A stretch of 64,000 nucleotides of DNA from the NCBI RefSeq assembly GCF_964204645.1, contig NC_134026.1:29902650-29966649 (forward strand). Reading direction: 5' to 3'. The position numbers were made by a program, and so were the translations under genes. Within the stretch, counting starts at the first letter, position 1; every line of letters begins with the position of its first letter. The notes under the pieces were generated by a model, which saw only the letters and a program-made list of their open reading frames with translations, did not search any database and was not told the origin of the DNA. Of this stretch, positions 1 through 64,000 are shown piece by piece. The DNA comes from Tubulanus polymorphus (taxonomy: Eukaryota; Nemertea; Palaeonemertea; Tubulaniformes; Tubulanidae).

Positions 1-7694
<7,694 letters not shown>

Positions 7695-8442
7695 TTCGAA
7701 CTATAAAATAACGAATGCGAATCACTCACACTTACAGGAAATGCCGAGCATCTCGGGGAATCTCGGGCACGAAATCAAATGTGTTCAGAATTCCAGGTCT
7801 CCGGTCGCGTAGCGCGTCAAAGCGCTCTACGATTCTAAATGAGGTCGTCTAGATGACACCTGGGTCCGGTTTTAACCGTTCAAAAAGTGCCAAGCCACAC
7901 GATTCTTGGGGACAGAGAGAAGAAATACCTAACGCAGAGCAGGGCTCTGATCGTTTCATGTGACATAAATGTAATATAAGATTTAAAAGACTATTGTATA
8001 TAGATTGTATTGTAAAAAGTTTTAATGGAAGTTAAGGTGAAGAGAGAGAGAGAGAGAGTGTTCAATTACTACGAAAACTTGATACCTCAAACAGTCATTT
8101 CTCATCAATGATCGATGTTTTTTTTTTCAAATATACACACGAACAGTTTATAATTTTTTCTCGAACATCTCTGATATAGTAATCACCGTTAATAATAAAC
8201 TCGCTAGTTGTAATATCTTCACTGATCAAATCTCAAAATAATTCGGCGTCTCTTTTTATACTCATTATTATTGTCTGTACATAGAAACAATTATACATTT
8301 TTGATCTCAAAAAATAAGATTTTTATTCACTCAAGAATAATCTAATAACATCACTGCCCGATATGTTTGTATATTGTAAAATTCGATGACAAATTGTGTA
8401 TTTGATTTTTCTATCGTTCAACCATGAAATCTATTGAATAAA
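7695..8442 (+). other. EBF 3' UTR with poly(A) signal
   Basis: AT-rich non-coding sequence follows the EBF stop codon. It contains an (AG)9 run at 8041-8058 and a canonical AATAAA at 8437-8442, the best candidate for the cleavage signal. The extent is inferred from the signal only. Confidence 0.5.
8041..8058 (+). repeat. (AG)9 microsatellite
   Basis: Nine perfect AG dinucleotides lie in the predicted 3' UTR of EBF. Confidence 0.9.
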
Positions 8443-11400
8443 ATCTAATATTTTAATTTCGCTGTTTTGGTGTATTAGAACAGTTCGCTACTCTTCTCAT
8501 CCCTCTTACTATTTTCATCTACAAACTTTGTTCGTTTATAAATAAATCGTATTTTTGTGATACATGAAAACTATTAATTGTGTGAGAATTTCATAATTAT
8601 TGATATTACTGTGAACCTTCTAGTCAATTATTCTCATATTTTTAATGTTGAAGGTAATGATAAGTCTGCGGGCGTTAAATACCTTAAAACTCCTTTATCT
8701 CGTGTATGTAGTGCCCTGTAATTTATTTGGAAATTTATTGAAAATTGATGATTATTTGATGGATTGAATTGTGTGAATATTTTGTACGTAAAATTATGAT
8801 GTAATATAACTGCATGCAAGGCGGCAATTGATCGAGTTTCTTGTCTTTCATTCTGTGGATGTTTATTTTCTTCTAACAACGAGAAGCAGCAGGGAATTCG
8901 CCCCACTGACTCGGAGCTGCCCTAGTCTTCAGTTGACCAAATTTGCCCCGTGCAAGATAATCCCCGGGACAAACCGTTCACGCCGGTACCAAATGCGAAA
9001 TTTTAGTGAAATTAGTCCGCGTCACGGCATCATTTTGATATCATTTCAGTAACGAGTGGGACGATTTACGAGTGAACTCCAACTTATAAGTCACAATCCT
9101 AGTTTGATCCGGGTCTGATCCGAGCCAGTTTGACCCGAGCCAAATTTCGCCCGACCAAAAACGTTGCACCAGTCCTGCAGATTTAAGCAAAGAATTGCGG
9201 GTATCGCTTATATTAGTCACAGCAATGTTTAGCCCAACAGAGTCAGGTTACTCAAAAAACGATGGAGCCACACGTCTCTCCCCCACGACACGAATTTTTC
9301 AGATTTCGAGGAAAAATGAACAATAACTACAAAAAATTGATTTAAATCTCGTTTATTTCATACTTTATGTACACAAATATAGTAATCATATTATATTATA
9401 TATGAGTAATATATAAATCTTTATAAATACAATTTAAAAGCGTTTATACAACTATAATATATATACATCAGATAATTCAGCATATTCTGAACACATTAAA
9501 AGCATCTGGTTTCATTTCAAAACGAATCGGACATGTTATTCTACAGACCGGAGTAGAAATGGATTTTAGATTCCGTGGAGAGATACTTCCCACTAATACG
9601 GCAAACAGAATCTCGAGAAACAGTTTTTGAAAGTTTTCAATTTTCTTCCCCCGGTAGAGGTCATAACTTCTAGGACATTATTACTACTTATACATTCTAC
9701 ATGTGTCTTGGAAGATGCAATTTGTCTAAAATTCTTATTTGATGTTCATCGAGCCCATCATATCACCATTTCGGCCCCCTTGGGGTCATTCTCATTTATA
9801 TCCTGTCCAACTTGCTTTCTACCTAATGCAGCTAATGGCAGATGACAGTAAGACAAGTCAGTTGGGATTAATTCATCAAAATTTTACTACAGCGGCCAAA
9901 TAAATGTAATATTTGCTGGTTCATTATTTAGGAGCTATACAGATAGGTCAATTATTATCAGGAATGTGATGATATTCCTGCAGGAATTCTAAGCACTTTG
10001 TTCAACGCGAGTTGATGACTGGTTCAGACAGACAACTAGACTCTGGTTTACTTTAATCAGACATGTTTCTCAACAAACACAAAAGCATTAACTATTACAA
10101 AGTATCTTCTAATCTATTCGTTCAACACAAATTCAGGCATCGAAAACAAAGAAAAATTTCAAATAACATTGATATTTATGAAAAAAATCTATGTTCGTAA
10201 ATCTTGAGCGATATTTTTGGACCGAGTTGAAACGCGTCGATAACGCAGCCGAAGTAAATAGCAAAAAAAAAGAAAAACTTTCACAGAGACATAGAATTTT
10301 AAACTAGGAGCCGAGCTACATAATTCGTCTGTGCATAATAAACACTGAATAATCGTGTGAGCGGAAGATGAAGAACTCAGTGGAAATTACATCACGAACA
10401 AACATTCGTGAACTGTTTACGTATTTCATAAAAGTCGGACTTTGACAAGTTTGACTGAAACAAACGACATCGGAGACCACACATGTCATTTATCCGTACA
10501 CAGCATAGATGAGATATTAATGTATCTAAGGACATTGTTATTCCGCAGCCATAACAGTGAAAATGAGAAAACGGCACAACTTTCCGTTTATATCGAAACG
10601 GAATTGCCCAAGCGGGACTGGCGGCAAAAATTAATCGGGGACTTTTCAAATAAGTTAATTAATGGAATGACAGTTATGTTAGTCGCACCCTGAAGAGTTA
10701 TCCGATGATTTTTCAGATGCACTCGAATTAACATCTACAAAAATATGATATCCTCAGAGTATTGACAAAACAAAAACTTTTTTTCGGATGCGATCGAAAT
10801 ATAATTCGCTACGAATGACGGTAAAAAACTCAACTCGTAGTTAGAAGCATGGTTGTTGATCGGTGAGATCGAAATGGGTCCAGTAGCACTGTCATAGTTT
10901 AGATCTGTATAAGTAAGACAAGTCTAAGTTCTAAAGGTCGGTCCAAATATCTAAGACCACTTTTGGACTTGAGGAATTAAGGAAGTTCTGATGTTTTCAG
11001 AATATTTGATGTTCTTGATTATGATTATCGTTATTCGGGATAATTTGTCAAAACCTGCGAGTCTAATAGTGTATTATATGGGCATGTGGCCTCTCAGCAG
11101 GTAACCCACCATTAAAAATCACCATCCTAATGGAGAATGACACCGGGGACCGGCAACCTATCTACACAGCTATGATCCATCGTACCATCGGGACACATTT
11201 ACTAGTGTTGTAAATAGAGAAATGCGGGGTTCTACCCATCGTGCCGACAATAAAACATAGCACGTTGATGACAGTATCGGTGATTAAGGTGGAATGATAA
11301 TCAGAATTTAATGAGCAAAACGATAGAGAAAGCTTCGAGCGTAATAACATCATGTTTCACATACAAATATCATCATTATATTGCATCACTTTCTAAAATC

Positions 11401-11464
11401 GAATACATTATAAACACAGATATTCCTGTTTGAATATCGAGTTTCCTCGTTTTTACGGATCTGA

Positions 11465-11487
11465 TTTTTTTTTTTTGGGGGGGGGGG
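11465..11487 (+). repeat. Poly-T/poly-G homopolymer junction
   Basis: Twelve T are followed directly by eleven G. The exact lengths are prone to assembly and sequencing error. Confidence 0.85.
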
Positions 11488-11756
11488 CTATACAACGGAG
11501 CGATCTTTCTCATGGACTGAACTTATCGTAAGTAATGTCGCGTATTAAACAAAAATATACTCTTGTGCGATGAATCAGGCACCTGCGCGAAATTAAAATA
11601 TACATATAATCAATCAAGATAATCTTTAAAATTATTGCAAAATATACAATATTGCATAAGTCTACAAAATGTACGTAGAAAATCAGTATATACCGTTTAC
11701 TTGAAATAATACATCAACTAATCATCTATGCATACGTTACTTAGGCTAAACAAAAA

Positions 11757-11950
11757 TGATACCTTGTTTCTCCGCAGCGGCCGGGTCATTTTTGTAAAAT
11801 ATGATAAAATTTATAAACAGTTCATTTCTATAGCGGCCGGGTCTGTTATGGTTAAATTGATCACGATTTAAAAAAAAGTAATGTATAGGGTAGATAGGCG
11901 GCCGGCCGGGTCAACATTTAGGCTCAGCAGAGCGGAGAAACAAGGTATCA
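11757..11950. mobile_element. MITE-like element with 19-bp perfect terminal inverted repeats
   Basis: The ends TGATACCTTGTTTCTCCGC and GCGGAGAAACAAGGTATCA are perfect inverted complements, 194 bp overall. The interior carries three copies of GCGGCCGGGTC, the last within GGCCGGCCGGGTCAAC. No open reading frame, so non-autonomous. The superfamily was not recognised; the flanks show no clear target-site duplication. A related GCCGGCCGGGTCAAC string occurs near 30763. Confidence 0.75.
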
Positions 11951-12569
11951 ATTTTTTTTAGCCTTACATGTACTTAATATATTTCACTTCTCAAATCAGA
12001 TATATACGTAAAGATATAGAATGTTTGTATATCGAGTTACAAAATACGTTTCAATTAAATTCTCGCTTAAGTGTAAAAATCAAAATCTATACTCAGTTTC
12101 ATATACTTCGTTGTATTACAAAAATATTGTCGCACAACCGCGCGTTCGATAAACAATTTCAGATAATCCGAGCAGTTAATTCTATCTATATAATAATATT
12201 ACACATTTAAAACCACTACGAAGCAAAAACTCTGAACAGAATCGGATACTTCTCTTAACTTCGACAAGTTATCTACTCAGAAATTCATCAACGTAAATAG
12301 TTCAATAAGCACCATCATTTTTTAAAATTCGATCATTAAAAAAACTTCCATACTTTTTATCTCTTAGAAAATAAAAAACATACCATCATCTACAAAACTT
12401 CACGGAAGCTCTTAATAGTAGAATATATAAAAACATCTTGAATTTTATCTTCTGGTTAGAATAAAATCATTGCGATTGATAATGTTTTTGATTTGTTTAG
12501 CTATAGCACATTCCTATATTTGAGCAGCTGCTTTGAAAACACATCGAAACCTTCAAAGTTTCATTTCGG

Positions 12570-15500
12570 CTAAGTTTTCATTGTGCGACGATTTTTTTTA
12601 GGCAACGCCGGTGGGGTACCTTGCGGACTGACGGGAGCTGTTGTTGTGTGTTTACCGGGTAGAGCTGGTGGTGGTTCACTGATTGGTAGTGGTGGAACGG
12701 GCTGAAAATATGAACATAACTCAGTTACAGTAAATCATCAGGGCAGCCATTTGAAATCTTTTTCCCTGATATCTCTCCCTAACTATTCCCTTACATGTAA
12801 ATTGTATTCCCTGACTCAATCTGCTACGAATCCAATCAGTTAACACAGTCAAATATGGAATAGTTTTTTAGTTTAATTTTTCTCAACCAATTTCCCTGAC
12901 TTTTCCCTAATTTTCAGCTTTTTCACAAAATTCCCCGACTATTGCCTGATTTCCAGATAAATGGCTGCACCCTGATTATATGAAACAGTAAAAATGTTAA
13001 TATTCAAATTTGATCAGTATCAGACGTATAGAGAATATAAAACAACGACTGTGACAACGATAGTTTTCTATGATTGCTGTAGGGCTCAGGTTTTACTGGC
13101 AGTCTAGTAATGATTACTGGTGCACACCGATGCGGCAATAGTATTCAATAGGGACTCCGCGGAGTGAAAGAAAGATGCTCATACAATCTATTTAATCACT
13201 CCTTAGAGTCGTACTGATCACAACTAGTACATTTTACTCGAGATGAACCCACTTTAAACAATTCCCAAACCCGCCATTCCTCTGCCTTTATGTCTCGCAT
13301 TAACCGTACCACATGTTCCCGCTATGACAGTTCTATTTTCTTGACCGATGATATAAAATAGGTGTAAATCAGCGCAGACCCAACGTCGTTGTCCGACCAA
13401 ATCTGATCTTTATTAACATTAGCACCTAATATCGATTCATACAAATAGACTTATCACGTTAAACCACCGGAGATATTCATCAATATTCACGGCATCATTA
13501 ATTGAATTTTATATCTATCAATACGACTGTGAATTACGTTCAGTTTTTTATCGTTTATTTATTTCACACATCACAGTTATACAAACTGGTCTGATGGGAA
13601 ATTTCACAAGAAGTCTACTGGTGGAACAGAGTACGAGTTACATCATGAGTTCTGTGATCCTGAGAAGGATACTTCTACATTAGAACATTTTTGTTAAGAA
13701 TGCATCCTAATTTTTTTTGTATTGAGATTTCGATTGTCCGTGTAAGGATCTGACTGAAAGTTCCTTCTTAGTCTCATAAAATCTACACTACATTGATACC
13801 GGTACATGATATCGGTAGATTGGGGACGCGGTGTAATTGGTCGTGTCCGACGCCTGGTTTCGACTCGCACATATTATACATACCTTGTCTTTTCTCAAAA
13901 TGAACGAAGTCATCCGTTTATTGTCGGATGGTGAATCAGTTGGAGGAATGATGTTTATATTACTGTAGTCAGCGTATTGCGTTTTAACCGGTAGAGGTGG
14001 AGGGCACTCCTCTGTCAGAGGTAAACTTTCCTGAGAACCTAAAACATCACAATTAGAATCGAATCACAGATATCGTATAATACAGGATCCAGTAACCGGG
14101 TTGACAAATGTAAGTGAGCTTTGACTCTCAGTTAAGATTTGTTCATTTTGGATGTTTAAAATCTGGAGTATTAACTGAAAAAGAACTAAGGATGTCGTGT
14201 TTATAGCCTACCCGATGTTGAAGAAGGTGTTGAAGGCTCCGTTGAAGTTGATAGATTTAAACTAAACTGCCGACTGTGTCTCTGACTGTTGCGTTTCTCG
14301 GGGTCAGGACGTCGCGGCCGCTGAGGGGTTAACTATAAAACAATTCATCATTCAGTGAAATTAAAGCGATTAGTTTCACGCGGTATCATTGACAAACTGA
14401 GTGTAAGATGTTTTTACCTCTTCGGTTAATTCAATCATTTTACTGATATCACCACGACTGTGACTGTGACTATTGTTCAACACTTTTTCCTCCTCTTTAT
14501 CATCCTTTTTCTCATCTTTCGACGGTTTATCGCCGTGGTGAGTAATCTCCGTCGATAAAGGTCGTTTAGAAAATGCCTGAAACGCGAGACGACAGATTTA
14601 TGGTCAAACATCGCTGTAGTCTATCTATCATGTTTATAACACGGTGTTCTGTCCGTTTACATTTCAATTACGCTACAAATTGAATCTATTGAATTTGTTC
14701 AATTTTTTGATGAACAGTTTGAGGAACTTTATTAAGAAATCAAAAATCATTGTGATTTTTTGCCACAATTTGCCACTAAAATGTTGAAGAGATAATGATG
14801 ATAATTACCTGTGTAACGTTACTAACTACATTAATAAGAGTTCCTCTCGATTTACTGACAGTGCTCACGCTACGACTGACAGTTGATGAACCGGGACGCA
14901 CCCACACGGAAGACGACAGGGTTCGCTGTGAAGAGGGTGAACCACCCTTCTGAGGAGTCTCTGATTCTACTTTACTCGTTCTAAACAAAAAAGATATTAA
15001 AATTTCTTGAAAGTTTGATACGAGAATTTTGTACAGATTTTTGGAATGAGAGCCGGTAGGTTAATTTTGATATTAAGAGATAATAGAAAGCATAATTTAG
15101 CTGTAGACTCATAAAACATGAAGGAACTGTAGAGCTGCCAACCTGTAAGTATTTGAATCATGGTCAATCGAGGAAACTTTCAGGGAGCAAAATAAGAAGA
15201 TATAAACAATTGTCTTCAGGGACACAAGATGACAATGGTTTCACAGATACTGATCATATGCATTGATGAAGCACTCTGAGTTGCAACAATAATATAAAAT
15301 TGCACACTGAGAATGAAAAAGATGAAGTCTGAATATTTTGATTGAGCTAGAAGTTAATTCCAAGTCTTCTGAATTCCAGTATACCTGAAGATGACTATAA
15401 GCATCTAGTCAAAACATCGAATAAACTACTAATATTTCCAACTCAATTTTCTATTCTTAGTGTGGGATTTTATATCATACTGATACAGTTAAAGATCCCA

Positions 15501-18500
15501 CGATCAGGGACCTCAAACCACGTGAAAATTGTGGATGGCTAGCAGCTCTGGAATCGTGATGTAGGGTAAGCGATGGTAGTTATTTTGTTTTGTAGTTATA
15601 TGAACATTGTTTCAGCGTTATACAGCGCAGTACGGTAGAACTATAAATACACGACTGATTGAATTAATGTTTCGTTTCCGTACGACATCTAATTAATAAT
15701 TCATACGACGAACGCCAATGATTTATAAGACGAAGAAAGGTCATAAAACTCTAATTTTCACCTGAAATCAGGCCCAGAAAATGATAATGATCGCACTGCA
15801 TACAAATATCAGATACAACAACTGCAACCAAAGCATTTTAAAACTAAACCTTTATACAACACACATACTACTGTATGCATACATGATCATTATCCAGCAT
15901 TTGTTTTGTCCTGAATTCATCTTGTATTTGAATCGATTTTAATGAAAAAAAAATTAAAAACACAATAAGCAGAAAATGTTGATTTGTTAGCTTTATAAAA
16001 ATTATCACGAAAAGCAGATTTATGGTTTTTATAAGAAGCGTTTGGTCGTGTAGTAGGAAGCAGGTGTCCCGATGATATATTGTTGTTTCCTAAGCATCTG
16101 TCTTTATGTAAGGGAAGCCAAATCGATGTACTGCAAAACTATCTCAAATAAGTGAAACAGCGACCCTTATCGAGACAGTCGTATAGACACGTACCCAACG
16201 GAAAGGTTTCCAACACTTCCACTCGGACGTAGAGAGTAGAATTTACTCGATGAAAACCTGGTTTAACAATGATTACAATACTCAACACTACAGTTAGGTG
16301 TATACAGGATCTATCGTGTATAATGAATAACTCTTTTATAGAATATAGAAAACTATAATTGCTGAAGAACAATGATTTCAAGTGGAGAGTAATTCACATT
16401 ATCAAAACAGTAAACGCGAAGACCTGGTGAAGTTACTCTATGCACTAATAGTAAAAGTTGGATATTTTGATAAAATCAAGTAAACCTTCAAATTACAACC
16501 AGGTTTTCATGTTTACTGATTTGACACAAGGTTAAAACGGCTTCTCTACAACTACTCTTATTAATAAAACATTACAAGGTAGAGTGACACATGCACAAAT
16601 ATGAATAGATCACAAGCAACAAGGTGAATGATAGTTTATGAGGTTCCGTGCCATTCAAATTGGCAAAACCATCTAAAAGTATCTTACATATTGACAAATA
16701 TCTATCAAATTCATTTATTTTTGAAACAAGAAGAGTTAAGATAGCTAGTTCGATACAATGAGATTTGGTACTTATTTCACACTGTAGATGGAAGCACATT
16801 CTAAAGCCTTTCAGCGTGAATCATCGAGTATTTGACCGAAAAGATTGATGACGAACAACAGAGTAAAATCCAACAACAAAAATAGAAATATGATATTGAA
16901 TAAGAAATTACCTGCGTGGTCCAAATCCTGATCTGCGAATCCTATAGAAAGCATGAATACCAAAGAAACAGTTTGATGGTTAGTTTTACTATAAAAATGG
17001 CAGGTTTTACAGCGCAATAATCTCAGCAAAGTATTTGAAATCGATCATGCCATTAGTACAGAGTTTCTTAAAGCAAGCATTTTCTCCACACACAGTTTTA
17101 TACCGAACGAAAAAATCAGCATAAGTTAAAAATCTTTCAAAGAGAAACTTTAAAGGGAAGGATTTGACTATTTGCAGAAAATATCAGTAGAATTTAAGTG
17201 AAAGATTCAATCATTCGAAGCGAATGATGACAGTATTTTGATGACTACTGTTTTAATGATCGTAGCACAAGCGATTTAAGGCTCTAAATCAAACTGATAT
17301 AAACAGAACTTACGCAGAACTACGATTGTCTAAATCTTGAACCGGACTCGGAGATAACAATGTCTTAGCTCGTTTCACTGTGATCTCTTGAGTCTATAAG
17401 AAATAAACAAGAGTCATTTAGTGAACTATGACAAATCAAGTAAAAGCATAGATGAATTGAAACCAGTTACTACAAGCTGGGTTCTTACAGATCAAGGAAT
17501 CCAAAATTCACTATTTCCTGATTTCCCCTTGACCCTTGGCCAAGAAATTCCCTGATTAAATCATAAGACATCCTCAGTGGTGGCTGTTCTTTTCAAGATT
17601 CCTTGCGCCACTCATCACAAGCAAGAAGAGCAAGACTCCAAACATTCAAATTCCCTTTTCTTAATTTGCAAGAAAAGTCAGAATTTCCTGATTTTCTCTC
17701 CGGGGAAATAAATCCGGGATTCCCTGACTTCCCTGACTTGTAAGAACTCTGTACAAGTATCCTGACCTTCACTCGAATTCCGTATTCAGTTTCAACCAGA
17801 TTTTTCATCAGATTATAACTTTCAACCATGTGATCATGAAGTGGTTGCATAGTTGGTGAAACTCTCTGACTGTGAATCTGTAAACCATTACATAACAACT
17901 GAATCTGAAATATTAAGAAGAAAAAGAACAAAATCAATGTTGAGTGAACCATATTCGCAATGAACCATCAACTAGACTACGTGGTGTGTTTAACTAACTT
18001 GTTTAGCCGTCGCTTCCCGCAATCTTTGCACCAATTGAAACGTTGTTTTTCCTGGGTTTTCGTGCATGTAGGAATCTTCATAGAAGACCTGTATAAAAGA
18101 TGTTAATTACTGAATGTTCTTATAAAACAGTTTTATCTGATAGCGATAAAAATACCGACCTTATACATGCTGATACCACCACTTACAGCGGGATCAACAA
18201 TACCATTGAGAACCATTCCTAACGGATCGACGCGCATTTTCAAATCTGACTGCGTAACTTCGATTAAACCTCTTAATTTCTCATTTGCTGCGTCAATAGT
18301 TTCAATAGCTACCTCTAATGGACTAACTAAACTCTATATATGTAAAATAATAATCATTCAGTCACTATAAACAATTCATTCATTGATGTGTAATCATTAA
18401 ACTTACAACATGAGTAGAAGTAACTGGGAACCAGCGTAGAATCCCCGGTAATGGGTAAGATGTGACCATATTAGTTCGTTCTAACCACATATTCTGAAAA

Positions 18501-21500
18501 AATTAAACCAGATATCATAAGAATTTCGCAATAGTTATCTTAGAATGAACACAGAATTGATTCGACTCACAGCTACATCTCCGCTGCCTTTATCAATTCT
18601 ACGTGAAAACGTAAACTTCTGAACCTCGTTCACTTTATAATACTTCAGTATTTGATCTTTCACTTTTTTGTTGATGAATTTTGATTTTAGTTCGAGCATC
18701 GGAGTTACTGCATTCACTTGTAAATGCTGTTCACTTGACTCCATGATTTCATCACCCGGTGTCGTTAGTGTCTTCAATAACTGTAATATTTATCACAATT
18801 GTACAGATCAAAAACGGATTATATAAGAAATAAAAGTACATAATATCGAACTGAATTTGTTACCTGTGAATTTGGAAATTGATTTTGCAATCTGACCGCG
18901 AAATCTGATAATCTCTCATACTCTTTACCTCTGAACACATAGACTTTATTCTGAAATGAATAACAAACAAAATTTCAACCAGAGTTTCTATCGACAAACA
19001 TCAAAGGAGTATTTTCATGATATAAATCGAATGAATACCTCTAAGAATGATGGGAATCCTTTTCCATAGAACCCAACTCTAAAATACTCCGGTTCTGGTC
19101 GCATTTCAGTGATTATTTTCTTATAAAACTGCGCTTGTTGCGTCTGAAATTGAGCGATGAATATAATTCAATTAAAGTTCAGATAAAATTATCTATAAAC
19201 TCATAAATGATTGAACTGTTTACCAATAAATCACTGAGTTGATCGTAATCGAATGTTTCAGACTCATATTGATTTATCAACTCTTTACAGATTTCAACTC
19301 CTTTCTCCCACATCTGAAATAACAAAAATCAACATCACCTCACGAAAGATAGACGTAAAATACCGAGTACGAATCTAAAACGTACCTTCCCCTTATTGAA
19401 GTAATGAATCATTTCGTAGTAAAGTTTCTGTTTTAGTTCCCGATGAGTATGAGCTTCAGGATATTTATTACTACACAACACTGAACTCAAAAGCGTATCC
19501 GACCACTGAAACGATATATACGAAACTCGAGTTCATTTCACTGATCGATGAACACAGCGATTACAAAGATTTCGCTGGATTACGCTGAAATGTTTATTAC
19601 CTGTAGTAGTTTAGCATATAACATCAGTGTATAAGCGGCTTCCGTGTAGTTATCACACTCTAAATGCAAGTCACATAGTTTATGCAAGTATCTGATGTAC
19701 ATTTCCTGACGATTTATGTCATGATAGAAATTCTGAAAATAGAGAAATCATTTGCGATCATTCTGCTACTAAATCGACTCATTATATCGATGATTTTGAG
19801 GGTTTAAACATACCAGCAAATTGACGATACAGCTCATTTTATTCTCTTTACTATCGTCATTTATAACCGACCGGTATTCCAGTAAGTGCTGCAATAGCTG
19901 TTGAATCGTAGCTACAAATATCACACCTTGTTCCTTCATACTTTGTTGGTTCTCGAAATATCCGCGCATTCTGTGAACGGGGGAGAACATCATAACAGAT
20001 TATTATTAGAGATATGAGTTTTTGTGGAGACAAGTTTGCGGAAGAAAAACTTACATATTGTAAAATAAGTCTCTATATTGTTCATCACCTCGTCCTCCTT
20101 CGACTAATACATCCAACTGTGTTATTATTTCATTTTCAACCTAAACAGAAATCGATGACATCAATCAATATCGATTTATCGATTTTAATATTCAACAAAT
20201 CTGATATTTCAGTTTTCTACCTCTTTAAAGTTGCTCTTATACTTCGTTCCACCGCCGCGTAGTTTCTCGATCTGTAAGAACTCGTTGTGCATCATATCGA
20301 AGAATATCGGAATCGTGTGTTTACGCAGTTCGATCTCCGGAATCAACGTCATCTCGAGAATCGGCCCGACCATTCCCGGTATAAACAATGTCTTATTTGG
20401 ACCTGCAGAAAATATACTAATTTGTGTTACATTGTTCAGCAGGTACAGCGGAATAACTATTAACCCTTTCAGTGCCGACTTATTAATACCCGAAAGTGCT
20501 GGAGATGATTTGAAATTTTTTCATAATATACCACCCCAGTGTGTTAAATAGGGGGAAGTGTAGATGTACTGAAAGGGTCAAAACTATTGATTCGATACCT
20601 AAATTGAACCAAATGCTGCGTATTTCAAAACCAGCTTCTCTTCGCATGTCTTTATATCGTGATATTATCTTGCTTTGTTTCAGCGCGGTGAAGTTTTCCA
20701 GTTGAAGACTCTCTTGTGTCAGGAATGATATCGAACAATGGAAAAAGTTGTTCCACAACTAGAAAAAACATTATACAATCGAAATGAAGCTTTCTGTCAT
20801 GTTTGTACAACAGGTGCTGATATCATAACTAAAAGGAAACTTCAGTGCGAGCTCATTTTGAAGAACATTTTTACCTGATATTCAAATGGTTCAGAGAATC
20901 GATCTTTCAGCGTATGTGAAAAGAAGCGCAATGCTTTCAGTATGACGCTGTTCTGTAACATGATCATCTCATTCCAGTCGTTGGGATAATAAACACGTTT
21001 GACCAGTTCACGAAATACGAGCAAAACTTTCACCAGAAAATCCATCACTTCTCGTGTACCGGCCATGTTAGTGATGTATTCCTGATAATGAGTCTCGGTC
21101 ATTTGATGAAACATAGCCGTTAAAACAGCGACGCAATTACGCTGAAAATATCATTAACCATCAGTTGATATAAAATCTATTCAAAATAACAGGGTGGCCA
21201 GCATCCTCGCTTGCCAGGGGTCCGGTATCACTCCCGAACTCGCTTCCACCAGCCCTATGGCCTCACGAAGCGTGATTCCATTACTGGCGCTGTTGCACGT
21301 GACGTCATATATCGATTTGCGAAATACTTCCTTGTTCGGTAAAACGTTCGCTGATTGGTCAATTTAACGGGAAAACCAACAGAAGTCTACTGACGGTTTG
21401 TTACAAGCGCTGTGATTGGTACGACCGGATTCTGGTCGGCTAGTAACGACTCCAACGACTCGTGAGGTCAAGGGGTTCGGGGAACAGCTTTAGCGTAGTG

Positions 21501-24500
21501 GGTTCGAATCCCTTGACGGGTGAAGATGGGTGGCCAGAGAAATCTGAAACACTTACGACAAGGGAACTCTCTTTCTCGATGTCGAGTTGTATGACAGTTT
21601 TGATTACCGTGCTCAGCATTATTCTCAATATCGAAGCCAAATCTTCATGAAGTACTCCCTAATCAAATATACCAGAGATAGAAATCAATATTACGATGAA
21701 GTTTTTAAAACTATAGTCACAAACCCAGGTCGCTAACTTCTTGAACTTACAGTTTCATTGCGATACATCAAATCTAGAATATCTCCGAGTATAACGATGC
21801 AAAGTTCAGTCTCTTCGTATGATTCCAAACTCATTTTAACGTGGTCTAATAAAGCGGGTAAGAGAACACTTCTCGATGTCGGTTCACGGAATATCTCACT
21901 GTGTACGATATCCTTGATACACTGTAGTTTCTGTTTAATCAGCGAATTACTCGCGACGTTATTGACGAAATTTACGATCAGATTACTCAGTTCATTTACA
22001 TCGAGCATCTGCATTAAATCTGGTATTGCAGATGGAATGTATTTCATAGCAGCAGCCTGAAATGAATAACCAATAAAATCATAAATCTCCTAACCCTTTC
22101 AGTGCTGACTAGTTAATACCCTCTAGTGCTAGAGATAATTTGAAAATTTTTAAAATTCCACCCTAGTGTGTTGAATAACGGGAATAGCACTATAGTGTGT
22201 CTACACCGCGGCGCGGTGTATCGTTAGTTACTAATATTTCACTATGTTTGACACGTGCTGCCATTTTTCTAGAGAGATAATTACTAATTACATCAATACA
22301 CCGCATTGCGATGTACTAGCAAAATCCATCACTGATTTATACACCCCACTGCGGTGTAGACGCACTGAAAGGGTTAAACACGTAAATTAACCAACTTTTC
22401 TACAACAACACTTTCAGCATTTCTAGGTTATTGTTGGAACTAAAAACATCATCAGACTTACAGAATATGAAGTCTTCTGAAAACAGGTACAAGCAGAGGA
22501 AGACGAAGGAGGTATTTCAATGTATAAATCCGGTGGGTTAATAGAAGATTGATTAATTATAGACTGTTTCAACTTACCTGAACTAATCTTGTTCTCTCAG
22601 TTTTAATCATCATCATGATGTTCAGCGATGTCAATAGTTGTACAACTGATGTCTGAAACTGTTGTTGTCCGAGTCCTTCATTCAAACTGTCAATAAAACA
22701 TGTAAAATATTCATTCCTCTTCGGGTAAACACTGCAGAAGTCTCTCTGATGAGAGAAATACTGATTAAACTTACGCGACAAACAGCACGCGAGATCTGAG
22801 GATAAATTTCATCAGAAACTCGTACGACTTCAAAGTTTTCAATAACGGTTCTAAATACTCAGTTTCTCCGGCTCGTTCAACGTAGAAACGCAAAGTATTT
22901 ATCAATTTCCTAAAAATAAACGATAAACTCTGAATCTGCTGCCTGGGTAAAGCTCTGGTGGGGTAAAGCTGCTCTTGTGTCACAACACGTATACGATTAC
23001 TTACGGATAAACTAATGTAGCGCTGAAGTCGTTTTTAATGTAGACCTCGAGAACCGGTTTGAATTGATTATATTTATGATCGGAAGTCAATCCAATGATC
23101 ATAACTAACGCATCGAACACAAGATTGTCGTATTGATCGCAATCAGAATTCTGTAGAATGTTGAATAAAGCGTCCAGCGTATCTTGTAAGAACTAGAAAC
23201 AGATATATGAAATAATTACCGAATTCAACTCGCTTCAGAATTTCATGGATCTGTAAAGAGTGAATTCTACCTTGATGATTTCCTCTCCATCGACTTTCAT
23301 AATCGCTTTCAGATGATGTTCTAATCCGGTTGGATTATCCCTCCAGTTCAATAATCCCCTCAAATCGACGTTCTGAGTTAGTTTAGTGGAACAGACGAGT
23401 GAAGATATTTGAAACGAATCTTTCTGTGACAATGTCAGAGGACCGTGTCCTATATGCGGTTTACTATTCGTGTTATTAGATAACACAGTATCCAGATCAA
23501 GACGTGTAGAGGGTAATGACTGATAAGCTTTCCAGCAATCGTCCAATTTCTTCGATTCGATCTGAAAAATGCACCAAATAACAGTAAAATACCAGCAAAG
23601 TACAGAGATAACGCTTTCATAACAATTATATCACAAACTCTACCTTATAGACTAGAAGGTTATGTAACCCATCTGCTAATGTGGTTCCATCCGACTTTTT
23701 TAATTTCACATACGCAAGAGCGAATGGTCTTTCCGTCCGATCTTTAGCTGAAAATAGACAATCAGTTATACGTCCAACTTTTCTCATCATTGAGTTTTCC
23801 AAGCTCAGATTTGATGTAAATGAATTCTACCTTCGTTAGTCGATCGATGTCTGAACAAGAATCTTAAATGTGAAGCACTGAAATCATCGATAGGCAAAGC
23901 GACCTACAAAACAAAGCAATCAAACTATTAATCATAAAAATACTGTCAGTAGTGAATTACTGATGAACTTATAAAGATTAAGACACAAAGTTTTAGACTC
24001 TCTCTTGAGAACATATTCAGGTAGGTAGAAATAGACAAAATGACGGGTATTTTATGTATTTCTTCACACCTGACAATGGTCTCTAGAGAGTCTGAAACGT
24101 TCCAAATCTTTATCTTAATTATAGATTTATTAATTTTGTATTTGTATATAATGGGTTTTAATCTTATTCCTCCACACGGGAGTTTACGCGCTATTCTACT
24201 ATTGATGAACTTACTTTGACAGTTTCGTACCATTTCGGACGATCCTCGTGGTAATAAATAACAGATCTGTATTCACAATGCGGAGGGCAGCCAGCTCCCA
24301 TCATTACTACTGACTGTAATAGAAGTCGTTTGGAGACTTGAATCAGTTATCAAAAAAATCATTCAGCAATGGTCATTAAAAGACTCACCGAAATAATGCT
24401 GCCAGATTTATCACAGACAGACATGATGACTTCGACATTCCTATCCGATGTTTTATTTCCTTTTGTAAATTCTCCTTGTACAATAGTTACGTAGATATCA

Positions 24501-27500
24501 TTCCTAATATCACCCGGTAATATGACCTCGGGGAAGCCTAACTTTCTCGAAATCACTGTCGATCCGATGATAAGATGGGGTTGTTCTTCTTTTACTTGTT
24601 CTAAATCTCCCGGCAATCTTAACGCCGAGATCCACAGACCTTGACCTTTGTGATTGATTGCTCCCTCTTTAACTGAAATCACCTTCTTCACAACGGAATC
24701 AAGAAACTCTCGTTCACCGCATCTATTTACAAAGATACATAAACAATTCAAGCTGAATTCAAATTCCCTGATATTTCCCTGACCCTAGACTAATAATTCC
24801 CTAATCAAATTATAAGATATCCTAAATGGTGACTGTCTCTTATCATGAAGTTAGTTGTACCCCGTAAGAACAAGAAAACGCCAAACCAAGAAAAGAGTCA
24901 GAATTCCGTGATTTTCCACGCAGGTAAAATAAATCAAGCATTCCCTAATCTGTAACAACCCTGAAAATAGTTATATATTGATGTAGGTATTTAGATAAAC
25001 TAATTCAGTATTTACTGTTGAAATGGTACGAAGAACTGAGTCTCTTCGTCTGTCCGAACTTTGCCCATGATTATTTCAGTAATATCCATAGCAGCGACTC
25101 CGAATGGTCGACGCAATCCTTGAGCTAGTTTACGCTCACTGTGTTCCTTCAGATTCATACAACCTTCAATATCAAATACATACATTAACATATATAGCTG
25201 GAAATTACTCGATCAAGTTCCAAAAATATGACTAGGGCTGAATTAGAAACAAACTTATTTCAATATAGAGTGAGAACTGCAGATCGCAGTCGTGGACTAT
25301 AAAACATACCAATTCTGATGATTTGACAGATCAGAAACACCTTCCCTCTTTCGAGATCTCTGTGACCAAGATCCTATAAATAATCACATGATTAGAAACT
25401 ACTTAACTACGACGAAATGAAAATCATATCATGAAACAAAAATATTGAACTACTTACAGTGAAAAGCACTCGCAGATTGTTTAACATCTCGATATCTTTA
25501 GGAAGTCCTTTACCTCCCCACTTCACGATGTAGTTTTCACTGAAAATGAATGATAACAATGACTCGCATTCATAAACTACAGTTTTATGCTTTTCTGAAA
25601 CTGGACCCTCAATATAAGTGAAATCCAACAAATGAAAACTAGAAAATATAAAAAATATATTGAGATGACTATGTTTTGGGTGCAATAATGACCTGGGGCC
25701 GGTTCCATAGACAACTTAGACTTAAGACCGGTCTGAGACAAACTAAGTCCTATAGCCAATCAAACAACTTAAGACCCGTCTTAAGGGTTAAGATAACTTT
25801 TGGTCTTAAGTCTTGACTATGGAACCGGCCCCTGGTGAATATTTCCTAGCCTGTATTCGTGGGATTTATCTTTCGTTTTATCATTTCACAGATTACTGAA
25901 GTCACTGTTATGATATCTACGTGATAATACCTGATATATCTGTTCTGTTTACAATCATATAAACTCATTAATACATCCGCATCTTCACCAATTCTACACA
26001 CGAAATTCCGCACAGAAACCAACAAACTGAAACTGTGTTTATTTCCTAATGTTCTGTATGGCGGTTCAATTGACTGAAATAAATGCAAACAATTATCACA
26101 CAACATTTCAATCGAATCCATTTTCCTGAAAAGCAACCAGTGTACAGTAGTTTTCATATTTATTTGTGATCGTAATGAGGAAGTTATACTGATATCATGT
26201 CGCAAAAACGTGGAGTCATGAATGTTCTTATAATAAATTACTGAATCTGAATGAAATAAAAATCGTAATCGGACAATAATTCAAGCATTTGAACACAAAC
26301 TAACGATTTGCATGATTAAATAAAACACAAGAAAGCCAAAGTAAAATTACTTCTGGAGGGAATGAACTGAAAAAATAAATCACACAAACACGAATAAACT
26401 TATTCACCAAGGACAAAAATGGTGTCTAAAACAAAAATAAAGAATATTGGATGTGAACATTTGAGGTATAAACATCCACAGAAATTTCCATCGTCAAGTC
26501 ATTGTGTATCTGCGGAATTTAAGAGAAAGCCACAACCTATTTGAAAATGGTTCGCAGTTTTTGAGTTAAAAAGATTTAAGTGAATTTTTCTATCTGATTC
26601 AACTATCGAGACGAGTTAATAACACAACATCCACATAAACAAATAGAATAATAGAAAGCAATGCCTCAATCATTCGATCAAGGACAAACCAAAATTTCAC
26701 GAACATAGACCCGATATTCATGCAAAATAGTTTGTACATTTACAACAATGAGCACTCTACCTCTGCCTCTGAAAAAAGCAAGGGCAGCGTCAAATCCTGT
26801 GACTGAAAACATTAAAACAAAATATCGTTTGAATTCAAACGCATGATTATCATAAACAACAGTTTTTAGGATTTATGAGCAAGGGAAAACTGACCTTGGC
26901 TCTTTGAACGCGTAAAGCACCGGCCTCGTGTTGTCTATATAACTGTATACAACCAGTACGGCTAGGATCTAGAATGTTCCCTTGTTCATCGCGAACGACC
27001 AAATCAAGACCCAATAATCTATTAATTATAACAGTTATATATGAGTGAAAATTGATTTCTCATGTGTGATATATAATACGACTACAGGAATACATACGCA
27101 TTTCCCATATCAATTTTAGCCGTCATTTTCTGCTGAAGACTTTTCACTTCATCCTTTAAGAAAATTATATGCCACACTTAATCAATAACACAAGTTTTTT
27201 CCCGGAAGCGCGAAGTTGTTTCAGTTTACAAGATCAACGCTTACCATTGGTAATTTACGAGACATAATCAGCTTCCTTTGATCAATCAGTTCTAACATGA
27301 ATTTACGCACAACATCAAAATGTCGATTGTGAGTCTGTAATTAAAAAATTTAATAACATATTTAGTAAATATGGAGCAATGGATCCATCAATTCTTATTG
27401 AATTATACTGACCAGATAAAGATCTTTGAGAATCTTCTCCCATTCCCACAATACGGAGGTAATCTCTTGAATGATGGGAGGTTCAGATAGGTATACCAAC

Positions 27501-29252
27501 TCAGCAGTCCTAGTAGACAATAATCAAATATATCTTAATAATTTACCAGATAAAGATACTAAAGACATATTGATCCGAATCAATCATGTAATTGCGATAA
27601 GAAGCATACAAACCCTGGTTTATTGAGAACATTTTGTCTGATATGAATATATTCTTTAGGAAAGATTCCTTTCACATGTTTATTTCTGATGTTATAACCT
27701 CTGTACCAATCTGCGAATAAGATAGGATAGCATAACATCATGAATTTGTATAGTGTCTTGTAAATAGTATGTGGCTAGAACTATTATCAAAAGATGCCCT
27801 CTAGAAGCAGGTGATGACTTCAACAGAAATGTTTCTCGAGATATCCTTTGAATACTTGGAGAGAGTCAATATCATGTGTTGGTCAGGTTGGAAATTTCAC
27901 AATATGGGTGCAAATGTGCCAAATGCACACCCACCAAATGAGACTTCAGATGTATACGACCCAACATACGCATAAAATTGACTAATTTAGTTTAGATTAC
28001 AGGTAATCAAATGATCCAGTATTTTTTTAGAACTTACTAGCATTTTCTTCGAGAATATGAACAACATCACCAATATTGAGAGGAAGTCTATGAGGTTGAT
28101 CATCGTTGTAACTGTATATGGCTGAAATTACCAGACAAACCTCAAACTCAATCATGATTTTCATTTGTATCAGGAGAAAAGAACATTTATTAACTCGTCA
28201 GGTCAGTGTCTGCATCTACGTAAGAAAAAACATATTTCTACTTCATATAATAAATACTACCAAGTCCAAGCACAATCGAGACAGACAGAGTAGTAGTATT
28301 ATTTAATTAGTTGCACAGGGACTTGTCACAATTGATAGTGAATGAATAAAACCAATATCAATGACCAGGTCCACTATCCCTGTATAATATAAAAACAAGG
28401 GTGGCAACAAATTGTCAATCTGACAATGACTTCTCCACTTCAATCGACTGTAATTCCAAAAATTCTCAACCGATTCACATGAAATAAGCTTTAATACAAC
28501 CTAGAAGACTTTCTGCTTCGAACGAGCCTTCAACCACCACTCTCCGACAATTATCTCACAACGAAATCACCTTTTTTTGACGAGAGATAGCTCAAAATGG
28601 AGGTCTACCGATTCTATGGTGGACAGCAAAATGGTCGTTTTTTTCACTTCAAACGATGATTTCTATGTGAGATCTTAGAGAAAACCCCAACAAACCATAC
28701 ATTTTTTTAAACTACGCGGTCATACCTGTACGCTAATCTCATTTCTAGTCTTCTAGGTTGTATTAAAGCTTATTTCATGTGAATCGGTTGAGAATTTTTG
28801 GAATTACAGTCGATTGAAGTGGAGAAGTCATTGTCAGATTGAAAATTTGTTGCCATCCTTGTTATTTCATTGTACAGTTGCAGGGATACTGGTACCCCCA
28901 TCATTGGTCTCATCATCAGTCGTGACAAGTCCCTGTGATTTAGTTGAGGCTGCAGAATTCGTGACTTTTTTGTCTTTTGAATTAATGATTACATTGGAAT
29001 TATTGACAAGGTCCAACCAGCGAGAGCAATTACCAATACCATCATTATTAGGTTGAACCGATGGCCGGTCCGCATAACGACTGACAACTGCCAATTGTAG
29101 TAGATCAGTTGATTGACATGAACACGGAAGTAAAATTCCAAAACAAAATTTCAAAGGGAATTTACAGTTTGTAGAGTTTATGTAAAATGATAGACGAGCA
29201 ACTCACCGACGGCATACTTCCTCTCATTGCAAGCTTTCAACCACTTCGTCAT
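12570..29252 (-). CDS. DOCK1: DOCK1/2/5-type Rac guanine nucleotide exchange factor (myoblast city/CED-5 type), complete
   Basis: Activates Rac, normally with ELMO, in migration, engulfment and myoblast fusion. Exons 5'->3': 29252-29207, 28121-28038, 27710-27614, 27509-27413, 27334-27245, 27153-27098, 27018-26895, 26768-26761?, 26366-26351?, 26073-25931, 25539-25458, 25373-25310, 25163-25016, 24722-24389, 24313-24215, 23903-23831, 23747-23644, 23561-23271, 23192-23005, 22909-22775, 22686-22578, 22056-21751, 21658-21557, 21141-20875, 20758-20599, 20402-20221, 20140-20055, 19970-19814, 19732-19601, 19505-19386, 19313-19224, 19143-19039, 18950-18864, 18780-18571, 18493-18407, 18333-18160, 18088-17999, 17904-17767, 17393-17314, 16941-16912, 14980-14809, 14576-14418, 14332-14212, 14038-13884, 12701-12570. 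About 1,909 aa; human DOCK1 is similar. SH3 at about 12-75 ([19 protein letters not shown]). DHR-1 from about 420 ([13 protein letters not shown]). DHR-2 at about 1210-1625, with the nucleotide-sensor loop [10 protein letters not shown]. The C-terminus is proline-rich (PPPLPVK, PVPPLP). Question marks denote predicted microexons. Assignment to subfamily A over DOCK3/4 rests on overall resemblance. Confidence 0.95.
12745..12970 (-). repeat. Dispersed TCAGGGAA-rich repeat, copy 1 (DOCK last intron)
   Basis: Clusters of TTCCCTGACT/TTTCCCTGACTTTTCCC (TCAGGGAA on the minus strand) match the style of the stretches at 17478-17752, 24755-24962 and 59163-59225. No coding capacity. Confidence 0.55.
13821..13872 (+). 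repeat. tRNA-like sequence in DOCK intron
   Basis: GCGGTGTAATTGGTCGTGTC resembles an A-box/D-arm and GGTTTCGACTC a degenerate B-box, separated by a shortened middle. Not a complete tRNA; a tRNA-derived SINE head is the likeliest reading. Confidence 0.35.
15368..15475 (+). repeat. Degenerate copy of the CTGAAGATGA...GTCGAAACG repeat family
   Basis: Shows CTGAAGATGACTATAAGC, then TAGTCAAAACATCGAATAAA and a distal GTGTGGGATTTTATAT, aligning with the palindromic element at 59850-60087. Lies in a DOCK intron. Confidence 0.55.
17478..17752 (-). repeat. Dispersed TCAGGGAA-rich repeat, copy 2 (DOCK intron)
   Basis: Contains TTTCCTGATTTCCCC, AAATTCCCTGATTAAATC and ATAAGACATCCTCAGTGGTG, aligning with AATTCCCTAATCAAATTATA and AAGATATCCTAAATGGTG of copy 3 (24755-24962). 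A minus-strand reading frame crossing it gives low-complexity Lys/Ser/Gly protein and is not coding. Confidence 0.6.
20460..20581. mobile_element. piggyBac-like MITE, short copy, in DOCK intron
   Basis: Begins TTAACCCTTTCAGTGC and ends GTACTGAAAGGGTCAA: terminal inverted repeats starting CCCTTTCAGT, flanked by TTAA on the left and a mutated TCAA on the right. TTAA targets and CCCTTT-type ends are typical of piggyBac-superfamily elements. 122 bp, no coding capacity. Same family and orientation as 22090-22377. Confidence 0.7.
21190..21540 (+). repeat. Repeat with tRNA-like B-box in DOCK intron
   Basis: GC-richer than its surroundings. It holds a perfect tRNA-like T-arm core GGGTTCGAATCCC within a longer pairing: GTCAAGGGG at about 21468 pairs with CCCTTGAC at about 21512-21519. 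No complete cloverleaf. Probably a tRNA-derived SINE. Confidence 0.4.
22090..22377. mobile_element. piggyBac-like MITE, long copy, in DOCK intron
   Basis: TAACCCTTTCAGTGC at the left and GCACTGAAAGGGTTA at the right are a perfect 15-bp inverted repeat; the right flank is TTAA and the left a mutated CTAA. The 288-bp element has internal GC-rich motifs around GTCTACACCGC and GCGGTGTAGAC, making subterminal hairpins. No transposase. Confidence 0.78.
24755..24962 (-). repeat. Dispersed TCAGGGAA-rich repeat, copy 3 (DOCK intron)
   Basis: Shows AAATTCCCTGATATTTCCC, AATTCCCTAATCAAATTATA and a distal GTCAGAATTCCGTGATTTTC, parallel to copy 2. Confidence 0.6.
25695..25832. mobile_element. 138-bp foldback MITE (GGGGCCGGTTCCATAG ends)
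   Basis: Left end GGGGCCGGTTCCATAG and right end CTATGGAACCGGCCCC are perfect complements. Pairing continues through ACTTAAGACC and GGTCTTAAGT, so nearly the whole element folds into one hairpin. Non-coding, in a DOCK intron. Superfamily not assigned. Confidence 0.8.
28394..28863. mobile_element. 470-bp foldback element with about 118-bp inverted arms (DOCK intron 1)
   Basis: Left arm 28394-28511 and right arm 28747-28863 are near-perfect inverted complements. The left arm contains CTTCTCCACTTCAATCGACT and the right AGTCGATTGAAGTGGAGAAG, with AACAAGG and CCTTGTT at the outer ends. The central 235 bp is unrelated non-coding sequence. No open reading frame. The high arm identity suggests recent insertion. 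Confidence 0.82.
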
Positions 29253-29389
29253 GATGTCAATTTGAATCCTTTCATTAAATATATCGTATACTTTCAGTAT
29301 AAAAATCTTCACTTTCCGTAAACTGGGTAAACTGCGGCATCCATTTTGAATTCAGGTGGCAGCACCAGTAGTACGTGGAATTCATTGAA

Positions 29390-29690
29390 TTGAATTGAGT
29401 GGCCAGAGTACGTGGGTTCGAATCCCACAATGTATATATCCAGCAGCGAAAATTCTAGTTGTCCAGTAAAAATGATGTTAATGAAAATGAAATTTAGAAC
29501 GTTAAGTTAATACTAAGCTTAGGATGACTTTGTAGGATTTGTCTCTAGTTTGAAAGCTTTTATGTTACACTGTTTTTCAATACAGTTCATTTGTTTTTGG
29601 TTTTTCTTGTAATTTTCTTGTATTACGCTCTAATTGTCATGTAAATGACCTGAGTTTATCGTAAATAAAGTAAAGTAAAGTAAAGTTAAC
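29390..29690 (+). mobile_element. tRNA-derived SINE candidate with simple-repeat tail
   Basis: A tRNA-like T-arm with a perfect stem and loop (GTGGGTTCGAATCCCAC at about 29412-29428) heads the element. A roughly 200-bp body with ATGTTAATGAAAATGAAAT follows, and it ends in a short tandem tail (AAATAAAG then TAAAG repeats) at about 29661-29686. Head, body and simple tail in this order are the layout of a tRNA SINE. The body recurs at 30331-31085. Lies just upstream of the DOCK start. Confidence 0.55.
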
Positions 29691-30330
29691 TAGGAACTTA
29701 CATGATAGTTCCTCGAGTCATTCCTGTCATTGAGCAAGGTTTTTGTCATGAGAATAAAATGACACATACGTGTTCATTATTCATGGTCAAACTTTTCAAT
29801 TGTTTAGTTAAGTTTATATCAACTATCAAACTTAGGTCCTATCGAATAAAGAGGAGCAGTTTCTTTTTATAAATGAGGATTTATCAACAGTGTTGATTAG
29901 TAAATTGTCCTGTTTTGATTGTCGGTTTTACAATGGCTATATATAGTATATTTATTTTTCATAACTCCTACATATGATGTTGGACAGGTTTTACGTGCAC
30001 TATATGGTTATGGAGGATCCTGTACTAGCCAGCTGGCAGTGCTTAGACCATGTGCATGGTGCATATATATATGGGCCTGATTCAAATCTGCGCAAGAAGC
30101 ATTTCAAGTATCGAAAAAAGTTATAGATAATTCTAGATATCTCAGCAATCAGTTGTTTGTAATTTTACCTAGCTATATTCAAGTGGATAGTTGAACAATA
30201 TCTATATGATGTTACTCAATATATCTTTATTAAAGTACCTTCCAAATACTTTGCATTAAACGTACCAATGTGGAGAAAACGTTGATGATGTTTGAAAATC
30301 TCAGGCTAAGTTGGAAAAACTCTAGTTATC

Positions 30331-31085
30331 TTGTAAAATAATGTTAATGAAAATGAAAATAAAGATTGATTAGTTAATCTCAAGCTTTCCAGAATGAATC
30401 TGTAGGTTTTATTAGTTTTAATGCTTTTATGTTGAACTGTTTTTCGAATACAGTTCACTTGTTAACGAAGAACTTACAAATTCCTCGAATACAAAGCAAA
30501 GTTTGCAAAATTTTCTTATAAAAATAATGTTAATGAAATGAAATTGGAGATTGATTATTTGAGAGAGTGAAATTGTTGTTTTATGTTCAGTTTTAATGTT
30601 TATATGTTGGAGATATGGTATGCAATTTATTTGTATAAACAGAATATCCTAAATCTCTCTTACATTATTTGAATAGTTGATATGATTGAATGCTTCATAT
30701 TTCATGAAATAGCCAAGTGTCACCTATGCCCGGTGACATCATGAACTGTCAAATTAATAATCTGCCGGCCGGGTCAACTTTTAGGAGTAAAAATGTAAAT
30801 CAGATTGATTACTTAAAATCTTACGCTTTCCAGAGTATATGGCCAGGTTTATCTCTGGTTTTAGTGCGGGGAGCCATGGACTCTTACAGTTTAAGAGTCC
30901 ATGGTTGGGCCATAGACGTTTTTGTTTTATAGTCTATATGGTTGGACCATGGATGTATAAACTCTAGTTTATAGTTTATACGTCCATGATTGGATTGTTT
31001 TTGAAATCAGTCCACGTGTTTGAGGAACTTACATTATAATTCCTCGAACCTGGCATTTTGCATACCGGTAATTGTTGTATGAGAA
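30331..31085 (+). repeat. Three degenerate copies of the SINE body
   Basis: Copies start near 30345, 30521 and 30776. Each has an ATGTTAATGAAAATGAAA-like start, AGATTGATTA, a CTTTCCAGA-type block, a TTTTAATGCTTTTATGTTG-like block, and in two cases TTCCTCGAA downstream. The third also contains paired GGACTCTTA/TAAGAGTCC hairpin sequence near 30870-30900. No coding capacity. Confidence 0.55.
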
Positions 31086-33881
31086 TAAAATTGTTTGAAA
31101 TTCTTTGTTTATTTAATTGGCTACTTTGAACTTTGTTAGTTCACCAGTCAGCGGTTTTTTATTATCTTGCAATCCACCACTTTTTTCAACCCAATATCCC
31201 CCATGATAATGCAATTATATCAATGGCAATACAGCTTACCACTTTAAACCGGACACGCTGACACTTGTTGACCGGTTAGAAGCGACTGTTGAGCTGCCGA
31301 AGAGTATTACGAAATTAGCAATCTTTTTGATTGTCACTATAGCCATCAGGGGCGGATCCAGACCGTATTAGCCGTATTGCCCAATACGGTCTAAAATTTA
31401 AAACGCCCATCGAGATTCCTCGGCAATATTTTTTGACGGCATATAAATTTCACCACCCCGGGTCCCGCTAATTTGATATAATGTCCACTGATGATCGGTT
31501 TGATTTTTATATGCAGAAGCAGAGTCCTGAATAGAAAACTTTGCCTTTGAAGGGGGTACCCAGTATACCGTGATAGCACTTTTTGGTCCGAAAGTTTATT
31601 TTCCTTGAACTTTTGTGTTAAAATTAAAAGATAGTGTCGTAGACTGGTTGCCTAGAAGATAGAGACCGGCAACCAGTCTCGGTCTATCGATGTATATGCG
31701 CATGTGCGAAGCATTTATAGCGAATAACGAGTGACGTTGTCCCGCAGGTATTCCGTAGGATGGAGAACATGCGCACGACAAGCAAAACTGGATGGCAGAA
31801 ACCTCTTGTGAAAAAAATCGCCTCGTGGATGTTAGAAGAGCGAGAAAGCTCGATATCATCCATGAACCTATTGCATTAAACAAACCAAGTTACCGAATTT
31901 TATTTCTTTCACTGCAACAAATACATATCTTGATTTTAACCAAATGGCTTAATAATTCTAGATCTATCTAAGCGAGGATTCACCTGTCATTTTACATGCA
32001 TCTAGTCGGCTGGGTGCATGTTTGAATCTGCCATCGGGTAGATGCGCTTACTTTACGGCGTATCGGGCAATCATTATCAAACGACGTAAATATAATTAAC
32101 TGATCTTTTCACAACTCGATATTATATATGACAAACGCAGTTTTCCTCTCTTTGATTCTGGCCTCAGGCTCTCGATAAAAAAAAGAACGTCTCGCCACCA
32201 AATCATAGACAGCTTCTGAAACCGCAATAAAAGAATCAAAATGATGACACGTCGATCCACGGCTGAACAGCGACATCATTCAAGCGAAGGATTCAGTCAC
32301 AATCGACGTTTAAGTGCATGAAGCTTTACACAAACAAACCGAACGAGACGTTGCATTTACGTTGATTAGGTCAAATCAACGAACGCTACTCGTGATGCGG
32401 ACAAAACTAAATATACGACAACTCTCAATCAAACTCGCCATCAACAAACTTACAGGACCAATTTGTTCCTCATTGATATCAGCTGAGAATCGGGAAATTC
32501 AATTGGAAACCTTGGAAACGATGAAATTTGATAAACCACCGGTGTGGATCAGTTTTGACGTGTTTTGCCGATAAAAGAAGAAAGCTGCCGTCCGGGTTTC
32601 AACTGTTTACACAGTTTTGTAACATTATTTTCATTTCAAAACGAGTAGTTTGGTGATACATCAGCGTCACACAATAATGAGCAGGTATTATAATGAAATA
32701 AGACAATAGAAATAATTTCAAAATTACAGTCAACAATGACGCGCAATAATTATTATTTTCTCCACAAATTACATTCTTGGATTTTGATGAACGAATTTAA
32801 ATTCTTGTTTTGAATGACTTTTTTTACAATTGGTATTGAGATCACTGATTGGTTTAATATCAATAGCAAAATAACAGTTGATACTCTATGAATACAAAGC
32901 AATCTATAAGCGACGCCGGCGCGAACACTGTGTTCAAATTATCAAAACGAATTCTTCGGTGTACATGTTATTAGAAATGAACTGGATCGTGTTTGACAAG
33001 TTTGCAACGTTGCAATGGATCATCTAATACACCTTCTCGGTTTGATTACGTAATGCGTTAGATACATGATACAGAAGCTGATTAGCAATTAATCATCGAT
33101 CGATTTATTGCGATTAGAAACGGGATCTTATTTAATACATGTGGAAACATATAAACCGTATAGATGGCACATGCGGGGATAAAGATTATTGTCGTTTCTC
33201 TGACGCATCGTAGATATATTTGTGATATTCGCGTTTTGCTCATCCATCGGAAAATATTAACAAAAACACAAACGATTTTATAATTCTTCAGCAATATTCT
33301 AAAAGTTGCGCACAGCATCCTCGGAACATGTCCTTGTTGTTTCACGACATTCATCATTGTTTGACTGCGGGTAATTTATGTACACTATAAACGGCCTGTG
33401 AACCGATTCCTACAATACAAATTCAAACGATATCAAATTCTCGAAAATTCCGAATTAGAAACACATTCGAATTTGTATCAGACCCGCAATTCAATCATTA
33501 CACAACGTTGAATCGCTTACCGTCATGTTACTGGTTATTTTCTGCGACGAGGGTTCAATTCCATTCCGCGGCGATGATTTTCCTGTAAAAATTTAAGTTT
33601 GCATTAATCTGAATATCAGACGATATCGTATTACCCCCACCTGGTAACCCCCAAGCCTGGCCCACCATCCTTGATTCGGAACAACGACTACCTCTCTAGA
33701 GCTTTTATGATTACTTAGATTTATAAAAGGTGATATTGACTCAAAAAACATATATTCACCAATTTTCAATATTTTGAACCTTTTTGATGATGCCTGTAAT
33801 GGTCAATGATACGTGATCGTTATGTAGGAATTTCACTAGGAGTGTTGATTTTATTGGGCCGATATAAGAGAAATAAATGTT
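31086..33881. other. Intergenic region between DOCK and the CCAP precursor
   Basis: No recognisable exon. Contains a short hairpin at 31642-31678 with arms GACTGGTTGCC/GGCAACCAGTC, similar to one at about 61793-61817. A TTTATT at 33850-33855, 27 bases below the CCAP stop, could be that gene's poly(A) signal on the minus strand. Confidence 0.5.
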
Positions 33882-34826
33882 TCATACCATCGTGCTCTCG
33901 AAGGCTCTGTTTCCCCATAGATTTCTCAGGAGATTAGCTTTAATAACATTATTGTTCATTCGTTCCAAGCTTTCGTCAGAACTTCCACTACTGATGTCCA
34001 CTTCTCTCTTGCCTCCCCCGTTCGCGCACCCGTGAAACGCGTTACAGAACGGCCGTTTTCTGGCGACCGGTTGCGCACGACTAGCCTCCAATAATTTAAT
34101 CATTTTGCGAATATTTCGCTCGGTGTTTGAACGTTTGCTGGCGCCATTACCGCAGCCGTAAAACGCGTTACAGAATGCTCGTTTCTTCTTCGTTTTTGTC
34201 GCGTCTATCGACGATGATCTCGATGACGATGGAGACATCACTCGCGCAATCGCTCGCGATATTAACAGTTTTTTATTCTCGCTACTTGTCCGTTTTCTTT
34301 TTCCATACTGACCGTTACCGCAGCCATAAAACGAATTACAAAACGGGCGCTTGGATCGAGTCCTATCGTTATCTTGTACGTGTTGATTGACTTTTTGTAT
34401 TAGATCAAACGTGTCTACCTCTCTGCTATCGTCCCGTAGAGTTGTCGTCTGCGGAATTTCCTGAAAATTTTTTTAGAAAATAACTTTTGATAACAAATGG
34501 TTTCTCGAGTTCATGCAATCTTATCTAATCAATCAGACCTCTGTCCTATCTACAAAAACTATTAATATGAAAAAACTCATTCTAACGGTTAAAATAGTTA
34601 AGGAAAGGTTACTTTCTATTGAGTAAGTCTTATAACCTAGTATAGTCGTTTTTGTGAACAACACGAACTCTAGATATAAGTTGCTAGTCTTCACATATTA
34701 CTTGTGATAAAAGAAAAATACATTTACGATAACCTGATTGGTTTTCTTTCTTACCTCTTCAAATAAAACTTGAGACAATGTACTAGTCACTGCTACTAAT
34801 AAACATAAATATGTCTGTACCAACAT
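33882..34826 (-). CDS. CCAP: CCAP-like neuropeptide precursor with three cyclic peptides
   Basis: Secreted prohormone. Exon 1 (34826-34755) starts with a 24-residue hydrophobic signal region, MLVQTYLCLLVAVTSTLSQ, and splices in phase 0 to exon 2 (34460-33882). The precursor is 216 aa. Three copies of the crustacean-cardioactive-peptide core (X-F-C-N-X-F-X-G-C) sit between dibasic cleavage sites: PFCNSFYGCGNGQY before GKRKR, AFCNAFYGCGNGAS before KR, and PFCNAFHGCANGG before GKR. The first and third end in Gly before KR and can be amidated; the second cannot. Arthropod CCAP is PFCNAFTGC-amide, and molluscan precursors (conoCAP-like) also hold three variants. Cys3-Cys9 would form the disulfide. 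All three have one more residue between F6 and the second Cys than the conoCAP-a spacing, matching CCAP itself. Confidence 0.93.
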
Positions 34827-37800
34827 TGCTCCACGACTGCAGATCAGTTCCGTTACAATTTTCCTTTTTCACTCAAAAGCTGAAATATGAACAAACATTA
34901 TTATGATATATATTCAATTGAAAATCTAACATCTTTTTATTTGAAAACGAATAGAAACTAAGTCCACCTGTAACAGAAGCAATGTTTTATGGACATGCAG
35001 TATTCCTTCGAGATGACGTTTATTGTTATAAATTGCATGCGATATGGATTGTCTGATTGTCTGATTGTCTCTGTCTCTTGCGCAGTCATTGAATCACACA
35101 TAACACGGACTATGGAGAAAATCTCAAGCGATGAACTATAAATGAAGGTCAACACTTTTTATTGGAACGAACAAATTTAGTTATGCGGCGGCTGGAAGAA
35201 CTGAGATATGAAGTGTCTGCAGTTACCGTGAAATATCGCTCTCATTTTATTCCAGATCGACTCTCGATAGTAAGAGAGCGGAAATAGAAAATACTGAATT
35301 TTCTTTCATTAACAGCTAGGAGATATTTTAAACCGGATTCCGCCATTGTTTGCGATATCTTTTTATGTATTAGAATTGATACGAACTCTTTCCGTAGCGG
35401 AATGTTTTCGAAGGAAATTAACATGACGGCGTCGAAAAGGCGAAATATTAATGCTTTCCCATCATGCCTCGTCCCAGTCCTGCTGGTCATAGAAACAACG
35501 TGAATAACTATAGCTTCTAACGAGACGCCAGAAATTGCCTGGCAATACAATTTAAGGCGGTACCTCGCGTTTGGTGCGGTCTAATGATGTTTGAAACAAA
35601 TTTGGGTATAAAGTAGTAATTGGGCTTTGGCCAGGAGGTAAATCAAAAGATTTGCGATTGTCAGAGAACGTATTAAGAGAATCTTTGAGTGGCGAAATGT
35701 ATCGATGGTCCAGCGATAGTTTAAACTGTCGGACCGGTTCTGTCGATCCGTGGCATATTAAATAAGCCATATTATGCATAATTATTACATACCCATTGTG
35801 TTTATATAGAGTTTTGCTGATAACTAAAATAGATTTAGATATTTCCTAAAGTATACGATATCAGAAGTATATTTTATTGATTTTAGTATCTTTGAATTGA
35901 GATAGTATTGACACGCCTGTAGAATCGAAGGAGCCTACCGACAGCAAAATAATAAATGATTTTGAGCGGGTGTTGAGTCTATAAAAGAGTTGAAAGCTAG
36001 ATCGATACCTGTTTTTTTTAACCCGCCGATGCGAGTTTGACGCTCGTCGTACAATTAGCCAGCTTCAACCTCGGTACCGACTTCTACCACAAATAAAAAT
36101 ATTTTCTTCCATTTCGTGAATACATCTACTCATTGATTCCCGATACTGATAATGACTTATGATTCATTATATTGCCTTCCACCGGCCAACTCCCGTCGGA
36201 TTGAGTGAAAACAAACGATTTATCAATAAATCGAACAAAAGGACGATCGAGAGAATGATTTGAAACGACAAATTGGTAATCACGCGAGGTTCACCCCGAC
36301 CAACGAGAAAATAACTATATAATTTCAAATCTATAACACGGTGTATGCCTCTCAATTTTGAATATTCTTGTTTCAGTTGCACAGTCCTATTTTCAATGTT
36401 TTCATCCTAATCAAATTTTAATGAAGAGCTACAGAATTTACTTTTGCTTAATAGAAAATAAATCAATTCATAAAAGTTACTCGAGAAGAAAGAAGTCACG
36501 GGTATATGCACGCGCTGTCAATGTGTAGCCGATTGAGGCTGTATATATCTGGGCATTGCCAAAAACGCATGTAACCACTGATCATGAGCTAACTGTCTGT
36601 AAAATTCCCTAAACGATGGTTCATTACAGATTGTCTGTTAGACTATGTGTAACCCGATAGAATCGTTAAATAAGCCCGGGCAGCAAAAACAAGCTGTATC
36701 TCACAAACTGAATTATCTACCGACGAAAAATAAAATGGGACCCTCCGCTTGATCTAGCGCGGTGAACCAAAGTTTGGTTTGTAAGCTGATAGAACTTGAT
36801 GACGGGAAACGTTTAGACTTAGTCAAATCACTGCCTTGTATTTCTGTAGAAATTTTTCCAAAATGTCCAATCCGTCTCATATATAATGTTTGCGTAAATT
36901 TCAAAACGACAAAATCTATTAAATAGTGACGCCGTGCTTCCGGTTCCAGGTTGCTTTATCGGCGTTATTTGATTCATAATTGATGAATAAATTCAAGTTG
37001 TCTGCGGCAGAAAAAAACACTGTAGATGTGTTAGATGAAATAGATAATCCCCATTAGATGTATACGTACATGTACAAATGCGCAAATTAGAAAGTAATTT
37101 ATATGATTCAAATGGTTTGGAATGAAATACGTGTCTATATACAATTACATTTACGGATAAGTCTTACCAGTTTAGAAATAGGCGGAATTATTCTATCCTA
37201 ACAGTTGCATCTTTCACTCAGTATCAACAAACAATATACCCTTTGATTAAACGCTATGACTATTTTATTGGTTCTACGGTCGACTGTAGCAAGCGAGGAT
37301 CAACCAGGATCGCTAGTGTGCATTCGGACAACGATGCCGACTTTCTTCTGAAATTACTCAAATTCTATGAATGATGAATTAAAATCGCGCGCTATGAATC
37401 CTAAAGAATAATGTGAGTTTATCTAGAGTCACAATTTGTGTAATTTCTAATGTGGGAGGCTAAAAATCTAGATGAAACTAACATTGAAAATGAAGTAAAT
37501 TTTGATCTAGTCCTATTGATGCGCACGCCATCTAGTGGGGTAGCTTGCGGCACGGGGATTAGAGTCTTTCTTTTTTACTAATTGCAGAATGAGTTCAGTT
37601 GTTTGTTGAATCTGCATTTGAATATAACCTGTTATACCTTGGCCTTACAGGTTGGCCAGAGGGTAAAGAAGGATCACAATAGCGTATCTAACATAGATAT
37701 GTTTTAACGATATTATGGATGGTATCACGTCACATGTTGTAAGCGCTGCTTCTAGGAATTCTGAATTTAACCAATGCGGGGGCTTCTTTGACTCAAAAAA

Positions 37801-40800
37801 GCCATATGAATTCCTCGAGGCAAGTAACCTTCTGTAATATCATAAGCCGTCGTGAATGACAAATAATCAGATAATTATTTTCTCTGGAATCAGATTTTCT
37901 ATAGCCACGGGAATTTTGTACTTTTAAATGGTAATATTTGCAACAGTGACCAAAGATTTCGAATCTGAAAATGTTCCGACGACAGAAGGAAATGCGATTG
38001 GACTAAGAATATTAAGCCTTTATAACGAGTCCCAGTTGCATGTGATGAAGCGTGATGTTTGACTCAGTAATAGGTTACGGGGGCTATGCTGCCGCCGATA
38101 CACAGTAAATCAGTTGTTGATTTGAATACATTCAGAAATATTAATTAAGTAAGTAGTGAATATTGATTAGGCGCAAGCATAATTGACGTCAAACGCTACT
38201 GCTGTTAAACACATAGATACTTGCGACGTAGATTTGTTGCAATGAGATCCACTTAGAATGGTTTGAATAGGAATTTCGAAAGAAGTTTGTGGTCTAATAT
38301 CGACAGCGGGCTTCGGACTTACAGTCTAGTATGGCAAGTCGGTGATGTTTGACCTTAACAGGAATAGTTAACATCTTTAGCACACATCAAGTCTTCGTTA
38401 AGCACCCGGTCCACTAATGATATTTTGTACATCGACGTGGCAGGTTTTCATTACTTTTGGCCGGACGCCTTCCAACATAATTCCTGGATACAGTCCATAT
38501 GAGCAGAAAATGGGCCGATAATGAACTAAATAAATCAACAGCACAGCTATCTCTATACATGTATATAGGCATATAGATCGTTGTGTGATATTTAGTGGAC
38601 ATCCATCCTATTATTTACAGGTTACTGAATGTTGAGTTGCTGATCCGATGAAAGATTACAGTTGTTTATGCACTACGAAAGTAGTTGTTCCATTATTTTT
38701 CACCTGGCTGAAGAAATATGTATGAAGAGAATCCATTAGGTAGAGATGTGATGACACATTTCGATATTCACCTGGGGTTAGCCTACATTTTATACAAGTA
38801 CCTATACGTATCTATCACTTAAGCAATTTCACATCAAACTGCTAACATATCAAATATATTCTAGACACACCACATTCACTGTAGCAGTTATTTCATTCAG
38901 TCGGTTTTACTCGTGGTTTTGGGCGTTGTGCTAGACGGTTCAACATCAATAATGATTTGTCGTTGAGTTCCTATCATCACCAAGTGACAAGAGCCCTTGT
39001 CTTAATTGATGCATGACCAGAAACATCAGTGAACAGGAAATACTGAACGCTACGTTAAGTTTGCTCTTTTACCACTGAATGATACACGATTTATTTTACA
39101 TATGTATTTTTCGGTTTGATTTGAAATTAATGAAGTTGTCGTTAATCAAATGGTTTTTAGAGGATGCAAATTTTCTTCTTATTTATCGGCAACAAAAAAT
39201 AGATAATGCATCATGTTCCTACTAAGCAACCATATTCAGTGATCAAATACATGAAAACGGGAAAAAACCTGTCGTATGCTATATAGAAATGTATTCGTGA
39301 AATGATCATCAGAATGATGAAACACTTATCAAAGAAATTCTTCATCAGATTTATTCGAGTTTACGTCACCAACACTTTTAGACTGAATGCCTAATTCTAG
39401 TAGAGAGTGGTTGAATTAATAGAAGGCATTTCTAAAAAAAAAACTCCTTATTCAGACAAATTCTCTTTGAATGTAAGGTTCATTTGTTTCCGAATAGAAG
39501 CTTTATATGCGCATTGCACGGTCAGACTGTTGGAAATCGAGTCCGCAGTGAATGGTAGCAATTAGTTAGCGCTTTACCTCAATTCGCGGTAAATCTGGCT
39601 ATATTAGGCCTCAGCAGTCATTAGCTAACTCCCGTAAGAATACTAAATATTCAGCCATTCGTCTCAGATTAGTGTACTTTTCCACTTAAGATCCGAATTA
39701 ATATGTATTATCAATGTATTGAAATCTCTACACGAGACATGATATAGATGGGAAAGTTAATGAAGTAGTGAGAATAAGTGGGAATGTGTCGCTCTATGTT
39801 GATTCTATCGTATCTCATTTAACAAACGAGATGACGAACTGTCATTAAGGTAACGCACAGAAAAACGAATAATCTCCATAAATTAGTGTTTTATTGTCCA
39901 TAGTTTCCCTAATCTATAAAGTGTAAAGGCTTAGATATTCAAACGACTCGTTTATGATAAGTTTAGGGGATAGTCTCTAAACGTATCCCAATTTGCAGCA
40001 GGAGCCATTATCCTGGCGGAATTACGCATCGTGAAAGTTTGTCTCGGTCCGTAATAAGTTTTCAACAATTTTTTCTTATTTGATATTTTTTGTTGGAAAC
40101 AGGGACTGTTCGACACGAAGGCTATGATGATGATATTATACCGGTGCCCCGGGGTGTGTGCTAATTAAAAGCAAATTACGCCTATAAAGTAAAGCACTTT
40201 TTGTCACTGACCTCGCTTCAACGTATCGAGTCTTCACTGTACACGCGATCATGTTATTTTATTGAGCCATCATCTCTAATATATCATTCAATAATGAAAT
40301 TATGATAGCTAATTACGAGCGATATTGTAAAGGCTGTTTTTAAAAGTGCGTATACGTCTGAGAAACAGTAGGAAGACGTCGTCGTTAAAGAGTACGTGGC
40401 TTGAAAGCATCACGAAACGGCTTTAAAAATCGGGAGAAATTTAGAAAAGGTTTAAATTGAAGGTGTGTCTGCTGGATGCGAGGGTGCTAGCAGGGAATCG
40501 CATTATCTGAGAATTAAGTTAAACGCTTCCAAGCAAATAACATTCGAGTTACAGATACCTGATGGTATACTGAGAGCCGCGCAACTCATTTTTAGAATAA
40601 ACCGCTGAAATTAACGAGTTTAATGCGATCTACCCCGGGCAAATCATAGTCTCAGTACTGCCACCAGAACATAATTTTATCAAGACATTTCATTCTGAAG
40701 TAGATACAGTTAGAGATAATGAAAGACTTTGAGCCACCAACACTCACTAGTATAACTGTCTCTTCTAGTTCACTAATATCTCTTTATGTCATTTGAGATT

Positions 40801-43800
40801 TATGATATTTTCATTGCATCGCCTACGTATTTTGTTTTCAATATCTATTATTTGTGAAACATTTGTCCTGAGCATATAGAGTTTTCTTTATGAATATCCG
40901 CGAATAAGACTCGCTAGTTGAATTGTATGTGAAATAAATGTTATTCTAGTCCCTGTTTAAGATTATGATACATAGTGTTTAGAACTATGATGTCAGGTCG
41001 GTTAATCTGACAGTCACTAATATTAATGATGCCCTTCTGTACAAGTAAAACCAGCGTCTTGCGAATCGTTGATATTGCGAGAATCACCGGGGCTTTTTCT
41101 GTATTATACAATAACCAGTGAACTCCTTCAATGTCACGTTATAGTTTACCGAAACCCCTGATGTTATATTCTGCGTGACGAATGAACATGTGTGACGATT
41201 GAAATAAATAATTCAATTATTCATTCAAATATATAGCAACGACGACGTCACTGTGACGTAATGTTACATATCTCGATGTGGATCGTGGGTAAAGAGTTCA
41301 GAGAAAAGCGAAAACAGTAAAAATCTCTTTTACTAAATGAGACTGATGTGAAAAATACTGATTTTCCGAGAATCTCTGAATCCAAAGAGTTCCACAAAGG
41401 CAGGAGGCAACAGATTGGAAGCAACGTGCGCCAAATGTTTTAAGACGTTAGGAGTGTAGGGATTAAATATTGCCTGCCTGGGTAAGGAGTGGACAAGGAG
41501 CTACATTTTTAGACATTTTTTGCTTCCTTATTGATTTCTACGACATGAACAATTTGGATCCTCCGGAAATAGCGTAAACTACTGGAACCAGATGTGTGTT
41601 ATGTTTGACTCTAGAGTTAAACAGCTGATTTCAAAGTTTAACTGTTGAATCGGGTCCAGATTATGAAATGTTGTTCGTCATTTTGTAACGGGAAGGTGGG
41701 AGAGCGTGTATCAATATGTTTATGGTCTATTTGTGTAAACTGTAAAGGTCCCACTGGCGTCGACCCTTAGGAGGAAATAATCACCAGTCAAAAAGATTAC
41801 ATTTCACACGGAACATCATACTGTCGTTTTATTGCTGTTTCAGTATGTGTTTGCCCTAAGATAAACTGTAGCACATGTATGGAGCCTTTAAACCACGTGC
41901 TGAAAATATCAATCGTAAAGAACCTGGGTATTCGACGTTCAAGACGATTTTTAGTCCGATCAAAACATAAAGAACGCGGTGAATATTTACTGATTCGATA
42001 TACTTCATATTTATCGAATTTATTGCACTCCCTCCTGATGCAAGAACTTCTTCATGAAAGACTAATGAAATTCTGAACACCCCAGACTCGATTCGTTTGG
42101 AGATTACCACATGTTACGAGCGGTATACACCAATAACGTCTTTTGTTCTCTGAATTTTTTGTAACTTTAATTTATTTTGATTAATTGCCAGTAATCAATG
42201 GCGATTAATTCATCGTTAAATCAAACCCCCAGTGATTTATTAGCTAAAAATTAACCAACGGGTATAAATAGAGTTGGCAGCATTGACCTAAAGTGACTTT
42301 TAAGTATAATTACTAGTAAATGTGCAGATACTGCGAAGATAATGTCAGTTTCAAATTACATCGTATCTTCTACTACAATTTTATATCTACATCTGATGGA
42401 AATATCAAATTACCTTAGTCAACATTTGAAATGGAGATTTAATAATCATTCATCGTATTTTCAGATGGAAATTTCTCGATGATTGCGTATATATGACAGC
42501 ACCATGTGTGCTGATTTTGTAATATCTGTACGTACATCTTGTTAGGAAAGGTGAACGTGTGAGCGATGTCTATTAAAGGGTCTCGGAGTCTAAAGCTGCG
42601 TGACCATCGAACATTAACCGCAGTGAAGTGACAGGCTATTTTCAAAGAATACCCCATACCACGCGTCTCGGGGAAATAAAATTACGACGAAAATTATTGA
42701 ATCGATGTTTAAAACGCACACCACTGGTTCAGCATCTTCCGGCCAGTGAGCCTTCGGGAAAATGCCTTTTCATACACGTTTTCGATCGTTGCTTTTTCGG
42801 TCGAATCACGAAACTAACTCTCTCGTTAACAGGAAACAAATTTCCTTAATTGACGGTTACGTGGGTTTTAAGTAAGGATAGCTGTGACCACATGCCTGAT
42901 TCTGTGTTATACAAAGTGCGAGGTGCGCTACCCGGTATGTCTCATGTAAATATAGGTTTGAGTGATTGTCACAAATTCTGAGGAGGTTTTAAGCCAGTTC
43001 TATGTATATACGTAGACATACTGAACTATGTGGCGCTTAGTGTCATCATTAAAGCATACATAATTTCAGCTTTATCAAGAACAGATCGATGATGGCTACA
43101 CCCTCGTCGGTTTTTGATAACTTCATGTTTTAGATAAAGTTAAAGGCTTTTAATCCTTTTAATCTTATTACGTAGGCAGGCAAACAGCAAAGCTCATACG
43201 TGTAGAGAAATTGTAAGAGGCTCCTCACAAAAATGTGCGAAAGAAATGACCAAAGTGACCAAACCAAAAACGGACAATTACTATGTGTGTGTCTTCACAC
43301 AATTGCTGAGTGTTTTTTTTCTGAACAGATACGTTACACGGTGGGATATGTGTATGTACATAATTCTGTACTGAAGCGCAGTAATAGTAATAATGAAATA
43401 GTTGACGTTACTCTGTAGGATAATTGGATCTGCAGATGGACACGAGGGAAATGACCATTGATGCTCGGCGTAAAGACTCAATATTCATCGTCGGTTATTG
43501 CGGATTATCCTTCTTATATTTGCTCCTCTCATCAGCTCAAACACCCTCTAAAAGGCTAACCGAATGATGTCATGTGACCATAACGGAGTTATGATATGAC
43601 TTTGAAAAAAATATTTGGGTTACGATGACTTCATATTGGGCAAGGGAACGACGATAGGTTAGTTTTAATAATATAAAAGGAATCACGAACCCGCAGTCTT
43701 ACTAGCATTCATTCATTAGACTGACCGGATTTTGGGGGCGACGTAGATTTGTAATCGTCACGATATCGTGTTAATTTCATAAATGCAGATGGAAACACCG

Positions 43801-46800
43801 TCTCCGTGCTGATAATGATAATGTCGTATGTGTGTTTGTAGTTCATTTTCAATCATCGTCAATGGCTCAGATGATGTTCTGATCACATGAAGCGTGGACG
43901 ATCAGTTTTTTGTAAGTGCGCGTATAAAATGTCTAACGTTTGATATCGTTCATTCGGTAGTTCGCTTGCGATTAGATATGTAAAGTTCTGGTCATCACTT
44001 TTTTTAAATGAGCCGATGAAATATATATGACTAACTACAGAATGCCCCAAACTCGTGTGTGAAGTGAAGGCTTGGCAATGAAAATTGAAGAAAGTATGGT
44101 GAATGTGTGAATGGTAAATGCGAGGTATTAGAACTCATGTAATGATAACAACCGCAGGAAATGTTCATCGTTGAATCGATTAGCGACAAACGCGAACAGC
44201 AGCAACAAAAACTGGAAAAAACACGAAGATCACTTGATTTACAATATCAAAGTGATAAAACAACGTGAATAAACGCTACTACAACTGCCCAGTTGTATCG
44301 GGTGACACAGGCATGCATCAGCATTGTCGCGTTTGATTAATTGTATTAATCATCCTTATCGGCAAAGTAAATGTTTCCATACCGATTTGAGCCAAGGGTG
44401 ACTGGCTGGACTAGTTAACTTTTATCTTCGTCGAAAAAAACTGATAAGATTGGCTCGAAACAATGGTAAAAGCTGTCACGCGTATACAGCACAAATCACA
44501 GTCGCTTGGCGTCCCGAGTATAGAGAGTATTCGGGTGTTAGGAAAATTCATCCTGAATATGTACGGGCAACAAGATTGTAACATTTTAAGCAAAAAATTT
44601 GTAAAGACATTTTTCTTCTAAAAAGAACACATTGAAATCGGGATCTTGGCCCACCCAACGAATCGAACAGAACAAGCTAACCAGTTTCACCCCGATGACC
44701 ACTTCTGGGGAAAACACGAATATGATTCAATATAAGATCATAAACTTAATGATAATCTGTTTGAATTGATATGAAAATTAAATATATTGATGAACTTTGT
44801 GTGCTTAGGGGGTTTGTACGGAGGAACCTCGTGGACTGGCATGCCATGGGCGTTTATTTAGTACTAAATTTGAAAATAAGTTTAATACGTTCTGTTTTAA
44901 CTATACTTCAATGGGATATTTGAAGAGTGTTCGATTGGGAAGCGCGTTAAATCGTTTATCTTGGCTTTGTTCTGATGAATACTATAATATAATAATATAA
45001 ATCAATAAACATATAATAGGCGTAATGATTCGGTACGTATTGCCCCCAGGAAAGGTTACATCCAGAATTTTCGGAGCAATCGATATCAAACTTTTGTGCG
45101 GATTAATCAGAATTGATGAAGGCGAAATTCGCTTCTTAAATATCAAATTGTTGACTAAGTGCTTTAGACAATGTGGCTGCGTTACCGCTGAGCTGTTTAA
45201 CCAAGTTCTTCAATTTATGCGTTGGCGCTCTGTTGAAAAGGTCTGAAAACAAGGGTACTGAGTATGTGCGGCTATAGAATACTTCACTCAATAACTTTCA
45301 ATTCAGTAATGCATCATTGACGCCAGTTACTGAAAGATAACCGACGCCCCCCGTAATCATCCAGTTTAATCACATGAAGATACATGGAAAATACAAAGAA
45401 TTTGGAAAACAATTTTGTATATAAATCATTTAAGAATTTAATCATAACTAAATATTTGTCAACTATAAAAATGTTCATATCGATTCCAATTTACTTTAAT
45501 AAGTCACATTACAAGTGTCACATTATGTTTCATTATTCATTTTAACCAAGTTCAAGTTCTGCGTTCATGCCGAAAAGTTACGTTTCTACGTAATTTTTAT
45601 TTCTATCCCATAAATAGCAAATCGTAGAAATATTTTTCAGCAAATGTGGGCACAATCTCATCATGTAAAGAGAGTGAAGAGCGAGGACCTCTTCACAATC
45701 GTCAACGGAAAGAATCGATAAATATATTACCGAACGTTACAGAAAATCGTAGAAATTCATGCTTCTCATTCTGTTTGTTCTTTAGTTGAGATTAAAATTG
45801 TTCGTATTATTAAAAAAGTGTCGCCTCGTTCAAACTGAAAAGTAATTACATTTCGTACACTTCAATTAACTACAACAGATGCAGAAAATGGAAATCACGG
45901 AGCTGCGTAAAGCGATATAGACTTTATTCGCTACACTGAATTCATTCTTATTCCTATTACCTTTTACTGATATTGCAATGCGATTTATTCAGGTAGATAT
46001 TGGAAACTGTATATTATATTTTTGAGCCGTTATTTGACAGTTGTGTGTATCAGGCGACAAATCTTCTATCATCGCACTTCGCGCGTCGTATGTGTTATAA
46101 ATAAAATACCAACGCACATTGTGTTATAGCGGCAAAATATACGAAAACTTAAACTGCTAAAATCAACCGCAGAAATCTGATTACGAAACCGAAAACAGAA
46201 CAGAAAAAAAATTGACAATGAATTATTGTATTATTTTACGAAACCAATTACCGAGATATTCAGTAACCTTGAATGAAACACTTTGTTAGTGTTGCAAAGA
46301 TGATAAAATTCCGAAAATTTTCCTCGAGCCGATACTTGGGCGACTATATCTAGTCAAGATGACTTTTAGAATAAAGTCGAAACGTGGAATAAAATATTAG
46401 CTCAAGGAAACATTTCGGTGGACTCATTTTTCTTTCGTATTTTGTGGGATTTTATATTAGAGATATTTAGTAACGGTCAGAATAATTTATTGTCATCGAC
46501 GATAGTGACTAGGATATTGCTATGTTGTTACGAGACTCGCCCGTGGCCGTATCACGCCTTATCGTGCCACGTTTTACTAAGTAAACACGGGTTTATTTGT
46601 ATTTTACGCTGTTTTCACTCCACTGTTACAACTATCACGTATATATGGTGGACTCGTTCCTTTGACACGCCAAGATATTGACCACAGCGATACCAAATCT
46701 ATGTCCCGCGTTGAACATTTATCCGGCCACGTATTCAATTGCTATTCAGTAGCAGTTGCTACTAATGAGTGAACTTGATCGCTATAACTATGGCTGTCTC

Positions 46801-48477
46801 AGTGGGTAGCTTTTACACGAACGATCATTGCGGACTGAACCTATTTCAACTCGAAAACTCGAAACTTTCACGACAAACGTCTATCATTCTCTAATTCGAT
46901 ACGTGCTGATGAGTATAATAGAGTATCCGCCTTCATCAGGAAATGGTCACCATACAGTTCTAAAATGGAATTATTCCTTCCATCACGCCTTTATATCATT
47001 CGGTGCGAATTTCGCTAATCATGAATACAACGTCAACTTTATAATAATTCTCCTTTTATTTGGCTAAAAGGTCACTCCGTTCGGTCGCACGTACCTATCA
47101 TCGACGAACGTCAAGCGCAAATATAGGAAATACCATTCAAATAATAAGTTAAAATCTGAAAATGTGCTCGTCTAGCTGTGAGTTGATCTCGTACTAATTG
47201 TTGTTATACTCTATACTAACACGGGACATCAGTATTTTTCCTCGGCGGCAATTGAGTTTTCCGGTTCGTCTTAAAGCTAAAAACAGCCGTACTAACTCGT
47301 CTGGTTTGATCATTACCCGTATTCTATACAATAAGACTAATGAGGCTCGAGTAACGCACACAACTTCGTCTTATAGATGCCGTGATTTTCAAGAACTCAG
47401 ACCAACTCTTGGTCGCCTTGTCGTTTACGTTAATGGGTTATAATCGATGGCTAAGTAAGCAGTCCAACAACTCATCATTAGCGAGCGAATAATAATATTT
47501 CTCATATCTGATGAAAGGCGCGGGTCGAAGCCCTCTTACCCTATATGTGATGTTTTCATTCAACGAATTGAACTTGGTTGATTTTTTGGGTTTTTTTGTG
47601 ACTCATAAGAAAAGCTACAAGTCGCGCGTGCATTTCGAATTTTCGATTAGATTAGATTAGAATGAACGAGCAAAAATATCGTGGCAGTTGACGTTCACCA
47701 GATTCCTGTGTAAAATTCTAGTCTAAAGTTAGAATGAACCGCTTGATGTTATTTGATAAATATCGCATTTTATAAGATGCACGCGTTATTCTGTTAATTT
47801 TACTGGAATTTCGATGATCTAAATACTCGATGAATGGCGGTCGCGGCTGGTAGAATGATTAAGAGGAACTGGACGCGTATGTTCAGTTAAATGATGTGAT
47901 AGATTTATAGATGGTATAATATGTAAATCAATATGATCAGATAGTATCAATATGTAACCACGAGTAAATTACACGTTCATATCAGATCCTGTTCCATGGA
48001 GAAAGTGAGGAAGTCATTACATTATGTACATCCAACCAGTTTCATCATGTGTTTGTTTTGTTCTGTTTCCACCGAAAAAATATCACATCAAAATAATTCC
48101 AAAATATTTTGCACTTCATAGAAAGACATTCTGGTTTAAATAAATGTTTGCAAAATGAATATTTTGTGAAAAAAGGATATATTATTATTATTTCGCTGTG
48201 AACTTTTTTATTATATATTTGAATATACGAAGTAAACTCTTAAACTATTTTTTCAAGTTCAAATGTAATTTAGGTTTCACTTACCGATTAAAATATTACA
48301 GTTTATGGTGTCCGTCGATTATGAATTGGTATCTCTCTCTGATCGCTCTTTTTCTTTCTCACTTGCGCCCGGTATTTCCTTGAAATTATGACACCATCAA
48401 TCCGAGAATAAATCGCCGCGAACTATTCAACGACAGACGACTAAAACGCGCGTGAAAACCGCCGCTCTTTCTCTCGC
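34827..48477. other. Large gene-poor region
   Basis: About 13.6 kb with no exon I can tie to a known family and no long open reading frame on either strand. Short frames of 60-100 codons occur at random density. A degenerate dispersed-repeat copy lies at 46340-46455. The region may hold 5' non-coding exons or enhancers of the CCAP gene; nothing visible proves this. Confidence 0.55.
46340..46455 (+). repeat. Degenerate copy of the CTGAAGATGA...GTCGAAACG repeat family
   Basis: Contains GTCAAGATGACTTTTAGAA, AAAGTCGAAACGTGGAATAA, AGCTCAAGGAAACATTTCGG and TTTGTGGGATTTTATATTAG, paralleling 50368-50455 and the palindrome at 59850-60087. Confidence 0.6.
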
Positions 48478-48526
48478 TATATAAATCCCCCGAACTTTAC
48501 CGGCGATGTAACCGGATATGACGTCA
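48478..48526 (+). promoter_or_regulatory. Candidate TATA promoter with CRE
   Basis: TATATAAAT at 48478-48486 lies in a locally GC-rich stretch. A perfect cAMP-response element TGACGTCA at 48519-48526 sits inside a near-palindrome (GTAACCGG...CCGGTTTAC). A pyrimidine-rich tract precedes the TATA box. An ATG near 48600 opens only about 30 codons, so any plus-strand transcript would need splicing or be non-coding. The partner gene is unknown. Confidence 0.4.
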
Positions 48527-50026
48527 CCGGTTTACGAGATGGACGAGAAATTGCGACGGAATCTTCAACTTGTCAGCAGCAGAGAGAAACAGTAGTCGAG
48601 ATGCTACCTCCCCTCGGCTCGACCGCACAGTTGTTCTGCATTGATTCAATTTGCGCTAAGTTTTGGGCATCTCTCTCAATCCAACCCGGGTGACTGCCCG
48701 ACTAATTCATTTTGTACAACTCTACTTCAACTGTAAGCGCAGAAAATCGCAGAGCACGGAAGTCGACTCGTTATAAGATTCTTGACTAGATACTTAAGGA
48801 AATAGTTGAGGGGAATTTTTTATTTGCTCAAATTATTGTTTCCATATCCCTGTGTCTGAGCAATCTTTCTAATATTCATAGGATTTCGCCTATTCTTCTA
48901 AAAGGCAGGGTGTATGATGATCAAATCTGTCTGGAGAGAGAAAGAGAAGAGCAACGTTTTCTTTAGCTGAGCATCAGTGAGTATTGATATGGCATGAAAC
49001 ACCCACGATATTGCTGGCTCAGGATATATCCAATAAAAAGGTCGTTCACAGGTCATGATTATTACGTCTTACTCTTTAAATTATCGATTCTTAAATCTGA
49101 ATTTTATGAATGATTTGTAATTATTTCAGTGTCTTTTGTTTTTTGAAACAAATTCAACCTGAAAATCTTTTCTAAAATGTTTAAGTTTGAAAATGTCACT
49201 GGCTTTCATCGCCAGTGAATACTTCCTGCGTATTTTGCTCTAATTTTATACTTTTAACGGTAAAAGTTTTGATATCCAGTGTTTTGTGTTTTTTTTCTAT
49301 TTAGTTGCCCGAGTAGCCATTAATCTAATGTCCTGGGAAAATAACCTTTCGTGAATTTTAATTCAATTATGATAAAGCACGAAATATGTAGATAAAAGCC
49401 TTTGGTTTTTCGAAGCGTTTTAGGGATGTGCCTTTAGAGATTTTAGAGATTTAGGTTTATCTAAGATCATTATACCGTAACCTGATATATCATTAGAACT
49501 GGTTGTTTGTTATAAAGACCATGTCAAACTGAGGGTATTAGTGAACTATTCCACAGCGATTACACGGCAGACAATGTATTATAGTTAACTATACTGGAAT
49601 GGTTCATCTGGCGTCTGTCCATCAATCCTTTTGAAACACGATAAGCGTACCGCGCGCGACCCCGACCGATCTTTCTCTGATGAAATATTTTTCATGATTT
49701 TTTCTAATAAGCTCCGCTGTTTTCGTCTGACGCCCAAAACATGAGAATTAACAACAATATTCTCCGCATGTTCATCAATAGTTTGACCGGAAAGAAGAGA
49801 ATCTACAACGTGGCCAAATCGACGAATCCTTCGTTGGCTAATATTCAGCTTACCATAATGATGTTTATTCACAACTTGAATTTATTTATCACACGAATAG
49901 GTTACACACAAGTATAATTATGGTTGCAATTAGAATAGTTTAAGCATAAATAAGAAAAAAAATTTATAGGTTCTTGGTCTGTGGGTGCATTAGTTGTATA
50001 AAATCATATATGAGACTGTCGAGTAG
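48527..50026. other. Region between the 48.5-kb promoter-like site and globin
   Basis: No recognisable exon. A 95-codon minus-strand frame at 49585-49872 is noted under rejected items. TTTATT at 49864-49869 and 49881-49886 could be poly(A) signals for the minus-strand globin gene. Confidence 0.45.
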
Positions 50027-51764
50027 TTATAACTTAGGGACGACTTTCGCGACGACAGTCGTTAGAACTTTATCCCAGCCAGACTGAGCAGTAGCGTCAT
50101 ACTCCACTCCTAATGCTGTCTGTAAGGTGAATTTCATCGGGTCAACGAATGTCTAAAACGGATTAAAAAAAACTTGTTCATAATCTTATGAGTGAATGAA
50201 ACCTGGGCACAATCATTGCTTAGATCTAAAACCAGAACAACATAATTGATATAAGGGGAGTCCCGCAATAATATAACTGTTTCCATGTTTAGTTTACTTG
50301 ATCAGTCCCTTCGCTCCGGATTGTGTATTTCACAACTTCTGTAACTCAGTATTCCTGCAGGTGGCTATTAGTTTATAGTCGAAACGTTGAAAAACTAACC
50401 TAGCTCAAGGAAACATTTTCGGACTTTATTTGTGGGATTCTCTTAATATTATCGCCACAACATCTTTCAATAGTCAATCTAACAACAACACCGACATTAA
50501 GATTTAAAACAACTTTTGGACTTCAGTCACGACTGTGCAACTTGGTTCCGGACACTAGGTCACTACTTTGTGACATATTACCTTCATTTGAGCGGGGGTT
50601 ATCCCGTACCGTTTGTGTGAAGTCGCAAGACCATTCAGCAAAGAATCTAATAATTCCCCATTCTCAAGTCCAGCAACGAGTTCTCCGACCTTTTTAAAAG
50701 TCAACACCCCTTGTTTTCGCATCACCGACGAGTTTGGGTCACTAGACTTAAACAGGCGTTTATGGTCGGGATTCTTTTTGAAGAACCTGTAATTTGAGAA
50801 ATTGTCTTGAAGTCGTCTCGGTACAGTTGAATGACTGTCGTTAAGCGTTCGCAAAATCATTGCTTTTTCATACAAAGTTGGTGCATTTTTCACCAATAAA
50901 TAAACATTAACAGAGATATTAAATTTAGAATGTTCACAATAGTGTGCCAGTATTGATGGTGAAAGCATCTGGTAGATATAATGGCATAGATATTTGTGAG
51001 CTATTACGTTTATATTAAATTTGCATCCAAAAATAAATTTTTACGATGCTTTATTCATTACATGACCAGCTGTCAAACTGGAAACTGCTCTGAAATGTTA
51101 TTGCAACGCGACAAAATAAGCCGTTCTTACTCAGTATAAAAGATGACACTATTTCCTTCCAAATCACCTGCCATTTTGCTCCATGTACTTTTAACTTTGT
51201 CGAGCTCTCCAGCCGTCAACGACTGAAAACGTATCAAAAATAAAACGTTATCTTTTCATTCTAGACGCATCGTATCTGTTGGTGTAAGCGTATCGAACTA
51301 CCATGTAATATTAAACAACCATCCATACGTTATTTGAAATGAACTTATTTTGATATAAAGAAAAATTCTCTCACAAAATACTGAAAAAACAATCCTGTAT
51401 GTCATGGAACCTAACAATTCCTTTATACAAAACAATACAATAAATACGTGTATTGAAGAAAAAGTCACGAGTACAAAGAAAGACTATACGACTTAGTGAC
51501 GCTTCAACTAAAAATCAGTTTTCTTCAATATAAAATACAGACAGTCACTTGTCTATTGGATTCACTATAAAAACCAATATACATGTATGACAAGACTGCT
51601 CATCCAGGCGCGGTATTGAATAAAGATTCTGAATGAATTTTCTAATGATTATAGAACTACATGTAATGATTTTAACCGAATGCTTTCTGTGTCTGTAGCT
51701 GTTTTTTACGGTTGAGTTTACAAAGAAATGCTTGAGTAAAGTTAGTAAATGCGCTACTCACCAT
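50027..51764 (-). CDS. Globin, intracellular type, distal Gln (E7)
   Basis: Heme protein of 141 aa. Exons: 51764-51762 (the ATG alone), 51222-51131, 50786-50582, 50152-50027. The start codon sits directly before a GTGAGT donor and joins in phase 0 to SLTAGELDKVKSTWSKM. Helix C/CD gives FFKKNPDHKRLF with the invariant CD1 Phe. The E helix reads MRKQGVLTFKKVGELV, placing Gln where the distal His (E7) normally stands. LATSHKRYGI supplies the proximal His (F8). The C-terminal exon reads FVDPMKFTLQTALGVEYD, typical of the G/H helices. The two internal introns fall at B12.2 (phase 2) and G7.0 (phase 0), the ancestral positions. No signal peptide is visible. Distal Gln occurs in several invertebrate globins. 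Neuroglobin-like versus myoglobin-like subclass was not decided. Confidence 0.92.
50368..50455 (+). repeat. Degenerate copy of the CTGAAGATGA...GTCGAAACG repeat family (globin intron)
   Basis: Contains ATAGTCGAAACGTTGAAAAA, AGCTCAAGGAAACATTTTCG, GGACTTTATTTGTGGGATTC. It lacks a clear left half. Shares the ATTTCGG/TTTCGGAC and GTGGGATTCTC blocks with 59850-60087. Lies in the last globin intron. Confidence 0.6.
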
Positions 51765-52603
51765 TTTACTAATTGTTGAGAATGCGAGAAGAGAACAAGT
51801 TGCTGCTAGCAAAAGTGAACTGTTTATGAAGTGAGGACTTGTGTTATGTTCATTAAATACTTGTCTCAGATGTTTCATTTTACTGACGTCCCATTGTCCC
51901 CGGTATTGTTATTACCCGAATATCATTAGTATTTTATTGTTACTGTAGGAAACATATTTACATTCTTTTATTGATACCGAACATGAAAATGTGCAGTATT
52001 TCCAGTTGTCTCCATCGTAAATAATTCCTGCGTCGTGTGAATTGTCCACGTCTGAATTGAATCATGGGCGTTCCGTTTATTGTGTATTGTCATCGGTGCA
52101 GATACTAAGATCTTTCGGTTTTCGTCTTGATAGCACATTCTCATACTTTCGGTAAAATTCTATGTAAGGAAATACATCTTGTAGATATCTTCGTCTGACC
52201 TGGTAGACATTGAGCAAAAATACCAGAAATTCCTCATCCACAGCTCTGATGTGCCATATTCGAATAAAGTCAATTTTCACATTCGACAAAATCATTTTAT
52301 TATTTTTCATATCAATTAATACTGAGAATCTACTGTAATATATACCAATGAGTATTGAGATATCTTCGGTATCATCTAGGTGTACTATTCAAAAGGGATT
52401 CAAATTTATACGAAAACCTTATTACCGCAAGCTATATAAAAATATACCACCATGATCAAATATGAATCTTAACATGTAAAATATGAGACATGTTGTTTTA
52501 ATGTTATATATATATAAATGAAGATCTGCCACCAAATTCAGCAGTCTAAAAGCACCAAACAATTGCACACAAAACTCGAACAACACTCCATTCACTCATT
52601 CGT
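51765..52603. other. Globin upstream region / HYI downstream region
   Basis: AT-rich sequence with no recognisable exon. It should hold the globin 5' UTR and promoter (minus strand) and the HYI 3' UTR. A 77-codon minus-strand frame at 52077-52310 resembles nothing known to me. Confidence 0.45.
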
Positions 52604-54081
52604 CTATTTAAGTGACAGTTGTAGTTCACTCATCCATTTTAAACCATCATTTGTATCACCTACAATAAATACGAATTCAATCTGTTTTTAGTTTGGTTAA
52701 AAATGTGGGAATTCTAATTTTTATAAGTTACATCACGGATATTGTGACTTCAAGTGATTCACAAGTGCTAAGCGTTTATAATAACATACGTACCAACTGG
52801 GTTATACTCTAAACCGATATAACCGGTATATCCAACCTCTTTCAGTATATCAAACACATAAGCAAAATTAATTTCACCGGGTGAATTAGGCTCATTTCTG
52901 TGAGGTGCTTGAGCGAGTTGAATATAACCTGTAAAATTAAGAATTTCAGTAAAAACAGATGAAATGAAAAGATTTACAATTACTTCAACAATCAATAAAT
53001 ACCTACCGACATATGGCAAATAATCTTTCAGAATTTGAGTAACATTTCCATGAAGAAGTTGAAGATGATAAAAGTCGAGTTGCAGCTTCAAATTTGGGTG
53101 ATCAACTTTCTTGATGTATTCAACAGCTATGAAGAAATTATATATTGAAAAGTCATTGTCATACCTAAACCATTAGTAGCACTAGTGATATCAAATAAAG
53201 ATGCTCAGATATTCAGTGGTGATACCTTTATGGAAGGAATGAAGGAAATATCTAGGAGCCGTAATCTGTTGGTTGATAGGTTCGATGAAAGCTGTTATAC
53301 CTTCCTAAATCAGAAACCAAATGAAATACATAGAATCCAGTTCAACAGCAGTCTGTCAGGTGTGACTTGAAAATCAGTTCTTTTAAAGATGTTTCAACAA
53401 ATTTGAACAGTGGAAAAACTGTGAAAAAACACAGATGATACATAATGATACTTACTTTCAACAGACGCTCGGCAGCAAATTTCAAATTGGTAATATATGA
53501 TTCCTCCATTGCGCAATCCCCGAACGGAGGTTCCTTTCCTGCCATAACATGCATTCTAGAAAAACATAATAGCAGCGTGCCGTATGAAAATCTGATCATA
53601 ATCATATCACGTTAAATATACATGAAAGTTGGAACATTCAATGTTACATTGAACTGATCATTCAAGGTGCATCTTTATTACCTTTTACAGTGCAGAGCAT
53701 TAGCGTAAGTAATAGACTGTTCGATACCCTTTTCAAACTCGTGCTGTCTGTGTGGTATACAAGCAGTTCCCAGATCACCGGCCTCTAAATTGCCTGAAAT
53801 GATGCGATATGGGATGAAAGATTACAAGAATATATGCACACTAGAGGTAGTTACTGATTAGAATCAATACCGGTATATTCTTTACCTGGATATGAATTTA
53901 TAAGTGTAACTTCCAGACCAGACTGATTCCTGGCTGCAGTCAACTGATCGATGGGGCTGGAATAGGGGAATGCGCATTCTACTGCTGTAAATCCGGCTTT
54001 CTTCGCCGCCTCGAAACGCTTTTCAAGACTTCCAGCTTCTTTAAACATTAACCCAATGTTTGCTGTAAATTTAAACGACAT
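52604..54081 (-). CDS. HYI: Hydroxypyruvate isomerase, complete
   Basis: Predicted to interconvert hydroxypyruvate and tartronate semialdehyde; cytosolic TIM-barrel enzyme of the AP-endonuclease-2-like sugar isomerase family. Exons: 54081-53886, 53793-53682, 53555-53456, 53304-53226, 53126-53007, 52928-52794, 52659-52604; 265 aa. Family blocks in order: FTANIGLMFKEAGSLEKRF and AGFTAVECAFPY (residues 5-40), GDLGTACIPHRQHEFEKGI, FIEPINQQITAPRYFL, LKLQLDFYHLQLLHGN, LAQAPHRNEPNSPGEINFAY and YIGLEYNPVGDTNDGLKW. The Glu of IEPIN and of LEYNP are the expected catalytic/metal ligands. Length is close to the usual 260-280. No targeting peptide. Divergent from TATDN1 across 183 bp. Confidence 0.95.
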
Positions 54082-54264
54082 TCTGAACGTCGTCGGTTAA
54101 ATCAATCATTAATTAAAGGGGTCAAATTGATTAATTTCGCGAACCAGGAAATAAAAAATGTATCAGCGCAACGACCTTGAGTTCGGTAGCTGTCAGTTCA
54201 ATCCAATGAAAATAAAATTTTATTGTTAGTACAATTCTGAAATTAAACTAAGATATTGTCGAGA
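54082..54264. promoter_or_regulatory. Bidirectional HYI/TATDN1 promoter region
   Basis: The start codons of HYI (minus, 54081) and TATDN1 (plus, 54265) lie 183 bp apart, head to head. Both 5' UTRs and both promoters must fit here unless a non-coding first exon lies inside the neighbour. No TATA box is evident in either direction; the sequence is AT-rich. Confidence 0.6.
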
Positions 54265-56130
54265 ATGTCAGCTTCTGCGACATGTAGACGAAGCGCTTTA
54301 CGTTTTATAGGTATCAGAATCATGATGACGAAGTTCAATAATTCATGTGTTTTCGATATTTTTCCTGAATGAAAGTTTTAGCATTCATATCATCAATTCA
54401 ATTTTAATTTATTATCGAATATTGTAATATATGTTTGTTTTATTTCATTTTCAGATATTGGCGTTAACTTAACTGGTAAGTTGGATAAAAGGGATAAAAA
54501 ATGTAAAGCTAGAGTTTCATATTTATGCTTGTTGTTGGGTTGCTTTTCAGATCCAGTTTTTAGAGGTGTTTACCATGGAAAGAAAAAGCACGAAGGTATA
54601 ATAAATCTAACTGAATGCTGTCACTCAAATTCTCATGAATTTCAAAAGTTTGCGATGATAATTTGTGCTTTTGTTTCAGATGATTTAGAACATGTTCTAC
54701 AGCGTTCAATCGATATCGGAATGAAAAAAGTAATAAGTTGTTTCAGTAAGAGCTATATAAAGAGATTCAGCCTTACATATGTAAATAATCTACTGCTCTT
54801 GCTAATTACAGATGTTGATAACCGGTGGAAATCTCAAAGACAGTAAAACCGCTCTAGACCTAGCAAAAACTCAAGGTACCTAATCATGAAAACCACACAA
54901 CTAGGTACAGGTAGGCCAACTCTCAAGTATGAACTGATATAGGTTCTCAATTTCAGAGTATTTATACAGTACAGTAGGATGTCACCCAACTCGATGTACA
55001 GAGTTTGATAACCACCCATCAGGAGCTGATGAGTACCTTCAAAGTCTCATCAATTTAGCGAATGATAATAAAGATAAAGTTGTGGCAGTTGGTGAATTTG
55101 GTTTAGGTTTGTAACATAAAACTTCTCGTTTGATTCATAGCTTTCTGCTTCTTGATTAAACAACGCTTTTGTGTATTTTCTATAGATTTTGACAGGTTGC
55201 AGTTTTGTTCGAAAGAAACTCAGTTGAAGTAAGTTTTTAACTCAACTGTTGAATGAACACACCATCACATCGCGATATCACGTCGATTCTTTTCTTACCA
55301 GGTATTTCGAAAAACAAATGGAATTGGTCGAATCTACCAAGTTACCGCTATTTTTACACTGTAGAAACTCTGAGAAGGAATTTGTTGATATCATAACGCG
55401 ACATAGAGATAAAATCTCAACTGGTGTGGTACGTCTATTCAATTGACCATTGTTTGAACTGGGTTCACATCGGTTGTATGAATATTCAAACCTTATTTTG
55501 TTTCTTCTGCTGTTAATTCAGGTGCATTCATTTGACGGAACTAAAGAAATGGCTCAATCTATTATTGATCTAGGATTGTACATAGGTATAAACGGCTGGT
55601 GAGTATGAATAGTATCAAAATAATATATCATATTGTCAATTGCTGTTCATATTTTTCTAATTGTCTCTTTTCCAGTTCATTAAAGACTGAAGCCAATATT
55701 GAAGCGATGTGCAGTATACCCAGCGAACGTCTTATGATTGAAACAGGTAAATTCTGATTAAAACAAAATATACTCTTTTTATCATAAATAGAATCTAGAA
55801 GTTTCAACTGTTATTGATTTATAGATGCTCCGTGGTGCGATGTAAGACAAACGCATGCAGGATTTAAACACGTCAAGACTATTTTTCCTTCAAAGAAAAA
55901 AGAGAAATGGGAAAATGGACACATGGTCAAAAGTCGCAATGAACCGGCTAACATCATGTAAGTATCCATCATTATTAAAACGTATAATTGTTGGCAATTT
56001 AGATTCAATACGTTCTTTCTATTATTTCAGCCAAGTTTTAGAAGTTATGGCTGGTGCTAGAGATGAAGATATTGAAGAACTTGCTAACATTTTATATGAA
56101 AATACGACAAAGGCTTTCTTTAACTCATAA
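54265..56130 (+). CDS. TATDN1: TatD-type metal-dependent deoxyribonuclease, complete
   Basis: 3'-5' exonuclease/endonuclease of the TatD family (amidohydrolase-type TIM barrel), linked to DNA degradation and repair. Exons: 54265-54310, 54455-54475, 54551-54595, 54680-54729, 54812-54875, 54957-55106, 55186-55228, 55302-55428, 55522-55598, 55676-55746, 55825-55957, 56031-56130; 308 aa, close to human TATDN1. Several exons are very short (21, 43, 45 nt). Family blocks: [70 protein letters not shown] with the metal-binding Glu, [24 protein letters not shown] and [12 protein letters not shown]. The usual HxH of the TatD N-terminus is replaced by NLTD, as in TATDN1. Start chosen as the first ATG in frame with the DIGVNLTD block. 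AATAAA at 56196-56201 is the likely poly(A) signal. Confidence 0.95.
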
Positions 56131-56195
56131 ATCAGCCTCAATAACGCTGTAAAACTGCTGCATTCTGTTAAATATCATGTCCACTCCGTCAATGA

Positions 56196-56201
56196 AATAA
56201 A
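56196..56201 (+). terminator. TATDN1 poly(A) signal
   Basis: Canonical AATAAA, 66 bases past the TATDN1 stop codon. Confidence 0.65.
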
Positions 56202-56808
56202 TGTACCGAATGAGGAAAATCCTTGAAAATTCATTGAGCTGTCATTTGTCTTGTTGTTCCACTCATTGTTGCAGAAAAGAGGACAAAACATCGTTAATAT
56301 CGTAAATAGATATATATTATACATCTGAGCACAAAATACATCATGTAATTGAACACAAAATATACCAGAATTACCAACAAAATGTGTCTTCGCTGATTGA
56401 CAACCAACAAAACACGCCCTTACTGATCAACAACCACCAAAAACTCAAAATACTAGAGTACAATGTTTATATCTTCACAGCTGTGTAAGAAGTGTCAAAA
56501 ACAATTATAATTTTTTACCTCATGATTTTTTACAAACAGCAAAATTCACAGCACCATGAACTATGGTACATCGGTATCATTGAAATTTCATCTGTAGTTT
56601 TTGTGGATTATTGTATTAATACTATTAACAGACAATTCCCACTGGAATTGGATAAACAAATTACACCAGTGCTTATAAGGGTATTACTGGAAATAAACTC
56701 TGACGATAGCAAAAACGGGGATAATTTTCTGAGTTGGTGATTAAATTACAAGATGTTAAATATCGACACCAACAACCAGTTGTAAGCCTTATTTCAAATG
56801 CATGTCGT
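56202..56808. other. TATDN1-TMEM214 tail-to-tail spacer
   Basis: The two genes converge here and the stretch must hold the TMEM214 3' UTR (minus strand). No exon seen; short repeats of CAACCAACAAAA type occur at about 56400-56450. An 82-codon plus-strand frame at 56492-56740 is AT-driven and unsupported. Confidence 0.45.
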
Positions 56809-59800
56809 TTAATTTGAACCTCGTGTTGTTATCATGTTGTTGCACCACAGCACGAATGTCGATAAATGCTCCTGAATTGTGACCAGCGATTGCGACAGGA
56901 ATTGTTGAAGGTTTTCCGGAGAAAGTTTGCCACTGAAATAATAATCAAACGACAATTGATTGAATCGGGGTATATGAGATTTAAACTCGTAACAGATTAG
57001 TGACAGTAATACTTACACAAATACATTTTCGAGTAACCATAGCCAGATAATACGCATGTAAAAGACGACTGTTTGCCACAATAAGTAGCTGTATTGTAAG
57101 AATATCTCCCAACCTGCTACGACATACGCGGCAACAGTTTCAAACAAATCGTACGGAAAATTGTCTTTCACCTGAAAATAACAGGAAACAGGTTCGATAC
57201 AGTGTCAATTTCCATAGTTCAGCAAGTTCCATGTTCTTTGAGTTTAGAGTTTAAAATCCTAACTTTAACTCTGAAGGCGAACCTTTCCAACAGCTTAGTA
57301 GAACACTAGGTCCTGTATTATTAGTAGATTGCGTAGGACTTACCCATGTTACAAGTTCAGGTGATTTCTCTTTGACGTTATCGATAACCGGTTGTAAAGT
57401 GTCCATTAAACTTGTAAGGAATACTCCGAGTTTAGCCCAGATAAGTAACAAGTAAGGATAGCTTATTTCTACTGCACGACTGTAGTAAACTGGTACATTT
57501 TCATTCAACCAACTGCAAATAAATGACATATAAATGAATATAAATCAAAACAAATTTTACGCTACTGTCAATCAATCTATATTCCAAACCCCCATCAGAC
57601 AATCTGATGGGATAATTGAGACCGTCTGCTGTCTGGACCCACCCTCAATCTGCTATCTGGTCCCACCCTCAATCTGCTGTCTGGACCCACCCTCAATCTG
57701 CTATCTGGACCCACCCTCAATCTGCTATCTGGACCCACCCTCAATCTGCTGTCTGGACCCACCCTCAATCTGCTGTCTGGACCCACCCTCAATCTGCTAT
57801 CTGGACCCACCCTCAATCTGCTATCTGGACACACCCTCAATCTGCTGTCTGGACCCACCCTCAATCGGCTGTCTGGACCCACCCTCAATCTGCTATCTGG
57901 ACCACCCTCAATCTGCCATCTGGACCCACCCTCGATCTCCTGCCTGTACTCCTTCCCATATTCTCCAGTCCAGACCCAAGGCAATTTTACTTGTACCCCG
58001 TAAACGAATTGGTTTTTACCAAACATCCACAGAGACATCGACATTTTATCAGCAGGTATGGAAAACGAGTTCATCAAGACATCGCCCATCAAATGGTGAT
58101 CATCTGAGGGGGGGTAGAATACAGACAGTTAATGTATTGGATACTTACTCATAAACCTTCAAACTGTATAGTTTTGTTAGTGCGATTACTTGAATGGAAA
58201 ATGCTAAAACACCAGTGTCTTCAAGAATACGGTAAGTTCTCGATCCTAAAAACAGAACATTCAAACGATGATCATCATTAACTCTTTACACCGAACAGAT
58301 AAACAACAAATACAGCAATATGTTATACCTTTAAATCCATTATTGATAAGGAAATCATAAGCGAGCAACGCGATTACAACGCCAAATACTGCCAGGAATA
58401 ACGACCCCCACGGGAACCGAAAACCGCACAGTTTCTTCGATATTATTTCCTGCAAGAGAAATTATTCGAATTGATCATAAAACTGAACGTTACTCGACGG
58501 AGAGTTTCAATATATGATCGATTGATTACCTTGCAAGTCACGGAGCATACAATAAATCCTTCCGGTTCATCCTTATCGTAAATAATTCCATCATTCGTAA
58601 TATCGAACGCACGAATCGTATCTCTCAACAAAACCTTATTAATCTTAGTCGAATTCACCGTGTCCCAATTATCAAGTATATGCTCCAACAGAACTCTGTA
58701 ACAGACGCAGGACGAGATGTGTTCAATATTCCAGTCATGTTTCAAACTATTTTACCGTAAACTGCATTCGCTATGGAACCAGTTAACTCGTAACATTCAT
58801 CATAGGCCACAAACTCTCCTCGCTGACGAAGATGCAAATGGTCCAGCGAGATTCGAGTCTTACGTAATAACATACATACCCCGATTCCGGCAAGTGTTTC
58901 AAATACATTTGACGCCAAAGACTGAAGCACTGTTTATCTTTCTCTAAACAAACGATCAGACAGGATAATAGCTGTAAAATATCAAACAAACAAACACTGA
59001 TCTCGTTAATCAGAATCTCTCTACGCATTCAGAAAAATCGATAATTACACGTAAAAATACCTCTTCGCGGAACGGAGTATAGCCATCTGGTTTCAAACGC
59101 GCCAGGAATGAAGGGAAGAAATCATGCAACGTGTTCTCCTGATTATCACCAAATGCAATTTCCTAAAATAAGAGTTTTCCCAGATTTTTTGATTCCCTGA
59201 ATTTTCCAGGTTTTCCAGATCAGTGGCCCCCCTATAAGTGATGCGACTTAACCGATGTCAGACGGCTTGAAATTTGAATCAGACGGCATTTACCTTGAAT
59301 TTTGGATAAATTCCGCGCAGTTGTTTTTGTAGTTGAGTCGGTAGTGTGTTAGTTCCGGAATGAACGACGTCTAGAACGGGGAAGAAATCTCGAAACGTAA
59401 CGGAAGAATATGCTTTCTTCAAATCTTTGTGATGAATCAATAACCGTTCGAGATAACCGACGGAATACGCTGTCAGCGACCTTAATCCTAATACTGGCAA
59501 CATTACATCCAACCAGACTGAAATAGAAAATCGTGTCGCGACATTTAAAACATGAGGAAATAACAGAATTCAGAGAAAAGAGGGCAATAGCTTACCGCGT
59601 AGACCAGCAGATAGATCATTAGCTCCACACTGACCTATGCACCATAAAATCGATAAACATCGTAACGGTCGATTTTTATGCAACTTAATAAGATCCAAGT
59701 ACTGCGAATAATATAGAGATAAAGATGAATTAAGAGAAATACAGCAGAATATCACTGATTTTCATCGTGTGCAATATAATGAAATGTAGCCAATATTTCG

Positions 59801-61647
59801 GTAACCGAGTTTTCCTAAAATGGTTTTGATATTGATCCGTAAGATTATAGATGAGGAGAGAATCCCACAATGATAATAAAAAGTCCGAAAATGAAACTTC
59901 GAGATAGTAGTTTATTTCAACGTTTCGACTATATCCTAATAGTCATCTTCAGGAATAATTATTATTCCTGAATAATCATTATTCCTGAAGATGACTATTA
60001 GGATAAAGTCGAAACGTTGAAATAAACTACTATCTCGAAGTTTCATTTTCGGACTTTTTATTATCATTGTGGGATTCTCTCCTCATCGCATCAACACGGA
60101 TATAGTGTTCTACCAATCGTGATCGTAAGATTATAGTTGAAGATGAAGCCTCTTACCTGCGATAAGTTTTTGACTACAATCTGTGGATGATTGAAAGCTA
60201 CTAATTGTATAAATATCTGGAATCCATACAACGATAAATCTGTAAGAAAATGAAAATTTTTAATCGCGTGGATAAAAACCAGAGAAACTTTCACGGCGTT
60301 TTCGTTACCATTACCATTTCCTACATCAGCTATCACTGATTTAACGCAATGTTCGAAGAATAATTCTAAAACTGCGGTCGGAGCTTGTTTAAGTATCTTA
60401 CGAAACGCTTTCTTACAAGATTCCGGTAACAAATTCTGCGGATATTCTGAAGAAAAGTAGATGGTTAGCAATTAATCATCACCGATGATAATTGCAACAA
60501 AAATTTCAATTTAGTAGCATAAAGAAGAAAATTTATATCATATTGTAGTGTAGTATGCATTATCACCAGAATGAGCCATTGGCTCAATTATTTACCTAAG
60601 AAATATTGTGTTGGCCAAATATCAACTCTAGGACACTTCCCAAGAAAATTGTCAATTTTCTGAAGGGAAATTGGGCCTTTGTAAGTGAACACCATTAAAA
60701 GGATGTCAATATTTAAGTATTTATTGGTTGATTTTCAAGAAAAAGTGCTTTGATAGTGGGAACATTGACATTTGAACTATGCTACAAGGACGTGAAGTGT
60801 AAAATGAATTTCCTAAACATTTCTCGGATTGGAGGAAAGTATTTCCAAAGGGGAAATAAGTTATTGAATCATCAAATTGTTCCATATACTGTGGATACCA
60901 CCACGCTAGGAAGAAACTACCTGTAGGTTTGCCCTCGAACGCAGGGTCATCGGCTTTGACATCTTCTAACTTTAAATTTATAAAAGACGCCAGATCTTTC
61001 AACCAAATAGATGGTGACTCCGGGAATGTAGACATATCATTAGCAAGAAGTGATTCGATTTCATTTGTGTTTATCTACAACAGTAAGATAGAAAAATAAA
61101 CTTCTATTTCGTTAATTATCATATATATTTTAGAGGAATAATTTTATGAAAAAACGATCACGTCCCCGTGATTATATAAGTAATTGGCTTATTGTGACTC
61201 ACCAATTTCATACCCTGTTCTAGAGTAATTTTAGGTGTATGATGTTTCTTCAATTGAGATTGTGGTTTCTTTGATTTTGATGCTGCTGCAGGTCTCTTAC
61301 TGTTAGCGCTGCCATTCATGTGCTCAGTTGTCACTGGTTTACTTTGCTCCGATGTTCTGTCACGTTCTGTGAAGGCATCGTAGATCGTAGAAGATTCTTT
61401 TAAAGGCGCTACAAAAAAGGAGTGCGTATTTGAGTGAATAAAATTGATTTGAATTGGTACAACCGGTCCATATTTAACGTCATAATTTCCCACTTTGATT
61501 GTAAACAAAAATTTAAGTTTTACCATTGCGTTCAATACGAGGCATACTCTCTATAAATGTCTTAGTCTGATATTTAGATGATGTTTTACTGGCATTTTTC
61601 GTAGGTTTTTTAGCGGTCTTGCCAACAACTTCCCAATGAGTCGCCAT
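56809..61647 (-). CDS. TMEM214: Transmembrane protein 214 (TMEM214), complete
   Basis: ER-membrane protein; the vertebrate protein is linked to ER-stress apoptosis. Exons: 61647-61524, 61408-61203, 61074-60921, 60446-60309 (or 60315), 60239-60157, 59701-59596, 59517-59294, 59162-59061, 58971-58880, 58695-58530, 58449-58329, 58245-58149, 57512-57344, 57171-57017, 56932-56809; 686 aa with the longer fourth exon, near the human 689. Family blocks: MATHWEVVGK start, a Lys/Ser-rich linker, SPSIWLKDLASFINLKL, LPESCKKAFRKIL, LELFFEHC, NRPLRCLSILWCIGQCG, WLDVMLPVLGLRSLTAYSVG, DFFPVLDVVHSGTNTL, LHDFFPSFLARLKP, FSLWRQMYLKHLPESG. Membrane segments: WGSLFLAVFGVVIALLAYDF, then further hydrophobic helices (SYPYLLLIWAKLGVFLTSLM and around LLWQTVVFYMRIIWLWLL). 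The last junction uses the strong GTAAG donor, giving the tail VGKLSPENLQQFL. The alternative GTGTAAG donor gives another frame. Confidence 0.95.
57627..57937. repeat. 24-bp minisatellite, about 13 copies, in TMEM214 intron
   Basis: Unit TGCTRTCTGGACCCACCCTC plus AATC, with scattered substitutions (A/G at the fifth base, one TCCC, one ACAC, one 23-bp unit missing a C). Reads open in three frames only because 24 is a multiple of three. Sits in the intron between the exons at 58149 and 57512. Confidence 0.95.
59163..59225 (-). repeat. TCAGGGAA-rich dispersed repeat, short copy 4 (TMEM214 intron)
   Basis: Contains TTTTTTGATTCCCTGAATTT and TTCCAGGTTTTCCAG, in the same style as the DOCK-intron copies. 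Starts at the exon boundary, so the splice acceptor is adjacent. Confidence 0.4.
59850..60087. mobile_element. 238-bp near-perfect palindrome, full copy of the CTGAAGATGA...GTCGAAACG family
   Basis: Left arm from GATGAGGAGAGAATCCCACA runs to a centre near 59965-59975; the right arm ends TGGGATTCTCTCCTCATC. The arms pair almost completely. Each arm carries CTGAAGATGACTATTAGGAT and TAGTCGAAACGTTGAAATAA. A direct repeat, CGTAAGATTATAG, occurs at about 59838-59850 and again at about 60125-60137. Lies in a TMEM214 intron. No coding capacity. Confidence 0.85.
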
Positions 61648-61681
61648 TTTCTTTGCCGGGTGTAACGCAATCATATACGAG

Positions 61682-61785
61682 CTATCCATGTTCCCCTCAC
61701 GACCCGTTACCAGCTCGACCTGTTCCTACTTTGTCTAGTTGGGAGCGGTCGAGCTGGAAACGGGTCGAGAGGGACACGTGGATAG
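61682..61785. repeat. Inverted repeat immediately upstream of TMEM214
   Basis: Arms of about 39 bp: 61682-61720 (CTATCCATGTTCCCC... to ACCAGCTCGACC) and 61747-61785 (GGTCGAGCTGG... to CACGTGGATAG), with a few mismatches and a 26-bp loop. It begins 35 bp upstream of the TMEM214 start codon, so it lies in the 5' UTR or promoter. A further small hairpin, GACTGGTTGCGTGGTAACCAGTC, follows at about 61793-61817. Confidence 0.75.
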
Positions 61786-61817
61786 TTCATTAGACTGGTT
61801 GCGTGGTAACCAGTCTA

Positions 61818-64000
61818 GATAGTTCATATGCAAGTCAACGCAATATATGAAACCCGGATGCGGAGCTGAGTGGCTCCGAGAATATCAAAATTACATCATT
61901 CATTAGTACCAGTGTTCACAAGTCCCGCAGGGCCCGGCCGAGGTTTATTACAACCCCCTTCCTGGCTAGGGGCTCTAAATGGGTGTCCCTCTTCTCACAC
62001 TTTTTACTATGAATATGGCTCGATCACGGGCCTCCATTTCCTCGTGGCACAATAGAGGATCCTCCTCAATGCGCTGACCACTGGGTCGAGTACGCGCACC
62101 TCCCAAAATAGGTACAAGGACAGCCGACGGAGGCCAACAGGGGGACCTACGTATTCCCTGCAACACGCGTAGGGAACACCGGTAATGATAAATGGTAATT
62201 TAATCACTGAAATATTTCTTTTTTGGGATCAAACATATATGCCTAGTGACCATTGCATTAACTATTAATAATTGCTGGAGTTAATAGTTAGGTAAGTGCC
62301 AACATAGAAATGCGAGTTGTCTGCACATCTCCAGTGATAGCCGCCGCCTCACTATTTATACCCGTCGGTCCCAAGCGAAAAGAATGGCGCTCAATTTATC
62401 AATGTGACATCCACTATCGGTGCAACCGCGAGATCCAATTAAGTCGCACGACCGCGGGAGCAATCTGTCTAATCCGATGGTCCTATTAAATTAAGGTCCC
62501 ATTGACTAAAATCTATAACTCACCGGCTTAGTACCGGTATTTTATACGCATGACTAAAGATAACACGATATTTATGCAGTATCTGTAAAAAAGATATGCA
62601 TTTACAGCAATACATTGATGAGAAAAAAACTATTCATTTGCCAAAAATATAGAATTAGCCCTAAATACATTTCAATTCGTTGAATTTTTTTTTAATCCGC
62701 CGTTTATGCTCTATTGCCTACGAGCATTCTAAACAGAGTTTATCATTGATCTAGATTTGCTGTGTTTTTTTCACAGGCTTCCAATCCTCGCTTGCCAGCA
62801 GCGATTTAAGCCGCTTTCATCAACGACATGTAATGTTGTCAGGAATGTGTCAATACATTTCATGCATTCGGTATTAATTTTTGTCGCCGGAGACGTCGTC
62901 AGTGATGATACACGTCGCTGCGACGACATTTGATGAAGAATCGACGGCTCGATCCACACCAAATTCCCATCCGTTATTTCCTCAACTCCGCGCCGACATC
63001 TCGTCGTAGATCAAGTAGGCTATTGACGTTTTTGCATCACAGAAGATCGATTACCAGAATTCAAAATGCTTTCTGCAGCCCGAGGCTAAAAACTGTTTAT
63101 TACGTACAAACGAGAATTCTGCAAATAAAATATCACTGGTTTGTCGCCACACCACATCCGTATTAGCAGCAGCGTCCATCGATATGTATATCCCTCATCG
63201 CTCGATCAGCTTTTAGATTTTGGATACGGATGCCTCATCTCAGATCATCCTCCTCCTTAGTCTACAAAGCTTTTCTAGAATCTATCGTCCAGGTCGCCTA
63301 ATTAGGCTGGTAACTTGAAATGTTTAATTGATTCTTTCCTCCCTGAAAAGACATGGTGCAACTGCGATAGTAACATCCATCGGGGGACAGTAAAATTCCT
63401 CCAAAAACAAATGCAGTCGGCTTATGCTTGCTCCTCGCTATAAACAATTAATAACTCGTTAGAATCGCCGACACTTCGCACTTAAAAGCTATTCGAACAG
63501 TTACTAAAGGATTTTTCATTATTTTCAAATTTGATTTTTTGTTGTTCTCAAGACGCTTCCTTACTGTTCCGTTCGCATTTTTGTATTATACACCGTGTCT
63601 GTCCCATGTAATTAATTAATTAGAAATTAATAAGTTAAGAAGTTAATTAATTAGAAATCCTGAATATTGATATCAATAGCAATATCATATTCATAAAATT
63701 CTGCTAGAAAATAATGCAGATTTTGTTAGTATACGTTTTCATGTTTTCATATTCCGGCGTATATAAGTTACAGGCCTTGTCTTGTTTGTTCTTTTGCATA
63801 AAGTGTTTACGTATTCCTTCTGACAATCAGCGCCGAAACCTTAGAAAATTCAGCCATCGTCAGAGAAGCTTTTCATCATTGTCTGCTTGAAGTCTTCTAA
63901 TTTCATCTATTTGATGTGAGCCACTGTCTGATACAGGCGTGTATACCTTTCTACTTTTCTTTCCCGTTTGCATAATAGTCTTTCATTTCACGAGACTCGC
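61818..64000. other. Region right of TMEM214, no gene recognised
   Basis: A GC-richer stretch at about 61910-62170 contains frames on both strands but no family I recognise. The rest is AT-rich, with a TTAATTAATTAG-type run near 63613-63655. A partial gene could extend from beyond the window edge. Confidence 0.45.

Follow-up and report, generated by a model that had tools for sequence, protein, structure and literature searches.

The 64,000-nucleotide stretch of the Tubulanus polymorphus genome analysed here (hereafter, the window) encodes three closely similar ring-forming peptides on the reverse strand, at positions 33882-34826. The locus raises two questions: whether these peptides belong to the crustacean cardioactive peptide (CCAP) family, an old and widespread animal family of small ring-shaped nerve hormones, and whether the tails that follow the rings are part of the mature products.

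Gene structure and encoded peptides

The first coding exon (34755..34826, reverse strand) runs from an ATG at 34826 to a final base at 34755, where GAG is followed by a GTAAGA donor, and encodes the signal peptide MLVQTYLCLLVAVTSTLSQ followed by VLFEE. Because this exon is 72 nt long, the predicted intron (34461..34754, reverse strand), which has GT..AG borders and closes with TTTTCAG, is in phase 0; the pyrimidine tract at the acceptor before 34460 is mediocre. The second coding exon (33882..34460, reverse strand) opens at base 34460, carries spacer peptides and the three CCAP-type peptides, and ends with a TGA that finishes at 33882, with a polyadenylation signal, AATAAA, 27 bases beyond it (33850..33855, reverse strand). 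Joined, the two exons encode a precursor of 216 amino acids. Unspliced exon 1 reads through to a stop, an ATG is lacking from exon 2 ahead of peptide 1, and only this or a similar splice can therefore connect the signal peptide with the peptides. The ATG is preceded by an in-frame stop and lies in the context GAGCAATGT, with the Kozak G at -3, while the first 19 residues show, by inspection and presupposing the predicted splice, a hydrophobic core. Judged on these signals, both the signal peptide and the 34755/34460 gene model of the preliminary description appear correct, the latter to the exact base. A TTTCAG acceptor-like site is also present close upstream of the ATG (window 34880-34890), and an intron in the 5' UTR may thus exist.

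The three peptides are PFCNSFYGCGNGQY (34305..34346), AFCNAFYGCGNGAS (34137..34178) and PFCNAFHGCANGG (34014..34052), all on the reverse strand and bounded on both sides by basic sites, i.e., SKR and GKRKR for copy 1, KKKR and SKR for copy 2, and RKR and GKR for copy 3. All three contain the ring F-C-N-x-F-x-G-C, with its two Cys five residues apart, and carry Y, Y and H, respectively, at position 7; the tails beyond the ring read GNGQY(G), GNGAS and ANGG(G), as had been described, along with the ring and the Tyr/His substitution, in the earlier reading of this DNA. A Gly that would signal amidation precedes KRKR in copy 1 (34302-34304) and KR in copy 3 (34011-34013) and is missing from copy 2, where a Ser stands ahead of KR instead. 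Hence, the predicted products are PFCNSFYGCGNGQY-amide, AFCNAFYGCGNGAS as a free acid, and PFCNAFHGCANGG-amide, with calculated MH+ values for the disulfide-bonded forms of 1553.59, 1379.51 and 1291.51, respectively.

Family assignment and uniqueness in the genome

The joined precursor matched the Pfam CCAP profile (PF11105) in three stretches with E=5.6e-15 and 55.9 bits (curated cut-off, 27 bits), and 23-residue pieces, one per peptide, each matched this profile alone at E about 2e-4 (3e-4, 2.2e-4 and 1.6e-4 for peptides 1, 2 and 3, respectively). CCAP was the sole profile matched by the precursor, and an NCBIfam search returned no match. A PDB search with the precursor returned enolase matches only, which we judged to be due to chance.

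A disulfide ring is common to the CCAP and the vasopressin/oxytocin families, the receptors of which are paralogous (PMC4422128), and the precursor could, on this basis, be a member of the latter or of another cyclic-peptide family. However, the precursor contains neither a neurophysin domain nor a CxxxNCPxG peptide, the two hallmarks of vasopressin/oxytocin precursors (PF00184), and a genuine precursor of the sister vasotocin system with both features (CFVRNCPPG-GKR plus neurophysin) is encoded elsewhere in the genome, at C2:27609988-27610218 (27.61 Mb), on the contig that also carries the CCAP gene, some 2.3 Mb away. We therefore regard membership in one of these other families as extremely improbable. 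A second neurophysin match, at C2:16.10 Mb, contains a stop.

The same genome encodes two multi-exon receptor genes of the NPSR/CCAPR type, both on contig C1, at 26.35 Mb (26.346-26.356) and 28.04 Mb (28.036-28.046). Their last coding stretches matched human NPSR1 vs. OXTR at 57 vs. 40% (C1:26.35 Mb) and 47 vs. 31% (C1:28.04 Mb), the NPSR1 reference being a sequence checked at the family level only. In a tree built with few references, the two genes joined NPSR1 with moderate support (84/97), and the genes at 24.68 and 20.66 Mb joined OXTR (97/98). NPSR and CCAP receptors are orthologous (PMC4422128). Given two receptor genes of this type, one CCAP ligand gene may serve two receptors in this animal. 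The preliminary description had assigned the gene to CCAP and had named a closer non-CCAP family as the case against this assignment; the profile matches of the precursor and of each peptide on its own, the lack of neurophysin, and the two receptor genes all favor the assignment.

The pattern KR-x-FCNx[FY]xGC occurs at only three places in the 267.8-Mb genome, all within this gene, and the reversed pattern, used as a control over the same 267.8 Mb, gave 0 matches. The bare ring pattern had six extra matches, the sixth on C10; none of the five inspected was in a precursor context. Neither protein nor pattern searches of the genome found a second CCAP copy, and no relative was found in viral contigs. 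A six-frame scan of the whole genome with PF11105 was silent, even though the spliced protein matches this profile strongly, and we treated this silence as a failure of sensitivity. Taken together, the locus is almost certainly a single-copy CCAP prohormone gene.

Conservation between copies and the C-terminal tails

A codon alignment of the three copies shows that F2, C3, N4, F6, G8, C9, N11 and G12 are identical throughout, that positions 1, 5, 7 and 10 vary, and that all copies differ from position 13 onward. That is, the conserved unit is KR-[P/A]FCN[S/A]F[Y/H]GC[G/A]NG, which terminates in Gly; this extent of conservation, up to C-[G/A]-N-G with scatter beyond, is new relative to the preliminary description, and the reading of tail conservation is based on n=3 copies. 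The copies show 11 pairwise codon differences at F2, N4, G8, N11 and G12, and every one of the 11 is synonymous. This pattern argues against a gene that is decaying or not expressed, although the missing Gly of copy 2 could be read as a mark of decay. No damage is seen in the frame, the splice sites, the signal peptide, the poly(A) signal or any of the three rings, and no replacement CCAP gene was found elsewhere in the genome; accordingly, we consider decay very unlikely. The sequence features point instead to a genuine CCAP precursor that is probably functional.

The end of conservation at C-[G/A]-N-G suggests either that Gly12 once supplied the amide of a ...GCxN-amide resembling conoCAP-a, with residues inserted later ahead of the basic site, or that the Asn-Gly itself is functional. 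It could also mean that the tails are trimmed off, e.g., to C-x-N, with ordinary conoCAP-a-type ...GCxN peptides as the mature products, consistent with conoCAP-a terminating in ...GCYN-amide (PMC5100318). However, a basic site is absent between ring and tail, and thus known convertases would not cleave there, while PHM requires a terminal Gly; trimming is, therefore, unlikely. A more far-reaching reading is that the mature peptides keep their tails, which have become fixed in the lineage, that an internal Asn-Gly past the ring came to be conserved once inserted residues had displaced the amidation site, and that the amidated and free-acid forms from this one gene differ in their preference between the two receptor paralogues, a combined proposal that we put forward as speculative and, taken as a whole, unlikely.

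How unusual the tails are depends on the reference set. In the Conus precursor, conoCAP-a (PFCNSFGCYN-amide), conoCAP-b (VFCNGFTGCG-amide) and conoCAP-c (LFCNGYGGCRG-amide) end in the tails YN, G and RG, respectively (PMC5100318). The description of the tails as unusually extended therefore stands relative to CCAP (0 residues) and conoCAP-a/b/c (2, 1 and 2 residues; PMC5100318), i.e., 4-5 residues here vs. 0-2 in the published peptides, but is provisional given this small set, which consists of CCAP and conoCAP peptides only. Literature searches on ring and tail sequences gave CCAP and conoCAP as the only peptide sequences, plus a match to FCNGF in an oyster paper (PMC4200219).

Comparison with known systems and proposed action

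Arthropod CCAP (PFCNAFTGC-amide) likewise has the F-C-N-x-F-x-G-C ring, of equal size, a Pro/Ala start, and KR sites, but is encoded as one copy per precursor with no tail, whereas the nemertean gene encodes three copies with tails of 4-5 residues, Tyr/His at position 7, and one peptide predicted not to be amidated. The Conus precursor is similar in having three ring peptides, short tails past the second Cys, and amidation, which is predicted here for copies 1 and 3, although all of its peptides are amidated, its tails are 1-2 residues long, and the ring of conoCAP-a is one residue smaller, while the three rings here are nearly identical. According to PMC5996578, CCAP-like precursors contain three copies in Aplysia, Lottia and Patinopecten (scallop) and two in Crassostrea and Helix; copy number and layout in these molluscs resemble this gene (a comparison of layout, not of peptide sequence), and three peptides per precursor are ordinary in molluscs. 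CCAP precursors have also been reported from an annelid (PMC3890597) and from nemerteans (PMC8557429). The multi-copy layout would fit a spiralian. The deuterostome NPS/NG peptides, whose receptor family is orthologous, also have an Asn-Gly motif; it is important to note that Asn-Gly lies in the post-ring tail here, whereas the NG motif of the family follows Cys3 in molluscan CCAPs, and homology is not claimed.

For processing, we envision that the signal peptide would direct the precursor into the secretory pathway, that prohormone convertases would cleave at the KR/KKKR/KRKR sites and a carboxypeptidase would remove the basic residues, and that the two cysteines of each peptide would form the disulfide ring. 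PHM/PAL would then amidate peptides 1 and 3, and peptide 2 would be released as a free acid. The two amidated and one free-acid products predicted by the preliminary description follow from the sequence, and the genome contains a PHM gene at C5:21.44 Mb, the translated exons of which match peptidylglycine alpha-amidating monooxygenase structures (E about 1e-8). Among the broader Cu2_monooxygen matches, those whose motifs were read resemble DBH/MOXD and were rejected as PHM. A tandem cluster at C3:23.388-23.428 Mb comprises about four genes similar to copper type II monooxygenases.

Once released, the peptides would presumably serve as neurohormones or modulators through the two G-protein-coupled receptors of the NPSR/CCAP type. 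The roles of CCAP in other protostomes concern heart and gut muscle, feeding, and egg laying or spawning. With the present data, a single animal genome provides a well-supported CCAP ligand gene as well as two receptor genes that match it, and the three peptides represent a natural series (amidated vs. free acid, three tails, Tyr vs. His at position 7) for assessing whether CCAP receptors read the ring alone or the C-terminus too. The view of the CCAP family is unchanged by these data, with tail length and one non-amidated copy being modest variation.

Elsewhere in the window, a globin exon is found on the reverse strand at 50558-51040 (Pfam E=1.3e-10). At 57534-58154, a short-unit tandem repeat has frames open on both strands (WTHPQSA and PDSRLRVG repeats) and looks like a minisatellite rather than a gene.
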